Origin: Opitutia bacterium
GTDB lineage: Bacteria > Verrucomicrobiota > Verrucomicrobiia > Opitutales > Opitutaceae
Reading direction: 5' to 3'
DNA: 64,000 nt
NCBI GenBank assembly: GCA_016187945.1
Contig: JACPIT010000006.1
Location: 310,001-374,000 of the forward strand
Positions within the stretch are counted from its first letter, which is position 1, and every line of letters begins with the position of its first letter. Below are positions 1-64,000 of this stretch, piece after piece. The notes under the pieces were generated by a model. That model was not told where the DNA came from. It worked only from the letters and a program-made list of their open reading frames with translations, and made no database searches. The position numbers and the translations under genes are program-made.

Positions 1-63
1 CGCCTCGATGCGCAGGTGGCCTTCGATACGAGTTACAGGATCAACAACAATTCTTTCGCTCAT
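1..63 (-). CDS. [NiFe] hydrogenase large subunit, N-terminal fragment
   Basis: Only the first 21 codons are inside the window; the gene runs off the left edge. Read on the minus strand they give a Met start followed by VDPVTRIEGHLRIEA. That is the conserved N-terminal motif of [NiFe] hydrogenase large subunits, the subunit holding the Ni-Fe active site. The gene lies 20 bases downstream of the small subunit on the same strand, as expected for a small-large subunit operon. The rest, including the C-terminal processing site, cannot be seen. Confidence 0.93.
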   Translation of the reverse strand, partial: MSERIVVDPVTRIEGHLRIEA

Positions 64-83
64 GGTATGGCTTCTCCGCGGGG

Positions 84-1235
84 TTAGGATTTCGACTCGG
101 GGTTGTCCTTCTCAGCCTGCTCGGCGTTCTCGCCGGCATGCTCGCCGATCTCGTGACGTTTGCGGACGTTCGTCATGATGGCGTGGACGGCTGCGCCGCC
201 CGCGGAAGCCGCCAAGGCGGCGAGGCCGAGCTTGTCGGCAGTCTCTTCGATCCCAAACCCCGGGAAGGCCGGCACGCGTTGGTAGAACGGTCCGTTGTCC
301 CAGAAATTTGCCTCGGAGCAACCGATGCACGGGTGACCCGATTGAATCGGGAAACTCACGCCGCCGTTCCAGCGGATCGTGCCGCAGGCGTTGTAGGTCG
401 ATGGGCCGCGGCAGCCGACCTTGTAGAGGCAGTAGCCCTTGCGCGCGTTCTCGTCGTCGAAGCTTTCGACGAAGAGGCCGGCATCGTAGTTCGGGCGGCG
501 ATAGCACGTGTCGTGCACGCGGCGCGAGTAGAACGCCTTCGGGCGCCCGAGACTGTCGAGCTGCGGGATGCGGTCGAAGGTCAGCAAGTGCACGAGCACG
601 CCGGCCATGACCTCGGCGATCGGCGGGCAGCCCTGGACGTTGATGATCGGTTTTCCGCCGAGCACCTTGTGCACGGGCTTCGCGGAAGTCGGATTCGGCT
701 TCGCGGCCTGCACGCAGCCGGAGCTGGCGCAATTGCCCCAAGCGACGATCGCCTTCGCGTCCTTCGCGACTTCCTCGGCGATCTGGAGCGCCGTCTTGCC
801 GCCGATGCAACAATACACGCCGTCCTCGGCTGTCGGGATCGAGCCCTCGACGCAGAGCAGATACTCGCCTTTGAAGTTCGTGATCGTGTCGCGCAGGCTC
901 TTCTCCGCCTGATGGCCGGACGCCGCCATCAGCGTCTCGGAGTAATCGAGCGAAACTTTATCCAACAAAATATCCGCGACGATCGGGTGCGAGCTGCGGA
1001 TGAACGATTCGCTGCAGCACGTGCACTCCTGAAAATGCAGCCAGACGACGGGAATGCGTTTCTTCGTTTCGAGCGCCTTCGTCATCTGCGCCACGCCGGT
1101 TTGCTCCAGCCCGATACAGGCGCCCATCCAGGCGCAGAACTGCAGGAAGTCACGGCGGCTCACGCCGCGCGACAACATGTGTTCGTAGATCGTCTCGTCC
1201 TTCTTTTGGGGTTTCGTTGCCGATTCGATTTCCAT
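84..1235 (-). CDS. [NiFe] uptake hydrogenase small subunit, O2-tolerant type
   Basis: 383 aa electron-transfer subunit of a membrane-bound hydrogenase. A twin-arginine export signal (SRRDFLQF, residues 26-33) lies in a long leader, and a hydrophobic stretch near residues 336-354 could anchor the C-terminus. The Fe-S ligands are all present: proximal Cys71, 73, 74, 169, 174, 203; medial Cys284, 303, 306; distal His241, Cys244, 269, 275. These match the Ralstonia/E. coli Hyd-1 mature numbering with a constant offset of 54. The two extra ligands (Cys73 and Cys174) are the supernumerary cysteines of the [4Fe-3S] cluster that gives oxygen tolerance. The gene is followed by the large subunit and is divergent from the hyp genes. 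Confidence 0.95.
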   Translation of the reverse strand: MEIESATKPQKKDETIYEHMLSRGVSRRDFLQFCAWMGACIGLEQTGVAQMTKALETKKRIPVVWLHFQECTCCSESFIRSSHPIVADILLDKVSLDYSETLMAASGHQAEKSLRDTITNFKGEYLLCVEGSIPTAEDGVYCCIGGKTALQIAEEVAKDAKAIVAWGNCASSGCVQAAKPNPTSAKPVHKVLGGKPIINVQGCPPIAEVMAGVLVHLLTFDRIPQLDSLGRPKAFYSRRVHDTCYRRPNYDAGLFVESFDDENARKGYCLYKVGCRGPSTYNACGTIRWNGGVSFPIQSGHPCIGCSEANFWDNGPFYQRVPAFPGFGIEETADKLGLAALAASAGGAAVHAIMTNVRKRHEIGEHAGENAEQAEKDNPESKS

Positions 1236-1444
1236 GGTTGCGAAGCGGCGCGCTCGTCGTGGGTCGGGAACGTCGCGGTAGGGTTATTGGGGAAACTAGG
1301 ACAACCTTCTCCTGACTTGAGGCGCGCAGAGTAGCGGACGCGTCGCACCGCGCATATGCACCGCTTGGCAAAGGGTGCGCAGTGCTTGGCGAAAATTCGC
1401 TCTCCGCTCGACGCGCCTGCTCGCGCGGTCCAATGCATTTCACT

Positions 1445-1825
1445 ATGCACGAGGTCGGCATCATCGAGTCCGCGCTCGACGTAATCCGCCGCGAAGCGCG
1501 CGCTCACCACGCCACGCGAGTCACGCGGGTCGTCATGCGCATCGGCGCGATCTCCGGCGTGGACGCCGAGGCGCTGCGCTTCGGGTTCGAGGCCTGCACG
1601 CCCGGCTCCATCGCCGAGGGCGCCGCGCTCGAGATCGAAACCGTCCCCGCCCGCGCGCACTGCAAGGCCTGCGCCGCCGACTTCACGATCGAGAGCGGCT
1701 TCATTTTCCAATGCCCGCGCTGCGCCGCGTTCTCCGGCGACGTCCGCTCGGGCCGCGAGCTCGAGCTCGCGCGCCTCGAATTCGCCACCGCCCACGAAAA
1801 AGCCTCTCCGCACCATGTCCGCTGA
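1445..1825 (+). CDS. hypA: Hydrogenase nickel incorporation protein HypA
   Basis: 126 aa nickel metallochaperone that works with HypB to load nickel into the hydrogenase large subunit. The start was chosen at 1445 because the family needs Met-His-Glu at the N-terminus: His2 with the terminal amine is the Ni site. An ATG four codons upstream would bury it. The zinc site is visible as CKAC (Cys73, Cys76) and CPRC (Cys90, Cys93). Length is close to the usual 113-120 aa, with a short extra C-terminal tail. The end overlaps hypB by 11 bases, suggesting translational coupling. Confidence 0.93.
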   Translation: MHEVGIIESALDVIRREARAHHATRVTRVVMRIGAISGVDAEALRFGFEACTPGSIAEGAALEIETVPARAHCKACAADFTIESGFIFQCPRCAAFSGDVRSGRELELARLEFATAHEKASPHHVR

Positions 1826-2618
1826 AAATCCCGCCATTGCTGACGACGGCGTTCGTATCAGTCCGCTGAACGGCGCCGCCGTCTCCCCCACCCGCGCTCT
1901 CTCCGCCCCGCTGTCGGCGGAGATCAGCGCCGCTTTGCAGGCCAGTCCGAAAGGCGAAGTCCAGGTCCGCTCGCTCGACCTCAGCATCCCGCTGCTCGAG
2001 CGCAACGACATCCTCGCCGAGCGTAACCGCGGCTACTTCCTCGGCCGCGGACTCCTCGCGCTCAACCTCGTCTCCTCCCCCGGCGCCGGCAAAACGACGC
2101 TCCTCGAACGCACGCTCGACGAGTTCGGCAAGGACGTCCGCTGCGCCGTGCTCGTCGGCGATCTCGAAACCGACAACGACGGCCGCCGCCTCAACCGCCC
2201 GCACGCCTCCGTCGCGCAAATCACCACCGGCACCGTCTGCCACCTCGATGCCGGCATGATCGCCCGTGGCGTCGAAGCCCTCGACCTCACCGGCGCGCGC
2301 GTGCTCTTCATTGAGAACGTCGGCAATCTCGTCTGCCCCGCCTCCTTCGATCTCGGCGAACAAATCCGCGTCGTCCTCCTCTCCACCACCGAAGGCGAAG
2401 AGAAGCCGCTGAAGTATCCGCCGATCTTCAAATCCGCGCACGTCGTCCTCCTCACCAAAGTCGACGTCGCCGACGCCCTCGGCTTCAACCGCGCGCTCGC
2501 GATCGAAAACATCCGCAAGATCGCCCCGCAGGCGCAAATCATCGAAGTCTCCTCCCGCACCGGCGAAGGCCTCGCGCAATGGTATGCCTACCTGCGCGCG
2601 CGTTTGCCGAAACAGTAG
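1815..2618 (+). CDS. hypB: Hydrogenase nickel incorporation GTPase HypB
   Basis: 267 aa SIMIBI-class GTPase that drives nickel delivery to the hydrogenase. The P-loop SSPGAGKTT is at residues 87-95, the metal-site pair Cys142-His143 lies in GTVCHLDAG, and IENVGNLVCPA (Cys174) and LLTKVD supply the switch region and base recognition. The N-terminal CxxCGC high-affinity Ni motif and any His-rich stretch are absent. The first 50 residues are instead a low-complexity Ala/Ser/Pro leader, so this is the minimal HypB type. The TAG stop is the first three bases of a GTAGGGCCGGC palindrome. Confidence 0.94.
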   Translation: MSAENPAIADDGVRISPLNGAAVSPTRALSAPLSAEISAALQASPKGEVQVRSLDLSIPLLERNDILAERNRGYFLGRGLLALNLVSSPGAGKTTLLERTLDEFGKDVRCAVLVGDLETDNDGRRLNRPHASVAQITTGTVCHLDAGMIARGVEALDLTGARVLFIENVGNLVCPASFDLGEQIRVVLLSTTEGEEKPLKYPPIFKSAHVVLLTKVDVADALGFNRALAIENIRKIAPQAQIIEVSSRTGEGLAQWYAYLRARLPKQ

Positions 2619-3010
2619 GGCCGGCTTCAGCCGGCCTAAAAAACTCCCGCCGCAGTCCGCGCGTCCATTCTCCCGTGCACTCTTCCCCACCTGCCATTCT
2701 GAGCGAAGCGAAGAATCCGCGGCCACGCACGCGGTGCCGCGCCCGTCGGTCGGCATCGTTGGTAGGGCGCGACCGCTGGGCGCGCCGGGAGTGCGTCACA
2801 GCGTGCCAAGCGGCCGAGGCCACGCCCGCGGCACCCATAGTCCAAAACCCACCCGCCGCCTCGTTCTCGTAATCGTAATCTTAATCGTTCTCTCCGCCCG
2901 CCCACCGCGACCTGAGCGCTCCAAACCGAGAGAACGATTACGAGTAAGATTACGAGAACGACAAAACCCCTTCCGCCCTCAGCCCTCTGTCCTCAGTCCC
3001 CACCTCCCCC
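2619..3010. other. Gene-free gap hypB-hypF filled with dispersed repeats
   Basis: No coding signal is seen. The gap opens with the palindrome GGCCGGC-TTCA-GCCGGCC (2619-2636), fused to the hypB stop. Around 2696-2718 is a copy of the widespread CATTCTGAGCGAAGCGAAGAAT-type repeat. Between 2862 and 2962 two arms of about 35-40 bases (GTTCTCGTAATC.. and ..GATTACGAGAAC) form a long imperfect inverted repeat that could fold into an extended hairpin between hypB and hypF. Confidence 0.7.
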
Positions 3011-5320
3011 ATGCCCACCACGCCCCCGCTCACCGACACGCTGCTCCGCGTCCGCGGCACGGTGCAAGGCGTGGGCTTCCGGCCGTTCGTCCATCGCGTC
3101 GCCAACGAACTCCACGTCCACGGCTGGGTGCGCAACGACGCCGAAGGCGTCCTCATCCGCGCCCGCGGCGACGCGACGCAACTCGCCGCGCTCGTCGACG
3201 CGCTCCAACATCACGCCCCGCCCGCCGCCCGCGTCGCCTCCGTTGAGCGCCTCGATCCGCCCGCCAACGAGCAGCCCGCCGGCGCGCTTTTCACCATTTC
3301 CGAAACCGACACGGGCCGCGGCACCGCGCCGAGCGCCACCACGCCGCCCGACCTCGCGCTCTGCGCCGATTGCGAGCGCGAGCTGCTCGACCCGACCGAC
3401 CGCCGCCACCTCTACCCGTTCATCAACTGCACGCAGTGCGGCCCGCGCTATTCGCTGATCGAGCAACTCCCCTACGACCGCCCGCGCACGACCATGCGCG
3501 CGTTCCGCATGTGCCCGACCTGCGAACGCGAATACCGCGACCCGCTCGACCGCCGCTTCCACGCCGAGCCCAACGCCTGCCCCGTCTGCGGCCCGCAACT
3601 CTGCTTCACCGACGGCGCCGGCACCCGACTCGCTGAGCGGCGCGACGCTATCAACGCCGCGGCCACCGCCCTCCGCCGCGGCGAAATCGTCGCCGTGAAA
3701 GGCCTCGGCGGCTTTCACCTGATGTGCGACGCGTCGAACGACACCGCCGTCGCCGAACTCCGCCGCCGCAAACACCGCGAAGAAAAACCGCTCGCGGTGA
3801 TGTTCCCCCACCTCGCTTCGCTCTACGCCTGCGCCGACGTCCCGGCTTCCGCGCAAAGCCTCCTCACCTCCCCCGAAGCGCCCATCGTTCTCGTCCGCCG
3901 TCTCGCCGGCGCGCCGCTCGCCTATAGCATCGCGCCTGACAACCCCTGGATCGGCGCCCTCCTCCCTTACACGCCGCTGCACGTGCTGCTGCTCGGCACT
4001 TTCGGCGGTCCGCTCGTCGCCACCAGCGCGAACCTCTCCGAGGAACCGCTCTGCACCGACAACGCCGAGGCCCGCGAACGTCTCGCCGGCATCGCCGATC
4101 TCCACCTCGCGCACGACCGCGTCATCGCGCGCCCCGTCGACGATTCCGTCGTTCGCCTCTCGCGCACGGGCCAGCCGATCCTCCTCCGTCGCGCCCGCGG
4201 CCACGCGCCGCGTCCGCTGCGGCTGCCGGGCGAATTGCACGAGACGACGCTCTGCGTCGGCGGCCAGATGAAGAACACTATCGCCGTCGCCTCCGGCGAT
4301 CAACTCGTCCTCAGCCCGCACCTCGGCGATCTCGGCAACGCCGCCACGCAAACCGTCTTCGAGCACACCATCGCCACGCTCAGCGAACTCTACGCCGCGC
4401 GTCCGCAACTCGTCGTCCACGACAAGCATCCCGACTACGCGTCGACGCACTTCGCTGGCCGCACCGGCCTCCCGCAGCTCGCCGTGCAACACCACCTCGC
4501 GCACGTGCTCGCGTGCCTCCTCGAGCACGAGCACGTCGCCGACAACGTCCTCGGCATTTCCTGGGACGGCACCGGCTACGGCGAAGACGGCACGGTCTGG
4601 GGCGGCGAGTTCATCCTCCTCGAAAAGAGCCGCGCCACGCGCTTCGCGCGCCTGCGGCCGTTCCGCCTCGTCGGCGGCGAGGCCGCGGTGAAGGACGCGC
4701 GCCGCGTCGCCCTCGGACTCGGCCACGAGATGGACCTCTTCGCGCCGCTCTGCGCGCGATTCCATTTTACCGCGAACGAGCAGGCCAACCTCCACCAGAT
4801 GCTCGTGCGCGGCCTGAATTCCCCGCTCTGCTCCAGCGGCGGTCGCCTCTTCGACGGCGTCAGCGCGCTGCTCGGCCTCTGTATGCGCAACAGCTTCGAA
4901 GGCCAGGCGCCGCTCTGCCTCGAAGCCGCCGCCGCACGCGCGACCGCCGGCCGCGGCGCATTGCCGTTCGACATCGTGCGCGCCGCCACGCCCGGCGCGA
5001 TGCTCGACGTCGATTGGGCGCCCGCGATCTCGCAACTCCTGCGCGACCCGCGCAGCCCCGACGAGATCGCCGCCGATTTTCACCGCGGCCTCGCGCGCGC
5101 CATGGTCGCCGTCGCCACCGAAGCGGGCGTCGGCACCGTCGCGCTCACCGGCGGCTGTTTTCAAAACGCCCTGCTGCACGACCTCGCGAGCGAGGCGCTC
5201 GGCAACGCGGGCTTCAAAGTCCTCACGCATCGCCGTCTCTCCCCCAACGACAACTCCATCGCCGCCGGCCAGGCGCTCGCGGCGCTCTGGGGCCTCACCT
5301 CCGTCGACCTCCCGCCATGA
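3011..5320 (+). CDS. hypF: Carbamoyltransferase HypF
   Basis: 769 aa enzyme that makes the carbamoyl group used by HypE for the cyanide ligands of the hydrogenase iron. Domains in order: acylphosphatase-like (about 10-98, GTVQGVGFRPFVHR at 16-29); double zinc finger with four CxxC pairs (Cys118/121, 140/143, 168/171, 190/193); YrdC-like (about 205-385); and a C-terminal Kae1/TobZ-like carbamoyltransferase containing QHHLAH and SWDGTGYG. Length is normal for the family. The stop overlaps a 26-codon ORF by ATGA. It is third in the hypABFCD order. Confidence 0.95.
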   Translation: MPTTPPLTDTLLRVRGTVQGVGFRPFVHRVANELHVHGWVRNDAEGVLIRARGDATQLAALVDALQHHAPPAARVASVERLDPPANEQPAGALFTISETDTGRGTAPSATTPPDLALCADCERELLDPTDRRHLYPFINCTQCGPRYSLIEQLPYDRPRTTMRAFRMCPTCEREYRDPLDRRFHAEPNACPVCGPQLCFTDGAGTRLAERRDAINAAATALRRGEIVAVKGLGGFHLMCDASNDTAVAELRRRKHREEKPLAVMFPHLASLYACADVPASAQSLLTSPEAPIVLVRRLAGAPLAYSIAPDNPWIGALLPYTPLHVLLLGTFGGPLVATSANLSEEPLCTDNAEARERLAGIADLHLAHDRVIARPVDDSVVRLSRTGQPILLRRARGHAPRPLRLPGELHETTLCVGGQMKNTIAVASGDQLVLSPHLGDLGNAATQTVFEHTIATLSELYAARPQLVVHDKHPDYASTHFAGRTGLPQLAVQHHLAHVLACLLEHEHVADNVLGISWDGTGYGEDGTVWGGEFILLEKSRATRFARLRPFRLVGGEAAVKDARRVALGLGHEMDLFAPLCARFHFTANEQANLHQMLVRGLNSPLCSSGGRLFDGVSALLGLCMRNSFEGQAPLCLEAAAARATAGRGALPFDIVRAATPGAMLDVDWAPAISQLLRDPRSPDEIAADFHRGLARAMVAVATEAGVGTVALTGGCFQNALLHDLASEALGNAGFKVLTHRRLSPNDNSIAAGQALAALWGLTSVDLPP

Positions 5321-5397
5321 CCCTCGTCCTCCTCGTCCCTGCCGTCATGATCTTCCTCTTTATCGTCATCCTCGCCGACCAAACCCGCCGCAACTGA
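5317..5397 (+). CDS. 26-residue putative membrane peptide coupled to hypF
   Basis: The ATG of this ORF overlaps the hypF stop as ATGA, the arrangement typical of translationally coupled genes. The product would be 26 aa: about 20 strongly hydrophobic residues (VLLVPAVMIFLFIVILA) followed by DQTRRN. This is a single-span membrane peptide with a charged C-terminus. I do not recognise a family. Codon bias is GC-rich like its neighbours. It may be a real small membrane protein or a chance read-out. The 219 bases that follow, before hypC, have no other gene. Confidence 0.4.
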   Translation: MTLVLLVPAVMIFLFIVILADQTRRN

Positions 5398-5414
5398 CGC
5401 GCCTCTCTCCCGTC

Positions 5415-5456
5415 TGTCATCGCGAGGCCTGCAAAGCGGGCCGTGGCGATCCATCT
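5415..5456. repeat. GTCATCGCGAGG..GTGGCGATCCATCT dispersed repeat
   Basis: Intergenic copy between hypF and hypC of the widespread bacterial inverted repeat of the form TCATTGCGAGG-N-GTGGCAATCC. A second, longer copy is at 7348-7430 after hypD (CCATTGCGAGGGAGCC.. to ..CCATCTGGC and beyond). Confidence 0.6.
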
Positions 5457-5616
5457 GAAATCTTCCCTCCCACTCGCTACTCACCGCCCTACCCGCACTC
5501 CGCCCGCCCGTTTTCCGTCTTCCACGCGCGCCCTACTCGCTCCTCCGCAAGGCCCCGTCCGCGCCTTCTTCAACTTAAACCTCCAACGTCAACCGCGCCG
5601 TCCCAGCGCTCGATCC

Positions 5617-5928
5617 ATGTGCCTCGCCGTTCCCGGTAAAGTCGTCGAAATCATCGGCGACGATCCCCTCCTCCGCTCCGCCAAAGTCAGTTTTTCCGGC
5701 GTCGTCAAACTCGTCAGCCTCACCTGCACGCCTGAAGCCAAACTCGGCGACTACGTGCTCGTCCACGTCGGCGTCGCCATCAGCACCGTCGACCCCGAAG
5801 AAGCCGCCCAGACCTTCGAATACCTCAAGCAAATGGGCGAACTCGACGGGATAGAACTGCCCGCTTCGCCTGAAGCGAAGCTTCAGGACGAACCTCGCCG
5901 TAGCTCGCAGAGCGGAGGCGGGCTATGA
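5617..5928 (+). CDS. hypC: Hydrogenase assembly chaperone HypC
   Basis: 103 aa chaperone that carries the Fe(CN)2CO unit with HypD and then binds the hydrogenase large-subunit precursor. Cys2 in MCLAVPGKV is the conserved metal-carrying residue, which fixes the start at 5617. The OB-fold core follows ([20 protein letters not shown]). The last 20 or so residues (after [10 protein letters not shown]) are an unusual Ser/Gly-rich tail not typical of the 75-90 aa family. The stop overlaps hypD by ATGA. Confidence 0.93.
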
Positions 5929-7031
5929 AATACGTCGACGAATACCGCGACGCCGCGCTCGTCCGCAAACTCGCCGACGCCATCGCGCGCATCACGACGC
6001 GCCCGTGGACGATCATGGAAATCTGCGGCGGCCAGACCCACGCCATCGTGAAGTTCGGCCTCGACGATCTCCTCCCGAAAAACATCACGCTCGTCCACGG
6101 CCCCGGCTGCCCCGTCTGCGTCACCAGCGCCGACCTCATCGACCAAGCCGTCGAACTCACGCTCCAGCACGGCGCCATCCTCTGCTCGTTCGGCGACATG
6201 CTCCGCGTGCCCGGCAACGGCATCGATCTGCTCACCGCCAAAGCGCGCGGCGGCGACGTGCGCATCGTCTACTCGCCGCTCGACGCCGTCGGCATCGCCA
6301 AAGCCAACCCGACGCGCCCCGTCGTATTCTTCGCCGTCGGCTTTGAAACCACCGCGCCCGCCAACGCCATGTCCGTCCTCCTCGCCGAGCGCGACGCCGT
6401 GGCGAATTTCTCCATCCTCACCTCGCACGTCCTCGTGCCGCCCGCGATGCGCGCCATCCTCGGCTCGCCCGACAACCGCGTCCAAGGCTTCCTCGCCGCC
6501 GGCCACGTCTGCACGATCATGGGCATCGAGGAATATGGTCCCATCGCGCAAGAATACCGCGCGCCGATCGTCATCACCGGTTTCGAGCCGGTCGACATCC
6601 TCGAAGGCATTCTGCTCTGCGTGAAACAACTCGAGTCGGGCCGCGCCGAGGTGGAAAACGCCTACTCGCGCGCCGTGCGCACCGAGGGCAACACGCACGC
6701 GCGCACGATTGTCGAAACCGTTTTTGAAGTCGCCGACCGCGACTGGCGCGGCATCGGCGTCATCCCGCAAAGCGGCCTCGCCGTCCGCGCCAAATTCGCC
6801 GCCTACGACGCCGCGCGACGATTCCCGCTCACGCACCGCGCCGAACACGGCTGCACGGAATGCGTCAGCGGCGAAATCATGCGCGGCGTGAAAAAGCCGC
6901 ACGACTGCCCCGCCTTCGGCACGCGCTGCACGCCCGAGGCGCCGCTCGGCGCCCCGATGGTCAGCAGCGAAGGCGCCTGCGCCGCCTACTACCGCTACCG
7001 CAGCCGGGCCCTCGAGCCCGCCGCGACGTAG
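5925..7031 (+). CDS. hypD: Hydrogenase formation protein HypD
   Basis: 368 aa Fe-S scaffold on which the Fe(CN)2CO group is assembled with HypC and HypE. Conserved motifs: CGGQTHAI (Cys34), GPGCPVCVT (Cys62, Cys65), GFETTAPA, and a C-terminal [4Fe-4S] site beginning [10 protein letters not shown] with further Cys in [10 protein letters not shown] and GAC. It starts by ATGA overlap with hypC. The TAG stop (7029-7031) is the beginning of the palindrome GTAGCGCCGGTCTCCGACCGGCG. It is the last plus-strand hyp gene; hypE lies 9 kb away on the other strand. Confidence 0.95.
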
Positions 7032-7592
7032 CGCCGGTCTCCGACCGGCGGATTCCGTTGGCCGCAAAGAGGCGCAAGGCGCGCAAAAGACAAAGACGCT
7101 CGTCACCGCCCGTCGGCGTAGGGCCGACCCTTGCGGCCGGGCCGAGCGCGGATGTTTCACCCGCAGAGCGAAGCACGCGACGCAGCGTGGGAGCCGAATT
7201 CGTGAGAATTTCGCCGCTGCGGAGGTGCGAAAACCTCACGGTTTCCGCTACACAGCGAAATATCCGGGGTAACGCGACGCGAACCGCACCGGCCCCGTCG
7301 ATAAGCACGGCCGCACAGCCTCCGGCCAATCGCGCGTCATTTTACTGCCATTGCGAGGGAGCCCGCTTCGCAGGCCGACGAACCATCTGGCTCGCCACGG
7401 CGCGCGCCGTGCGCCCCGCGATGACAGAGGTCGAGTCAGTGCCTTGAGGGTGGTCGCCGCCGTCCCGGCGGCGACAAATCCCTCCCGAAGTCGCATCACC
7501 CTCACGCGCCTATAGGCGCCCCACCGACGCACACGAAGCAACTCAGCCCTTTTGCGCCTTCTTGCGGCCAACCCGCCTTGGTCAACCGCGAC
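7032..7592. other. Gene-free gap between hypD and the restriction island
   Basis: About 560 bases with no convincing gene. It holds the hypD-terminal palindrome (7029-7050), a GC-skewed stretch with several short dyads (7080-7290), a long TCATTGCGAGG-type repeat (7348-7430), and the left direct repeat of the island (7447-7581). No promoter for the leftward genes is expected here, since they end here. Confidence 0.6.
7447..7581. repeat. Left direct repeat flanking the restriction island
   Basis: Begins AGGGTGGTCGCCGCCGTCCCGG, continues through the palindrome GCGCCTATAGGCGCC, and ends near CCGCCTTG. The same succession recurs in the same orientation at 15926-16054: GTGGTCGCCGC-GTCCC-GCGGCGACA, then CATCACC, then GCGCCTATAGGCGCC, then GGCCAA..GCCTTG. 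The copies are clearly related but imperfect, roughly 75-80% by eye. Confidence 0.75.
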
Positions 7593-7944
7593 TCACCCAA
7601 AGAAGCACGCGTTCGCGTCTCGATCGACGACGCGCAACGCCGCTTCGAGCGTCGGCGCTTCCGGCACGGGCGGGGTAGCGGTGCCACTTGAGGTCCGCTC
7701 GTTTCCAGAAAATCCGCCAGACGCCGCTGGCGAGAACGAACGTCAGTTTGGCGATGGACTCCTCGGTGTGCCGCGTGGGGTCGTCCCACACCGGGCGCAC
7801 GAAGAATAGTTCGACGCTCTGGCCCTCGATGTGCTGTCCCTCGCGTATCCGATCGCGAATGTGCAGCGGCGGACGGCGCCTGGACCAGAAGACCCGCTCG
7901 ATGACGGCGGCATGCTCAGCGATTTCGAATTCGGTGAAGGCCAT
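7593..7944 (-). pseudogene. DUF3024 family protein, one-base frameshift
   Basis: Read from 7944, the product matches the DUF3024 pattern closely (RRRPPLHIRD, GQSVELFFVRPVWDDP, WRIFWKRADLKWHRY) up to a run of four G (7672-7675, CCCC on the coding strand). After it the frame turns to nonsense. Removing one base restores the family's C-terminus, PPVPEAPTLEAALRVVDRD followed by ANACFFG and a stop at 7593, giving about 116 aa, the normal family size. So this is a recent frameshift mutation or a sequencing error. It is the last member of the minus-strand island, 21 bases after hsdM. The function of DUF3024 is unknown. Confidence 0.8.
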
Positions 7945-7965
7945 GACGAAATCTGGTCACCCGCC

Positions 7966-9603
7966 TTAGTTCTCGTCCTTCAATGGAGGCGTCGGCAAGA
8001 GCGGCAATCCGAGCTCCCGGAGAAACGCATTGTGCTTCGCCGCGGCGGCGCGGACCGATTGCTCGAGTTCCACGAGCCGCGCGTGCGTCGCCGCCAGATC
8101 GATCTCTTCCTCCGCCACCGCCGTGCTGATGTAGCGCGAGATGTTCAGGTTGAAGCCCTCTGCCGTGATCTTCTCCATCGAGACGCGCTTCGAATACCGT
8201 TCTTCCTCTCGGCGATCGCGATAGGCCGAGACGATTTTGTCGATATGCTCGTCGAGAAGCACGTTCTGGCGTTTGCCCTTCTCGAAGTGCTCGGCGGCGT
8301 TGATGAACAGCACGTCGTCGGGCTTCTTGCATTTCTTGAGGACGAGGATGCAGACGGGAATGCCCGTGGAATAAAACAGGTTCGCGGGCAAACCGATGAC
8401 GGTGTCGATGTGGCCGTCTTGGAGGAGCTTCGTGCGGATGCGTTCCTCGGCACCGCCACGGAAGAGCACGCCGTGCGGCAGGATGATGGCCATGACACCC
8501 TGATCCTTGAGGTAGTGGAAGCCGTGGAGGAGAAAGGCGAAGTCGGCGGCGGACTTGGGAGCGAGGCCATGGTTTTTGAAACGCACGTCGTCGGCCATGT
8601 CGTCCTTCGGCTCCCAGCGCAGGCTGAAGGGCGGATTGGCGACGATGGCGTCGAACTTGGGCATCTTGGCCGGATTGGTCTCCCGCAGCATATCCCAATC
8701 GTTGGTGAGCGTGTCGCCGTGATAGATTTCGAACTCCGTGTCCTTCACCCCGTGCAGCAGCATGTTCATGCGCGCGAGATTGTAGGTCGTGATGTTTTTC
8801 TCCTGCCCGCGAATCTTGCCGATGGTGCCGCCCTGCTTTTTGAGCTGCTGACGGACGTTGAGCAGGAGCGAGCCGGAGCCGCAGGCGAAGTCGAAGACGC
8901 TGCCGAGGTGTTTCACCGGGCCGGTATTCGGCTCCTGGCTGTCGAGCGTGACGATCCGCGAGAGGATGGTGGAGATTTGCTGCGGAGTGTAGAACTCGCC
9001 TGCTTTCTTGCCGGAACCAGCGGCGAACTGGCCGATGAGGTATTCGTAGGCGTCGCCGAGCGCGTCGATGTCGGTGGAAAACTCCTTCAGCCCTTCGGCG
9101 ATCTTCTTGATGATGCCGCAGAGCTTCTTGTTCTTCTCCGGCTGGCTCCGACCGAGCTTTTCCGAGTAGAGATTGATCTCCGAGAACAGCCCTTGGAACG
9201 TGCTCTGAAAGGATTCGTTTTCGATGTAGTCGAAACCGTCCTTGAGCGTCTCCAGCAGGTCGTCGCTCTCGCTGCGGGCGAGACTGGCGATGCTGGCCCA
9301 CAGGTGGCGCGGCTGGATGACGTAATGCACCTTGCGCCGCATCTGCTTCTCGAAATCGACGACGTCACCGGGATTGTTCGCATACCAGATCGCGAGCGGC
9401 ACGCGGGGATCGTCGGGCCCGAACTTGGGGTAATCGCCGCCCAGTTCCTTCTTCGCGGCGACCTCGTAGTTGTCGGAGAGGTAGCGCAGAAAGAGGAAGG
9501 CCAGCATGTAGTCGCGGAAATCGTCCGCGTTCATCGCGCCGCGGAGCTGGTCGGCGATGGCCCACAGGGTTTTGCCGAGGCGTTGTTGGTCGGTGGCGGT
9601 CAT
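7966..9603 (-). CDS. hsdM: Type I restriction-modification methyltransferase HsdM
   Basis: 545 aa N6-adenine DNA methyltransferase subunit. An N-terminal HsdM domain (about 8-150) precedes the methylase core, with the SAM-binding motif FDFACGSGSLLL (about 237-248) and the catalytic NPPF (323-326). FYTPQQI just before motif I is typical. Its start overlaps the stop of the RhuM-like gene by ATGA, so it is coupled to the genes before it. With hsdS and hsdR it would form the type I complex. The gene order R-S-(RAYT)-(rhuM)-M is unusual because M normally precedes or adjoins S. Confidence 0.95.
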   Translation of the reverse strand: MTATDQQRLGKTLWAIADQLRGAMNADDFRDYMLAFLFLRYLSDNYEVAAKKELGGDYPKFGPDDPRVPLAIWYANNPGDVVDFEKQMRRKVHYVIQPRHLWASIASLARSESDDLLETLKDGFDYIENESFQSTFQGLFSEINLYSEKLGRSQPEKNKKLCGIIKKIAEGLKEFSTDIDALGDAYEYLIGQFAAGSGKKAGEFYTPQQISTILSRIVTLDSQEPNTGPVKHLGSVFDFACGSGSLLLNVRQQLKKQGGTIGKIRGQEKNITTYNLARMNMLLHGVKDTEFEIYHGDTLTNDWDMLRETNPAKMPKFDAIVANPPFSLRWEPKDDMADDVRFKNHGLAPKSAADFAFLLHGFHYLKDQGVMAIILPHGVLFRGGAEERIRTKLLQDGHIDTVIGLPANLFYSTGIPVCILVLKKCKKPDDVLFINAAEHFEKGKRQNVLLDEHIDKIVSAYRDRREEERYSKRVSMEKITAEGFNLNISRYISTAVAEEEIDLAATHARLVELEQSVRAAAAKHNAFLRELGLPLLPTPPLKDEN

Positions 9604-10603
9604 TCGGGAGAATCAGGCTTTTGGGGGCGGCGCTTGAGTTTCGCCTCGATGGATTTCAGCTCGGCTTCGTCGGACTGGTCGGCGGCGAGGGCTTCCTGTT
9701 TTTTGCGGCGCGAGTCGAAGTCGAGGTAAAGGGCGCTCGTGGACGCCTCCATCTGCTCGTGGCTGATGCCGCCGGCGCCGGCGAGGAGCGGGAATCCGTT
9801 GGCGGTGATGATCTGGTCGATGTTTTCCCTCCAGAATCTCATGCGCGTCTCCTGGCGGTTCTTGGCGCGCAGTTCGGCGGTTTCGAGGAAGATGACGACG
9901 AGGCGGTTGAGGGTGTCGATTTCGTCCTCGGTGAGGTAGTTCTTGGCGACGAGGATGTCGGTCTTGCGGACCTTGTCGCCCTTCCACGCGAGCAGGCCGA
10001 AGTGCGCATCAGCGGGGTTGGCGCGGGCCTTGATAAGTTCGGCCGCGGTCTGGCGAGTGACGGCATAGAGCAGAACATTCTGGACGATGGCGAAAAACAG
10101 TTGGGTGGTCTGATCGGTCTTGTCGTAATCGGTGCTGAGGGCGAAGAGCTCGCGGACCTTCTGGTAAAAGCGTTTCTCCGAGGCGCGGATGTCGCGGATG
10201 CGTGCGAGCATCTCGTCGAAGTGGTCCGGGCGTCCGTCGGGGTTTTTGAGCCGCTCGTCGTCCATCGCGAAGCCCTTGAGCAGATATTCCTTGAGAACAG
10301 TCGAGGCCCAGCGGCGGAACTGGACGCCGCGCGGCGAGCGGACGCGGTAGCCGACGGCGAGGATCGCATCGAGGTTGTAGATTTTGGTGAGGTAGCCCTT
10401 GCCGTCGGCGGCAGTCGTCAAGGATTCCTTGACAACTGAACCCTCCCTCAACTCCCCGTCCTCGAAAATGTTTTGAAGATGGAGGGAGATGTTCTGCTTC
10501 GTGGTGGCGAAGAGGTCGGCCGTCTCCGACTGGGTGAGCCAGACGGTGTTTTCGTCCGCTCGGAGCTGGATGCGGCTCTTGCCGTCTTCAGTAGTGTAGA
10601 GGA

Positions 10604-10610
<7 letters not shown>
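9600..10610 (-). CDS. RhuM family protein
   Basis: 336 aa protein recognised as the virulence-RhuM family from its N-terminus (TEDGKSRIQLRADENTVWLTQ, DLFATTKQNISLHLQNIF) and the core YNLDAILAVGYRVRSPRGVQFRRWA. The family is named from a Salmonella pathogenicity-island gene. Its biochemical role is not established, but it is often found inside type I restriction loci. The N-terminal third resembles a DNA-binding module of the Bro-N/KilA type. It is coupled on both sides: a 7-base overlap with the transposase-like gene upstream and ATGA overlap with hsdM downstream. Confidence 0.85.
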
Positions 10611-11340
<730 letters not shown>

Positions 11341-11344
<4 letters not shown>

Positions 11345-12681
11345 GTGGTGGCGGCCTCGGGCGACGGGAAGAGCTGCTGGAGGAGGCCTTGCTTGTGGGT
11401 CTGGAGGGCGGCGAGCCGGTCGCTTTGGGCGGCGATCAGGTCGTCGAGCGAAGAGAGACAGGTGGCGATGCGGAGTTGCTCGGGAAACGCAGGGACGGAA
11501 ACGACTAGTTCCTTGCGGAAGGTGGTTGGATTGATGTTCGCCTGGCTGATGCTCGGCTTAGCGAGAGATTTGATTTTCGCCTGATACAGTGGCGTGTTCA
11601 GCATGAAGTTGCAGAACGACGGATCGAGTCGCTGCTTTTTCAGCCGATACGTGACGATGTAGGACGCGGTTAGGCACTCGGACTTGAGGCGAAAGAGAGA
11701 GATTTTCCCAACGAGAGCGGGGCTGTTGGTTCTATTCAGAAGGATATCGCCGTCCTCCAGCCGGAAGGACTCAAACGATTCACGATCGAGATCGATGTAG
11801 ACCAAAGTCGTGAAATCTAGCCTGCCGTCAGCCATGTTGCCCATGCGCAGAACAGGATACTGGCCTTGGGGTGCGGTTGAACTTGATGTTCCGTAGAAAG
11901 ACTTCGCCACGAATTCATCGAACGGATTCTCCTCCCATTCAGGGGCGGAGTGGAACTCGGGGAAGCGGAGGCGGGGGAGGGTTTCGCCCTCGCGGGGGAA
12001 GAGCTGCTGCATGAGCCCTTTTTTGTGGGCCTTGAGTGCGTCGAGTTTCTGGCTTTCGGCTCCGATCAGCTCGTCCAGCGTGCTCAGGCACTCGGCGATT
12101 TTTTGCTGTTCGAGAAATCGTCGAGGGACGCGAATCGGGAACGACAAGAACGACTCGGCTTGGATTCGCTTGGCCTTCCGCCCTCCGTCGGCGATCTCTC
12201 CAAATTTCTCGTAGAATGAGGGACGTTTAACGTATTCCAGCAGGAAGTTTGGATGCAGCTCGCTCGAGATGTCGAAGCACGGGAGATCTACGGTGGACTC
12301 AAGGCCGTCGAGGCTGGTCGGGATAACGCCGAACGCCTGATTCAGAAAATCCAGTTTGCTGTAGATGAACTGCCCCGCCTTACGGCGGTAATACTGGGTG
12401 TTTTCGCTGCCGCTGAGTGATTCGATTTTTTCAAACACGCCTTTCCCCCAGAGCTTCACAGTGAGCTTCCGAGCAACATCGCCAGAACTACCCCTGACGC
12501 GGCTCTCTTCGAGAAAATCGCCGATCAGTTTTTCAGCCCAATCCGTCCCGTCCCGGAATTCAGGAAACCGCCGCTTGGGCGTGAGAGCGGGGCGATCTGG
12601 GAGCGCCGACGTCCTCGTCGGCTTTGGTTCGGAGCGTGCCGGCGGGGACGCCGGCGTTCCCAGGCGAGTTCGTCGCGTCAT
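11341..12681 (-). CDS. hsdS: Type I restriction specificity subunit HsdS
   Basis: 446 aa with two target-recognition domains. Each is followed by the conserved helical spacer: LSTLDELIGAESQKLDALKA (first) and LSSLDDLIAAQSDRLAALQT (second), both ending in QQLFP. RFPEF motifs begin each half. Its ATG overlaps the hsdR stop (ATGA). Residues about 8-28 (GTPASPPARSEPKPTRTSALP) are not HsdS-like but the translation of a palindromic element (12597-12663) inserted between the start codon and the normal N-terminus. The recognition domains are AT-richer than the neighbouring genes, as usual for exchanged specificity domains. Confidence 0.94.
12597..12663 (-). repeat. REP-like palindromic element, copy 3 (in hsdS)
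   Basis: 67 bp with outer inverted ends CTGGGAGCGCCG/CGGCGTTCCCAG (one mismatch in 12) and inner palindromes GCCGACGTCCTCGTCGGC and GCCGGCGGGGACGCCGGC. It sits in frame a few codons after the hsdS start. Confidence 0.88.
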
Positions 12682-15600
12682 GATTCGTAAGCGTTGAGGC
12701 CGGAGATGTCGCGGCCGGCGGCGCGCTTCTTGAGCAGCGGCACGAGGTCTTCCATCAACGCGAGCTCGGCGACGCGGCGGGTCTTCCAGTTGAGGCCGAG
12801 TGGGGCGAGGAGTTCGGTGAGCTGCTCGCCGTCGAAGACCAGACGCTGCAGGATGGCATCCACGAACGCCTGGAGGCGCTCGACCGGCAGGGCGTGTTTT
12901 TGCGCGACGGCGGCGAGCGCGTCGGCGTGGAATTTTTCCCGGAAGCGGCGGTAGCCGGCCTCGATCTCCGTCTTGTCGAGACCTTCGCCGGCCTGGAGGC
13001 CGCGGACGTAGGCGGTGATGATCTCGCGCTCGTCGCTGAAGTTGGCGTTGGCTTCGATGAGGCCGATGAGCTGTTCGCGGGTGATCGGACGCTGGTCGGG
13101 CGCCGGGCTGGAGAAGCGGGCGCAGAGGCCCATGATGTAATCGAAGTCGATGAGCGCGGAGGCGAAGAGGACGAACTCGAAATCGAGCGCGGCGACCACT
13201 GCGGAGGTGCCGGCGGGGACGCCGGCGTTCCCAGCGTCCTGCAGCTTCTTGAGTTCGTGCGCGGTGGTGAGATAGACGCCGCGGTAGGCGTTGAGCGTGT
13301 CGGGCGGGAGGAGTTCGTCGATGGCGGCGAGGTCCGCGGGCGCGACATCGAGGTATTGGTCGAGCTGGGTCTTGAGGCGCTGGACCTCCTTGAAGGACTT
13401 GACGAACTCGGCGCGCGCCTCGTCGCCGCGCAGCGCGGGCACGGACTCGGGGGCCGGCGGGAGGCCGTGGGAGCGGAGGAATTTTTCGAGGTTGCCGACG
13501 GCGACCTTGAGTTTTCCGACGACGACCTCGGCGGAATCGACGAGCCAGATCTTGCGCGCGTCGGCGCCTCCGCCCACGCCGGAGAACATCACGATGGCCT
13601 CGTCGACGGCCGTCTGCTGCCCGCGGAAGTCGAGGATGTGGCCGTAGGGCTTGGTGTCGTTGAGCACGCGGTTGGTGCGGGAGAAGGCCTGGATGAGGCC
13701 GTGGTGCTTGAGGGTCTTGTCGACGTAGAGCGTGTTGAGGTATTTCGAGTCGAAGCCGGTGAGGAGCATGTCGACGACGATCGTAACATCGATCTTCTCG
13801 GCGCCGCGGCGCGGGAGGTCGCTGTTCGGGAAGCGCTGGTCTTTGATGCGCTGCTGGACGTCCTGGTAGTAGGCGTCGAACTCGCCGACGGAATGGTTGG
13901 TGCCGTAGCGGGCGTTGTAGGCGGCGATGATGGCCGTGAGGGAGACGCGCTTTGCGTCGGGCTCGTGCTGGTTGTTTTCCTGCTCCGTGGGCAGATCCTC
14001 CTGGAGCTGCTCGATGTCACGGTCGTTGTCGTCTTTGTTGGCCGGCGGCACGGGCGGAGAGAAGACGCAGGCGATCTTGAGCGGGACGAATTCGGGGTCG
14101 GCAGCGCGCCGCTCCTCCTGCACCGCGGCGAAGAGCACGTGGTAGGCGATGGCGTCGTCGATGGAGGCGGTGGCGAAGAGGGCGTTGAAGCGGCGGGAGG
14201 CGGTGACGGCGTCGTGGCTGGCGAGGATTTTCTCGACGATCTTGCGCTTCCGCGCGTCCTCGCCCGCCTGGCTGGTGTCCTCGCCCTCGGGGCGAAAGTA
14301 GTCGACGTGGAATTTGAGGACGTTCCGGTCGTCGATGGCGTGCGTGATCGTGTAGCGGTGCAGCTCGTGCGGGAAGATGTCGGCGGTGGTGCGGAGGGTC
14401 TTGGTCTCGCCGGAGACGCGGAACTGCGTGGCGTTTTGCTCGAAGATAGGCGTGCCGGTGAAGCCGAAGAGCTGGGAGTTCGGGAAGAATTCTTTGATGG
14501 TCTCGTGGTTGCCGCCGAACTGGGAACGGTGGCACTCGTCGAAAATGAGGACGACGCGCTTGTCGCGCAGCGGCTCGAGGCGCTCGCGGTAGGTTTCGAG
14601 ACCGCGTTGCTCGCGCTGGCGATTGCGCTTACTCGTCTCGTCGAGGGCGAGGCCGAGCTTCTGGATGGTGGTGACGATGACCTTGTCGGCTTTGTCGTCG
14701 GAGAGGAGGCGGCGGACGAGAGTGGCGGTGTTGGTGTTGGCCTCGACGCAGCCCTCCTGGAAGCGGTTGAACTCCTCGCGCGTCTGGCGATCGAGGTCCT
14801 TGCGATCGACGACGAAGAGGCACTTGTCGATGGCGGGATTGTCGCGGAGCAGCGTGGAAGCCTTGAAGGAGGTGAGGGTCTTGCCGCTGCCGGTGGTGTG
14901 CCAGATGTAGCCGTTGCCGCTGCGCTGCTCGATGCTGTCGACGATGGCTTGGACGGCGTAGATCTGATACGGGCGCATCATGAGCAGCTTTTGCTCGCTC
15001 TGGATGAGCACCATGTAGCGGCTGATCAGGCGGCCGAGTTCGCACTTTTGCAAAACAAGATCGGCGAAGACGTCGAGATGGGAGACGGGGTGGTTGTCGC
15101 GTTTGGTGAACTCGTAGACGGGGAGAAACTGCTCGTTCGCGTCGAAGGCGAAGTGCCGGGCGTTGTTGTTTGCGAAGTAGAAGGTCTCGGTGCGGTTCGT
15201 GACGATGAAGATCTGGACGAAGCAGAGGAGCGTGCGGGTGTAGCCGTTGCCGGGGTCGGCCTTGTAGTCGACGATCTGCTGCATCGCGCGGCGCGGGCTC
15301 ACGTCGAGCGTCTTGAGCTCCACTTGGGCGACGGGGACGCCGTTGATGAGGAGGAGGACGTCGTAGCGGTGGTGGCTGTAGTCGGTGTTGATGCGGAGCT
15401 GGTGGACGACCTCGAAGTCGTTTTTGCACCAGTCGCGGATGTTGACCAACGTGTAGGAAAGCGGGGTGCCGTCGTCGCGGGTGAAGTCGTTTTTCCCGCA
15501 GAGGCGGACGGCGTTTTTGAAGACGTCGGGCGAGACGAGGTCGTCGAGCAGGCGGGCGAACTCGGCGTCGGTCAGGCGGACGCGATTGAGGGCCTCGAAC

Positions 15601-15764
15601 TTCTGGCGGAAGTTGGCTTCGAGCGCCGCGCGATCGCGGATGTCGGCGCGATAGGTGTATTTGAGATCGACGAGCTTGGAGATGAACGCGTCTTCGATGT
15701 CCTGCTCGCGCACCGCTGACGGGACGCGGTCCGGGTCTTGCTGGTAGATGGGCTCGTGAGACAT
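12678..15764 (-). CDS. hsdR: Type I restriction endonuclease HsdR
   Basis: 1028 aa DNA translocase and nuclease subunit. The start at 15764 (MSHEPIYQQ) is preferred; the open frame upstream only translates repeat sequence. Nuclease domain: D135 in HHRYDVLLLINGVPVAQVELK with E149 and K151 (PD-(D/E)xK). Helicase: TTGSGKT (about 290-296), VVDRKDL, DECH (409-412), GFTGTP. Residues about 843-852 (AGNAGVPAGT) are encoded by a half palindromic element (13207-13234) between otherwise normal helical segments. It is the first gene of the minus-strand island, with ATGA coupling to hsdS. Confidence 0.95.
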   Translation of the reverse strand: MSHEPIYQQDPDRVPSAVREQDIEDAFISKLVDLKYTYRADIRDRAALEANFRQKFEALNRVRLTDAEFARLLDDLVSPDVFKNAVRLCGKNDFTRDDGTPLSYTLVNIRDWCKNDFEVVHQLRINTDYSHHRYDVLLLINGVPVAQVELKTLDVSPRRAMQQIVDYKADPGNGYTRTLLCFVQIFIVTNRTETFYFANNNARHFAFDANEQFLPVYEFTKRDNHPVSHLDVFADLVLQKCELGRLISRYMVLIQSEQKLLMMRPYQIYAVQAIVDSIEQRSGNGYIWHTTGSGKTLTSFKASTLLRDNPAIDKCLFVVDRKDLDRQTREEFNRFQEGCVEANTNTATLVRRLLSDDKADKVIVTTIQKLGLALDETSKRNRQREQRGLETYRERLEPLRDKRVVLIFDECHRSQFGGNHETIKEFFPNSQLFGFTGTPIFEQNATQFRVSGETKTLRTTADIFPHELHRYTITHAIDDRNVLKFHVDYFRPEGEDTSQAGEDARKRKIVEKILASHDAVTASRRFNALFATASIDDAIAYHVLFAAVQEERRAADPEFVPLKIACVFSPPVPPANKDDNDRDIEQLQEDLPTEQENNQHEPDAKRVSLTAIIAAYNARYGTNHSVGEFDAYYQDVQQRIKDQRFPNSDLPRRGAEKIDVTIVVDMLLTGFDSKYLNTLYVDKTLKHHGLIQAFSRTNRVLNDTKPYGHILDFRGQQTAVDEAIVMFSGVGGGADARKIWLVDSAEVVVGKLKVAVGNLEKFLRSHGLPPAPESVPALRGDEARAEFVKSFKEVQRLKTQLDQYLDVAPADLAAIDELLPPDTLNAYRGVYLTTAHELKKLQDAGNAGVPAGTSAVVAALDFEFVLFASALIDFDYIMGLCARFSSPAPDQRPITREQLIGLIEANANFSDEREIITAYVRGLQAGEGLDKTEIEAGYRRFREKFHADALAAVAQKHALPVERLQAFVDAILQRLVFDGEQLTELLAPLGLNWKTRRVAELALMEDLVPLLKKRAAGRDISGLNAYES
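13207..13234 (-). repeat. Half copy of the REP-like element inside hsdR
   Basis: GTGCCGGCGGGGACGCCGGC followed by GTTCCCAG: the right-hand palindrome and terminal arm of the element found at 12597-12663, without the left-hand palindrome. It is translated in frame in HsdR as AGNAGVPAGT. Confidence 0.8.
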
Positions 15765-16083
15765 GAACGACAGGGCGATAGACGTGGACGTTGCCGGCGG
15801 GCCCGTGAATCGCCAAGCAGATTGCTCCGCGGATGCTCCCTGCCCCGCCGGTCGGAGCAAGACCGATCTCGGGCGAGGCTCGAAGCAGCTCGCGCGCGAC
15901 CGACTTTCTAACTGCGGCGCCGCGCAGGTGGTCGCCGCTGTCCCAGCGGCGACACATCTTCCGGAAGCGCCATCACCTTCAGCGCCTATAGGCGCCCAAC
16001 ACACGCTCTCGAAGCCCCGCGTCGTTCTCGTGTTTTTCGTGGCCAATCTGCCTTGAACAAAGCCGGTCAGAGACCGGCTCTAC
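15765..16083. other. Gene-free region upstream of hsdR, behind hypE
   Basis: About 320 bases without a gene. It must contain the hsdR promoter (leftward), but I cannot point to clear -35/-10 boxes. It holds the right direct repeat of the island (15926-16054) and the palindrome AGCCGGTC-AGA-GACCGGCT with CTAC (16061-16083), which directly abuts the hypE stop codon (16084-16086). Confidence 0.6.
15926..16054. repeat. Right direct repeat flanking the restriction island
   Basis: AGGTGGTCGCCGCTGTCCCAGC, then CATCACC, GCGCCTATAGGCGCC, and TGGCCAATCTGCCTTGA, in the same order and orientation as 7447-7581. Shorter relatives without the CTATAG palindrome are at 21277-21310 and 55055-55082. Confidence 0.75.
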
Positions 16084-17169
16084 TCAGCAAATCCGCGGCA
16101 ACTGTTCGCCGCTCAAGCGGTCCACGATGCGCTCGGCGCCGATCACGCTGCGCTGCGTGACTTGGCCCGCCGGACCTGGCTTCACTTTGCCGATGATCAC
16201 CGCGCGCGCGGTCGCATCGGCGCGGGTGTCTGTTGAGGTGAGGTTGATAATCTCGACCGCCTGCGCCGCCTGCGCTTCCGGCAAAATGCACACGAAGCGC
16301 CCCTCGTTCGCCACGTAGAGCGGGTCGAGGCCGAGGATCTCGCAGGCGCCGTTCACGAGTTCGCTCACCGGCACTTTCGCAGCGTCGATCGCGAGCGCGA
16401 GTTTCGCCGATTCCGCGATCTCCACGAGCGAACTCGCCAGGCCACCGCGCGTGAGATCGCGCAGGCAGTGCACTTCCAAACCGGCCGCGAGCAACGCCTG
16501 CACCGGCGCGACGAGCGGCGCGCAATCGCTCTCGATCGCGCTCTCGAAACTGAGATTCGCCCGCGTCGCCATGATCGCCATGCCGTGACGGCCGAGATCG
16601 CCACTGAGCACGATGGCGTCGCCCGCGCGCACGCTCGTCGGCGCGATCGTCAGCGGTGTTTCGATCACGCCCACGCCCGCCGTCGTCACGTAGAGCCCGT
16701 CGCCTTTGCCGCGTTCGACGACCTTCGTGTCGCCCGTGACGATCGCGACGCCGGCCGCGTCCGCCGCCGCTTTCATCGACGCCACGATCTGCCGCAGCGT
16801 TTCGACAGAAAATCCTTCCTCGAGAATGAACCCCGCGCTCAGCCACAGCGGTCGCGCGCCGCACATGCAGAGGTCGTTCACGGTGCCGTTGACGGCGATC
16901 TTGCCGATGTCGCCGCCGGGAAAAAACAGCGGACTCACCACATGCGAGTCGGTCGTGAACGCCAGCCGTCCGCCGCCGGGAAATTTCAACAGCGCGCCGT
17001 CGTGCTGCGCGTCGAGCGCGGGGTTCGCGAACGCCGGCCGGAACACCGCGTCGATCAGATCCTGCGTGAGCTTCCCGCCGCCACCGTGGCCGACCGTGAT
17101 CTCCGTCCGATGTGGCAGCGGCACGGGACAAGTCGTGAAACCGGAGGACGTGGCGCCGGCGAAACTCAT
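16084..17169 (-). CDS. hypE: Carbamoyl dehydratase HypE (hydrogenase cyanide synthesis)
   Basis: 361 aa PurM-like ATP-dependent enzyme that dehydrates the carbamoyl group made by HypF into a thiocyanate on its own C-terminal cysteine, the source of the CN ligands. The protein ends PRIC, so the essential terminal Cys is present. The N-terminal [14 protein letters not shown] and [20 protein letters not shown] are diagnostic. The start at 17169 (MSFAG) is chosen over an upstream Met that would add 24 basic residues. It is separated from hypABFCD by the restriction island and is on the opposite strand, so it needs its own promoter. Confidence 0.95.
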
Positions 17170-17504
17170 GCGGCGAGCGTAGAAACCGCCTCCGAAAACC
17201 CGAGCCCGTTTCGTGCGCAGGCCGTGGCGGCTTCTGCGCATCTTTTGAGGGCAACCGTCGCGGCGACCGCGAACGAGCCGGCGTCATCCGTTTTGTCCAG
17301 CCACGGATTGCCCGGATAACACGGATATTGGAGCGCGTGACTTGTCAGCCGTAGCCTTGGCGAAGGCTGGTCCATGGTATCCGTGCGATCCATGGTCGAT
17401 TCGCACGTCGGGCGCGGCGCGCCGGACGCATCGCGCGTTGCGTTTTATTTCGGGCCGGAAATTGCCTCGTCTCCGACTCATCGCGGGACAAACTGCCGCC
17501 CGTG
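17170..17504. other. Divergent intergenic region hypE / PEP-CTERM gene
   Basis: 335 bases between divergent genes, so promoters for both must lie here, though none is clear. Contains an imperfect inverted repeat of the CCACGGATT-CCGGATAACACGGA type (about 17299-17393, right arm TATCCGTGCGATCCATGG), a diverged relative of the perfect element at 18450-18524. Confidence 0.55.
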
Positions 17505-18335
17505 ATGAAGCATGGGCCACGCACAACCAGGTTGAGCCGGAGCGTCGCGTTGGGCGTTTTCGCCGGCTTGGCGCTCGCCGGAGCGGCGCAGACCATCGGC
17601 CCCGTCAGCACCTACTATCTCGCGGCGGGCGACCAGCAACACGTGCACGCCGTGCAAGGCTCCACGGTCGTGAGCACGTTCACGACCGCCAGCGGCGGGC
17701 GCGAGTATCCGCTGTTCGTGCTGAACAGCTCCATCGTCACCTCGGGTTCGTCGGGCTCGGAATCGGGGCGCATCTACACTCTCGCCGGCGTCGCGGGCAG
17801 CACCGTCCTGCCCTTCTCGCTTTCCGGCGGCGCGACGGCTTGGGACGCCGCCACCGACGGCGTCTCCGCCTACCTGATGGACTACAGCTTCGGCGTGGTT
17901 TACCGCACTGCACTCGATTACTCGGCTCCGGTCGCGTTGTTCGGCGGATTGGGCAACTCGGCGTTTCTCGGAATCACGTTCGACGCGAGCAACAACTCGC
18001 TCTGGATTTCCGGTTGGAGTTCCAGCGAGGTCCGCAACTACTCGCTCACGGGCACGCTGCTTTCGAGTTTCACCGGCCCCACTTCGAGCCTGACCTGCCT
18101 CGCGCTCGATCCCGCGACCGGCACGCTCTGGATGGGATCGCAAGGACAGCAAGGCGTCTTCTGGGAATACTCGCGCGCCGGCACGCAGCTCCAAACCGTG
18201 ACTCTGCCCGCGCTCGCCAGCCAAAACACGCTCGGCGGCGAGTTCGCATTCGCTGCCGTGCCCGAACCGGCGACCTGGCTGCAACTCCTCGGCGGCCTCG
18301 TTCTGCTCGGTCTCGCCGCGCGCCGGCGTCGTTGA
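17505..18335 (+). CDS. PEP-CTERM sorting domain protein
   Basis: 276 aa exported protein. It has an N-terminal signal (SVALGVFAGLALAGAA, about residues 13-28) and ends with the PEP-CTERM signal VPEPATWLQLLGG, a hydrophobic helix and the basic tail RRRR. Such proteins are processed by exosortase at the outer envelope or exopolysaccharide. The body has repeated short Ser/Gly/Thr-rich beta segments with WISGW, WMGSQGQ and LDPATGTLW motifs suggesting a beta-propeller-like fold. No specific function can be assigned. Start ATG at 17505; a GTG lies directly before it. Confidence 0.85.
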   Translation: MKHGPRTTRLSRSVALGVFAGLALAGAAQTIGPVSTYYLAAGDQQHVHAVQGSTVVSTFTTASGGREYPLFVLNSSIVTSGSSGSESGRIYTLAGVAGSTVLPFSLSGGATAWDAATDGVSAYLMDYSFGVVYRTALDYSAPVALFGGLGNSAFLGITFDASNNSLWISGWSSSEVRNYSLTGTLLSSFTGPTSSLTCLALDPATGTLWMGSQGQQGVFWEYSRAGTQLQTVTLPALASQNTLGGEFAFAAVPEPATWLQLLGGLVLLGLAARRRR

Positions 18336-18449
18336 TCGCACGCACGCGCGCGTCGCGTCGCCGAGTAGCGTCCGCCGACCCGGCATCGCAGCCTCTCCAC
18401 CGCAATTGGAGCGACGAGCGCCGCACACGTCGCGTTCGTCCGTTTCGAT

Positions 18450-18524
18450 TTAACCACGGATTGCACGGACGTCCGGCGGAGGCTGCGCTGTGTGATCCGT
18501 GATCTCCGTGCAATCCGTGGTTAA
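18450..18524. repeat. Perfect 20-bp inverted repeat (CCACGGATT family)
   Basis: TTAACCACGGATTGCACGGA (18450-18469) and its exact reverse complement (18505-18524) enclose 35 bases. It lies between two convergent genes (PEP-CTERM and ThuA), so it may act as a bidirectional 3' end, although there is no T-tract. Confidence 0.85.
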
Positions 18525-18555
18525 TTCAGACACTCGGACGCGACACGCGCCACAC

Positions 18556-19506
18556 TCACTTCGCGTCTGGCGGCGTCGGCGGCAGTTGTCGCGCGCCCGG
18601 CGCGACGCGCTCGAGATTCGGCGTCACGTCCGCTTCGACGCGCCCGCCGGCCCAATTGAGTCCGGCCGCGATCGTCGTCTGAAAAAATTCCGAAGCCCAC
18701 ACGTCCTCGCGATGGCCGAGCGAGGTGTAGAACACGCGACCTTTGCCGTGCCTCCGCGCCCACGTGCACGGAAACGCCGGCCGCCGATACTCGAGTCCCT
18801 CCATGCCCGCCGTCTCCATCAGGTGGACGACGTGCAGGTCCGGTGCGAAATCCTTCAGCGAATACCACTCCTCCGCGAAGCGCGTCGCCGCCGGCAGCGC
18901 CTTCAATCCCGGAAACTCCGGCGACACGACGCGAATCTCCGTCGCCTGTTGCGCGCCGTGGCGGATGAACTCGCCGCCGAGAAACCGCACCCACGGATGC
19001 GACGCGGCGCCGTGATTCACCCAGCGACCGGGCTCCGTTTGAAAATTCACCTGTGGCTGCTCGCCCGTGTGGAGGCAATCCGACGCGCTGTGGCAACCGA
19101 CGAAGCCCTTCCCCGCCGCGACCGCATCGTAGACCGCGCGGAGCCCCGCTTCACTCATGGGCGGCTGACCGTCGACGTTCGGCACGTCGTTCGTGAAGAA
19201 GCCGCACGTGTAGAAGAACAGCACGTCGAACTTTGTCAGAAACTCCGGCGTGATCTGCGAGCCGTCCTTCGTGAATGTGAACTCGTAGCCGCGCTTCTTG
19301 CCGAGTTCGCCGAGAATCTGCTCTGCCCAGCTCGGCTGGCCGTCGACGCGCTTGACGACCGAGTGCTCGAAGTTCGCCGATTTCGAGAAGAACAGAACGC
19401 GCAGCGGACGCATGGCTGCATCACTCGCGCGCCCGACAGAAACGAAAGCAGTCATGACGAGAAGAGCGGCGATCAGCCGCGAGCAGAGGAACCGGAGGCG
19501 ATGCAT
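18556..19506 (-). CDS. Secreted ThuA-domain protein
   Basis: 316 aa. A signal peptide (RLIAALLVMTAFVSVGRASDA) is followed by a ThuA/trehalose-utilisation domain, a class I glutamine-amidotransferase-like fold: PLRVLFFSKSANFEHSVVKR, DVLFFYTCGF, GKGFVGCHSASDCLH, GEFIRHGAQQ, and PAFPCTWARRHGKGRVFYTS. ThuA-like proteins are abundant in Planctomycetes and Verrucomicrobia and are linked to sugar metabolism; the reaction here is unknown. The start at 19506 gives a clean signal peptide. The open frame upstream is repeat-derived (TTKHTKHTK) and is left out. Confidence 0.85.
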   Translation of the reverse strand: MHRLRFLCSRLIAALLVMTAFVSVGRASDAAMRPLRVLFFSKSANFEHSVVKRVDGQPSWAEQILGELGKKRGYEFTFTKDGSQITPEFLTKFDVLFFYTCGFFTNDVPNVDGQPPMSEAGLRAVYDAVAAGKGFVGCHSASDCLHTGEQPQVNFQTEPGRWVNHGAASHPWVRFLGGEFIRHGAQQATEIRVVSPEFPGLKALPAATRFAEEWYSLKDFAPDLHVVHLMETAGMEGLEYRRPAFPCTWARRHGKGRVFYTSLGHREDVWASEFFQTTIAAGLNWAGGRVEADVTPNLERVAPGARQLPPTPPDAK

Positions 19507-19511
19507 TTGGA

Positions 19512-19787
19512 TTTTAGTAACCACGAAACACACGAAAGACACGAAAAGAGACCAGACCACGACGCACGCCACTCTGGGCGAAGCATGTAACTGCGCAAAT
19601 TGAAGTTCGCGTCCGCAGGAAGACCCGAGGTGGAGCGCATTGACCTCAATGCGCTTCTCGCGAACGAGAACCGAGCGGCGCGTTGGGGTCAACGCGCACC
19701 ACCTCCGATTCCATCGATCCGACTCAGAATGAGTCGGCGGGCGGGCGTCTACTTTCGTGTGTTTAGTGTGTTTCGTGGTTCCCCACC
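19512..19787. repeat. Paired ACCACGAAACACACGAAA repeats and inner GGTGG dyad
   Basis: Left arm about 19520-19547 (ACCACGAAACACACGAAAGA) and right arm about 19755-19782 (CTTTCGTGTGTTTAGTGTGT..GGT) are inverted copies of a common dispersed sequence. Between them, 19627-19711 is another dyad: GGTGGAGCGCATTGACC .. GGTCAACGCGCACCACC. The block separates the ThuA gene from the aminotransferase; both are on the minus strand. Confidence 0.7.
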
Positions 19788-21035
19788 TCAGAACGCGCGG
19801 CACAGCGCCGCGAGCCGCCGCACGCCTTCGCGCAGGCGTTCCGGCGTGGAGTTCGAGAAATTCAGCCGCAGATGATTCTTGCCGCCGTCGCCCGGGAAGA
19901 AGTCGCGCCCCGGCACGAACGCCACTTTCTGCCCGATGGCGCGCTCGAGGAGTTTCAGCGCATCGAGTTCAGCCGGTCCCGTCACCCAGAGGAACATGCC
20001 GCCCTCGGGCTTCGTCCACGAGTAGCCGGCGGGCAACTGCTCGCGCAGCGCCGCGTCGAGAATGCCGAAGCGTTCGCCGTAGGCCGTGCGGATGCGCGCG
20101 AGGTGCTCCGGTTGCTTGCCGCTCGTGAGGTAGCCGAACGCCACGCGTTGATCGAAACTCGACGTGTGCAAGTCCGACGCCTGCTTGAGAATCAGCATGC
20201 GGTTGAACACTTCCGCCGGCGCCACGACCCAGCCGAGCCGGAAACCCGGCGCGATCGTTTTCGAGAACGTGCTCACGTAGATTACGCGGTCCGCCGTATC
20301 CCAGTGTTTGATGGGCGCAACGTCTTCGCCGCGGTAGCGCAGCTTGCCGTAAGGGTCGTCCTCGATCACCCAGAGGTTCTCGCGCGCCGCAATCTCCGCG
20401 AGTTTCCGGCGCCGCTCGGCGATGAGCGTGATGCCCGTCGGATTTTGAAAACTCGGGATCGTGTAGAGGAACTTCGGCCGGTGTTTCGCGATCAGCTCGG
20501 GCAACGCCTCGGGAATCAGCCCGTGCTCGTCCGTCGGCACGCCGACGAACTTCGCCTCGAACGTCTGGAACGCCTGGATCGCCGCGAGGTAAGTCGGATT
20601 CTCCGTCAGCACGACATCGCCGGCGTCGAGGAAGAGTTTGCCCGCGAGATCGAGCACCTGTTGCGAGCCGTTCGTCACGAGCACGTCTTCGCGCTTAGCC
20701 GCGATGCCGCGCGCGCCCATCTCGGCGGCGATCCACTCGCGCAACGGCAGGTAGCCCTCGCTCGGGCCGTATTGGAGCGCCTGGCTGCCTTCGTTCACGA
20801 GCACGGCATCGGCCGCCGCGCGGACCTCCGCGACCGGAAACAGCTCCGGTGCCGGCAAACCGCCGGCAAAGGAAATCACGTCGGGCTGCGCCGTGACTTT
20901 GAGAATCTCGCGGATGGTGGAAGGCCGCATCGTCGCGAGGCGACGCGCGAAGGCATGGAGTGACGCTGACACGGCGTCATAACAGAGAGTCGCCGGCGCA
21001 AAAGCGAGCCGCGAGGCGCAGGTGTTTTCTGTCAT
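19788..21035 (-). CDS. PLP-dependent aminotransferase, fold type I (2-aminoadipate/MocR-like)
   Basis: 415 aa. Family motifs: MRPSTIREILKVT, ISFAGGLPAPELFP, LQYGPSEGYLPLREWIA, TNGSQQVLDLAGKLF, IPSFQNPTGIT, EDDPYGKLRY, and the PLP lysine in STFSKTIAPGFRLGWV. This matches the LysN/KAT II-type aminotransferases that act on 2-oxoadipate, aromatic or branched substrates. It lacks the N-terminal GntR domain of MocR regulators. Start at 21035 (MTENT) is likely; a Met nearer MRPSTI is possible but would lose a conserved helix (FARRLAT). The exact substrate cannot be told. Confidence 0.85.
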   Translation of the reverse strand: MTENTCASRLAFAPATLCYDAVSASLHAFARRLATMRPSTIREILKVTAQPDVISFAGGLPAPELFPVAEVRAAADAVLVNEGSQALQYGPSEGYLPLREWIAAEMGARGIAAKREDVLVTNGSQQVLDLAGKLFLDAGDVVLTENPTYLAAIQAFQTFEAKFVGVPTDEHGLIPEALPELIAKHRPKFLYTIPSFQNPTGITLIAERRRKLAEIAARENLWVIEDDPYGKLRYRGEDVAPIKHWDTADRVIYVSTFSKTIAPGFRLGWVVAPAEVFNRMLILKQASDLHTSSFDQRVAFGYLTSGKQPEHLARIRTAYGERFGILDAALREQLPAGYSWTKPEGGMFLWVTGPAELDALKLLERAIGQKVAFVPGRDFFPGDGGKNHLRLNFSNSTPERLREGVRRLAALCRAF

Positions 21036-21429
21036 GCGCGACGCCGGTTGGCGGGCGCGGCCACTGCCGCGCCGCGAGCGTCGCCACATCATCGCCCCGC
21101 CATCCCGTGGAGGGCCCGCGTCCCCGCGGGCAGCGCACGTGATGCAGCGCCCGAGCGTCCACGGCGCGACTCTCTTGCAGGTGGTCGCCGCCGTCGCTGC
21201 TTCCGATGCCGGTGGTAGGGCGGGACCGGGACGAGTGCGTTAGCCTCGGCCGCTGGGCCCGCCGCGAGGTCGATTCAGGGTGGTCGCCTCTGTCCCAGCG
21301 GCGACAGAATCGAACTCGCGTTTCAAGTTGCGCCCCGCCCGAGCGCCGCTGGGGACAGCGGCGCCCACCTTCCCGCGTGGGCAGCATCACGTTCCCGGCG
21401 CGCCCAGCGGTCCCGTCCTACCCTCGGCT
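21036..21429. other. Gene-free region between recN and the aminotransferase
   Basis: About 390 bases of repeats. Around 21070-21190 are short GC-rich dyads (CCGTGGAGGGCCCGCGTCCCCGCGGG). 21277-21310 is a GTGGTCGCC..TCCCAGCGGCGACA element, followed by a related sequence in the other direction (GCGCCGCTGGGGACAGCGGCGCCCACC, about 21340-21366). GTAGGGCGGGACC..GGTCCCGTCCTAC arms near 21213 and 21405 form a wide inverted pair. No gene is seen. Confidence 0.55.
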
Positions 21430-23091
21430 CTACTTCCCCAGCAACTCCTCCGCGTGCGCCTGCGCGCTCTTCGCGTTGCGGTCGCCGAGCATGCGCGCGA
21501 GTTCGCCGATGCGCTCCTTGCGATTGTCGTGGATCGGCTCGATCGCCACCGCGGCGCGATCGCCGCTCTGATCCTTCGTCACCACGAGATGATTTGCCGC
21601 CTGCGCCGCGACCTGCGGCAGGTGCGTGACGCAGAGCACCTGATGCTTCTCCGCGATGTCGGCCATCTTCTCGCCGACGATGCGGCCGATCTCGCCGCCG
21701 ACGTTTGCGTCGACCTCGTCGAACACGAGCAGCGGCACGTCGTCGATCGCCGCGAGCACGGTCTTCAACGCCAGCATCACGCGTGCGAGTTCGCCGCTCG
21801 ACGCGATGCGGCTGAGCGGCAGCGGCGCCTCGCCGACGTTGGGCGAAAACAGGAACTCCACGCTCGTGTCGCCGTGCGGCGCGAGTTCCGGCAGCACCGC
21901 AAAGCGCACGCGGAAATCCGCCTTCTTGAAACCGAGTTGGCCGATCACCTTCGCCGCCGCGCGCTCGAGCTGGCTGCCGGCCTTCTCGCGCGTCGCGCGC
22001 AACTCGGCCGCCGCTTTCTTCGCGGCCTTCAGGGCCTCGCCGATCTGTTTCTCGAGCTTCGCGAGCGAGCCTTCGACGTCGCTCTGCAGCTCCAACCGCC
22101 GCCGCATCTCCTCGCGTGCCGCGGTCACCGCCTCGACCTTGGCGCCGTATTTGCGCTTCAGGTCGAGCCAGGCGTTCATCTTTTCCGCCAGCAACTCCGC
22201 CTGCTCCGCGTCGAAATTCAGCGAGGTCGCCAGCGACGAAAACTCCGCGTCGAGATCGCCCAGCTCCACCGACACCGATTGCAGCCGGTCCGCCAGCGGC
22301 TTGCTGCTCGCGTCGAACGACTCCAGTTGCCGCGCCTCCCGCAACAGCGCCGCGACGCGCCCGAGCAAACCCTCCTCGCCGCTCAAGCCCGTGCTCAGGC
22401 CGCTCGCGAGCTGCACGATCTCCTGCGCGCTTTGCTGACGCATGAAATCCCGCTCGAGCGCCGCGATCGCCTCGTCGTTGAGTTCCAGCGCATCGAATTT
22501 CTTCAGCTGCGCCTTGAGAAAATCGATCTGGTCCGGCGAGAGTTTTTCCGCACCGAGCAACCGCTCGCGCTCGTCCACCAGCCCGCGCCACGCGCTGAAG
22601 GCCGCCGCGTAGCTCGCGCGCGCCGCTTCGTTTTTCGCGAACAAATCGAGCAGCTCGCGCTGGCAGCCATCCTTGAGCAAGCGCCGCGGCTCGCCCGGGC
22701 CGTGGAAATCGATCCATTGCTCGCCGAGTTCCTGGAGCGCGCTGAGCGTGGCGAGCGAGCCGTTGACGGAAATCTTCGGCGCCTTCTCGCGCGGCACGCT
22801 GCGCTTGAGGATCAACACGCCGTCGTCGCACGGCGGCAGGTTCAGCGCTTCGAGCGCGGCGTCGAGCTTGCGCGAATCGGCGAAGAACAACGCCGCCTCC
22901 ACCTCGCACGCGGCGGCGCCCTGGCGGATGATCGTCTTGTCCGCGCGCGCGCCGGCCAGCAGCGAGAGCGCTCCGAGCAGGATGCTCTTGCCCGCGCCGG
23001 TCTCGCCGGTCACCGCGGTGAATCCGCTCTCGAACTCCAACTCGACTTCTTCGAGCAGCGCGAGGTTGCGGATGCGGAGCGATTGGAGCAT
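21430..23091 (-). CDS. recN: DNA repair protein RecN
   Basis: 553 aa SMC-like ATPase for recombinational repair of double-strand breaks. Walker A GETGAGKS (29-36) follows LQSLRIRNLALLEEVELEFE; QWIDFHGPGEPRRLL is the family's ID(F/I)HGQ-type motif; the centre is a coiled coil; the C-terminal half has the signature ISRIASSGELARVMLALK-like stretch (LSRIASSGELARVM), Walker B LLVFDEVDANVGG and CVTHLPQVAA. Length fits RecN. It stands alone on its strand with repeats on its 3' side and a tRNA gene in the opposite orientation upstream. Confidence 0.95.
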   Translation of the reverse strand: MLQSLRIRNLALLEEVELEFESGFTAVTGETGAGKSILLGALSLLAGARADKTIIRQGAAACEVEAALFFADSRKLDAALEALNLPPCDDGVLILKRSVPREKAPKISVNGSLATLSALQELGEQWIDFHGPGEPRRLLKDGCQRELLDLFAKNEAARASYAAAFSAWRGLVDERERLLGAEKLSPDQIDFLKAQLKKFDALELNDEAIAALERDFMRQQSAQEIVQLASGLSTGLSGEEGLLGRVAALLREARQLESFDASSKPLADRLQSVSVELGDLDAEFSSLATSLNFDAEQAELLAEKMNAWLDLKRKYGAKVEAVTAAREEMRRRLELQSDVEGSLAKLEKQIGEALKAAKKAAAELRATREKAGSQLERAAAKVIGQLGFKKADFRVRFAVLPELAPHGDTSVEFLFSPNVGEAPLPLSRIASSGELARVMLALKTVLAAIDDVPLLVFDEVDANVGGEIGRIVGEKMADIAEKHQVLCVTHLPQVAAQAANHLVVTKDQSGDRAAVAIEPIHDNRKERIGELARMLGDRNAKSAQAHAEELLGK

Positions 23092-23216
23092 GCGGCAGGT
23101 GTTTAGCGGTCAGAGAATTGAATGCACGCGAAAACCCCGCGCGCGGCGTGCCGCGGAAACTTTCCAAATAATCCTTGCACGCCCCGGCGCGAATCGTTCA
23201 CTCCTCGCCTTCCGCC

Positions 23217-23293
23217 GGACTCTTAGCTCAGTTGGTTAGAGCACTTCCTTGACATGGAAGGGGTCACTGGTTCGAGTCCAGTAGAGTCCACCA
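23217..23293 (+). tRNA. tRNA-Val (GAC)
   Basis: Complete cloverleaf. Acceptor GGACTCT/AGAGTCC, D-arm with AGCTCAGTTGGTTAGAGC, anticodon stem CTTCC/GGAAG with loop TTGACAT (anticodon GAC, valine), T-arm ACTGG-TTCGAGT-CCAGT, discriminator A and encoded CCA at 23291-23293. Confidence 0.95.
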
Positions 23294-23303
23294 TCTCCCC
23301 GGC

Positions 23304-23326
23304 GCCCGCACATCGCGGGCTTTTTT
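23304..23326 (+). terminator. Rho-independent terminator after tRNA-Val
   Basis: Stem GCCCGC/GCGGGC with loop ACATC followed by six T, 11 bases after the tRNA CCA end. Confidence 0.88.
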
Positions 23327-23368
23327 GTTGGCCGGAAACGGCGGTGACCGGCACTTTCCGCTCTGCAG

Positions 23369-26300
23369 ATGCCTCTCCGTCACCTCGTCGCCGGCCTCGC
23401 GATCGCGTTGCTACTCACCGGACTCGCGTGCGCCCAAAGCGTCCACGCCGCCCGCGACGGCACCGACCTCCGTCCCAATCTCGCCGGCCAAATCGCCCGT
23501 CCACTGCGCTACCGACCCGACGGCGGCGACTTCGTGATCGTGAACGGCACCGAACGCTTCAACCGCCCGCTCTACGGCGGCGCGAGCGCGTTCCGCGTCG
23601 ATGCCGGCGACTGCCCCGAGTTTTCGCTCTACCTTCCCGGGCGCGGCGGCGTGCTGCGCCTCGCGCTCGTGCGCGATGGTCAGGCGAAATGGCTCAGCGA
23701 TGCCGCGCAAATCACCGCGCGCTACCGCGCCGGCACGATGGTCTACGAAATTCGCGACGCTGCACTCGGCGACGGCACGCTGACGCTCACCGCGCTCGCA
23801 CCGAAATCCGCCGAAGCCCTCCTGCTCCGCCTCGAGTTGCGCGACGCACCGCGCGCGGAACTCGCCACGATCTACGGCGGCCTCACCGGCGAGCGCGCCC
23901 GGCGCGACGGCGATCTCGGCACCGAGCCGCAGCCGATCCGCGACTACTTCCGCTTTCAGCCCGAGCACTGTCGCGACAACAAGGTCACGCTCGGCGACGC
24001 GGCCTTCACAGTGGTCCACGCCAAGCTGGCCGTCGCCGCGCTGTTCCCCGGCAACGCGGACGTCGCCGTAGCCGACGCGAGTCGCGACGACCTCGCCGCC
24101 CTCTTGGTGCCGGTCGAGCGCGCGATCGCGCTGCCCGTCGGCGCGGCGCGTTTTCTTCTCGAAGAAAACCGCCCCGCCCACCTCGCGCTGCTGCGCGCCA
24201 CCGGCATCGACAACGCCGCGCCCCTCGCGCACGACGCTCTGCCCGTCCTTTTCGCCCGCGAACAAGCCGCGCTCCTCGCCCTCAGTCGCCGCGTGACAAT
24301 CGAGACGCCCGATCCGTTTCTCGACGCTGCGCTCCCCGCGCTGAACATCGCCGCCGACGCCGTCTGGGACGACCGCCCAAACGCGTTCCTTCACGGCGCC
24401 GTCGCGTGGCGCACGCGCCTCCTCGGCTGGCGCGTCGGCTACGCCGGCGACGCCCTCGGCTGGCCGGAGCGCACGCGCGCGCACTTCGACGGCTTCGCCG
24501 CCCAGCAAAACACCTCACCCGTCCCCGCTGCGCTGCCCGCACCCGAAGCCCCCGCCAATCTCGCGCGCAACGAAACCGCGCTGCACTCGAACGGCGATCT
24601 GACGAACTCGCACTATGACATGAACGTCGTGGCGCTCGACACGATCTTCCGCCACCTGCGTTGGACGGGCGACCTCGCTTACGCGCGCAAAATCTGGCCG
24701 GTGATCGAGCGTTCGCTCGCGTGGGAGCGCCGGCTTTTCCGCCGCGAGTTCGGCCCCGACAAACTCCCGCTCTACGAAGCCTACGCGGCGATTTGGGCCA
24801 GCGACGACCTCACCTACTCCGGCGGCGGCGCGACGCACGCGACCGCGCTCAACCTCCTCCACCACCGCGAAGCCGCGCGCCTCGCGCGCTTGCTCCGCGT
24901 CGATCCCACGCCCTACGAAACCGAAGCGACGCTCATCGAACGCGGCCTCCAGCAACACCTCTGGCTCGCCCGCGAAGGCTGGTTCGCCGAGTCCCGCGAC
25001 TGGCTCGGTCTCCAACGCACGCACCCGAGCGCGGCCGCGTGGACCGTCTATCACGCGCTCGATTCGCAGGCCTGCACGCCGCTCCAAGCCTGGCAGCTCG
25101 CCCGCTACGCCGACACCGCGCTGCCTCGCTTCCCGCTCACCGGTCGCGGCGTCCCGCCCGGCGCGCACACGATCGCGACGACGAACTGGATGCCCTACAC
25201 GTGGTCGCTGAACAACGTCGTCTTCGCCGAGTCGACGCACACTGCCCTCGCGCTTTGGCAAGCCGGCCGCACCGACGCCGCGAACCGCCTCTTCCGCGGC
25301 GCGCTGCTCGACTCGATGTTCCTCGGCGCCTGCCCCGGCAACGCCGGCATGACGACCGCGCTCGACGTCTACCGCCGCGAAGCGCAGCGCGATTTCGGCG
25401 ACGGCATCGGCGCCGCGTCGCGCGCGATCGTCGAGGGGCTTTTCGGCGTCACGCCCGATTTGCTCGCGAGCGAAATCGTCGTGCGACCCGGTTTTCCCGC
25501 CGACTGGGATCGCGCGCGGCTACGCCATCCGCGATTCGATTTCTTCTTCGAGCGCCGCGGCAATACCGACCGCTACACGTTCGTCGCGCAGTTCGCGAAA
25601 CCCATCGCGCTGCGTTTCCAAGTCCCCGCGCGCGCCGCCAACGCCCGCGTCACGCTCGACGGTCAACCGGCCGCCTGGCGCGCGCTCCCCGAGTCGGTCG
25701 GCGAACCGCGGATCGAGGTTCTCGCGCCGCGCGCGGACCGCTTCACGGTCGAGATCGAGTGGCGCGGCGCGCCGCCGCCCGCTCCGCCGGCCGACCGCGC
25801 GCTCGCTCGCGACGCCGAACTCGCGTGCGACTTCGGTGCACGCATCGTCGAGTTCGCCGATCCGCAAACCGCGCTCGCCGACGTGACGATCTCCGGCTCG
25901 ACGCTGCGCGGCCGCGCCGCCGGGCTCGCCGGCGCGCGCACCGCCTTCGCGCGGCTCGAGCACGGCGCACTCCGCTGGTGGCAACCGATCGAATTCGAGA
26001 TCCGCGAGCGCGACACCGTCGCACCGCTCGTTTTCACCACCGATTGGCGCACGCCGATCGCCGCGCCCGAAAAATGCGAACCGCTCGCGCTCGCGCCGCT
26101 GTTCAACGACCGCGTCGCGCAACTCTTCCGCCACGACTACCTCGCGCCGCGCTCGCCCTTCGCCGCGCTCGCACTCGCGCGCAACGGCTACGGCACGTGG
26201 ACGCACCCGAACGCCACCTTCGACATCGACGACTCCGGCCTGCGCGCCGTCGCCGCCGCGCACAGCGACCGCCTCGTGTTGCCCAACGGCGTGCCGCTCG

Positions 26301-26791
26301 CCACCCCCGGCGCCGCCGACGCGCCGAACATCGCCTTCGTTTCCCAGTGGCAAAACTTCCCGCGCGAACTCACCGCGCCGCTCTCCGGTCGCGCGCGTAA
26401 AATTTTCCTGCTGCTGGCCGGCTCGACGTGGGCGATGCAGAGCCGCCTCGACAACGGCGAGATCGTCATCGCCTACCGCGACGGCACCGCCACGCGCGTG
26501 CCGCTCGAAAACCCGACGACGTGGTGGCCGATCGATCAGGACTATTTCGTCGACGACTTCGCGTTCGCCCGCTCCGGCGCTTTGCCGCTGCGGGTCGACC
26601 TGAAGACCGGCGCCGTGCGCGTGCTCGACGCGGATTCGTTTAAGGGCCGCGGCCGCGCGGCGCCGGGCGGAGCCGCGACCGTGCTCGATCTCGCCCTCGA
26701 CCCGGAAAGGGAACTCGCGTCCCTCACGATCCGGGCGCTCGCCAACGACGTCGTCATCGGCCTGATGAGCGCGACGCTCGAGCGTCCATGA
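23369..26791 (+). CDS. Large secreted DUF4450-type protein, putative glycoside hydrolase
   Basis: 1140 aa with a signal peptide (AGLAIALLLTGLACAQS, residues 8-24). The N-terminal region (about 35-330) fits the DUF4450 pattern: IARPLRYRPDGGDFVIVNGT, ERFNRPLYGG, PEFSLYLPGRGGVLRL. The centre (about 330-720) looks like an (alpha/alpha)-barrel sugar-processing domain: NETALHSNGDLTNSHYDMNV, WPVIERSLAWERRLF, YSGGGATHATALNLLH, TTNWMPYTWSLNNVVFAES, and a WDRARLRHPRF sheet domain. The last 400 residues are beta-rich. Related proteins occur in polysaccharide-degrading Bacteroidetes and Verrucomicrobia. The activity is not proven; an inactive or auxiliary role is possible. Confidence 0.7.
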   Translation: MPLRHLVAGLAIALLLTGLACAQSVHAARDGTDLRPNLAGQIARPLRYRPDGGDFVIVNGTERFNRPLYGGASAFRVDAGDCPEFSLYLPGRGGVLRLALVRDGQAKWLSDAAQITARYRAGTMVYEIRDAALGDGTLTLTALAPKSAEALLLRLELRDAPRAELATIYGGLTGERARRDGDLGTEPQPIRDYFRFQPEHCRDNKVTLGDAAFTVVHAKLAVAALFPGNADVAVADASRDDLAALLVPVERAIALPVGAARFLLEENRPAHLALLRATGIDNAAPLAHDALPVLFAREQAALLALSRRVTIETPDPFLDAALPALNIAADAVWDDRPNAFLHGAVAWRTRLLGWRVGYAGDALGWPERTRAHFDGFAAQQNTSPVPAALPAPEAPANLARNETALHSNGDLTNSHYDMNVVALDTIFRHLRWTGDLAYARKIWPVIERSLAWERRLFRREFGPDKLPLYEAYAAIWASDDLTYSGGGATHATALNLLHHREAARLARLLRVDPTPYETEATLIERGLQQHLWLAREGWFAESRDWLGLQRTHPSAAAWTVYHALDSQACTPLQAWQLARYADTALPRFPLTGRGVPPGAHTIATTNWMPYTWSLNNVVFAESTHTALALWQAGRTDAANRLFRGALLDSMFLGACPGNAGMTTALDVYRREAQRDFGDGIGAASRAIVEGLFGVTPDLLASEIVVRPGFPADWDRARLRHPRFDFFFERRGNTDRYTFVAQFAKPIALRFQVPARAANARVTLDGQPAAWRALPESVGEPRIEVLAPRADRFTVEIEWRGAPPPAPPADRALARDAELACDFGARIVEFADPQTALADVTISGSTLRGRAAGLAGARTAFARLEHGALRWWQPIEFEIRERDTVAPLVFTTDWRTPIAAPEKCEPLALAPLFNDRVAQLFRHDYLAPRSPFAALALARNGYGTWTHPNATFDIDDSGLRAVAAAHSDRLVLPNGVPLATPGAADAPNIAFVSQWQNFPRELTAPLSGRARKIFLLLAGSTWAMQSRLDNGEIVIAYRDGTATRVPLENPTTWWPIDQDYFVDDFAFARSGALPLRVDLKTGAVRVLDADSFKGRGRAAPGGAATVLDLALDPERELASLTIRALANDVVIGLMSATLERP

Positions 26792-26807
26792 CCGGACCTT
26801 CGCCGCC

Positions 26808-27503
26808 ATGTGCACGCGCTACTCGCTCCACGATCTCCCCGCGTTCCAGCGCCTGCTGAAACGATTCGGCCTGAAGATGCCCGCGGAGCTGCGTGCCATC
26901 TACAACGCCACGCTCACCACGCGCATGCCCGCGATCGTGAAGCGCAAAGGCGCGGTCGCGCTCGAGCCGCTCGCCTTCGGGACGTCGCTCCCGCCGAAAG
27001 TGCCCGGCGAGAAACCGCTCCTGCTCGCCAACGCCCGCGCCGAGACGCTGCTCGAGCGCGGTGCATTCAAGGACGCCGCCCAACACCGCCGCTGCCTCGT
27101 GCCCGCAGACGGATTCTATGAGTGGGAAAAACAGGGCAAGGCGCGCCTGCCGCACTATTTTCAGCGCCGCGACGGCGACCCGTTTTTCTTCGCCGGCCTC
27201 TGGCGCGCCGAGACTGCGATTTCGCCGCCGGCCTTTGCGATCGTGACGACCACGCCGAACGAACTCGTCGCGCCGCTCCACGACCGCATGCCCGTGATGC
27301 TCAGCGACGACGAGAGCGCGCACGCCTGGCTGGGCGACGCACCGCTGCCCGCCGGCCAACTCGAGGCGCTCTGCACGCCGTTCCCCGCCGACGCGATGCG
27401 CTCGCACCGCGTCGACCCGCGCATGAACAGCGCGCGCCACGAAGGCCTGGACTGCATCGCGCCGTTCACGCCGCCACCGCCCGAGCGCGAGTTGTTCGAC
27501 TGA
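26808..27503 (+). CDS. SOS response-associated peptidase family (SRAP/YedK) protein
   Basis: 231 aa. The family forms a thiazolidine DNA-protein crosslink at abasic sites in single-stranded DNA through Cys2. Here the protein begins MCTRYS, so Cys2 is present once Met is removed. LLANARAETLLE, CLVPADGFYEWEKQGK, TTTPNELVAPLHDRMPVML and MNSARHEG are the conserved active-site blocks (Asn, Glu and His). Length is typical. It starts 16 bases after the DUF4450 gene and may be co-transcribed with it. Confidence 0.93.
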   Translation: MCTRYSLHDLPAFQRLLKRFGLKMPAELRAIYNATLTTRMPAIVKRKGAVALEPLAFGTSLPPKVPGEKPLLLANARAETLLERGAFKDAAQHRRCLVPADGFYEWEKQGKARLPHYFQRRDGDPFFFAGLWRAETAISPPAFAIVTTTPNELVAPLHDRMPVMLSDDESAHAWLGDAPLPAGQLEALCTPFPADAMRSHRVDPRMNSARHEGLDCIAPFTPPPPERELFD

Positions 27504-27756
27504 ATTGGGAAGTAGCGCGGTGCTTCAGCCCGCGCTCAGCATTTCCCAGCGCGGGCTAAAGCTCCGCGCCACTCCCAGCCCGCGCTCGCCGAAACTGTAG
27601 GAGCGGCTTTACGCCGCGATCCGAACGCGGCATGCGCCTCGAACCAATCGCGGCATAAAGCCGCTCCTACAAAAGCCGCTCGCGCAAATTTTCAGCCCCT
27701 ACGCAGCCCTGCGTATTCTCGCCCGCGCCGCGTTCAGCTAGACTGCGCCTCGTCCA
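27504..27756. repeat. Two strong intergenic palindromes
   Basis: 27512-27572: GTAGCGCGG-GCTT-AGCCCGCGCT with an opposing AGCGCGGGCT..CCGCGC arm. 27596-27671: TGTAGGAGCGGCTTTACGCC(GCGAT) and its reverse complement 26 bases later, 25-bp arms with one mismatch. Both can form long hairpins downstream of the SRAP gene. The rest of the stretch shows no gene. Confidence 0.85.
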
Positions 27757-27875
27757 ACCAAGCCTTGGTCGGCTGACCGGACACCACACAACCGGAATTT
27801 GTCGGCAGGCTACGTGCCGGCAGAACCGCAATCATGCGGCGGGCCGCTTCGCAAGGGGCGGCCCGCCTTATTTTT
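27757..27875 (+). promoter_or_regulatory. pyrR leader with rho-independent terminator (probable attenuator)
   Basis: A perfect 10-bp stem GGCGGGCCGC (27838-27847) / GCGGCCCGCC (27858-27867) is followed by TTATTTTT: a textbook terminator about 80 bases before the pyrR start chosen here. Upstream are smaller dyads: CCAAG-CC-TTGG (27757-), CCGG-N11-CCGG and CGGCA-N7-TGCCG (27803-27821). In Firmicutes PyrR controls pyr operons by attenuation at such leaders; the same logic here is inference. I do not see an unambiguous PyrR-binding loop. Confidence 0.65.
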
Positions 27876-27956
27876 CGCCGCAGCGCGCCTGCTGACGCGG
27901 AATTTTTCGATTCTCAGCTCGACGCCGCCGCACCCCGGCTGCAAAACCACGTTCTC

Positions 27957-28523
27957 GTGGGCACACGAAATCTGCACGACGCCAAACGCATCCGGGAAGC
28001 CATCGAAAGCCTCGCGTCGTCCATCGCGTCTCGCCACCGCGACACCGCCCGCCTCCTGCTGCTCGGCATCGCCAACGGCGGCATCGCGCTCGCCGACCGC
28101 CTCGCACTCGCGTTGAAGCGCCACGGCGTCACCTGCGGCCGCGGCACGATCGACATTTCGTTCCACCGCGACGACATCGGCCGCCACCCGATCCCGAAGG
28201 AATTTTCGCCGACGCTCATCCCGCACGACGTGAACGGAGCGACCGTCATCCTGGTCGACGACGTCCTCTACTCCGGCCGCACCGTGAAAGCCGCGCTCGA
28301 CGAACTCTTCGACCACGGCCGTCCCGAAACCGTCGAACTCGCCGTCCTCGTCGACCGCGGCGGCCGCCGCCTGCCGATGTGCGCCAACTACTGCGCGCTC
28401 ACCGTCGAAGCCGGCGAAGGCGAAAAGGTCATCGTGCAACTCGACCCGCGCGAGCCTTCGAAGGACGCCGTCCTCGTCCGTGCTCCCGAGGTGGCGCCAG
28501 CCAATCGAAAATCGAAAATCTAA
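27957..28523 (+). CDS. pyrR: Bifunctional pyr operon regulator / uracil phosphoribosyltransferase PyrR
   Basis: 188 aa if started at GTG 27957 (VGTRNLHDAKRIREAIESLA), the position where PyrR homology begins. An ATG at 27834 would put the strong terminator inside the gene and add 41 unrelated residues. The PRPP-binding loop is VILVDDVLYSGRTVKAALDEL; LLGIANGGIALADRL and DISFHRDDIGRHPIPKEF are family blocks. PyrR binds pyr leader RNA in response to UMP and has UPRTase activity. It is the first gene of pyrR-pyrB-pyrC, 17 bases before pyrB. Confidence 0.88.
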   Translation: MGTRNLHDAKRIREAIESLASSIASRHRDTARLLLLGIANGGIALADRLALALKRHGVTCGRGTIDISFHRDDIGRHPIPKEFSPTLIPHDVNGATVILVDDVLYSGRTVKAALDELFDHGRPETVELAVLVDRGGRRLPMCANYCALTVEAGEGEKVIVQLDPREPSKDAVLVRAPEVAPANRKSKI

Positions 28524-28540
28524 AATCGAAAATTCCTCCC

Positions 28541-29485
28541 GTGCCCTGGACGCGAAAACACTTTCTGACCGTCGAAGATCTCAGCGCCGCTGAGATCGAG
28601 CAGGTGCTCGCCACCGCCGGCGCCTTCCGCCGCATCCTCGACCGTCGCGTGAAAAAAGTCCCCGCCCTGCGCGGCAAGACCATCGTCAACCTCTTCCTCG
28701 AACCGAGCACGCGCACCCGCATCTCGTTCGAGATGGCGGCCAAGCTCCTCAGCGCCGAAGTCATCTCGTTCGACGCCGACCGCTCCAGCACCACCAAGGG
28801 CGAAACGCTCAAGGACACCGCGCTCAACATCCAGGCGCTGCACGCCGACATGATCGTGCTGCGCCACTCGGCGAGCGGCTCGCCGCGCTACCTCAGCGAG
28901 CGCCTCGGCATTCCGGTCGTGAACGCCGGCGACGGCGCGCACGAACATCCGACGCAGGCGATGCTCGACGTCTTCACGATGCGCCAGCACCTCGGCACCG
29001 TGAAGGGCAAGAAGATCGTCATCCTCGGCGACATCCTCTTCAGCCGCGTCGCTCGCTCCGACATCCACGCGCTCACCAAGCTCGGCGCGAACGTCACCAT
29101 CGTCGGCCCGTCCACGCTCGTGCCGCACTGGTTCGAGCCGCTCGGCGTCACCGTCTCGCACAACCTCCGCGAAGCCCTCGCCGACGCCGATGTCGTGATG
29201 CTCCTCCGCATCCAGCATGAGCGGCAGGCGTCCGGTCTTTTCCCGTCGCTCGGCGAATACACCAGCATGTTCGGTCTCAACCAGGCGCGCGCCGCCTGGA
29301 TCAAACCCGACGCGATCATCATGCACCCCGGCCCGATCAACCGCGGCGTCGAGATCGACAGCGCCCTCGCCGACTCCAGCCGCAGCGTGATCCTCCAGCA
29401 AGTCACCAACGGCATCGCCGTCCGCATGGCCGTCCTCTACCTCTGCGCCGGCGGCCAACCCGAGCACGTCGCACCGGTCGAGTAA
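28541..29485 (+). CDS. pyrB: Aspartate carbamoyltransferase catalytic subunit PyrB
   Basis: 314 aa, second step of UMP synthesis (carbamoyl phosphate + aspartate). A GTG start at 28541 gives VPWTRKHFLTVEDLSAAEIE; nothing upstream in frame resembles the family. Carbamoyl-phosphate site FLEPSTRTRISFE, RHSASGSPRYLSER, GDGAHEHPTQAMLDVFT, GDILFSRVARSDIHAL, and MHPGPINRGVEID are all present. No regulatory chain (pyrI) follows. The leader between pyrR and pyrB is a short AT-rich tract with AATCGAAAATC repeats. Confidence 0.95.
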   Translation: MPWTRKHFLTVEDLSAAEIEQVLATAGAFRRILDRRVKKVPALRGKTIVNLFLEPSTRTRISFEMAAKLLSAEVISFDADRSSTTKGETLKDTALNIQALHADMIVLRHSASGSPRYLSERLGIPVVNAGDGAHEHPTQAMLDVFTMRQHLGTVKGKKIVILGDILFSRVARSDIHALTKLGANVTIVGPSTLVPHWFEPLGVTVSHNLREALADADVVMLLRIQHERQASGLFPSLGEYTSMFGLNQARAAWIKPDAIIMHPGPINRGVEIDSALADSSRSVILQQVTNGIAVRMAVLYLCAGGQPEHVAPVE

Positions 29486-29618
29486 AAGCTCCAAGCTCCA
29501 ATCTCCAAGCACCAGAGAATTTCCAATGTCCCAAACAACCCACGTTTTACCGTTCTTCCCGATTAGCTCATTGAAAGTTGGTATTTCAATGGAGCTTGGA
29601 GGTTGGGGCTTGGTGCTT
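29486..29618. repeat. Inverted CTCCAAGC repeat between pyrB and pyrC
   Basis: Left arm AAGCTCCAAGCTCCAATCTC.. (from 29486, next to the pyrB stop) and right arm ..GGAGGTTGGGGCTTGGTGCTT (ending 29618, six bases before the pyrC start) are about 29-base inverted copies with about four mismatches. A hairpin here could affect pyrC expression. Confidence 0.75.
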
Positions 29619-29623
29619 TCGTC

Positions 29624-30910
29624 ATGAGTTCACTCTGGATCAAAAACGGCCGAGTGATCGATCCTGCCTCGAAACGGGACGGCACCGGTGATGTATTCGC
29701 AATCGACGGCAGGTTCGTGGACTCGCTCAGCGCGGCCGATAAGAAGCGCGCGAAAGTCATCGACGCCAAGGGCCTCGTCGTCGCGCCCGGCCTCGTCGAC
29801 ATCCACGTCCATTTCCGCGAGCCCGGCCAGACGCACAAGGAAAACATCCTCACCGGCTCGCGCGCCGCGGCCGCCGGCGGTTTCACCACCGTCGTCTGCA
29901 TGCCGAACACTTCCCCGGTGATCGACAACGCCGGCACGCTCCAACTCGTCAACGCCGCCGCGGCCAAGGCCGCCGTGCGTGTTTACCCGACCGCCTGCAT
30001 CACCGTCGGCATGCAGGGCAAGCAACTCGCCCCGCACGGCACGCTCAAGACCAACGGCGCCGTTGCCCTCACCGACGACGGCCTCTGCATCCAGTCGAAC
30101 GAACTCATGCGCCGTGCCGTCGAATACGCGAAGATGTTCGATCTCTGCGTGCTCGACCACTGTCAGGACGATTCGCTCACCGAGAAAGCCGTGATGAACG
30201 AAGGCGCCGTCTCCACGCGCCTCGGCCTCAAGGGCTGGCCGCACGCCGCCGAGGACATCATCGTCGCCCGCAACATCATCCTCTCCCACTACTCCGGCGC
30301 GCACGTTCACATGCAGCACATCAGCTCGGCCTACTCGGTCGAGTTACTCCGCCGTGCGAAAAAGGACGGCGTGCGCGTCACCGCCGAAGCCACGCCGCAC
30401 CACATCGCCCTCACCGACGAGGCGCTCGCGACCTACGACACCCATTTCAAGATGAACCCGCCGCTCCGCACCGAAGCGGACCGCCAGGCCATCATCGCCG
30501 GCCTCAAGGACGGCACGCTCGACTGCATCGGCACCGACCACGCCCCGCACTCGCCCGACGAAAAGGACCGCGAGTTCGACTACGCGCCCAACGGCATCAT
30601 CGGCCTCGAGACCGCGCTCGCCGTCACGCTCGACGTGCTCGTCGGCGAGGCGCGCTTCAAGCTCCCCTATGTCATCGACCTGATGACCCGCCGCGCCGCC
30701 AACGTGCTCAAGCTCCCCGCCGGCACGCTCGCCGAGGGCGCCAACGCCGACGTCTGCCTCTTCGACCCGACCGAGCAGTGGATCTACGACGCCACCAAGG
30801 GCCAATCGAAGAGCCGCAACTCGCCCTGGCACGGCAAGAAACTCACCGGCCGCGCGAAGACGACGATCGTCGGCGGCAACGTGGTGTTTGACGACGGCGC
30901 GATCGTCTGA
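29624..30910 (+). CDS. pyrC: Dihydroorotase PyrC (class I type)
   Basis: 428 aa zinc amidohydrolase for the third step of UMP synthesis. The metal-binding HVH is His61/His63 in VDIHVHFREPGQTHKENI; other blocks are GGFTTVVCMPNTSP, LDHCQDDSL, HMQHISSAYSVELLRRAK, EATPHHIALTDE, and TDHAPHSPDEKDREF with the catalytic Asp. It is the long class I form that in many bacteria pairs with the ATCase. The Met at 29624 is chosen over one 7 codons upstream that lies inside the repeat. Confidence 0.95.
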   Translation: MSSLWIKNGRVIDPASKRDGTGDVFAIDGRFVDSLSAADKKRAKVIDAKGLVVAPGLVDIHVHFREPGQTHKENILTGSRAAAAGGFTTVVCMPNTSPVIDNAGTLQLVNAAAAKAAVRVYPTACITVGMQGKQLAPHGTLKTNGAVALTDDGLCIQSNELMRRAVEYAKMFDLCVLDHCQDDSLTEKAVMNEGAVSTRLGLKGWPHAAEDIIVARNIILSHYSGAHVHMQHISSAYSVELLRRAKKDGVRVTAEATPHHIALTDEALATYDTHFKMNPPLRTEADRQAIIAGLKDGTLDCIGTDHAPHSPDEKDREFDYAPNGIIGLETALAVTLDVLVGEARFKLPYVIDLMTRRAANVLKLPAGTLAEGANADVCLFDPTEQWIYDATKGQSKSRNSPWHGKKLTGRAKTTIVGGNVVFDDGAIV

Positions 30911-31060
30911 CCAAAGCGCGAGCTCCGTTTCGCGCCGCGGCCCGAAGGTAGGGCGAGTCCCGACGAGCCGCGCCCCGCATCGTCGCGCCGGTCATACGCC
31001 CGAAGCACGTCCGACTCGGAGCTTTCCTCGGGCCGGGAAACCGCTTGAGTCAGCCGAACC

Positions 31061-31918
31061 ATGTCTTTCGCGGTCAGCCAGGAATTCGTCCTCGTGGTCG
31101 AGGCAGCGATCGGCGCGCTGTTCCTCGCGCGCGTGCTCGGCGTGCCCGAAATTCGCGCCCGGACGTTCGACCGCAGCCGGCTCGCCCACTGGGAAATCGC
31201 GGGCTTCGAGGTCATTCTCCTCGTTCTCCTGATCTTCCTGATCGGCGCGATCGCCCAAGGAATCGCGCAGCACTACTTCGGTGCATGGATCGACGCTTCG
31301 GGGGACAAGAAAGCTCGCCAGCTCGTCGTCTGGGGAGTGGCGCTTCACGGCGCCGGCCTGCTCGGCTGGCCGCTGTTCTGGCTCGGGCGGCGATTTTTCC
31401 ACATCGACTATGGCGCGCTGCCGCCGCCGAGCGCGACGGTGCGCCGCGAACCGTTGACCAAAGTTTTCGTTCACGCGATCTCGACGGTCGCGATCGCGCT
31501 GCCCGTGCTCGTGCTGTGCAGCGCGGCGTGGACGCTCTTCCTGCAGGCCATCGGACTTCCCGACGAGCCGCAGGATTTGCTCGAAATTTTCGGCGGGGTG
31601 CACTCGAAGCCGCTGCTCGTCGCGATGCTGTTCGTGGCCTGCGTGCTCGCGCCCGTCTACGAGGAACTGCTTTTCCGCGGTGCGATTTTCCGCTTCTGCC
31701 GTCAGCGCTTCGGTCGCGCCGCCGCGCTGGTCGTGAGCGCCACGCTCTTCGGCGCGATGCATGGAAATTGGGCGGGGTTCGTTCCGCTCGCGGTGCTGGG
31801 CGTCGCGCTCGCGGTGGCTTACGAACGCACGGGCGACATCCGCGTTTCCATGCTCGCACACGGCTTGTTCAACCTGAACACGCTCGCCATCGTCCTCTCC
31901 GGACTGCCGCAAACATGA
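31061..31918 (+). CDS. CPBP family intramembrane metalloprotease
   Basis: 285 aa membrane protein with about seven hydrophobic segments. The family motifs are in the C-terminal half: EE-xxx-R as Glu201, Glu202, Arg206 in APVYEELLFRG; His234 in FGAMHGN; His267 in MLAHGLFNLN. These form the CAAX-protease/bacteriocin-processing active site within the membrane. The substrate is unknown. It ends by ATGA overlap with thiL, and thiL overlaps tsaE, so the three form a compact operon. Confidence 0.88.
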   Translation: MSFAVSQEFVLVVEAAIGALFLARVLGVPEIRARTFDRSRLAHWEIAGFEVILLVLLIFLIGAIAQGIAQHYFGAWIDASGDKKARQLVVWGVALHGAGLLGWPLFWLGRRFFHIDYGALPPPSATVRREPLTKVFVHAISTVAIALPVLVLCSAAWTLFLQAIGLPDEPQDLLEIFGGVHSKPLLVAMLFVACVLAPVYEELLFRGAIFRFCRQRFGRAAALVVSATLFGAMHGNWAGFVPLAVLGVALAVAYERTGDIRVSMLAHGLFNLNTLAIVLSGLPQT

Positions 31919-32874
31919 ACCCGTTCACGTCGCGTCCCGCCGACTCCGTCGCCGCGCTCGGCGAACGGCTGTTAATCGTCGAAATGCGGAAGTGGCTCGG
32001 GAAAACGTCGCCGCGCGCGCCGTTCGGCATCGGCGACGATTGCGCGGTCGTGTCGTCGACCGGCAAACCGATGCTCATCACCACGGACCCGGTGATTTAC
32101 GGCGGCCATTTCAACGACTCGATGTCGCCGCGCGAGGCGGCGGCGAAACTCCTGCGCCGCAATCTCAGCGACATTGCCGCGATGGGCGGCCGTCCGATCG
32201 CCGCCGTGCTTTCGCTCGCGCTGCCGGCGCAGACGAGCCTCCGCTGGCTCCGCGCTTTCTACCGCGGCATCGCGGCGGACGCGCGCCGCTTTCGCGTGAA
32301 GATCGTCGGCGGCGACATCACCCAAACCGCGCCCGGCTTCCTCGGCGCATTTCTCACGTTGCACGGCGAAGCCGCCGCCGCGCGGGTCGTCACCCGGACC
32401 GGCGCGCGCGCCGGCGATGCGATCTTCGTCACCGGCACGCTCGGCGGCTCGCTGCTCGGTCATCACTGCAATTTCACGCCGCGGCTCGCGGAGGGCGCGT
32501 GGCTCGCCAGCCGCGAAGAGATTCGCGCGATGATGGACGTGAGCGATGGGATCGCCAAGGACCTCGGCTCGCTCACGCCGCCGGGGCTCGTGCCCGCGCT
32601 CGTCGGCGCCGCGATTCCGATCAGCGCCGCCGCGAAGCGCATGGCGCGCCGTTCCGGGCGCGCGCCGCTGGCTCACGCGTTGAGCGATGGCGAAGACTAC
32701 GAGCTGTTGTTCATCGTGAGCGGGCCGAGCGATGCAGAAGAATTCGCTCGCGCGTGGCGCCGGCAATTTCCCCGCGTGCAACTGACCAAGCTCGGCGTTT
32801 TCGTGCCGCGCGGCGAATTGCCGGCCGACGCGCTGCGCCTTGGGGACTATCACGGTTATGAGCATTTCCGCTAA
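31915..32874 (+). CDS. thiL: Thiamine-monophosphate kinase ThiL
   Basis: 319 aa ATP-dependent kinase making thiamine diphosphate. Blocks: GIGDDCAVVSS, LITTDPVIYGGHF, RRNLSDIAAMGGRPIAAVLS, VGGDITQT, VTGTLGGSLLGHH, DVSDGIAKDL, and LSDGEDYELLF. The usual FGIGDDAA has Cys instead of the first Ala. Start at 31915 overlaps the protease stop. No other thiamine gene is nearby. Confidence 0.93.
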   Translation: MNPFTSRPADSVAALGERLLIVEMRKWLGKTSPRAPFGIGDDCAVVSSTGKPMLITTDPVIYGGHFNDSMSPREAAAKLLRRNLSDIAAMGGRPIAAVLSLALPAQTSLRWLRAFYRGIAADARRFRVKIVGGDITQTAPGFLGAFLTLHGEAAAARVVTRTGARAGDAIFVTGTLGGSLLGHHCNFTPRLAEGAWLASREEIRAMMDVSDGIAKDLGSLTPPGLVPALVGAAIPISAAAKRMARRSGRAPLAHALSDGEDYELLFIVSGPSDAEEFARAWRRQFPRVQLTKLGVFVPRGELPADALRLGDYHGYEHFR

Positions 32875-33292
32875 GCTGCACGCCGGCATCACGACCGAGT
32901 CGGCCGAGGCGACGCGCCGGCTCGCGGCGGAGTTTGCCGCCACGCTGCCGCCCGACACCACGCTCGCGCTGCACGGCGACATGGGCGTGGGCAAGACGAC
33001 TTTCGTGCAAGGCCTCGCCGAGGGACTCGGTGTGCACGAGCACGTGACGAGCCCGACGTTCGCGATCTACTCCGTCCATCGCGGCGCGGGTCGCACGCTC
33101 GTGCACCTCGACGCGTATCGCCTCGAGAACGCGCACCAGATCGAGGAACTGTTGCTCGATGAGTTTCTCGTCAGCCCCTGGGTGCTCGCGGTCGAGTGGC
33201 CGGAGAAGATCGCTGGCTGGATTCCGGAGAACGCGCTGCACCTCACGCTCTCGATCGTCGACGGAGACCGGCATCACTTGCGGCTGCGGTGA
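32858..33292 (+). CDS. tsaE: tRNA threonylcarbamoyladenosine biosynthesis ATPase TsaE
   Basis: 144 aa. P-loop GDMGVGKTT (40-48), SPTFAIYSVH, LVHLDAYRLE and AVEWPEKIAGWIP are the TsaE signature. It works with TsaB/TsaD/TsaC to make t6A37 in tRNAs reading ANN codons. Start 32858 overlaps thiL by 17 bases. The TGA stop is followed immediately by a GTAGGGCCGGCTTCAGCCGG palindrome. Its window-mate trmO acts on the same nucleoside. Confidence 0.93.
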   Translation: MSISAKLHAGITTESAEATRRLAAEFAATLPPDTTLALHGDMGVGKTTFVQGLAEGLGVHEHVTSPTFAIYSVHRGAGRTLVHLDAYRLENAHQIEELLLDEFLVSPWVLAVEWPEKIAGWIPENALHLTLSIVDGDRHHLRLR

Positions 33293-33387
33293 GTAGGGCC
33301 GGCTTCAGCCGGTCCAGGAGCAACGACGTTCGCGCGCATTGCTCGAGAACGAGAGTCCAATCGGACCGGCTGAAGCCGGTCCTACTT
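33293..33387. repeat. Inverted pair of GTAGGGCCGGCTTCAGCCGG palindromes
   Basis: Copy 1 (33293-33316) starts directly after the tsaE stop. Copy 2 (33363-33387) is inverted and supplies the TAG stop codon of the convergent NTPase gene. Each is itself a palindrome, so the 95 bases form a structured bidirectional 3' region. Confidence 0.85.
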
Positions 33388-33879
33388 CATCTCCCGCTTC
33401 GGTCCGGCGTAGCGGTCGAAGATCGCGCGGTGCCCTTGGAGCGACAGCGTGCCGTCGCGCGTGTAGTAGCCGCGCACCCAGTCGAGCAGGCAATCGAGAT
33501 GCGCGTCCTGCGCTGCCTTCGTCTTCCATTTGTGCGGCTCCCACGCGCGCTCGCGGCACTGTCGCACGCAGTCGGCTTCGGAGAGATTCAAAAAGATCAG
33601 CTCCACCGAACCGTCGAGCACGGCTTCGACGAGATCGCCGTAGCAGCCCTCGATGACCCACGACGCGTTCGCCTCGCAAAAGGCCCGCACGTCTCGCACC
33701 GCGGCATCGGACGCGCGCGGCGCGGCGGGTTTGCCCGGCTCCCACGCGATCGTGTCGAGGTCGAGCACGAGCGCGCCACACTCGGCGGCGATGCGCCGCG
33801 CGAGCGTGGTTTTGCCGGAGCCCGCGTTGCCGATGATCGCGACGCGGCGCGGGGAACTCACCGGCAACAGCTCCGGCAT
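33382..33879 (-). CDS. Small P-loop kinase-like NTPase
   Basis: 165 aa with Walker A GNAGSGKTT (17-25) right after the start, DLDTIAWEPGKPA, ASWVIEGCYGDLVEAVL, LIFLNLSEADCVRQCRERAWEP and LLDWVRGYYTRDGTLSL. This is the adenylate/shikimate-kinase-like superfamily often named topology modulation protein. The substrate is unknown. The last codon is followed by a TAG that belongs to the intergenic palindrome. Confidence 0.8.
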   Translation of the reverse strand: MPELLPVSSPRRVAIIGNAGSGKTTLARRIAAECGALVLDLDTIAWEPGKPAAPRASDAAVRDVRAFCEANASWVIEGCYGDLVEAVLDGSVELIFLNLSEADCVRQCRERAWEPHKWKTKAAQDAHLDCLLDWVRGYYTRDGTLSLQGHRAIFDRYAGPKREMK

Positions 33880-33973
33880 GGCGGCAGCCGATGGGCGGAG
33901 GCTGGTCGGCCCGGCACAGCCTCGTTACCTCGGCTGCTACGCGGGTTCGACCGAGCCTCTTCCACGGTGGAGA

Positions 33974-36088
33974 TCAAGAACCGGCGGGCGGCTCGGTCTT
34001 CGATTGCTCTTCCGCCGGTGCTTCCGGAGCAGGAGCGGACTCAGCAGCCGGTGCCGGTGCTTCGGGAGCGGTCGCCGGCGACTCCGCCGCAAGGGCGGCT
34101 TCCGGAATCGGCGCAGCGTCCGAAGTGGGCGCGTCTTCCGAGGCCGGAGCGGCTTCGCTCGGCGCGACGGCCGGCGCTTCGGTCGCGGAAGCCTCAGATA
34201 CGGATGCGGCGGCGGACGTTTCAGCAGCCGGTGCTTCGGAGGCGGCGGCGGCGGGAGCCTCCGCGGGCGCGGGAGCTTCCGGGAAGTCGACCGGGTCGTG
34301 CTCTTCGCCGTGCTCGTCGGCCTTCTTGCCGGTTTGCGGCGTCATCGGCGGCGGCGCGAAGAGTTTTCCGTCGGAGAACTCGGTGACGTAGCCCTCCATG
34401 ACGAGCCAGCGGAGATCCTGGTTCATCTTGCGCAGCTTGTCGGCCTGCTCGGGCGGCAGCGCGGCGAACGGCGCCTGCGAGGGCGTCGAGCCTTCGACGG
34501 GCGCCGGCGCTGCGGCCAGCGCCGCGACGACGTCGATGCCGAGGAATTTCTGCGGCAGATCCTTCACGTGGATCATCGGGTTCTTCTCGATGAAATCGAT
34601 GAGCGCACCGATCGTCTCGGAGAACACCTGGCCGGGCACGCGGAAGCGGCGTTTCACGGCGCAGACGTAGGAGACGCCGCGCGAGCCTTTCTTGAAGATC
34701 GTGAAGCCCTCGCGGCGCAGGCGGCCGCGGAGAGCGTTGGCGGTGTCGAGCGGGAAGCGGCGCTGGCGCTCCACGTGCCCCTCGACGGCGCGTTTGATTT
34801 CGCCGGGCGGGAGTTTCTCGATGAGCTTGCCGTGGAAGCGGACGTTCTCGACCGCGCGCACGACTTTTTCCTTCGCGTTCGTGAGCAGGTAGGCGCGCGC
34901 GTCGTCGAGCGAATCGAAGCTCGGGCCGGCGGGCGCGGCCTCGGGCGCGAGGGTCGGCGCGGTCTCGGCGGCGGGCGTCGTGGCAGCTTCAGGAGCCAGC
35001 GCGGCGCCTTCGGCGGGAGCCGCGGCGGCGGGCGCGACCGGAGCGGCCGCGGGCTTGGCGAGCTTCGGGTTCCACGTGAAGCGCGTGGCCTTCTTCATCT
35101 TGTCCATCCATTGCTGGACGACTTCCGGCTCGCGGGAGGAGATGATGCTGTCGCGGAATTTCTCGAACGGCATGCGGCCGAGCCGCGTGGCGTGGTGCTG
35201 CTGGAGAATCTGCTGATACTTGTGGTAATTCGGCGGCCCGAGGAGTTCGCCGGTGATGCCGCACTTGTTGATGATCGGGAAATTGCCCTTCGGCGCCTCG
35301 ATCTCCACGTCGGCGGTGTCGAAGAAAGTCGCGAGGTGATGCTTCAAAACGTGTTGGATCGCGGCTTCCTCGGTATCGAACGGCAGGTGATCCGGCACGG
35401 ACATGAACATCGGACCGGGCTTTGCTGCCGCGGCTTCGCCCTCGGCGGGCGCGGCGGATTTCTCCGGCGCCTTGCGTTGGACGACGACGACGAAGCGGTC
35501 GTTCTTCTCGAGGACGGCCTTTGTGATCTCGAAGAGCTGGAACGTGCGGCACGAGGCGCGCACGGCTTTCACCATGGCGGCGAAACCGGTGTCCTCGGGA
35601 TAGCACGTGCTCGTGAAATACGGGCTGATATACGGGCCGCGCTCCATCGGCGCGCCGCGTTCGCCGCCCCACTCGCGACGTTCGCCGCCGCGGAAGTCGC
35701 GGCGCTCGCCACCGCCCGGACCGCCGCGGAAATCGCGACGCGGTCCGCCGCGGAAACCATCGCCGCGCGGCGGACGATCGCCTTGCGGGCCGCCGAAGCG
35801 ACGCTCGCCTTCGGGAGCCTGCGGAGCGGCCGGGCCGCCTTCGCCGGCGGGAGCGCCAGCGGGCTTGCGGAAGCCGCGGCGATCGCGCGGTGCGCCACCG
35901 GGGCCGCGACCATCGTCGCGCCGCTCGCGGCGCTCGCCACCACGGTCATCGCGATCGCGACGTCCGCCGGGGCCGGCGGGTTTAACTTCGGTCCATTGGG
36001 TGCCGAAGGTGAAGCTCTGCAACTGCGACAGGTCGATCTTGTTCAAACCGTCGTCGTTGCTCTCGGGGGCAGGCTTTTGGTCGTCCAT
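33974..36088 (-). CDS. Uncharacterised protein with RG-rich N-terminus and A/P/E-rich tail
   Basis: 704 aa from the Met at 36088 (MDDQKPAPESNDD). Layout: short N-terminus ending FGTQWTEVKP; an Arg/Gly/Asp-rich disordered segment (about 35-150) with RGG/RDFRGG repeats; a folded region (about 155-340) with YISPYFTSTCYPEDTGFAAM, HHLATFFDTADVEIEAPKGN, CGITGELLGPPNYHKYQQIL and MPFEKFRDSIISSREPEVV; an Ala/Pro linker; a second folded region (about 395-600) containing GHVERQRRFPLDTANALRGR; and an A/P/E-rich C-terminal tail. I recognise no family. RGG tracts suggest RNA binding (inference). Confidence 0.8.
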   Translation of the reverse strand: MDDQKPAPESNDDGLNKIDLSQLQSFTFGTQWTEVKPAGPGGRRDRDDRGGERRERRDDGRGPGGAPRDRRGFRKPAGAPAGEGGPAAPQAPEGERRFGGPQGDRPPRGDGFRGGPRRDFRGGPGGGERRDFRGGERREWGGERGAPMERGPYISPYFTSTCYPEDTGFAAMVKAVRASCRTFQLFEITKAVLEKNDRFVVVVQRKAPEKSAAPAEGEAAAAKPGPMFMSVPDHLPFDTEEAAIQHVLKHHLATFFDTADVEIEAPKGNFPIINKCGITGELLGPPNYHKYQQILQQHHATRLGRMPFEKFRDSIISSREPEVVQQWMDKMKKATRFTWNPKLAKPAAAPVAPAAAAPAEGAALAPEAATTPAAETAPTLAPEAAPAGPSFDSLDDARAYLLTNAKEKVVRAVENVRFHGKLIEKLPPGEIKRAVEGHVERQRRFPLDTANALRGRLRREGFTIFKKGSRGVSYVCAVKRRFRVPGQVFSETIGALIDFIEKNPMIHVKDLPQKFLGIDVVAALAAAPAPVEGSTPSQAPFAALPPEQADKLRKMNQDLRWLVMEGYVTEFSDGKLFAPPPMTPQTGKKADEHGEEHDPVDFPEAPAPAEAPAAAASEAPAAETSAAASVSEASATEAPAVAPSEAAPASEDAPTSDAAPIPEAALAAESPATAPEAPAPAAESAPAPEAPAEEQSKTEPPAGS

Positions 36089-36272
36089 GAAGGGCGGGAA
36101 ACGGGAGTGGTTACCCGGTAGGAGTCGGTTTACTTGCTTGGTGTTCCGCGAGCTACAGTCGTGCCACGCAGAAGCCGAAGTGTCCGGGTGCAGAAAGTTC
36201 AACGCAAGCGCATTTCAGTGCTTTACAAGGTTCAGGCGATTTACCTAATTCGCCCTTCCTTCACTGGAAATC

Positions 36273-36354
36273 GCTCAGGTGGTGGAATTGGTAGACACAC
36301 ACGTTTGAGGTGCGTGTGCCGTAAGGCGTGGGGGTTCGAGTCCCCCCCTGAGCA
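36273..36354 (+). tRNA. tRNA-Leu (GAG)
   Basis: Class II tRNA with acceptor GCTCAGG/CCTGAGC, D-arm GTGGAATTGGTAGAC, anticodon loop TTGAGGT (GAG, leucine) closed by CACGT/GCGTG, a long variable arm (TGCCGTAAGGCG) and T-arm GGGGG-TTCGAGT-CCCCC. CCA is not encoded. Confidence 0.93.
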
Positions 36355-36511
36355 CTCCGCCGCGAAATGAATTTTCGGGCGGGTTTTCACTCGCGGAATC
36401 GGTTACGGCGCCCCCGCGAGCGCCGATTTTCCGCCGCAATGTTGCCAGTATCCACTGGCAACAGCCTTTTGACACGAGGGCGCTGGCACGGCTCCGATCG
36501 CGGGCCGCTGA

Positions 36512-36790
36512 ATGACTCGCGTCCACCTAATCGAGAGCGCCCGCGAACCGCGCCACCAACACGTCGGCATCGCGTCCGACCTGAATATCCGCGTCCGGGA
36601 TCACAAATCCGGCCGATCGCTTCACACTGCGAAACACCGTCCTTGGAATCCCGTCGCTTACTTCGCGTTTGCAGACGAGAAAACCGCCTTCGGCTTCGAG
36701 CGTTATCTCAAAACCGGTTCCGGTAAGGCCTCTCTCCACAAACGACTGTTACGACCACCTCGGCACAGCACTGACGCGCCGCACGTTTGA
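36512..36790 (+). CDS. GIY-YIG domain protein
   Basis: 92 aa. It matches the small UPF0213-like GIY-YIG nuclease family: HVGIASDLNIRVRDHKSG, HTAKHRPWNPVAYFAFADE, FERYLKTGSGKASLHKRLL. The first half of the motif is degenerate: the usual YxYxLxS is RVHLIES, and YVGI is HVGI with His replacing Tyr, so catalytic activity is uncertain. It lies between tRNA-Leu and cysE, and its end is 40 bases before the cysE start. Confidence 0.82.
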   Translation: MTRVHLIESAREPRHQHVGIASDLNIRVRDHKSGRSLHTAKHRPWNPVAYFAFADEKTAFGFERYLKTGSGKASLHKRLLRPPRHSTDAPHV

Positions 36791-36829
36791 CCCCGCGCGG
36801 TTTACGCGAATCCTCGTTGGCACCGCGCC

Positions 36830-37756
36830 ATGCAGCCGAACGCCCTCGCCCAAGCCTTGCTCGAGTCCTACGCCCGCGACGGCGGCATCAATCACCTCGA
36901 CGGCCCCAATCTCCCGTCGCAGGACACGGTCGCCGAAATCGCCCGCGATTTCATGCACGTCCTGTTCCCCGGTTACTTCGAAGCGCGCTCGCTCAAGCAG
37001 GCCGACGTCGAGGCGTGGCTGACGCAGCACCTCGCCAAGATCACCCGCAGTCTCCGCGCCGAGATCGAAAAATCCCTGCGCTTCGCCGGCGCCAACGGCG
37101 ACGCCGCCGCTCGCGCCGAACGCGCCACCGCCACCACCCTCGCGAAGCTGCCCGAGATTCGCCGCATCATCCAGACCGACGTCAACGCGGCCTACACGGG
37201 CGATCCGGCCGCGCGCAGTTTCGAGGAAATCATCCTCGCCTACCCGTCCGTGCTCGTCGTCTCGCTCCAGCGCATCGCGCACGTCCTCTACGGCGAAGGC
37301 GTGCCGCTGCTCCCGCGCATGATCACCGAGTTCGCGCACGAGCGCACCGGCGTCGACATCCATCCCGGCGCGACCATCGGCACGCATTTCTTCATCGACC
37401 ATGGCACCGGCGTCGTCATCGGCGAGACCGCCGTCATCGGCAATCACGTCAAAATCTACCAAGGCGTCACGCTCGGCGCGAAGTCCTTCGAGGTCGACGC
37501 CCAAGGCCAACCGATCAAAGGCGTAAAACGCCACCCGGAGATCGGCGACCACGTCACGATCTACGCGCACGCGACGATCCTCGGCGGCACGACGCACATC
37601 GGCGCACACTCGGTCGTCGGCGCCAACGTCTGGCTGCTCGACTCTATCCCGGCGAACAGCATCGCCTACTATCAGGACACGAACCTCATCGTGCGCCCGC
37701 GCCGCCCGAAGGAAGCCGTGCTCGGCGGCATCGAGGATTTCGATTGGACGATCTGA
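36830..37756 (+). CDS. cysE: Serine O-acetyltransferase CysE (EpsC-type)
   Basis: 308 aa. The acetyltransferase makes O-acetylserine for cysteine synthesis. The N-terminal helical domain includes IQTDVNAAYTGDPAA. The C-terminal left-handed beta-helix carries GVDIHPGATIGTHFFIDHGT, GVVIGETAVIGNHVKIYQGV, KRHPEIGDHVTIYAHATILG and GANVWLLDSIP. The long N-terminus (about 100 residues before the catalytic core) fits the EpsC subgroup. It is on the plus strand, convergent with cysK. Confidence 0.94.
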   Translation: MQPNALAQALLESYARDGGINHLDGPNLPSQDTVAEIARDFMHVLFPGYFEARSLKQADVEAWLTQHLAKITRSLRAEIEKSLRFAGANGDAAARAERATATTLAKLPEIRRIIQTDVNAAYTGDPAARSFEEIILAYPSVLVVSLQRIAHVLYGEGVPLLPRMITEFAHERTGVDIHPGATIGTHFFIDHGTGVVIGETAVIGNHVKIYQGVTLGAKSFEVDAQGQPIKGVKRHPEIGDHVTIYAHATILGGTTHIGAHSVVGANVWLLDSIPANSIAYYQDTNLIVRPRRPKEAVLGGIEDFDWTI

Positions 37757-37763
37757 GCGCCGT

Positions 37764-37848
37764 GTAGCAGCCGACGTGAGGAGGCTGTTTTCCGTCGATC
37801 GTCATCGCGCACGCGACGCACGATCAGCCTCCTCACGTCGGCTGCTAC
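37764..37848. repeat. GTAGCAGCCGACGTGAGGAGGCTG inverted repeat
   Basis: Arms GTAGCAGCCGACGTGAGGAG (37764-) and its reverse complement (ending 37848), about 24 bases each, starting 8 bases after the cysE stop. Same family as 39504-39567 and 48669-48738. Confidence 0.88.
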
Positions 37849-37857
37849 GGACAGCCT

Positions 37858-37888
37858 GCAAACAAAAGCGCCGACCTCAGTCGGCGCC
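37858..37888 (-). terminator. Rho-independent terminator of cysK
   Basis: On the minus strand: GCGCCGAC-TGAG-GTCGGCGC (37887 to 37868) followed by TTTTGTTT, 40 bases beyond the cysK stop. Confidence 0.82.
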
Positions 37889-37928
37889 GATCTGTAGAGA
37901 AAACGAAAAGCGCTGCGTTCCGCTCAGC

Positions 37929-38879
37929 TCAGCTCGTCACTTCCTGTCGTGCCTTTTCGGCCAGTGCGGTCGAAATGTAGCGCTCGCCAAAGCTCGGAGC
38001 GACCGTGACGATCGTCTTGCCCGCGAACTCAGGGCGCTTCGCGAGTTGGAGCGCGGCCCAGATGTTCGCGCCGGTCGAGATGCCGCCGAGAATGCCTTCC
38101 TTCAGCGCCGCTTCGCGCGAAGTGTTGAACGCGTCGTCGTCGCTCACCGTGATCACTTCGTCGATGATCGCACGATTCAGCACCTTCGGCACGAAGCCCG
38201 CGCCGATGCCCTGGATCTTGTGCTTACCGGGCTGTCCGCCGGAAATGACCGGACTCGTGACCGGCTCGACCGCGACGGTGTGCAACTTCGTGCGCGATTT
38301 GATCACCTCGGAAACGCCCGTGATCGTGCCGCCGGTTCCGACGCCCGCGACGAACGCGTCGATCTTGCCGCCGGTGGCTGCCCAAATTTCCTCGGCGGTC
38401 GTGCGACGATGCACTTCGGGATTCGCCGGGTTCTCGAATTGCTGCGGCATGAAACCCTTGTCGCCCTGCTGCGCGAGAATCTCGGTCGCCTTCGCGATGG
38501 CGCCCTTCATGCCTTCCGCGCCCGGCGTGAGCACGATCTCGGCACCGAGCATCCGCAGCAGCACGCGGCGTTCGACCGACATCGTTTCCGGCATCGTGAG
38601 GATCAATTTGTAGCCGCGCTGCGCGGCGACGAACGCCAACGCGATGCCCGTGTTGCCCGAGGTGGGCTCGACGATGATCGTGCCCGGCTTGATCTTCCCG
38701 TCGCGCTCGCCGGCCTCGATCATCGCGCGGCCGATGCGGTCCTTCACGCTCGCCAGCGGATTGAAGAACTCCGCCTTCACGTAGACCGTCCCCGGCAGGC
38801 CGGCAGACAGGCGGTTGAGCTTGATCAGCGGGGTGTTTCCAACGGTGGCGACGATGTCGCTAAAGGCGAGTGAGGACAT
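37929..38879 (-). CDS. cysK: Cysteine synthase A (O-acetylserine sulfhydrylase)
   Basis: 316 aa PLP enzyme joining sulfide to O-acetylserine. PLP lysine Lys46 in [23 protein letters not shown]; the phosphate-binding [10 protein letters not shown]; and [13 protein letters not shown]. Start 38879 ([10 protein letters not shown]) is preferred to an upstream Met 8 codons earlier. It is convergent with cysE and followed by a clear terminator. The C-terminal half has the GIGAGFVP motif typical of CysK rather than cystathionine beta-synthase. Confidence 0.95.
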
Positions 38880-38953
38880 GACCTTTAAGCAAGCGAGGCT
38901 CACGAAAGCGTCAAACGCTTATTCGGTGCGCTGCGGCGGGGATCGGCTCGGGA

Positions 38954-39023
38954 GTAGGGCCGGTCTGTGACCGGCCTGAACGCATTTCCGCTCCCGTTTG
39001 GGCCAGTCGGAGACTGGCCCTAC
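38954..39023. repeat. Inverted pair of GTAGGGCC palindromes before cysK
   Basis: GTAGGGCCGGTCTGTGACCG.. (38954-38978) and GGCCAGTCGGAGACTGGCCC TAC (39001-39023). The second, read on the minus strand, begins GTAG one base after the Rrf2 gene's stop codon. Confidence 0.85.
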
Positions 39024-39437
39024 TTAGATGTAATACATCTCGACTTCGACCTTCGCGGCCATCGCTTCGAGCGTGTAGGCACGCGCGCGCGTCACGGCGG
39101 CCGCGCGAATGTCGTTCCAAATCTGCTTCATCTTGCGGCCGGATTTGCCGTCGAAGTTGCCGCTCAGTTCCATCAGGTCGCCTTCGATCGCCTGCACGAT
39201 GTCGAAGAGCGTGATCTGGTCTGGCGCGCGCGCGAGGAGGAAGCCGCCCTGCACACCGCGGCGGCTGACGACGAGCTTCGCGTTCTTCAGTTCACCGAGA
39301 ATCTGGGCCAGGAAGTTCGCGGGCACGGACTCGACCTGAGCCAGGTCGTCGATGCGCACCGGCTCGCCGCCGTCGTAGTGGCGGGCGAGTTCGCTCAAAA
39401 TGCGACAAGAGTAGTCGAGTTTGACCGGGATCTTCAC
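39024..39437 (-). CDS. Rrf2 family transcriptional regulator
   Basis: 137 aa from GTG 39437 (VKIPVKLDYSCRILSELARH), where family homology begins; an ATG at 39500 would add 21 residues. The winged-helix domain includes DLAQVESVPANFLAQILGEL, RRGVQGGFLLARAPDQITLFD and QAIEGDLME. The three Fe-S cysteines of IscR/NsrR are absent (one Cys only, in the N-terminal helix), so it is CymR-like and probably senses a metabolite or CysK. Position between cysN and cysK makes it the likely regulator of this sulfur block (inference). It could be co-transcribed with cysN. Confidence 0.88.
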   Translation of the reverse strand: MKIPVKLDYSCRILSELARHYDGGEPVRIDDLAQVESVPANFLAQILGELKNAKLVVSRRGVQGGFLLARAPDQITLFDIVQAIEGDLMELSGNFDGKSGRKMKQIWNDIRAAAVTRARAYTLEAMAAKVEVEMYYI

Positions 39438-39503
39438 GTGCGAGGCAACGTAGCGGCGCTCGCGCGCGACGAGCAAACTTTTTGGCGCCGTGTCTCCCAC
39501 CGC

Positions 39504-39567
39504 GTAGCCGCCGACGTGAGGAGGCTGGCGAACACGGCGACCCCAGCCTCCTCACGTCGGCGGCTAC
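39504..39567. repeat. GTAGCCGCCGACGTGAGGAGGCTGG inverted repeat
   Basis: About 25-bp arms, nearly perfect, in the cysN-Rrf2 gap. It may separate the two genes' expression. Confidence 0.88.
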
Positions 39568-39594
39568 GGAGAGATGCCGTGCTACGCATGCTGC

Positions 39595-40956
39595 TCAGAT
39601 CGTGTAGTCGGCGAACTCGGCGCGCACCGCTTCGGATGGCGCGTGGAGCATGCCGGCGCCGAGCGTGGCATGCGTGTCGGGGTCGATGAGGATGAACGAA
39701 CCGGTAAGCCGATTGCTTGCGTAGCCGTCGAAGAAAACCGGCTTCGCGGTGCGCAACCGCACTTCGCCGAGATCGTTCAACACGAATTCCGTCGGCGCCT
39801 CACGCAGCTCGAGCGTCTCGAGATCGAGGCGGTGCGTGAGTTCGGTGACGATCACGGGCGTGGTCGCGGTCGTGTGTTTGAGGAGCAGCTTGCGGCCGCG
39901 CTGAAGGGCGCGCGGATTCATCCAGCAGAGCTGCGCGCGGAGATCGGTGCTGCCGCCGGGCAACGCATCGGTGCGCACGATCATCGAGCCACGCGAGACG
40001 TCGACGTCGTGTTCGAGCACGAGCGTGACCGATTGCGGCGCGAACGCCTCCAGCAGGTCGCCGTCGAGCGTGTGGATGCGCTTCACGCGCGTCGTCACGC
40101 CAGCGGGGAGGACGAGCACCTTGTCGTCGACGCGGACGATGCCGCCGGCGATCTGGCCGCTTACGCCGCGGAAGTCGTGCAGCGACGCGTCGCCGGGACG
40201 ATTCGGGCGATTGACCCACTGCACGGGGAAGCGGAACTGCTCGAGATTTTGGTCGCTGCCGATGTGCACGGTCTCGAGGTGCGAGAGCAGCGTCGGGCCG
40301 GGATACCACGGCATGTGTGGCGACGGCGTGACGACGTTATCGCCGTTGAGCGCGCTCAGCGGGATGAACTTCACGTCGCGAATGCCGAGGCGTGGAAGAA
40401 ACTTTTCGAACTCGTCGCGGATTTCGTTGAAGCGCGCTTCGCTCCAGTCGACGAGGTCCATCTTGTTCACCGCGACGACCAAGTGCGGGATGCGCAGCAG
40501 TCCGGCGATCGCGGCGTGTCGGCGGCTCTGCTCGATGACGCCGGCGCGTGCGTCCACGAGCACGATCGAGAGGTTCGCCGTGCTGGCGCCGGTGACCATG
40601 TTGCGCGTGTATTGGACGTGGCCGGGCGTGTCGGCCACGATGAAGCGGCGGCGCGGCGTCGCGAAATAGCGATAGGCGACGTCGATCGTGATGCCTTGCT
40701 CACGCTCGGCGCGGAGGCCGTCGGTAAGGTTGGCGAGATTGACGCGGCCGCCGCCGGTGAGATCGGCGGAGCGCTCGAGCGCCTCGACCTGGTCGTCCAT
40801 CAGCGACTTCGAGTCGTAGAGGAGACGGCCAATGAGCGTGGACTTGCCGTCGTCGACCGAGCCGCAGGTGTTGAAGCGGAGCAGGTCGATCGCGGGCTGA
40901 TTGGGTAGCGCCGGTCTTTGACCGGCCACTGAGGAGGCGAGAACGTCGGAAACCAT
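39595..40956 (-). CDS. cysN: Sulfate adenylyltransferase GTPase subunit CysN
   Basis: 453 aa EF-Tu-like GTPase that drives ATP sulfurylase with CysD to make APS. G1 GSVDDGKST (32-40), G2 region REQGITIDVAYRYF, G3 DTPGH, G4 NKMD; beta-barrel domains follow. No APS kinase (CysC) domain is fused at the C-terminus. Residues about 7-18 (ASSVAGQRPALP) are encoded by a GTAGCGCCGGTC palindrome (40905-40929) inserted near the start codon. It lies 43 bases after cysD on the same strand. Confidence 0.95.
   Translation of the reverse strand: MVSDVLASSVAGQRPALPNQPAIDLLRFNTCGSVDDGKSTLIGRLLYDSKSLMDDQVEALERSADLTGGGRVNLANLTDGLRAEREQGITIDVAYRYFATPRRRFIVADTPGHVQYTRNMVTGASTANLSIVLVDARAGVIEQSRRHAAIAGLLRIPHLVVAVNKMDLVDWSEARFNEIRDEFEKFLPRLGIRDVKFIPLSALNGDNVVTPSPHMPWYPGPTLLSHLETVHIGSDQNLEQFRFPVQWVNRPNRPGDASLHDFRGVSGQIAGGIVRVDDKVLVLPAGVTTRVKRIHTLDGDLLEAFAPQSVTLVLEHDVDVSRGSMIVRTDALPGGSTDLRAQLCWMNPRALQRGRKLLLKHTTATTPVIVTELTHRLDLETLELREAPTEFVLNDLGEVRLRTAKPVFFDGYASNRLTGSFILIDPDTHATLGAGMLHAPSEAVRAEFADYTI
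40905..40929 (-). repeat. GTAGCGCCGGTC palindrome inside cysN coding region
   Basis: GTAGCGCCGGTCTTTGACCG.. on the plus strand, the same family as the intergenic copies at 7029, 41937, 54972 and 55222, but here translated as VAGQRPALP at the CysN N-terminus. Confidence 0.85.
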
Positions 40957-40999
40957 CGAGAGAGTGAGTGCGGGTCGTGAAGGGCGCGCGCGGCGCGGT

Positions 41000-41902
41000 T
41001 TAGAAATAGCCGGCCTTCTTGCGGTCTTCCATCGCGGCCTCGGAGGCGCGGTCGTCGGCGCGCGAGCCGCGCTCGGTGACGCGCGCGGCGGCGACTTCGG
41101 CGATGATGTCGTCGACGTGGTCGGCCGGCGATTCGATCATGCCGGTGGAGATGATATCGCCAATGGTGCGGACGCGGACGCGCAGCTCCTCCACCCGTTC
41201 ACCGGGCTGAGGGGGCAACAAGTCCGTGACCGGCAACCATTGGCCGCCACGACGCACACAACTACGACGATGGCTGAAATAGATGCTCGGCACCTCGAGC
41301 TTCTCGCGTCGGATGTATTCCCAGACGTCGAGCTCGGTCCAGTTGCTGAGCGGAAACACGCGCATGTTTTCGCCGGGGCTGAGGCGCGCGTTGTAGAGGT
41401 TCCAGAGCTCCGGACGCTGGTTCTTCGGATCCCACTGGCCGAACTGGTCGCGGTAACTGAAGAAGCGCTCCTTCGCGCGCGCCTTCTCCTCGTCGCGGCG
41501 CGCGCCGCCGATCAAGCAGTCGAAGCGGAACTCCTCCACCGCCGCGAGCAGCGTGGGAATCTGCAGGCGATTGCGGCTGATCTCGCCCTTCGCGGGCGTG
41601 GCGATGCCCTTGGCGATCGCGTCCTCGACTTTGCGGACGATGAGGCGCGCCTCGAGTTGCGCGGCGCGGTGGTCGCGGAATTCGTTCAGCTCCGGGAAAT
41701 GGTGGCCGGTGTCGACGTTCAGCAACGGCATCGGCAGCTCCGAGGGGCGGAACGCCTTTTCAGCGAGACGCAGCAGGCAGATCGAGTCCTTGCCGCCGGA
41801 AAACAAAATCGCCGGACGGTCGAACTCGCCCGCGACTTCGCGCATGACGTGGATCGCTTCGGTCTCGAGCCAGTCGAGATGATCGAGGTGGTAGGAACTC
41901 AT
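41000..41902 (-). CDS. cysD: Sulfate adenylyltransferase small subunit CysD
   Basis: 300 aa PP-loop ATP pyrophosphatase forming APS with CysN. PP-loop SGGKDS (35-40), NVDTGHHFPE, IGGARRDEEKARAKER, SNWTELDVWEYIRRE, and the C-terminal RKKAGYF characteristic of CysD. Start 41902 (MSSYHLDHLDWLE) is chosen; the upstream extension lies in a repeat. Confidence 0.95.
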   Translation of the reverse strand: MSSYHLDHLDWLETEAIHVMREVAGEFDRPAILFSGGKDSICLLRLAEKAFRPSELPMPLLNVDTGHHFPELNEFRDHRAAQLEARLIVRKVEDAIAKGIATPAKGEISRNRLQIPTLLAAVEEFRFDCLIGGARRDEEKARAKERFFSYRDQFGQWDPKNQRPELWNLYNARLSPGENMRVFPLSNWTELDVWEYIRREKLEVPSIYFSHRRSCVRRGGQWLPVTDLLPPQPGERVEELRVRVRTIGDIISTGMIESPADHVDDIIAEVAAARVTERGSRADDRASEAAMEDRKKAGYF

Positions 41903-41936
41903 GAAATCAGGAAAAATTCTCCGCCGCGCGCGACCC

Positions 41937-42014
41937 GTAGCGCCGGTTTGCAACCGGCGGAACGACGCGCGAAAGTGCCAGCGACGTTCGCCGCCGGTCG
42001 AAGACCGGCGCTAC
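41937..42014. repeat. Inverted pair of GTAGCGCCGGTC palindromes between cysH and cysD
   Basis: GTAGCGCCGGTTTGCAACCG.. (41937-) and ..GCCGGTCGAAGACCGGCGCT AC (ending 42014) enclose about 30 bases, just after the cysH stop. Confidence 0.85.
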
Positions 42015-42040
42015 GGATGAGACGTTGATCGCGTGGGATT

Positions 42041-42727
42041 TCATTTCGTCGCGACCTCCGCGCCGACTTCCGCGAGCGCGCGTTTGCCCCAGGCGGCGTG
42101 CAGGCCGCACTCGCGTTTCTGGTCGCCCTTCGCCGGGTCGTAGTAATCGAACTCGTTCGGCAGGTCGTGCTCCTTGAGGTAAACCTCGAGCTGCGCGTCG
42201 TCCCAATAAAAGAACGGGCTGACTTTCAGCGTCTGGAAATTCTCGTCCCACGCCACGAGGTCGAGCGCGGCGCGGTTCGCCGTCTGATCGCGCCGCAGCG
42301 CGGTGAGCCACACGGTCGGCGCGAGTTCGCGCATGCCGCGCTGGAACGGCTCGAGCTTCATCTGCGCGCTGAACGCCTTCATCGCGGGCTCGTCGTTCGG
42401 GTCCGGCACCGGACCGTGAATCGCCTCGCGGTGGGCGACGGTGACGCGCGGGAGAAACGCATGGATGTTCAGTTTCAACTTCGCGCGCAGCTCCTCGGCG
42501 TGGCGGTAGGTCGCCGGACGGTTGTAGCCGTGGTCGACCCAGAGCACGCGGATGTCGGGCTGGATTTGCGTCGCGAGATGGAGAATCGCCGCCTCATACG
42601 GGCGGAAATTCGTCGACACGATCGCGCGGCCGGCGCCGTGCTGGATGGCCCAGCGCGCGATTTCGAGCGGCGTGCGCGTGCGAAGCTCGGCGTTCCACTG
42701 CGCGATTTGTTCGGAAGAAAAGGACAT
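42041..42727 (-). CDS. cysH: Phosphoadenylyl-sulfate reductase CysH
   Basis: 228 aa thioredoxin-dependent reductase giving sulfite. STNFRPYEAAILHLATQ is the PP-loop region (without the classic SGGKDS); WVDHGYNRPATYRHAEELR, LAPTVWLTALRRDQTANRA, and the C-terminal catalytic Cys in KRECGLHAAW. The double CC pairs of [4Fe-4S] APS reductases are missing, so it is the PAPS-using type. PAPS would require an APS kinase, which is not in this window. Start at 42727 (MSFSSEQIAQWN). A GTAGGGCGAACCG..CGCCCCACC dyad (42739-42787) lies upstream. Confidence 0.9.
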   Translation of the reverse strand: MSFSSEQIAQWNAELRTRTPLEIARWAIQHGAGRAIVSTNFRPYEAAILHLATQIQPDIRVLWVDHGYNRPATYRHAEELRAKLKLNIHAFLPRVTVAHREAIHGPVPDPNDEPAMKAFSAQMKLEPFQRGMRELAPTVWLTALRRDQTANRAALDLVAWDENFQTLKVSPFFYWDDAQLEVYLKEHDLPNEFDYYDPAKGDQKRECGLHAAWGKRALAEVGAEVATK

Positions 42728-42794
42728 GATTAACGATGGTAGGGCGAACCGTCCCGGTGAGCCGCGGTTCGGCGGGACGCCTCGCCCCACCTGA

Positions 42795-44513
42795 TTAGTG
42801 AGTGGGGGCAGGCGTGGCGGCAGCCGCGGCGTCGATTTCGGGAAACACGACGCGCGCGGTGAACGGGCCGAAGCGTTCGCCGGGCAGGCGCTCGTCGCGC
42901 CAGCGGCGCAGCACGGGCGCGATTTCCTTCATGAGATCCTCGCGTTTCACGCTGGCGCGATATTCGCGGTTGAGGGCGAGCGAGGCGCCGTCGCCGCCGA
43001 AGTAGACGTTGTATTTGTTCGGCGCGCGACCGACGAAGCCGATCTCGGCCATGTAAGGACGCACGCAGCCGTTCGGGCAACCGGTCATGCGCACGATGAT
43101 TTCCTCGTCGGACAAACCGAGCGCGGCGAGTTCGCGCTCCAAGTCGTCGAGCACGCCCGGGATCGCGCGCTCGCTCTCGGCGAGGCCGAGGCCGCACGTC
43201 GGCATCGACGGGCACGCCATCGAGGCGCGGCGGACCACGCTGGTCTGGTTTTCGACCGGAATGCCGTGCTCGGCGAGCAGCGCCGTGATGTCGTCGCGCA
43301 CGGCTTCGGGGACGTTCGCGAGGATCAGATTTTGCGACGGCGTGAGGCGCACTTCGACGCGGTGTTTTTCGACGATGCGGCGCAGCGCGGTCTTGAGCTG
43401 GCGCGTCGCCGTGTCCTTCACGCGACCGGTCTCGACGTAGAGGCCGAGGAACCAGCGGCCGTCGGTCTGACGGTGCCAGCCGAACGTGTCGCCTTGCTTC
43501 GTGAAATGCATCGGCGCCGCGGGCTCGAGGCGGAAACCGGCGCGCTGTTCCACTTGTTCGCGGAACCACGCGGCGCCTTTTTCCTCGAGCACGTATTTGA
43601 GGCGCGCGTGTTTGCGGTTCGTGCGGTCGCCGAAATCGCGGTAGGCCATCAGCACGGCTTTCGCGACGTCGACAAGACGCGCGCGCGGGAAGAAGCCGAG
43701 CACGTCGGCGACGCGCGGATAGGTTTCCTTGTTGCCGTGCGACATGCCCATGCCGCCGCCGGCGAGGAGATTGTAGCCGAGCACGCGCGCGGGATTCGCC
43801 GGATCGGCGATGGCGACGAAGCCGAGGCAGTTGGTGAAAATATCGACGTCGTTCAGCGGCGGGATGGCGAACGCGGTCTTGAATTTGCGCGGCAGGTAAG
43901 TGCGGCCGTAGAGCGGATCCTCGGCGGGCTGCCGGTTGCCGAGGTCGATCTCGTTTCCGTCGACCCAAATCTGGTGATACGACGTCGCGCGCGGCAACAG
44001 CTCGCGCGAAACGAGCGCGGAGTCCGCGAGCACTTCGTCGACGAGCGCGGAGGTCGCGGGCGTGGACGGCGCCATGACGTTGCGCGCGACGTCGCCGCAG
44101 GCCGCGAGCGTGGTGGAGAGCGAGTCGTTGATGGCCTTGAGCAGCGGGCCGAGACCCTTCTTGACGACGCCGTGCCACTGGAAGGCTTGGCGCGACGTGA
44201 GGCGCAGGGTGTTGTTGCCGTAGCGCGTCGCGAGATCGTCGAACACGAGATACTGCTCGGGGGTCACGACGCCGCCGGGCAGGCGGTTGCGGACCATGAA
44301 AATGTATTCCTTGCCGGTCTTCCGCTTGTCGCGGTCGTCCTGCTGATAGAAACCGTGGAACTTGATAAACTGCTCGTCATCGTCGGAGAACCTGACGGCC
44401 TCGGCGTTGGCGAGAGTGGCGGCGATATCGCCGGCCAGGGTGGGGTCGCGCTGCTTCAGCAGCTCGTTTTTCGAGAGCGCGGGCGCGGGTGCAATGGCGG
44501 GAGCGTCGGACAT
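42795..44513 (-). CDS. cysI: Sulfite reductase hemoprotein subunit CysI
   Basis: 572 aa siroheme-[4Fe-4S] enzyme reducing sulfite to sulfide. Repeated half-domains; the N-terminal siroheme contacts include LRLTSRQAFQWHGVVK. The cluster ligands lie in SMPTCGLGLAESE and RMTGCPNGCVRPYMAEIGFVG, and YNVYFGGDGAS closes the core. No CysJ flavoprotein gene is adjacent, so electrons may come from a distant CysJ or from ferredoxin. First gene of the minus-strand cysI-H-D-N series, and divergent from cobA, which supplies its cofactor. Confidence 0.94.
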   Translation of the reverse strand: MSDAPAIAPAPALSKNELLKQRDPTLAGDIAATLANAEAVRFSDDDEQFIKFHGFYQQDDRDKRKTGKEYIFMVRNRLPGGVVTPEQYLVFDDLATRYGNNTLRLTSRQAFQWHGVVKKGLGPLLKAINDSLSTTLAACGDVARNVMAPSTPATSALVDEVLADSALVSRELLPRATSYHQIWVDGNEIDLGNRQPAEDPLYGRTYLPRKFKTAFAIPPLNDVDIFTNCLGFVAIADPANPARVLGYNLLAGGGMGMSHGNKETYPRVADVLGFFPRARLVDVAKAVLMAYRDFGDRTNRKHARLKYVLEEKGAAWFREQVEQRAGFRLEPAAPMHFTKQGDTFGWHRQTDGRWFLGLYVETGRVKDTATRQLKTALRRIVEKHRVEVRLTPSQNLILANVPEAVRDDITALLAEHGIPVENQTSVVRRASMACPSMPTCGLGLAESERAIPGVLDDLERELAALGLSDEEIIVRMTGCPNGCVRPYMAEIGFVGRAPNKYNVYFGGDGASLALNREYRASVKREDLMKEIAPVLRRWRDERLPGERFGPFTARVVFPEIDAAAAATPAPTH

Positions 44514-44572
44514 GACACAGCCGACGAAAGCGCACGATTGACGGAATGCAAAACGTAATTAAGTCATAGGTC

Positions 44573-45376
44573 ATGTCCCTAGTCATGTTTCAGTCGTCGA
44601 GCGCCGGATTCGTCACTTTTGTCGGTGCCGGCCCGGGCGCAGCCGACCTGATCACGCTGCGCGGCTTGCGGGCGCTGCAACAGGCGGAGGTGGTGCTGCA
44701 CGACGACCTCGCGGGACGCGATCTGCTCGAAAACTGCCGGCCGGGGACGGAGTTTGTCTACGTCGGCAAGCGCTCCGGTTGCCACAGCGCCGCCCAGGAA
44801 GAGATCAACTGGCTGCTCGTCGCCCACGCGCGCCGCGGCAAGCGCGTCGTGCGCCTCAAGGGCGGCGATCCGTCCGTTTTCGGCCGCCTCGGCGAGGAAA
44901 TCCAGGTGCTGCGCGCCGCCGAAATCGCCTACGAAATCGTCCCCGGCGTGACGGCCGCTTGCGCGGCGGCGGCGGCGGCCGGCATCAGCCTCACGCAGCG
45001 CGGCGTGGCCTCGACGGCGATTTTCACGACCGGACACGAATCGGAGAACAAGGAGCGCGGCCGCTCGGTCGACTGGTCGGCCCTCGCCCACCCCGGCGCG
45101 ACGCTGTGCGTCTACATGGGCACGCGCCGGCTCGGCGAAATTGCCCAGCGCCTCGCACGCCAGGGCATCGCGGCCGACACGCCGCTGTTGATCGTCAGCT
45201 ACGCGTCGCGTCCGAATCAGGCGATCCGCGCCGGCACGCTCGCTTCCGCTGCCGCGCTCGCAGCCGAGGCAGAAGACACGCCGTCGCTCATCATCATCGG
45301 CGAAGCCGCCGCGCAACACCGCGCGAGTTTCGCCGGCACCGGGTCCGTTCGCGAGATTGCCCATGCGTCCCGATAA
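44573..45376 (+). CDS. cobA: Uroporphyrinogen-III C-methyltransferase (SUMT)
   Basis: 267 aa. Two SAM-dependent methylations convert uroporphyrinogen III to precorrin-2 on the way to siroheme. VGAGPGAADLITLRGLRALQ, VLHDDLAGRDLLE, VGKRSGCHSAAQEEIN, VVRLKGGDPSVFGRLGEE and VPGVTAACAAAAAAGISLTQ are diagnostic. It is a stand-alone SUMT, not a CysG fusion. Divergent from cysI with a 59-base gap holding three GTCAT pentamers (44563, 44570, 44584). The likely role is siroheme for CysI. Confidence 0.94.
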   Translation: MSLVMFQSSSAGFVTFVGAGPGAADLITLRGLRALQQAEVVLHDDLAGRDLLENCRPGTEFVYVGKRSGCHSAAQEEINWLLVAHARRGKRVVRLKGGDPSVFGRLGEEIQVLRAAEIAYEIVPGVTAACAAAAAAGISLTQRGVASTAIFTTGHESENKERGRSVDWSALAHPGATLCVYMGTRRLGEIAQRLARQGIAADTPLLIVSYASRPNQAIRAGTLASAAALAAEAEDTPSLIIIGEAAAQHRASFAGTGSVREIAHASR

Positions 45377-45575
45377 GCCGCACAAGCCCTGGCTCCAAGT
45401 TTGGCGCGACTGGCTCGACGCCCTGCCGCTGCGCGACGAGCCGGCCGAGCCGGAGTTGCCGGCCGCGTCGTTCGGGATCGCGCTCCCGCCTAAAGCGGCG
45501 TTGCCGTCCGACCAGCGGTCCAGCGATCGGCCAGAATCTCGATCAGCCGCGGGTGCTCAGCCACCAACGGCGTGA
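45363..45575 (+). CDS. Small hypothetical protein overlapping cobA end
   Basis: 70 aa beginning MRPDKPHKPWLQVWRDWLDA, rich in Trp and Pro, with GC-rich third positions like real genes here over its first 40 codons. It overlaps the cobA stop by 14 bases and runs 86 bases into the convergent cbiX 3' end, where its reading becomes low-complexity. I recognise no family. It may be a genuine small gene with a shorter functional part, or a chance ORF. Confidence 0.4.
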   Translation: MRPDKPHKPWLQVWRDWLDALPLRDEPAEPELPAASFGIALPPKAALPSDQRSSDRPESRSAAGAQPPTA

Positions 45576-46311
45576 GCCGCGTCCGCAGCCGCGGGTTCGC
45601 GGCTTCCGCTTGAGCGCAGATTTTCGCGACGTCGCCGTCGGCGCCCGCGTGGCGACCGGGTAACAGGAACTGCATCGCAACGGTCACCGTGCCGCCGGTT
45701 TCCTGCGCGAGCATTTCGCCGAGCAAGGCACCGTTGAAATCGAACTCCGCGCCGAGCCTCCGCTCCATGCAGCAACCGGTCACGCGCGCAGCCGGGCCGA
45801 AAATCTGCGCCAGCCGAGACGCGAGCGCGTCGCGCACCGCCGTCACTTCCGGCACTGGACTGCCGTGGTCGACCAGCGCCACGCGCCAAGGCGCGGGCAA
45901 GTCGGCCGCTGCGGCACGCACGTGATCGGCGAGCATTTCCGCGAGTCGCGCGTCCGTCTCGTCGAACAACACCGGCGCCAGCCGCACGCGCAGGTCGGGC
46001 GCGCGGGTCTTCAATTTCGCGACGCGCTGCGGCAGGTATTCGGTAAGCGCGCGGCTCGGGCCGAAGAAGAGCGGCACGACGAGAAAATCGCGCGTGCCGC
46101 CCGCGAGACGTCGCCCGAGCGCGGGCTCGAAGATTTCCGCAGGGACGCCGCCGAGTTTTTCCGCGACGATGCCCGACGAGTGTAGCAACGACACCGCCTC
46201 GACGCTCGCGCCGACGCGCGCCGCGAGCGCCGCGGCGAGTCCGCGCAGGCGCAACGTTGCCGCCGGCTCGAGCGAGCCGTTGTCGAGGAGGAGCGTGCGA
46301 GTGTCAGACAT
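45490..46311 (-). CDS. cbiX: Sirohydrochlorin chelatase-like protein (CbiX family)
   Basis: 273 aa two-domain class II chelatase. The C-terminal half has the catalytic histidine in VALVDHGSPVPEVTAVRD. The equivalent in the N-terminal half is LLLDNGSLEPAATLRLR, where Asn replaces His. Two-domain CbiX proteins insert Co or Fe into sirohydrochlorin. Next to a siroheme-dependent sulfite reductase and SUMT, ferrochelation to siroheme is the natural job (inference). Start 46311 (MSDTRTLLLDNG). The precorrin-2 dehydrogenase step is not encoded in view. Confidence 0.82.
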   Translation of the reverse strand: MSDTRTLLLDNGSLEPAATLRLRGLAAALAARVGASVEAVSLLHSSGIVAEKLGGVPAEIFEPALGRRLAGGTRDFLVVPLFFGPSRALTEYLPQRVAKLKTRAPDLRVRLAPVLFDETDARLAEMLADHVRAAAADLPAPWRVALVDHGSPVPEVTAVRDALASRLAQIFGPAARVTGCCMERRLGAEFDFNGALLGEMLAQETGGTVTVAMQFLLPGRHAGADGDVAKICAQAEAANPRLRTRLTPLVAEHPRLIEILADRWTAGRTATPL

Positions 46312-46333
46312 GCGCTGCCTCTCGGCCTCGGCC

Positions 46334-46402
46334 GTAGCGGCGGTCTGTGACCGCCGACGAACGCGGCGCCGCGACTTTTCGGCGGTCATAGACCGCCGCT
46401 AC
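46334..46402. repeat. Inverted pair of GTAGCGGCGGTC palindromes
   Basis: GTAGCGGCGGTCTGTGACCG.. and its inverted partner ..CGGTCATAGACCGCCGCTAC in the pyrD-cbiX gap; same family as the copies at 7029 and 41937. Confidence 0.85.
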
Positions 46403-46434
46403 AGGAGGAGACGACGGCGTTGAGCGGCTTTCGT

Positions 46435-47496
46435 TCACCGCCGATGCCTCACGCCGAGCGAACGTGCGAGATCGCGCGCGAAGAACGGGCCGCGGTAGAT
46501 CATGCCAGTGTAGATTTGCACGAGCGTCGCGCCGGCGTCCATTTTCTCGGCGGCGGTTTCCTCGTCGTAGATGCCGCCGACGCCGATGATCGGCAGCTTC
46601 CCGCACGTGGCGCGCGCGATGTAGTTGATGACCTCCGTCGCACGCCGGCGCAGCGGCTTGCCGCTGAGGCCGCCGGCTTGGTTGACCGAAGCGAAATAGC
46701 CCGGGCGCGCGAGCGTGGTGTTGGTCGCGATGATGCCGTCGAGGCCGAGGTCGGCGATGACTCCGAGCGCGTCGTCGATTTGCGGGAACGACAGGTCGGG
46801 CGCAATCTTCAGGAAGAGTGGGCGGCGCGGTTTGCCGGCGAGGAGGCGCGTCTTGTTTTCGGCGACGAGGGCGGCCAGCAGCGGCTTGAGCCAAGCGGCG
46901 TCCTGGAGCTCGCGCAGGCCGGGCGTGTTCGGGCTGCTGACGTTGATCGCCACGTAGTCGGCATGCGCGGCGAGCAGGCGGAAGCTGCCGAGGTAGTCTT
47001 CGGTCGCCAGCTCGAGCGGCGTGACCTTCGTCTTGCCGAGGTTAACGCCGAGCGGGATGCGGCGCTGACCGGGGCCGGGCAGGCGCATCAGGCGCTCCGC
47101 GAGCGCGGCGGCGCCCTCGTTGTTGAAGCCCATGCGGTTGATCACAGCCTCCTCGCTTGGAAAACGGAAAAGCCGCGGCTTCGGGTTGCCGGGCTGCGCA
47201 TGCAGCGTGACGGTGCCGATCTCGACGTGGCCGAAGCCCAGCGCGGCGGCGGCGGGCCAGGCTTCGCCGTTCTTGTCGAAGCCTGCGGCGAGACCGACGG
47301 CGTTGGGGAATTTCAGGCCGCAGCACTCGATCGGGCGGTGTGCGGCAGGATCGAGCTGCGCCCATTTTTCGAGCAGGGCGCAGGCCGGCCGGACCCGGCC
47401 GAGCAGCGCCAAGGCGCGGACGACCGACTCGTGAGCGTGCTCCGGGTCTTGGCGGAAAAAGTAGGGTTTCGCGAGTGCGTCGTAGAACCGTCCCAT
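46435..47496 (-). CDS. pyrD: Dihydroorotate dehydrogenase (quinone), class 2
   Basis: 353 aa membrane-associated FMN enzyme, fourth step of UMP synthesis. The N-terminal helix YDALAKPYFFRQDPEHAHE is the class 2 membrane-binding element. NAVGLAAGFDKNGE, INRMGFNNEGAAALAERL, INVSSPNTPGLRELQ (catalytic Ser), FLKIAPDLSF, ATNTTLARPG, GVGGIYDEETAAEKMDAGA and VQIYTGMIYRGP are all present. It is not with pyrRBC but 16 kb away. Confidence 0.95.
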   Translation of the reverse strand: MGRFYDALAKPYFFRQDPEHAHESVVRALALLGRVRPACALLEKWAQLDPAAHRPIECCGLKFPNAVGLAAGFDKNGEAWPAAAALGFGHVEIGTVTLHAQPGNPKPRLFRFPSEEAVINRMGFNNEGAAALAERLMRLPGPGQRRIPLGVNLGKTKVTPLELATEDYLGSFRLLAAHADYVAINVSSPNTPGLRELQDAAWLKPLLAALVAENKTRLLAGKPRRPLFLKIAPDLSFPQIDDALGVIADLGLDGIIATNTTLARPGYFASVNQAGGLSGKPLRRRATEVINYIARATCGKLPIIGVGGIYDEETAAEKMDAGATLVQIYTGMIYRGPFFARDLARSLGVRHRR

Positions 47497-47656
47497 TTGG
47501 CGCGACCATGGGGTTCTCCCTGTATTGTTTCAAGCGCCACATCTGTCCTCGGCACGAAGCATTTGGCCGGACGTGCAAATTTTTCCGAAAAAAGGTGTTT
47601 CGGTATTTGACACCGTCAACGCCGCGTCATTTTTCCGGACGAAGTCTCAATTTTTT

Positions 47657-48502
47657 ATGGCGAAAGGAACCCCTCAACTCGAATGGTGCAACGTCCGCCT
47701 CGGCGAAGACCACAACTGGTGGGTCGACGAGGTCAGTGATCCGGTGCACTGGGATGTCGATGCGCTCAGCATCATCGATCCGCGTCAGGTCGATCATCTC
47801 ATCGAGGCGATCGAGCCGCTGCGCGAATACGGCTTCGACCCGGACGTGTTCGAGCGCGCCTTCATCGCGTTCCGCATCTCCAAGGATCTGGGCAAGGGCC
47901 GCGTGAAGCTCCAGCGCACGAAGGAGTCGCTCCTCGAGTCCGATGAGAAGCTTTTCGCCCTCCCCGACATCATCGACGAGGAGAACGGCCCCTACGCCGA
48001 CTTGCTCGACCACCTCACCCGCCTCCGCGTGAAGCTGCTGAACGACCTCTTCGACTTCGAGGAGAAGCTCACCGTCGACGAGGTCGAGGACCAGATCCGC
48101 GAATCGCAGAACAACGATTTCATCGAGGGCAAATCCGTCCACCTCTTCACCGAGCTGACCGCCATCCTCGACTTCATGCCCGCCGGCTACGGCGACGACG
48201 ATGAAGAGGAAGCTCCGGTCGCGGGCAAACGCGCCAAGCGCCGCACGGCGAACGCGGAAGAGGAAGGCGACGACCTCCCCGAGATCGACGAGGAAGAGGA
48301 CGAGCGCATGAAAAACGACACCTCGCTCAAGTGGGACGAGGACGAAGAGGAGTCCAAAGACGAAGAAAGCGCCGAGAAAGGCGAAGGCGACGAGGACGAC
48401 GAAGACGAGGACGACGGCGCCGAAAAGGACTTCGACGACGAAGACGAGGAAGAAGCCGACGAGGACGACAAGCCCTCGCGCAAGAGCCGCGGTCGCCGTT
48501 GA
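47657..48502 (+). CDS. Uncharacterised protein with a very acidic C-terminal tail
   Basis: 281 aa from ATG 47657 (MAKGTPQLEWCNVRLGEDHN). The first 180 residues look folded: WWVDEVSDPVHWDVDALSII, a helical region with FDPDVFERAFIAFRIS, then SVHLFTELTAILDFMPAGY. From about residue 185 the sequence is Asp/Glu-rich (DDDEEEAP, EEDDGAEKDFDDEDEEEADED) and ends in a basic SRKSRGRR. I recognise no family. Acidic tails of this kind occur in nucleic-acid mimics, chaperones and ribosome-associated factors, but nothing here proves that. Confidence 0.8.
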   Translation: MAKGTPQLEWCNVRLGEDHNWWVDEVSDPVHWDVDALSIIDPRQVDHLIEAIEPLREYGFDPDVFERAFIAFRISKDLGKGRVKLQRTKESLLESDEKLFALPDIIDEENGPYADLLDHLTRLRVKLLNDLFDFEEKLTVDEVEDQIRESQNNDFIEGKSVHLFTELTAILDFMPAGYGDDDEEEAPVAGKRAKRRTANAEEEGDDLPEIDEEEDERMKNDTSLKWDEDEEESKDEESAEKGEGDEDDEDEDDGAEKDFDDEDEEEADEDDKPSRKSRGRR

Positions 48503-48818
48503 GGCTCCGCCCACCCTCGCACTCGCGAAAAATTCCCGCAGCCGACGCCACCCGCGTCGGTTGTTTTGTTTTTCGGAGAATACGAGCAACGCGAGGTGGC
48601 GACTGCCCGAGTGAGGTCCGCTCCAGTGGCGCGCAAGCGCGGAGCGTCATCAAAGCCCTCGCACCGTCGTAGCAGCCGACGTGAGGAGGCTGTTCTGCGG
48701 TCTGCGGCTAGAAACAGCCTCCTCACGTCGGCTGCTACCCCACGCACCGCCCTCGATCCGCGCATCGCCGCTCCGGTGTTGCATCGGCTCGCGCGTTCCC
48801 GCAGTAACGTCGCACTTC
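48503..48818. other. Gene-free region with a GTAGCAGCCGACGTGAGGAGG inverted repeat
   Basis: 316 bases. The main structure is 48669-48738: GTAGCAGCCGACGTGAGGAG and its near-perfect reverse complement around about 22 bases. The remainder shows no gene. The promoter of the export lipoprotein presumably lies between 48740 and 48818, but I see no clear boxes. Confidence 0.7.
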
Positions 48819-49424
48819 ATGCGCCTTTTCCGTTCGCCGCTGTCTCTCGCCGTGATCGTCGCGCTCGCCGTGTTCAGTGGCTGCGAAAGCACCTCCTCCT
48901 CCGGCCACGGCAACGCGGGCAAAAACCCGAAAGTCGCCGCCTCCGCCAGCGCCGCCCAGCTCCGCCCGGGCGACTCGCTCACGGTCACGCTCAGCGGCAT
49001 CCCCGACTCGAGCAACAATCCCGTGCAGATCGACGAAGCCGGCTCGATCAGCCTGCCGTTCCTCGGAGTCATCCCAGCCGCGGGTCTGAACACCGGAGAA
49101 CTTTCCAACGCCATCCGCCAGGCCTACCTCGATCGCAAATTCTACACCTCGATCAGCGTCAGCGTCACCGTCACCGAGCGCTACATCTACATCGGCGGCG
49201 AAGTGCAGCGCCCCGGCCGCGTCCCCTGGTCGCCCGACCTGACGCTCGCGAAGGCCGTGCAATCCGCCGGCGGCTTCACCCTCTACGCCAAGGAAACCAA
49301 GGTCACGCTCACGCGCGACCGAAAGGCTTACGACTTCGACGTCCGCCTCGCGCAGCGCCAGCCCGACGAGGATCCGCTGCTCTTCCCCGGCGACTCGATC
49401 CAAGTCCCGCGCTCGGCCTTTTGA
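48819..49424 (+). CDS. Polysaccharide export lipoprotein (Wza-like)
   Basis: 201 aa with a lipoprotein signal: SLAVIVALAVFSGC, lipidated Cys22, then a Ser/Gly linker. The Poly_export domain follows: LRPGDSLTVTLSGIPDSSN, QIDEAGSISLPFLGVIPAAG, SNAIRQAYLDRKFYTSISVS. Then an SLBB segment: IYIGGEVQRPGRVPWSPDLT, KAVQSAGGFTLYAKETKVTL, and FPGDSIQVPRSAF. It is short compared with E. coli Wza (no C-terminal helix), as in PEP-CTERM/exosortase-type export systems. No glycosyltransferases are adjacent. Confidence 0.88.
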   Translation: MRLFRSPLSLAVIVALAVFSGCESTSSSGHGNAGKNPKVAASASAAQLRPGDSLTVTLSGIPDSSNNPVQIDEAGSISLPFLGVIPAAGLNTGELSNAIRQAYLDRKFYTSISVSVTVTERYIYIGGEVQRPGRVPWSPDLTLAKAVQSAGGFTLYAKETKVTLTRDRKAYDFDVRLAQRQPDEDPLLFPGDSIQVPRSAF

Positions 49425-49453
49425 GTTCCACGCTCTCCGCCTCCCCGCGAATC

Positions 49454-49993
49454 ATGCGCCTGCCGCTTTGGGCTCACCGCTGGCTGCATCGGCGCAAGCT
49501 GTCGCGCCAGGGCCTGAAAGGCTCGTTCCTGCACTCGAAACTCGGCGACCGGCTCCTCGACAAATCGCTCTGGATGCCGTCGCGCGGCAGCCTCGCGCGC
49601 GCGTGGCTGATCGGCATTCCGATCACGACGATTCCCTTCCTCCCCGCGCAATCGCTCATCGCGGGCGTCGCGGGATTTTTCGGTCGCGCGAATCTTCTGC
49701 TCTGCATCGGTCTGCAATTCATCTCCATGCCGCTGACCGCGCCGGTGCAGCTCTCCGCCTGCTATCTCGTCGGCCGCGTCGTGCGCGGCGAGTCGCCCTT
49801 CGAGGTTTGGGCGCATTTGATGGCGAATCCCAGCGCCGCGTGGTCCAGCGATGCGCTGTTCACGCTCTACCTCGGCTCGGTGATTCTCGGCCCCCTTGTC
49901 GGATTGATCGGTTACGCGGCATTCATGCTGCTCTGGCCGGATCACTTGCCGAGGCTTCCGCACCGGAAGAAACCGCGGCCAACGTCCTCTTGA
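49454..49993 (+). CDS. DUF2062 membrane protein
   Basis: 179 aa. SPRSGLARG-like segment (MPSRGSLARAWLIGIPITTI), PFLPAQSLIAGVAGFFGRAN, LQFISMPLTAPVQLSACYLV and LGSVILGPLVGLIGYAAFML give about three hydrophobic helices. This matches DUF2062, a small bacterial membrane family of unknown function, sometimes near glycosyltransferases. It follows the export lipoprotein by 29 bases and may be co-transcribed. Confidence 0.8.
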   Translation: MRLPLWAHRWLHRRKLSRQGLKGSFLHSKLGDRLLDKSLWMPSRGSLARAWLIGIPITTIPFLPAQSLIAGVAGFFGRANLLLCIGLQFISMPLTAPVQLSACYLVGRVVRGESPFEVWAHLMANPSAAWSSDALFTLYLGSVILGPLVGLIGYAAFMLLWPDHLPRLPHRKKPRPTSS

Positions 49994-50042
49994 CCCGGCT
50001 CTGTCATACGCCTTTCTCGACCCAACCCCCACCCGTTACCCT

Positions 50043-51551
50043 ATGAGCCTGTTCCAAACCAAATCCGTCGCGCTGCTTCAGGCCGAAGCGTCGGGCGACC
50101 AACGCCTCAACAAGACGCTGACCGCCACGAATCTCGTCAGCCTCGGCATCGGCGCGATCATCGGCGCCGGCATCTTCGTGCTCAGCGGCCAGGCCGCCGC
50201 GCAATACGCCGGGCCGGCGATCGCGATCTCGTTTGTGATCTCGGGACTCGGGTGCCTGTTCGCCGGTCTTTGCTATGCCGAGTTTGCCGCGATGGTGCCG
50301 ATCGCCGGCAGCGCCTACACCTACAGCTACGCGACGCTCGGCGAGTTCTTCGCGTGGATCATCGGCTGGGATCTCATCCTCGAATATCTCTTCACCGCGC
50401 CGACCGTCGCCGTCGGCTGGTCGAGCCACTTCGTGACTTTCCTGAAGGACTTTTGTGGCGTCACCGTGCCGGCGCATCTCTGCAACGCGCCGTTCGACGT
50501 CGATCTCACGCGAACCGAATACCTCAACCTCGGCCTGTTCCAGCTCCCCTATCATCCCTTTGTCTCGACCGGCGCGCTCGTGAATTTCCCCGCCGTCGCG
50601 ATCATCGTCTTCCTCACGATCCTCCTCTACATCGGCATCAAGGAGTCCGCGAATTTCAACAACGTGATGGTGATCACCAAGGTCGCCGTGCTTCTCGGTG
50701 TGATCGGCTTCGGCCTCTGGTATATCTTCACCCACTTCGCCGCCGCCAAGGCCAACTGGACGCCGTTCATCCCCGCCAACACGGGCGTCGACGGCCAATA
50801 CGGCTGGAGCGGCATCCTGCGCGGCGCGGGCGTGATTTTCTTCGCCTACATCGGCTTCGACGCCGTCTCGACCTCCGCGCAGGAAGCCAAGAACCCGCAA
50901 CGCGACATGCCGCGCGGCATCATCGGCTCCCTGATCATCTGCACCGTGCTCTTCATCACCATTTCGCTCGTGCTAACGGGCATGCAGAAATACACGCAAC
51001 TGAACAACGCCGCGCCCGTCGTGAACGCGCTCATCAACGCCGGCGCGCCGGCGGCGTTGCGCTTCGTCGTCGAGATCGCCGCGATCGCCGGCCTCAGCTC
51101 GGTCATCCTCGTCATGCTGATGGGCCAGCCCCGCATCTTTTTCTCGATGGCCAACGACGGCCTGCTCCCGTCCGCGTTCGCGAAAGTCCATCCGCGTTTC
51201 AAGACGCCCTACGTCACCACGATCCTCACGGGCGTGCTCGCCGCCATCATCGGCGGCTGCCTGCCGCTCAGCCTGCTCGGCGAACTCGTTTCGATCGGCA
51301 CGCTGCTCGCCTTCGTCATCGTCTGCGCCGCCATCATCGTGCTCCGCTACAAGCAGCCCGATCTGCCGCGTCCCTTCAAGACGCCGCTCGTGCCGCTCGT
51401 GCCGATTCTCGGCATCCTCATCTGCGGCGCGCAAATGGTCGGCCTGCCGCGCGACACTTGGATCCGTCTCCTCGTCTGGATGGCGATCGGCATCGTAATC
51501 TACTTCGGCTACAGCCGCCGCCACTCGAAGCTGAACAACGCCGCGAAGTAA
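50043..51551 (+). CDS. APC-superfamily amino acid permease, first of a tandem pair
   Basis: 502 aa with about 12 hydrophobic segments. The cationic-amino-acid-transporter (YfnA-type) N-terminus is clear: LTATNLVSLGIGAIIGAGIF, VLSGQAAAQYAGPAIAIS, CYAEFAAMVPIAGSAYTY, AWIIGWDLILEYLF. GVIFFAYIGFDAVSTSAQEA and GQPRIFFSMANDGLLP are further conserved blocks. The substrate cannot be told. The paralogue at 51571 is 19 bases downstream and shares its overall layout, including IKESANFNNVMVI against IKESAGFNNLMVV. Confidence 0.92.
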   Translation: MSLFQTKSVALLQAEASGDQRLNKTLTATNLVSLGIGAIIGAGIFVLSGQAAAQYAGPAIAISFVISGLGCLFAGLCYAEFAAMVPIAGSAYTYSYATLGEFFAWIIGWDLILEYLFTAPTVAVGWSSHFVTFLKDFCGVTVPAHLCNAPFDVDLTRTEYLNLGLFQLPYHPFVSTGALVNFPAVAIIVFLTILLYIGIKESANFNNVMVITKVAVLLGVIGFGLWYIFTHFAAAKANWTPFIPANTGVDGQYGWSGILRGAGVIFFAYIGFDAVSTSAQEAKNPQRDMPRGIIGSLIICTVLFITISLVLTGMQKYTQLNNAAPVVNALINAGAPAALRFVVEIAAIAGLSSVILVMLMGQPRIFFSMANDGLLPSAFAKVHPRFKTPYVTTILTGVLAAIIGGCLPLSLLGELVSIGTLLAFVIVCAAIIVLRYKQPDLPRPFKTPLVPLVPILGILICGAQMVGLPRDTWIRLLVWMAIGIVIYFGYSRRHSKLNNAAK

Positions 51552-51570
51552 GCCGCGCCGCACCGACGCC

Positions 51571-53070
51571 ATGAGCCTCTTCCGGACGAAACCCATCGCC
51601 GACCTCCAGAAAGAGGCCGGCGCCGAGCACGGCTACAAACGCACACTCGGCCCCATCAGCCTCATCTCGCTCGGCATCGGCTCCGTCGTCGGCGCCGGCA
51701 TCTTCGTGCAAACCGGCCAGGCGGCCGCGCTCTACGGCGGCCCCGCCATTGCGCTCTCGTTCATCGTCTCGGGCATCGCGTGCCTCTTCGCGGGTCTCTG
51801 CTACGCGGAACTCGCCGCGATGATCCCGGTCTCCGGCAGCGCCTACACCTACACCTACGGCAGCCTCGGCGAGATTCTGGCGTGGGTCGTCGGCTGGTGC
51901 CTCATTCTCGAATATCTCTTCTCCGGCGCCGCGGTAGCCGTGAGCTGGTCCGGCGCGACGCGCGACATCCTGAACGAATTTCACCTCGCCCTGCCCGCTT
52001 CGCTCGCGAGCGCGCCGCTCGACGTAGATCCGGACCACGTCATCCCGATCAATCTCGGTTTCGTGACGTTCCAACTTCAAACGCTCAAGGCCACCGGCGC
52101 TCTCATCAACATCCCCGCCGTCTTCATTTCGCTCCTGCTGACCTACATTCTCTACATCGGCATCAAGGAGTCCGCCGGCTTCAACAACCTGATGGTCGTG
52201 ATCAAAGTCGGCGTGCTCCTCGCGCTCGTCGGCTACGGCATCTACTACTTCCTCGGTCACCCCGACGTGGCGCGCGCGAACTGGCACCCGTTTCTCCCGA
52301 GCAACACCGGCACGTGGGGCGAATACGGCTGGAGCGGCGTCTTCCGCGGCGCCGGCGCGATCTTCTTCGCCTACGTCGGCTTCGATTGCGTCTCCTCCGC
52401 CGCGCAGGAAACGAAAAATCCGCAGCGCGATCTCCCCGTCGGCCTCCTCGGCACGTTGCTCATCGTCTCGTTCCTCTTCATCTCCGTGTCGCTCGTGCTC
52501 ACCGGCATGGTCCACTACTCGAAGCTGAACGTCGACGCGCCCTTCATCTACGCGCTCCAGCAAATCCAGGCGCCCGCCATTTTCCGCTACCTGATCGAAG
52601 CCGCCACGCTCGCTGGCCTCACGTCCGTCATCCTCGTCTCGCTGCTCGGCCAACCGCGCATCTTCTACTCGATGGCCCGCGACGGCCTGCTTCCCGCTTA
52701 CTTCGCGAAGATCCATCCGAAATACGGCACGCCGCACGTCACGACATGGATCACCGGCATCTCGTGCGCGATCATCGCCGGTCTCTTCCCGCTCAATCTC
52801 CTCGGCGAACTCATCTCGATCGGCACGCTGCTCGCCTTCTCGCTCGTCTGCGCCGGCGTCTGGGTTCTACGCGAGACGCGCCCCGATCTGCCGCGCTCGT
52901 TCAAGACGCCGCTCGTGCCGCTCGTGCCGCTGCTCGGCATCATCACGTGCGTCTTCCAAATGTTCTCCCTGCCCGCGATCACCTGGCTGAACCTCACCGT
53001 CTGGATGGCCATCGGCTTCGCCGTCTACTTCGGCTACAGCCGCAGACACAGCAAACTCGCGCCGCGCTAA
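51571..53070 (+). CDS. APC-superfamily amino acid permease, second of a tandem pair
   Basis: 499 aa, close paralogue of the preceding permease: LGPISLISLGIGSVVGAGIF, CYAELAAMIPVSGSAYTYTY, AWVVGWCLILEYLFSGAAVA, FFAYVGFDCVSSAAQETKNP, GQPRIFYSMARDGLLPAYFA. The two start alike (MSLFQTKSVALLQAEA against MSLFRTKPIADLQKEA) and end alike (YFGYSRRHSKL), so they arose by tandem duplication. The extracellular loop around residues 130-165 differs most and may set different substrate preference (inference). Confidence 0.92.
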   Translation: MSLFRTKPIADLQKEAGAEHGYKRTLGPISLISLGIGSVVGAGIFVQTGQAAALYGGPAIALSFIVSGIACLFAGLCYAELAAMIPVSGSAYTYTYGSLGEILAWVVGWCLILEYLFSGAAVAVSWSGATRDILNEFHLALPASLASAPLDVDPDHVIPINLGFVTFQLQTLKATGALINIPAVFISLLLTYILYIGIKESAGFNNLMVVIKVGVLLALVGYGIYYFLGHPDVARANWHPFLPSNTGTWGEYGWSGVFRGAGAIFFAYVGFDCVSSAAQETKNPQRDLPVGLLGTLLIVSFLFISVSLVLTGMVHYSKLNVDAPFIYALQQIQAPAIFRYLIEAATLAGLTSVILVSLLGQPRIFYSMARDGLLPAYFAKIHPKYGTPHVTTWITGISCAIIAGLFPLNLLGELISIGTLLAFSLVCAGVWVLRETRPDLPRSFKTPLVPLVPLLGIITCVFQMFSLPAITWLNLTVWMAIGFAVYFGYSRRHSKLAPR

Positions 53071-53214
53071 CGCGGCGCGCGCCGCGCGCCTCCTACACCG
53101 ACCCACTCGGCGGCACCGAAAGCGTGCCGCCTTTTTCGCGCCCGCGTCATGGCCGGAAAAACGATTGCACCGGGCCGACATCGTCGGTTTTCCGTTAAAT
53201 CACCCCGTTCCGCC

Positions 53215-54900
53215 ATGTTTCGCCCCCGCTGCCTGCCCCGCGCGCTCTGCGCGCTTGTCCTCACGCTTGCCATCTCGCTTCGCGCCGCTCCCGAGTGGCG
53301 CGACGCCCAAGGCACCGCCTTCAAGGCCGATCCCGTCGAGATCCTCGGCCCGTTCGCCGCGTTCAAATCGAGCGCGACGAACGGCCGCCTCGTCCTGCTC
53401 CGCGGCTTGAACGACGACGATTGCCGGCGCTTCTTCGACGCCACGCGCAACCGTCCGCGGCGCGCCGCGTCGTTCGCCGATGCGCAAGGCGAAGTGACCC
53501 GCGATCTGCCCGGTCACGTGCTGCGCCTCGTCAACGGCCAGCTCGTCCCCGCCGATCTCCGCGGCCAGCCCGAGCCGCAACTCGTCGTCGCGCTCTACGG
53601 CACGCACAACAACGGCGAGTCCTGGCTGATGCTGAACAACTTCACGGCGCTCTACCGTCGCATCACCGCCGTCTATCCCGGCGTGGTCGAAGCCGTCTTC
53701 CTGGGCTACGGTCACAAGGAGAGCGAACACCGCAACATCGCAGCCGGCGTGTGGATGCCCTGGCTCGTCGCGGACTTCAGCGCCCAATCCTCCCTGCGCG
53801 TGCTCAGCCGTTTCACTCCGTCCGAGGCGGCGAGCGCGGTCGTATTTTCCCGCGATGGCGCGCCGTTGCTCGCCGCGCGCATCGACGATCTCGCCGGCTG
53901 CCGCAAATTCGCCGACGAGCTGACCAATTTGGTCGGCGCCATCAACGAAACGAATCCCCGCACCTGGCCCGACCGCGCCCACTACGCCGCTGCCACCCGC
54001 CCGCTGCTTCACGCCCACGACGATGCCGCCCCCGAACTAATCGGCAATCCCATCCGCCCCGAAGGACTCCGCCCTAACGGCATCGAGCGCGTCGCCGCGC
54101 ACATGACCGTCGACGCGCAGGGCGCCGTCACCGCGGTCGAGCTGTCTCCCGACTCGGTTCTACCGCCGACCTTCCGCGCACCGCTCGTGGAAACGCTCCG
54201 CCGCCACGCCGTCTTTGCTCCCGCCATCCACAACGGCACTCCCGTGGCCAGCACCTTCGACTATGTCGTCACGCCCGCCGAAAGCGCAGCCAGTGCCGCC
54301 GACGTGATGTGGGTGAGTGGCAACCTGCGGCGCGACATCGCGATCGATTCCTGGCTCGTGCTCAGCCCCGTGCCGGTCGACAAGGAGGACTTCTCCGAAG
54401 TGAAGAGCGTCGACCCGCTCACCGGCAAAGTCACTCTCACCTCCTTCGAGGTCACCGCCAACGGCCTGAGCCGGAAGAAACAGATGAACGCGTTCCACAC
54501 CGACTGGTTCACCGCCGCCGGAGCCGCGAGCGTGCACCCGGCCGAAAGCGCCACCCAGGAAATCGACGGGAATGCGATCAAATGGCGCCGCGTAAAATCG
54601 GTCGACGGCTACATCGACCTCCAAGCGCCCCTCAACGCGCGCGACTACTGCATCGGTTACGCCTGGACGGAAATCGACGTGCCGGCGGACACCGAAGCCT
54701 ACCTCGGCATCGGCAGTGACGACGGCCTCAAGATTTGGCTGAACGGCGCCTTGGTGCACGACAAGTGGGTGCGCCGCCTGAGCCGCCTCGACGACGACGT
54801 CGTGCCGCTGAAACTCAAAGCCGGCCGCAATACGCTGCTGATGAAAATCCAAAACGCCATCGGCGACTGGAGTTTCGTCTACCGCCTGCGCACGCGCTGA
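53215..54900 (+). CDS. Secreted protein with SHD1-like N-terminus and C-terminal sugar-binding-like domain
   Basis: 561 aa with signal peptide (PRALCALVLTLAISLRAA). Residues about 27-80 resemble the SHD1 module common in Planctomycetes/Verrucomicrobia (EWRDAQGTAFKADPVEILGP, LLRGLNDDDCRRFF). The middle has an LVVALYGTHNNGESWLMLNN region and a TonB-C-like half (MTVDAQGAVTAVELSPDSVL, FRAPLVETLRRHAVFAPAI). The C-terminal beta domain (GIGSDDGLKIWLNGALVHDK, LKLKAGRNTLLMKIQNAIGD) is of the PA14/galactose-binding type. The function is unknown. Confidence 0.8.
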   Translation: MFRPRCLPRALCALVLTLAISLRAAPEWRDAQGTAFKADPVEILGPFAAFKSSATNGRLVLLRGLNDDDCRRFFDATRNRPRRAASFADAQGEVTRDLPGHVLRLVNGQLVPADLRGQPEPQLVVALYGTHNNGESWLMLNNFTALYRRITAVYPGVVEAVFLGYGHKESEHRNIAAGVWMPWLVADFSAQSSLRVLSRFTPSEAASAVVFSRDGAPLLAARIDDLAGCRKFADELTNLVGAINETNPRTWPDRAHYAAATRPLLHAHDDAAPELIGNPIRPEGLRPNGIERVAAHMTVDAQGAVTAVELSPDSVLPPTFRAPLVETLRRHAVFAPAIHNGTPVASTFDYVVTPAESAASAADVMWVSGNLRRDIAIDSWLVLSPVPVDKEDFSEVKSVDPLTGKVTLTSFEVTANGLSRKKQMNAFHTDWFTAAGAASVHPAESATQEIDGNAIKWRRVKSVDGYIDLQAPLNARDYCIGYAWTEIDVPADTEAYLGIGSDDGLKIWLNGALVHDKWVRRLSRLDDDVVPLKLKAGRNTLLMKIQNAIGDWSFVYRLRTR

Positions 54901-55341
54901 GTTTGCTCGCACTTGGGCCGTAGGGCCGGCTTCAGCCGGCCCCCAAATACTCTCGCCCGCACGCCGCAGCAAAGTAGCGCCGGTCTCCGACCGGCGAGAG
55001 AACGCCCATTCGCACGCCCCACAAGCGAACCACCTCGAACCGGGGCCTGTCCAGGTGATCGCCGCTGTCCCAGCGGCGACGCAGCGCACACCCCCTCAAC
55101 ATCTGCGCACAGAAAAGGCTCCGGCAGGGACGCCGACGCCCACCTGAAATGCGCCGAACCGGGCATTAAGTAGGGCCGGCTTCAGCCGGCCCCAACAAGC
55201 CTCGCTCGCTCGCCGCAATAAAGTAGCGCCGGTCTTCGACCGGCGAGAGCGAAACCCATTCGCACGCGCCGCAGCGGAACCACCTCGAACCGGGCCGGCT
55301 GAAGCCGGCCCTACGGCACGCGCCGCGCCACTTCGCGCCGC
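54901..55341. repeat. Gene-free block with a duplicated palindrome cassette
   Basis: Two related units in direct orientation: 54920-55046 and 55170-55296. Each runs GTAGGGCCGGCTTCAGCCGG, about 28 bases, AAGTAGCGCCGGTC..GACC, GAGAG, CCATTCGCACGC, then AACCACCTCGAACCGGG. Between them lies a GTGATCGCCGCTGTCCCAGC copy (55055-55082). An inverted GGGCCGGCTGAAGCCGGCCC TAC (55292-55314) closes the block before the hemB 3' end. No gene is present. Confidence 0.8.
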
Positions 55342-56352
55342 TCAGCCCTTGTAAGCCTTCGCCACGTCCTTCGCGAAATACGTCAGAATCATGTCCGCGC
55401 CCGCGCGTTTGATCGCGAGCAGCGACTCGTGCCGCGTGCGCACGAGATCGAGCCAGCCGAGCCGCGCCGCCGCGTGGATTTGCGCGTATTCGCCGGAAAC
55501 CTGATACGCCGCCACGGGCGTCTCCGTGGCGTTGCGCACGTCGCGGATCACATCGAGGTAAGCGCCGGCTGGCTTCACCATGACGACGTCCGCGCCCTCC
55601 TGCACGTCGAGCTGCATCTCGCGGATGGCTTCGCGGCGGTTGGCGGGGTTCATCTGGTAAGTCGCCTTGCTGAGCAACCGCGTGCCCGCGGCCTGCGCGC
55701 TGCCGACCGCGTCGCGGAACGGCCCGTAGTAAGCCGAATTGTATTTCACCGAGTAGGCCATGATCGCCGTGTCGGTGTAGCCCGCGGCGTCGAGCGCCCG
55801 GCGGATCGCGCCGACGCGGCCGTCCATCATGTCCGACGGCGCGACGAAATCCACGCCGGCGTCCGCCTGCATGACGGCCATCTTCGCGAGAATCGCGACG
55901 GTGCGATCGTTATCGACGTTGTCCTTTTCGGCGTTGAGCACGCCGTCGTGGCCGTGGCTCGTGTAAGGATCGAGCGCGACGTCGGTGATGATCGAAAGCT
56001 CCGGCACAGCCTGCTTCACCGCGCGCACGGCACGGAGGATGAGCGTCTGCGGGTTCAGCGCCTCGGTGCCGTTCTCGTCCTTCAGCTTCGAGTCGAGCTT
56101 CGGAAACAGCGCCACGGCCGGCACGCCGAGCGCGTAGATTTCCGCGCACTCCTTCACGAGGTCCGCGATGTTCAGGCGGAACACGCCGGGCATCGACCCG
56201 ATCTCTTCGGGCGCCAGCGAACCATCGACCACAAACAGCGGCGCGATGAGATCGGCGGGACGCAGAACGGTTTCCTCGACCATCGCGCGGCGGCTGGCGA
56301 AACGGCGCAAGCGGCGCGGACGGTGCGTGAGCACGAGTTTTTCGTTTTGCAT
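55342..56352 (-). CDS. hemB: Delta-aminolevulinic acid dehydratase (porphobilinogen synthase)
   Basis: 336 aa. It joins two aminolevulinates to porphobilinogen, feeding heme and siroheme. The Schiff-base lysines lie in AYSVKYNSAYYGPFRDA and VVMVKPAGAYLD; APSDMMDGRVGAIRRALD and SGEYAQIHAAA are conserved. The metal site reads DVALDPYTSHGHDG, with Asp in place of the three cysteines of zinc enzymes, so it is the Mg-type. Upstream of the cob/cbiX siroheme branch in pathway terms, but 9 kb away. Confidence 0.95.
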   Translation of the reverse strand: MQNEKLVLTHRPRRLRRFASRRAMVEETVLRPADLIAPLFVVDGSLAPEEIGSMPGVFRLNIADLVKECAEIYALGVPAVALFPKLDSKLKDENGTEALNPQTLILRAVRAVKQAVPELSIITDVALDPYTSHGHDGVLNAEKDNVDNDRTVAILAKMAVMQADAGVDFVAPSDMMDGRVGAIRRALDAAGYTDTAIMAYSVKYNSAYYGPFRDAVGSAQAAGTRLLSKATYQMNPANRREAIREMQLDVQEGADVVMVKPAGAYLDVIRDVRNATETPVAAYQVSGEYAQIHAAARLGWLDLVRTRHESLLAIKRAGADMILTYFAKDVAKAYKG

Positions 56353-56670
56353 GGAGCGCAGACGGTAGCCGCTCCCCCGCCCTCCGGCTATGGAAATCTT
56401 GCCCTTCGCGCCGCGGATTTTGGCCGCTGAAGGTAGGGCGAGTCGTCTCGACGAGCCGCTGCACCTCCCGCGAATCCACGCGAATTTTCGCGAATAGATC
56501 GGCGGTCCGCCGCTCTCATCTTCATTCGTGTCGATTCGCGTCCATTCCCGGGCAGTCCTCCTCTTAAACCTAAACTTTCAACTTCAACCCGCGCGCCAGC
56601 GCGTTGCGTCACCCCCAACGTCGCGTTTGCCATCCGGCCGGTTTTTCGTTTCCAACTTTCTTTCCGCCAC
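56353..56670. other. Divergent intergenic region hemB / cysS
   Basis: 318 bases. Must carry both promoters; none is clear. A GTAGGGCGAGTCGTCTCGAC GAGCC dyad sits at 56433-56459 (relative at 30947-30972), followed by a GCGAATCCACGCGAATTTTC / GATTCGCGTCCATTC set of repeated words (56470-56552). Confidence 0.55.
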
Positions 56671-58095
<1,425 letters not shown>

Positions 58096-58190
58096 GCTCA
58101 AGACCTCTAACTTGCCATTCGCCGCCTGAAACGACGTGACAAAAACCAAGCCCTGACGCATCCACTCCGGCCGCCTACCCTGTTTGAGCC

Positions 58191-59978
58191 ATGAAGCACC
58201 TGCACTACGTCGAGATAGAGAACTTCAAGCGCTACGGAAAGAAGCAGCGTATCGATCTCGACCACCCAGCGGTTCTAATCGGTCCCAACAACTGCGGCAA
58301 GACCAGCGTGCTCCAAGCGATCGCGCTATGGTCCATCGGACTGCGAACGTGGAGAGCTGAGTCCGAAAATTCGAAAGCCGAAAAAAAGACCGGAAGACCA
58401 CTGAATCGCCTCAGCATTCTTGCCGTTCCAGTGCCCAAGACCCGCCACTTTTGGAACAACTTCAGAGTCTCCGAAAGACCGCTGGTAATCACTCTAGGCG
58501 TCGATGTCAGCGGTCAACCGAAGCCGTTTTCGATGATTTTCCGGCACCACGCCAGTGACGAGTTGGTGTATTGCCAGCCAGATCCGGATTCGATGCGCGA
58601 TTACACCGTGTTCGCAGCCGCCGCAGACTTGGAAGTCTCGTTGCTCTATCCGATGTCTGGTATTTCGGCAGATGAGGCAATTATCCAGCCCAAGCGCATA
58701 GACTATTTCATGGGGCGAGGGAGCACCGCCGAGGTGTTGCGCAATATCTGTCTGCAAATCCACCAGACTGCACCTTCCGATTGGCGAGAGGTGGCGGGCC
58801 TCATGCGTCGTTTGTTCCATGTCGAGCTCGGCGCTCCGGTAGAAAACGAGAAAGGCGCGGTCGATCTTGGCTACAGCCAACCTGGCGCCTCCGGCGAAAT
58901 GGATCTCAGCCTCTCTGGGCGCGGATTCCAGCAGATGTTGCTCATCTTCGCCCATCTCTTCCTGCACAAAGGCAGCGTGCTACTCGTAGACGAGCCTGAT
59001 GCGCACTTGGAAATCCTGCGGCAACAGCAAGTATTCACCCTCCTGCGCGACATAGCTCGGCGCAATCGCTGCCAAGTCGTGCTTGTGACCCACTCCGAGG
59101 TCGTGCTCGCGGAGGCGCTAGAAACCAATCTTACGCTGATTCTCGACGGCAAGCCGGACAATCTCGCGGGTCGGACGGAAATCAAAAATGCGCTGAAACA
59201 CTTCGGTGCCGAACACTATGTCCGCGCCCGGGAAACGGGACACGTGCTTTATGTAGAGGGAAGCACAGACGTGGACATGCTCCGGGCCTTCGCACGGAAG
59301 CTCAACCACTCCGCAGCTGAATTGATCGAGGACGGTGCCAAACTCAACGTATACTATCTTCAAGACAACTACCCTGAAGCAGAGCGCCCCCCGGAAGCAG
59401 AGCTAGAACGCGTCGAAGGCGGCTACGGTCTTAAACCGGAGGACCATTTCCATGCGTTGCGACGTATGCTTCCCGCGTTACGAGGGCTCGTGATTCAAGA
59501 TAACGATGGGCGCAACCGTTTAGATGGACAATTCGGGGAGCTCAAAAAACTCTACTGGAGACGGTATGAAGCCGAAAACTACTTCATCACTCCTGAACTG
59601 CTCTTGGCAGAAGGCCACAGGGCGCTCTCAGGTGCCGAACTCTTCTCCCACCAACCTGCCGAGGTGCTGCGATCACTTCTTTTGACCAAGGTGTTTGACG
59701 GTTCCGAGGAGGACATGGCGAACTACGAACGCGCAGACGAATCCACGCGCAAAACGATCTGGCGCGCGCAAACACTCCAGAGGAAATTGAGCGTGCTGGC
59801 CGAAGAGTATTTTCGCGATCTCGCGCGTGCTACAGGCACAGCGATGGCCTTCACCAAAGGCGGCCTACACGATATGGTCGCGCGCTGCGATGTCGCGGAA
59901 CTAGATGGCGAGGTTAAGGAAAAATTGGACGCCATCGCAGCGTTGGTCGGCTCCAATGGATCGACCGCCACACATTGA
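58191..59978 (+). CDS. OLD-family ATPase with TOPRIM nuclease domain (probable anti-phage gene)
   Basis: 595 aa. ABC-type ATPase: Walker A GPNNCGKTS (31-39), signature LSLSGRGFQQML (239-250), Walker B VLLVDEPDAHLE (263-274), H-loop VTHSE (299-303). A TOPRIM domain follows: VLYVEGSTDVDML (Glu356) and VIQDNDGRN (Asp437, Asp439). The arrangement is that of class 1 OLD nucleases (overcoming lysogenization defect). No UvrD/GajB partner or reverse transcriptase is adjacent. GC content and codon use are lower than in cysS and trmO on either side, which suggests transfer. The substrate is not shown. Confidence 0.88.
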   Translation: MKHLHYVEIENFKRYGKKQRIDLDHPAVLIGPNNCGKTSVLQAIALWSIGLRTWRAESENSKAEKKTGRPLNRLSILAVPVPKTRHFWNNFRVSERPLVITLGVDVSGQPKPFSMIFRHHASDELVYCQPDPDSMRDYTVFAAAADLEVSLLYPMSGISADEAIIQPKRIDYFMGRGSTAEVLRNICLQIHQTAPSDWREVAGLMRRLFHVELGAPVENEKGAVDLGYSQPGASGEMDLSLSGRGFQQMLLIFAHLFLHKGSVLLVDEPDAHLEILRQQQVFTLLRDIARRNRCQVVLVTHSEVVLAEALETNLTLILDGKPDNLAGRTEIKNALKHFGAEHYVRARETGHVLYVEGSTDVDMLRAFARKLNHSAAELIEDGAKLNVYYLQDNYPEAERPPEAELERVEGGYGLKPEDHFHALRRMLPALRGLVIQDNDGRNRLDGQFGELKKLYWRRYEAENYFITPELLLAEGHRALSGAELFSHQPAEVLRSLLLTKVFDGSEEDMANYERADESTRKTIWRAQTLQRKLSVLAEEYFRDLARATGTAMAFTKGGLHDMVARCDVAELDGEVKEKLDAIAALVGSNGSTATH

Positions 59979-60003
59979 CCGCTCCCTCTGGCAGTCCTTT
60001 CGC

Positions 60004-60678
60004 CTACACCCGCTGCGCCTCCACCACCTCGATTCTCCCGCCACCGGAGCGCCAGCGGATGTTCCAATCGGCCACCGTCATGCCATACACCCGATCCGCA
60101 TCGGCGGCGTGATACGCCGGCTGCAAATCCAGCGCGAGCAATTGCCGCACGAGAGTGGCAACGCCTTCGGGCAATCGCGCCGCGATCTCCGGCGGAATCA
60201 TGACGTCATTCGCCGTGCGCACCGCCGGCGCATCCTTTGACCAATCGGAGCGCGCATCACGCTTCGCCTCGCACCACGGCAGATACGGTTTCACGTCGTA
60301 AACCGGCGTGCCGTCCACCGCGTCGATGCCCGCGACCCGCAGCGCGCCGGGCTCGATCGCGCGCAGTTCGACGAGCGAGAGCCCAAGGCCGTTCGGTCGC
60401 GTGGGCGCACGCGAGGCGAAGACACCGACGCGTTCGTTGCCGCCGAGTCGCGGTGGACGGACCGTCGCAGAGCCGTCCCACGGCGGGTTGCAGTGAAAAC
60501 CCGTGATGAGCCACACGTGCGAGAAATCCTCCAGCCCGCGCACGAACTCCGGCGCGGCGAACTCCGGCAAAAACTCCACCCGCCCCTCCGCCGCCGGCAC
60601 GAGGCCGGACTGGCGCGGCACGCCGAATTTTTCGGCGAAAGGCGTGCGGAGCACGGCGATGGGTTTGATTTCGGGCAC
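60004..60678 (-). CDS. trmO: tRNA (adenine-N6)-methyltransferase TrmO (TsaA domain)
   Basis: 224 aa SAM-dependent enzyme methylating t6A37 of tRNA-Thr. PIAVLRTPFAEKFGVPRQSG, GLEDFSHVWLITGFHCN, VGVFASRAPTRPNGLGLSLV and GTPVYDVKPYLPWCEAK form the TsaA barrel. The C-terminal part (about 150-224) is the usual tail ending DWNIRW..GGRIEVVEAQ. It precedes thrS divergently, a fitting neighbour since both concern tRNA-Thr. Confidence 0.9.
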   Translation of the reverse strand: MPEIKPIAVLRTPFAEKFGVPRQSGLVPAAEGRVEFLPEFAAPEFVRGLEDFSHVWLITGFHCNPPWDGSATVRPPRLGGNERVGVFASRAPTRPNGLGLSLVELRAIEPGALRVAGIDAVDGTPVYDVKPYLPWCEAKRDARSDWSKDAPAVRTANDVMIPPEIAARLPEGVATLVRQLLALDLQPAYHAADADRVYGMTVADWNIRWRSGGGRIEVVEAQRV

Positions 60679-61003
60679 GCTGCACTAGCGCGCGAATTTT
60701 CCCCTTCACAGCAACACTCGACTGCACGCCGTCGCAGAAATCGTGAAGCCCGTCGCACCCTGTGGGCCAGCGCGCTCGCGCGCGCCCCTCCGCCCGCACG
60801 CCTCATCCGCGCGCGGCATCCCGCGCGCCCAAGGGCGCTGCCCACAGGGCGGGCAATGCGCGCGACCATATTCCCTCATCGTCGTCGTGCTTCCGCCGCA
60901 TATGGCGCAAAGCGAAATTCCGTGCGTTGACACCCGACGCGTTTCTCGGCGTGTTTTTCCTTCCGGCCCTCCAATCGTAAGGAGGACCACAACCACCATC
61001 ATC
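60679..61003. other. Divergent intergenic region trmO / thrS
   Basis: 325 bases. 60757-60862 is a wide dyad: GCACCCTGTGGGCCAGCGCG .. GCGCTGCCCACAGGGCGGGC. An AAGGAGG Shine-Dalgarno sequence (60979-60985) lies 18 bases before the thrS ATG, farther than usual. No TGS-domain coding sequence is present in any frame. Confidence 0.6.
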
Positions 61004-62941
61004 ATGTCCATGACTCCCCTCGAGGAAATCCGCCACTCGTCGTCGCACGTGCTGGCCACTGCCGTCCTGCGCGTCTTCCCCGACGCCAAGCTCGATATCG
61101 GCCCGCCGACCGACACCGGTTTCTACTACGACATCGACCTCGACCACAAACTCACGATGGACGACCTCGCGCGCCTCGAGGCGGAGATGAAGAAGGTCAT
61201 CGACGAGAATCAATCCTTCCAGCGCAAAGAGGTCTCGCGCGAGGAAGCCGAGCAGATCATCCGCTCGCGCGGTCAGGAGCGCTACAAGCTCGGCCGCCTC
61301 GCCGACATTCCCGAGGGCGAAAAAATTTCGTTCTACACGAACGGCGAGTTCGTCGACCTCTGCGCCGGCACCCACGTCCGCTACACGAAACAGATCAAAG
61401 CCTTCAAGCTGCTCTCCATCGCCGGCGCCTACCACCGCGGCGACGAGCGCAACAAGCAGCTCCAGCGCATCTACGGCACCGCCTTCGCCTCGAAGGAGGA
61501 ACTCGCCAACTACCTCACGCAGCTCGAGCAGGCCAAGCTCCGTGACCACCGCAAGCTCGGCAAGGATCTCAAACTTTTCCACATCGACGAAGACGTCGGC
61601 GCCGGCCTCATCCTCTGGACGCCCGCCGGCTCGATCCTGCGCCAGCAGTTGCAGGACTTCATCGCCACCGAACTCCGTCGCCAGGGCTACTCGCAGGTCT
61701 TCACGCCACACATCGGCCGCCTCTCGCTCTACAAGACCTCCGGCCACTTCCCCTACTACAAGGACTCGCAGTTCCCGCCCGTCGTCGAACGCGAGTTCCT
61801 CGACCAGCTCGTCGCCTCCGGCTGCTCCTGCGCCGAGATGTCGAACCGCATCGAGGCCGTTTCGCAAAAATTCGCCGAGTCGCTCAACGCCCGCACCGGC
61901 GCCGAGACGATCACGAAGGACCGCATCCTCCCCGACGACCAGCTCATCGACGGCTTCCTCCTGAAGCCCATGAACTGCCCGCACCACGTGAAGATCTACG
62001 GCTCGCAACCGCGCAGCTACCGCGATCTCCCGGTGCGCCTCGCCGAGTTCGGCACCGTCTACCGCTGGGAACAATCCGGCGAGCTCAACGGCATGACCCG
62101 CGTCCGCGGCTTCACGCAGGACGACGCGCACTTGTTCTGCACCGAGGAACAAGTGCAGCAGGAAATCCTCGGCTGCCTCTCGCTCGTGAAGACCGTGCTC
62201 ACCACGCTCGGCATGAACGAGTATCGCGTCCGAGTCGGCCTCCGCGATCCCGACTCCAACAAATACACCGGCAAACCCGAGAACTGGGACAAAGCCGAAA
62301 ACGCCTGCCGCGAAGCCGCCAAGACGCTCGGCGTCCCCTTCACCGAAGAGCCCGGCGAAGCCGCGTTCTACGGCCCGAAGATCGACTTCGTCATCAAGGA
62401 CGTCATCGGCCGCGAGTGGCAGCTCGGCACCGTGCAGGTCGACTACAACCTGCCCGTGCGCTTCGACCTGAACTACATCGGCGCCGACAACCAGGCCCAC
62501 CGCCCGGTGATGATTCACCGCGCGCCGTTCGGCTCGATGGAGCGCTTCTGCGGCGTGCTCATCGAGCACTTCGCCGGCGATTTCCCGCTCTGGCTCGCGC
62601 CCGAGCAGATCCGCATCGTCCCCATCTCCGACAAAGTGATGGAATTCGCCAAGAGCGCGCTCGCCGAATTCCAAGCCGCTGATCTCCGCGTCGCACTCGA
62701 CACGCACTCCGACAAGCTCGGTGCCAAGATCCGCCGCGCCGAATTGGAGAAAGTGCCCTACGTGCTCGTCCTCGGCCAAAAGGAAGCGGAGCTGCTCAGC
62801 GCCTCCGTGCGCAGCCGCGCCAAAGGCGACGAAGGCGTGCACAAAATCACGGACCTCATCTCCCGCTTCAAACAGGAGGTCGCCACCCGCGCACTCCCGG
62901 AAAAGAAGCCCGCCGCACCGGCCGCGACCAAAACCAACTGA
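61004..62941 (+). CDS. thrS: Threonyl-tRNA synthetase lacking the TGS domain
   Basis: 645 aa class II synthetase. The protein begins directly in the N2 editing domain: HSSSHVLATAV (His11, His15) and DLCAGTHV (Cys120, His124), so the editing residues are present but the usual N-terminal TGS domain is absent. Between KTSGHFPYYKDSQFP and DGFLLKPMNCPHH there is a roughly 55-residue insertion (about 260-315) that standard enzymes lack. Motif 2 TVYRWEQSGELNGMTRVRGF, motif 3 RAPFGSMERFCG and an anticodon-binding domain follow. An ATG two codons later is also possible. Confidence 0.93.
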   Translation: MSMTPLEEIRHSSSHVLATAVLRVFPDAKLDIGPPTDTGFYYDIDLDHKLTMDDLARLEAEMKKVIDENQSFQRKEVSREEAEQIIRSRGQERYKLGRLADIPEGEKISFYTNGEFVDLCAGTHVRYTKQIKAFKLLSIAGAYHRGDERNKQLQRIYGTAFASKEELANYLTQLEQAKLRDHRKLGKDLKLFHIDEDVGAGLILWTPAGSILRQQLQDFIATELRRQGYSQVFTPHIGRLSLYKTSGHFPYYKDSQFPPVVEREFLDQLVASGCSCAEMSNRIEAVSQKFAESLNARTGAETITKDRILPDDQLIDGFLLKPMNCPHHVKIYGSQPRSYRDLPVRLAEFGTVYRWEQSGELNGMTRVRGFTQDDAHLFCTEEQVQQEILGCLSLVKTVLTTLGMNEYRVRVGLRDPDSNKYTGKPENWDKAENACREAAKTLGVPFTEEPGEAAFYGPKIDFVIKDVIGREWQLGTVQVDYNLPVRFDLNYIGADNQAHRPVMIHRAPFGSMERFCGVLIEHFAGDFPLWLAPEQIRIVPISDKVMEFAKSALAEFQAADLRVALDTHSDKLGAKIRRAELEKVPYVLVLGQKEAELLSASVRSRAKGDEGVHKITDLISRFKQEVATRALPEKKPAAPAATKTN

Positions 62942-62948
62942 TCGAAAC

Positions 62949-63037
62949 GCGAAGCTCGCGGAGAACGCGGAGAGCAAGCCTGTCGGCGCTTGCTCTCTGC
63001 TCCGCGATCTCCGCGCTCTCTGCGCCCTCCGCGTTGA
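62949..63037. repeat. GCTCGCGGAGAACGCGGAGAG inverted repeat
   Basis: Left arm CTCGCGGAGAACGCGGAGAG CAAGC and right arm GCTTGCTCTCTGCTCCGCGA TCTCCGCG in the gap after thrS; an imperfect long hairpin with no T-tract. Confidence 0.75.
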
Positions 63038-63147
63038 AAATGGATCAGCGATAAACTTACGGTTCGGACGCGCGCGCCGAATCGGCTGCAAGCAGGCTCC
63101 CACAAACAGCTCCTCCGCTTCCTCCGCGTCCTTCTGTTCAAACTGCC

Positions 63148-63645
63148 ATGTCTGAGCCCACCGACCTCCCCGCCTGGAAAGAAGAACTCGACGCCATCGT
63201 CGGTGCGCGGGCGCACGGCCAGTTCAACCAACTGCTCCCGCGCCTGCAGAACCTCGACCGCCGCCACCCGAACGTCGCCGAGATCGCCTACCAACTCGCG
63301 TGGACCTGCGACACCCTCGGCCGCCACGAGCAAGCCGTCGCGCACTACGAAAAAGCCGTCGCCCTCGGCCTGCCGCCCAACGAACTCTCGAACGCGCTCA
63401 TCGGCCTCGGCTCCACGTTCCGCGCGCTCGGCCAGCTCGACCGCTCCGCCGAAGTGCTCCGCTCCGGCAAACTCCAGTTTCCCGACAACCGCGAATTCGA
63501 CGTCTTCCTCGCGCTCACGTTGCACGCACAAGGCCAGCACGCCGCCGCGCTCGCCCTCGCCCTCGAAACGCTCGTCGACACGACCGAAGACCCCGGCCTC
63601 ACCGCCTACGGCCGTTCGATCCGCCACGCGCTTTCCAAACTATAG
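63148..63645 (+). CDS. Tetratricopeptide-repeat protein
   Basis: 165 aa, cytoplasmic (no signal). Helical TPR-type repeats from about residue 30 to 145: VAEIAYQLAWTCDTLGRHEQ AVAHYEKAVALG, LSNALIGLGSTFRALGQLDR SAEVLRSGKLQFP, FDVFLALTLHAQGQHAAALA. It resembles the short TPR proteins annotated as tetratricopeptide repeat family near tRNA synthetases. The partner is unknown. Confidence 0.85.
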   Translation: MSEPTDLPAWKEELDAIVGARAHGQFNQLLPRLQNLDRRHPNVAEIAYQLAWTCDTLGRHEQAVAHYEKAVALGLPPNELSNALIGLGSTFRALGQLDRSAEVLRSGKLQFPDNREFDVFLALTLHAQGQHAAALALALETLVDTTEDPGLTAYGRSIRHALSKL

Positions 63646-63798
63646 AAATTCAAGCTCGCCGCGCCAGCTGTAGCCCGAGTGCCCTCACCCGGCTGAACAC
63701 GCCAGCGGAATCCAAAACTCGCGGGGTGAAGACACCCCGCCCACAAATTCCGTGTTTCCGCGATGAGTAATTTGCTTCTCTCGACTGGCACCCACCCT

Positions 63799-64000
63799 TC
63801 ACAACGCGGGAAGTCCAGGAAGTGATGGGATTCCTGAGGGGTATAGCCTGCTGATTTCATCGATCATCTCCTGTGCTGCTTTGCGATTGAAGGTGGTGAC
63901 GCCATCGCGCCTCAGCGCATCGACCACTATCGCAGCGCTCGCATTGCCGAGTGCTAAGCTGATACTCGCCCAACGTAACGCAGCCTCCTCGTCCTTGAGC
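63799..64000 (-). CDS. 3' end of a HEAT-like repeat protein (partial)
   Basis: The last 66 codons are in the window on the minus strand: LKDEEAALRWASISLALGNA, SAAIVVDALRRDGVTTFNRK, AAQEMIDEISRLYPSGIPSL, PGLPAL, stop at 63799-63801. The pattern D-E-AALRW-A-LGNASA resembles the start of a HEAT/Armadillo-type helical hairpin. The gene starts beyond the right edge. The 153 bases between it and the TPR gene hold a GGGGTGAAGACACCCC hairpin and no gene. Confidence 0.7.
   Translation of the reverse strand, partial: LKDEEAALRWASISLALGNASAAIVVDALRRDGVTTFNRKAAQEMIDEISRLYPSGIPSLPGLPAL

Follow-up and report, generated by a model that had tools for sequence, protein, structure and literature searches.

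The question raised by this locus is what a single gene, encoding an ABC ATPase and a TOPRIM nuclease on one chain, does between cysS and trmO in the genome of an Opitutia bacterium (Verrucomicrobiota; assembly GCA_016187945.1). The stretch analysed, here called the window, comprises 64,000 nucleotides (contig JACPIT010000006.1, positions 310,001 to 374,000). An earlier note on this DNA had described the gene as a foreign, stand-alone OLD gene with no recognised partner, and had linked such genes to phage defence. Published work is cited below from excerpts of the papers named.

Acquisition of the gene between cysS and trmO

The ATPase-TOPRIM gene (Table 1) has a GC content of 0.57, compared with roughly 0.62-0.67 in the 1-kb windows around it, and its GC at third codon positions (0.651) is lower than that of cysS (0.867), trmO (0.813) and thrS (0.868). 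The coordinates agree exactly with those given in the earlier note, and the GC and GC3 values with its description of a lower-GC, foreign gene at this site.

Thirteen genomes of the same genus, including that of the window, were compared, and cysS was located in 12 of them. No copy of the ATPase-TOPRIM gene was found beside cysS in any of the 11 other congeners, for which 1.4-1.5 kb of cysS flanks were inspected. In five of these (L088, L089, L090, L091 and L097) trmO is next to cysS, and L088, whose CysS is 93% identical, represents a clean empty site; the cysS flanks of L095 contain none of the flanking genes looked for. Homology to the empty sites of L088-L091, as determined by blastn, ends at or just past the cysS stop and resumes at about position 60007, so that the insert consists of the gene with about 95 bp before it and 28 bp after it. 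No convincing att-like repeats were found around the insert (58040-60060), and a consensus search of 57900-60100 found no sigma-70 promoter. Among 56 other related genomes, 12 of which are the congeners, a relative at E<=1e-20 was found in only one, G010; this copy is 68% identical and is located on a 4.5-kb contig, the inspected part of which has no cysS, trmO or thrS match. The gene was therefore shown to have arrived in this species, where it is intact. The empty-site comparison proposed in the earlier note supports its view of the gene, and strict conservation across the family, named there in advance as the finding that would speak against it, was looked for and is absent.

Compared with L007, its nearest neighbour in the tree (74% identical), the gene has a dN of 0.19, a dS of 2.3 and a dN/dS of about 0.08, a ratio that gives no more than a sign of purifying selection because dS is near saturation. 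The comparison with L015 gave a dN/dS of 0.06 at a dS of 4.5, and dS was saturated in comparisons with L008, L013 and L045.

Several minor features of the cysS region were also observed. In L092, L093, L094, L096 and L098, thrS is next to cysS and no trmO match was found, indicating that trmO is variable at this site. In L090 (2880-3160) and L091 (2770-3050), about 45 bp of the 3' end of cysS are duplicated after the cysS stop, as seen by eye and by blastn; this duplication resembles the scar of an element integrating into a gene end. A small ORF in L089 (about 2990-3520), which by eye has the look of a REP-associated transposase, lies inside the same cysS-trmO gap as the window gene, which suggests a favoured insertion point.

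Table 1. Coordinates and strand of features in the window (nucleotide positions in the 64,000-nucleotide stretch; residue numbers refer to the 595-aa protein)
Feature	Position	Strand	Remarks
Type I R-M operon	7966-16046	-	ORF overlaps 4-7 bp; genome's only HSDR_N match; lacks the ATPase-TOPRIM gene
hsdM	7966-9603	-	window type I operon
rhuM	9600-10610	-	RhuM shares 47% identity with the L045 protein
Y1 transposase-family ORF	10604-11344	-	246 aa; built into window type I operon
hsdS	11341-12681	-	window type I operon
hsdR	12678-16046	-	HSDR_N; window type I operon
cysS	56671-58095	+	Pfam tRNA-synt_1e, E 1.3e-105; left neighbour of the ATPase-TOPRIM gene
Short leader	58096-58190	+	no counterpart in empty sites; homology with L088-L091 ends at or just past cysS stop
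ABC ATPase-TOPRIM gene	58191-59978	+	OLD/PARIS superfamily; ORF with ATG start, 595 aa; Pfam AAA_21/AAA_15
Walker A GPNNCGKT, residues 31-38	58281-58304	+	invariant or nearly so in 75-80 members
ABC signature region LSGRGFQQ, residues 241-248	58911-58934	+	G243, R244, G245 and Q248 invariant
Walker B VLLVDEPDAHLE, residues 263-274	58977-59012	+	D267-E268-P-D-A-H272 invariant
Switch histidine H301	59091-59093	+	invariant
C-terminal TOPRIM and helical part, residues 328-595	59172-59975	+	AriB-like predicted fold (AlphaFold2)
TOPRIM motif 1, E356-D360	59256-59270	+	E356, T359 and D360 invariant in 75
TOPRIM DxD, D437 and D439	59499-59507	+	invariant in 75
YEAENYF, residues 459-465	59565-59585	+	Y459, E460, E462, N463, Y464 and F465 invariant in 75
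Right edge of insert	59979-60006		blastn against L088-L091
trmO	60004-60678	-	TrmO_N, E 1.1e-41; right neighbour; thrS beyond

The ATPase and nuclease halves of the protein

The window protein has the plan of the OLD superfamily, an ABC ATPase with an H-switch followed by acidic TOPRIM residues on one chain. The motif residues of both halves are kept, invariant or nearly so, in 75-80 family members from many phyla, which bears out the claim of a complete ABC ATPase and TOPRIM active site. The ATPase half matches AAA_21 (E 2.2e-19, 71.1 bits) and AAA_15 (E 9.8e-19, 68.6 bits), both above the Pfam cut-offs and above the thresholds for PARIS of 27 and 32 bits, respectively, in an excerpt of PMC9122126. 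In structural comparisons of the ATPase fold, SMC heads, PtuA and AriA tie, with AriA among the top matches (8v46_B, Z 16.7); this half matches OLD, SMC and PtuA-like proteins without discriminating between them.

In the C-terminal half of the window protein, no significant Pfam or PADLOC model for TOPRIM or DUF4435 was found, and with no DUF4435 match the protein falls outside the PARIS criterion of more than 27 bits for this domain (PMC9122126). Over 75 members, the Pfam models DUF4435 (1/75, E 0.028) and OLD-like_TOPRIM (3/75, E 0.017) gave no convincing match. The TOPRIM assignment of this half is therefore based on the invariant motifs and the predicted fold. A [YFW]x(1-3)EN motif after DxD was found in all 75 family members, in 5 of 8 DUF4435 sequences and in 2 of 30 OLD-like TOPRIM sequences.

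The AlphaFold2 model of the C-terminal domain alone (pLDDT 88.1, pTM 0.84) is helical over its residues 134-264, a region that may be either an insertion or a C-terminal extension. The best fold matches of this domain were all TOPRIM nucleases. In VIA-align, which re-ranks Foldseek's list only, the PARIS chain 8ux9_A came first (Z 10.0, rmsd 4.5, 203 residues, 12% identity), and 8v46_D had a Z of 9.5; both chains are presumably AriB, in view of their length and because it is chain B that the ATPase half matches. Other TOPRIM domains scored lower, including those of Xanthomonas and Burkholderia OLD (Z 6.8-7.3), GajA (6.0), and Thermus scotoductus OLD and retron Eco2 (both 5.6). Foldseek itself gave weak matches for the domain, with OLD domains rather than AriB first (6njv, E 0.02 at best), and the best match for the whole chain was the class 1 OLD of T. 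scotoductus (6p74, E 6.3e-12).

Profile comparisons of the domain were mixed. The family domain profile matched eight DUF4435 (AriB) sequences with a probability of 77.6% (E 1.9e-5), which ranged from 18.5 to 93.6% when single sequences were left out and was lowest when L122 was dropped; with a set of seven DUF4435 sequences it reached 92.7% (E 4.4e-7), with VEG..D, DxD and YxxEN in register and a score of 55.3, compared with at most 17.1 in 30 column shuffles. Smaller DUF4435 subsets lost the signal (five unfused, 0.5%; three fused, 2.0%; single sequences, 0.2-5.0%). Against 30 OLD-like TOPRIM sequences the probability was 7.1%; it was 4.7% when only the 22 sequences with ordinary length were used and 1.2-6.5% in eight random draws of eight, and a set of 13 canonical OLD domains gave 37.2%. 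Full-length profiles preferred canonical OLD (13 proteins, 99.2%, E 1.2e-19; 22 proteins, 99.4%, E 1.6e-21), and the match to three fused AriAB-like proteins was weaker (95.7%, E 1e-8). Profile support for a likeness to AriB thus appears fragile. Taking the predicted fold into consideration, it can be proposed with moderate confidence that the C-terminal half is an AriB-like TOPRIM domain on a single chain. The term OLD-type used in the earlier note fits the full-length profiles, whereas the predicted fold of the nuclease is nearer to AriB than to the TOPRIM domains of class 1 or class 2 OLD.

An HMM search had been proposed in the earlier note. Among the 25 of 139 PADLOC matches listed, AriA was the best (77 bits), with NsnB (73 bits) close to it and fused AriAB at 55 bits, all aligning best over only part of the chain; the C-terminal half, as described above, has no significant TOPRIM or DUF4435 match. 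The NCBIfam matches (25 of 125 listed) were far under their cut-offs, and among the matches so listed no Pfam, PADLOC or NCBIfam model names the family. The PADLOC model for fused AriAB had no match in 240 genomes of the phylum, a result that is uninformative because the controls were also unmatched.

Distribution of the family and its linkage to type I R-M operons

A scan of GTDB species genomes identified 112 relatives, and the analysis was continued with the best 80 (L007-L086). As the scan was seeded by exact peptide patterns, these numbers are a lower bound and favour close relatives. The 80 relatives are about 48-73% identical to the window protein (48-69% for 74 aligned relatives), and their hosts belong to the Verrucomicrobiota, Pseudomonadota, Chlorobiota, Planctomycetota, Acidobacteriota, Myxococcota and others. 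The copy in L061 is incomplete and that in L050 is broken by a stop. No family match was found in the plasmid collection at E<=1e-30 or in the phage collection at E<=1e-10, and viral contigs contained no family member and six distant matches, five to approximately the ATPase half and one over 26 residues. Transport on phages or plasmids was rejected, no family member having been found in these three collections. Two Planctomycetaceae bins (L028 and L029) carry identical protein copies with the same neighbours. In L050, a UvrD-like helicase with ankyrin repeats is encoded (8-3103) just upstream of the stop-interrupted copy, a Gabija-like pairing that may be real or due to chance.

When the neighbouring ORFs of the 80 loci were clustered, the three commonest clusters were HsdR, HsdS and HsdM, as identified by Pfam in L045; in L046, Pfam also revealed an HsdR of a second type. 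Profiles of these hsd genes, built from the same 80 loci and searched in their flanks, found a strong hsd gene at 21 loci, representing type I R-M operons, and a weaker R-M neighbour at two more, L079 (HsdM-like, 1e-8) and L072 (Eco57I/ResIII). Another 33 copies are solitary, with at least 4 kb on each side and no hsd match, and 24 loci with less than 4 kb on a side were classed as undeterminable; short contigs could hide further links.

At all 21 linked loci, the closest hsd genes share the strand of the ATPase-TOPRIM gene; the additional hsdR of L046 is on the opposite strand. Twelve loci (L018, L019, L021, L031, L033, L045, L049, L051, L052, L055, L062 and L070) have hsdS upstream and hsdR downstream, sometimes with other ORFs intervening. 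The order is hsdR-gene-hsdM-hsdS in L046 and L080 and gene-hsdM-hsdS-hsdR in L077, and only a partial operon was found in L011, L053, L064, L076, L082 and L085. The gap after hsdS is 2-14 bp in L019, L031, L045, L049, L051, L053 and L055 (2 bp in L031, L049 and L053), and the stop of the family gene overlaps the next gene as ATGA in L045, L046, L070 and L082. By rough arithmetic (87 HSDR_N matches in about 147 Mb), proximity to an hsdR would be expected by chance at about 1.2% of loci, a rate that is a little low because it was drawn from the hosts of solitary copies; the 21 of 56 determinable loci represent an approximately 30-fold excess. The family was thus shown to be repeatedly linked to type I R-M operons. 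That the gene has no recognised partner, as had been claimed, is correct for the window copy, flanked by cysS and trmO, but not for the family, 21 of 80 members of which lie in such operons; "stand-alone OLD" describes the place of this copy in its genome and not its family.

In a quick tree, supported by SH-aLRT only, the 55 labelled rows (21 linked and 34 solitary, including the window) interleave, requiring at least 15 state changes by parsimony, and sister pairs of one linked and one solitary member were found in L045/L057, L051/L065 and L033/L040. The window protein groups with L007 (support 97) inside a 14-member group from the Verrucomicrobiota (support 100), which includes the linked L011 and L018, so that in this group too the gene is found both in and outside R-M operons.

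Solitary copies could guard type I R-M systems in trans, and an excess of such systems in their hosts was expected in that case. Of the 33 solitary hosts, 20 had an HSDR_N match at E<=1e-20, compared with 46 of 80 Burkholderiales genomes (at least three of which carry the ATPase-TOPRIM gene) and 17 of 61 genomes of the window's family, its own included. Beta-proteobacterial solitary hosts, assigned by record title in a set from which the Pseudomonadota host L036 was left out, showed no excess over the Burkholderiales (8/15 vs 46/80). In the Verrucomicrobiota, 5 of 7 solitary hosts compared with 17 of 61 genomes give a hint of an excess, although numbers are small and other families are involved. 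Dependence on type I R-M in trans is not supported by these counts. In 6 of the 33 solitary hosts, including the named isolates L027 and L058, HSDR_N was missing even at 1e-3; drafts among these may be incomplete, but the protein can probably persist without type I R-M.

No obligate partner was apparent beside the solitary copies, as no Pfam or PADLOC family occurred in more than 3 of 64 flanking ORFs. This screen covered one ORF per side of the 33 loci, with 2 of 66 sides omitted and six short nearest ORFs swapped for the next longer one. One of the 64 is a strong match to DpdF. Among ten flanking ORFs inspected singly, three had PADLOC matches, at L032, which adjoins Septu ptuA, and at L078, which adjoins a Mokosh-like/type III REase locus. 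The large neighbours of solitary copies include valS, metH, uvrA and alpha-2-macroglobulin genes.

The window contains a type I operon of its own, 42 kb from the ATPase-TOPRIM gene (Table 1). Its HsdR matched six of the linked HsdRs, in partial alignments with 24-26% identity, and thus is of another kind.

Possible functions and relation to known systems

The family unites components resembling those of PARIS with a genomic location resembling that of PrrC and RloC. PARIS (AriA and AriB, "class 4 OLD", sometimes fused) likewise consists of an OLD-type ABC ATPase and a TOPRIM nuclease; AriB is the nearest TOPRIM fold (Z 10.0) and AriA the best PADLOC match among those listed. Unlike PARIS, the window family consists of one chain, has no significant DUF4435 match and is found in type I operons at 21 of 80 loci. 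PARIS AriA has been reported to recognise the T7 anti-restriction protein Ocr, upon which AriB is released and tRNA-Lys is cut, and PrrC, encoded in a type IC locus, is unleashed once the phage T4 protein Stp inhibits the enzyme (PMC12707154, PMC12409363). PARIS counters anti-restriction, and both have been termed "RM guardian systems" (PMC12707154). PrrC and RloC share with the family an ABC ATPase and a C-terminal nuclease in type I hsd loci. RloC also occurs outside such loci: of 72 cases, 8 were located in a type I or III locus and 12 belonged to bacteria with neither (PMC2610378). The C-terminal domain of the window family differs in being TOPRIM-like and not an anticodon nuclease, for which no Pfam match was found. 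Gabija GajA (class 2) and retron OLD (class 3) have the same two-domain plan, but the window gene, between cysS and trmO, has neither a GajB-like helicase nor a reverse transcriptase beside it, and the GajA TOPRIM is a weaker fold match (Z 6.0).

OLD classes 1-3 are described in PMC10568477, and classes 1-5 with 11 uncharacterised clades (U1-U11) in PMC12796447. No description of the family was found in the literature searched. No OLD/TOPRIM gene between hsdS and hsdR was found in the titles and abstract starts searched or in the excerpts of PMC8713573 and PMC10030836, and reviews of ABC ATPases may cover such genes. The closest passages connect OLD-TOPRIM proteins to BREX (PMC12839542).

The reading that we favour, although we would place it slightly short of an even chance, is that the window protein is a single-chain, PARIS-like guard, whose ATPase senses phage infection or anti-restriction and whose TOPRIM domain cuts nucleic acid, perhaps tRNA, so that infection is aborted. 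The signal recognised by the ATPase head would come from the phage and would most plausibly be an anti-restriction protein, or else damage that it betrays, and this recognition would license the TOPRIM domain to cut. By analogy with AriB, the substrate would most likely be host tRNA, and cutting would halt the cell ahead of phage release. In type I R-M operons, the related proteins would serve as a backup for the restriction enzyme, and the solitary window copy would have to sense its trigger by itself. As its relatives are often found inside restriction clusters, the window gene probably encodes a last-resort anti-virus enzyme of a kind found both alone and together with restriction systems. 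This reading is favoured by the conserved motifs and low dN/dS, the empty sites and patchy occurrence, the same-strand linkage to type I R-M with its repeated switching, the fold match to AriB, and the two solitary copies (L032 and L078) adjoining other defence genes. Speaking against it are the DUF4435 model results, the fragile profile match to AriB, the better full-length match to canonical OLD, the order of the Foldseek matches, the lack of discrimination by the ATPase and the solitary hosts that have no HSDR_N match. The link to phage defence made in the earlier note is in this respect supported as very likely for the window gene, for which we infer the defence role itself as well as the trigger and the tRNA substrate.

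A wider proposal, made tentatively, is that one-gene, PARIS-like guards are widespread and repeatedly enter and leave type I operons of various layouts, translationally coupled to hsdS and hsdR inside them and self-sufficient outside, and have a TOPRIM tRNase as effector. Such a family would link two ways of protecting restriction, that of PARIS, which senses anti-restriction proteins freely, and that of PrrC, which is tied to its operon. Few cases are known of how bacteria detect that a phage has disabled their restriction enzymes (PrrC and PARIS), and the three sister pairs of linked and solitary copies allow a direct test of what such a guard responds to, be it the restriction enzyme, the inhibitor made by the phage or another cue.

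It is possible, though on the unlikely side, that the protein belongs with the stand-alone OLD nucleases, resembling class 1, and cuts DNA or answers RecBCD inhibition; R-M operons would then be convenient genomic shelters, as in the clustering of defence islands, with no functional tie to restriction. Class 1 proteins (P2 Old, T. scotoductus OLD and YbjD) are single-chain ATPase-TOPRIM proteins, and P2 Old has been reported, citing others, to cleave a tRNA of the host upon inhibition of RecBC (PMC13261556). The best whole-chain match (6p74, E 6.3e-12), the preference of the full-length profiles for canonical OLD (E 1.2e-19 and 1.6e-21), the 33 of 80 solitary loci and the finding that beta-proteobacterial solitary hosts have no excess of type I R-M (8/15 vs 46/80) are all consistent with this assignment. 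Against it, the tight, same-strand coupling to hsd genes in several layouts exceeds what clustering in islands would produce, and the TOPRIM domain matches T. scotoductus OLD weakly (Z 5.6) compared with AriB (Z 10.0). Moreover, the C-terminal domain is largely helical in the model, be it by insertion or by extension, and class 1 is said to lack a helical insertion in its TOPRIM domain (PMC12796447). The class 1 description of a single gene with no defence neighbours is true of the window gene and untrue of the 21 linked loci of its often R-M-linked family.

That the protein is an obligate regulator or subunit of a type I R-M enzyme, in the way that EcoprrI holds PrrC, and that the window copy lost its operon and persists as an inactive orphan, is improbable. 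The 21 linked loci would fit this model, as would the window operon, which holds the one HSDR_N match of the genome 42 kb away and lacks the gene. However, the motif residues are intact and dN/dS is about 0.08, 33 copies are solitary, six of them in genomes with no HSDR_N match (including isolates L027 and L058), and the HsdR of the window shares only about 24-26% identity with the six linked ones that it matched.

A non-defence cellular role, for which archaeal Cran1, acting in cell-cycle progression (PMC12796447), is the one precedent, is highly improbable given the foreign composition of the gene, its presence in just one of the 56 other genomes compared and its absence beside cysS in 11 of 11 congeners.
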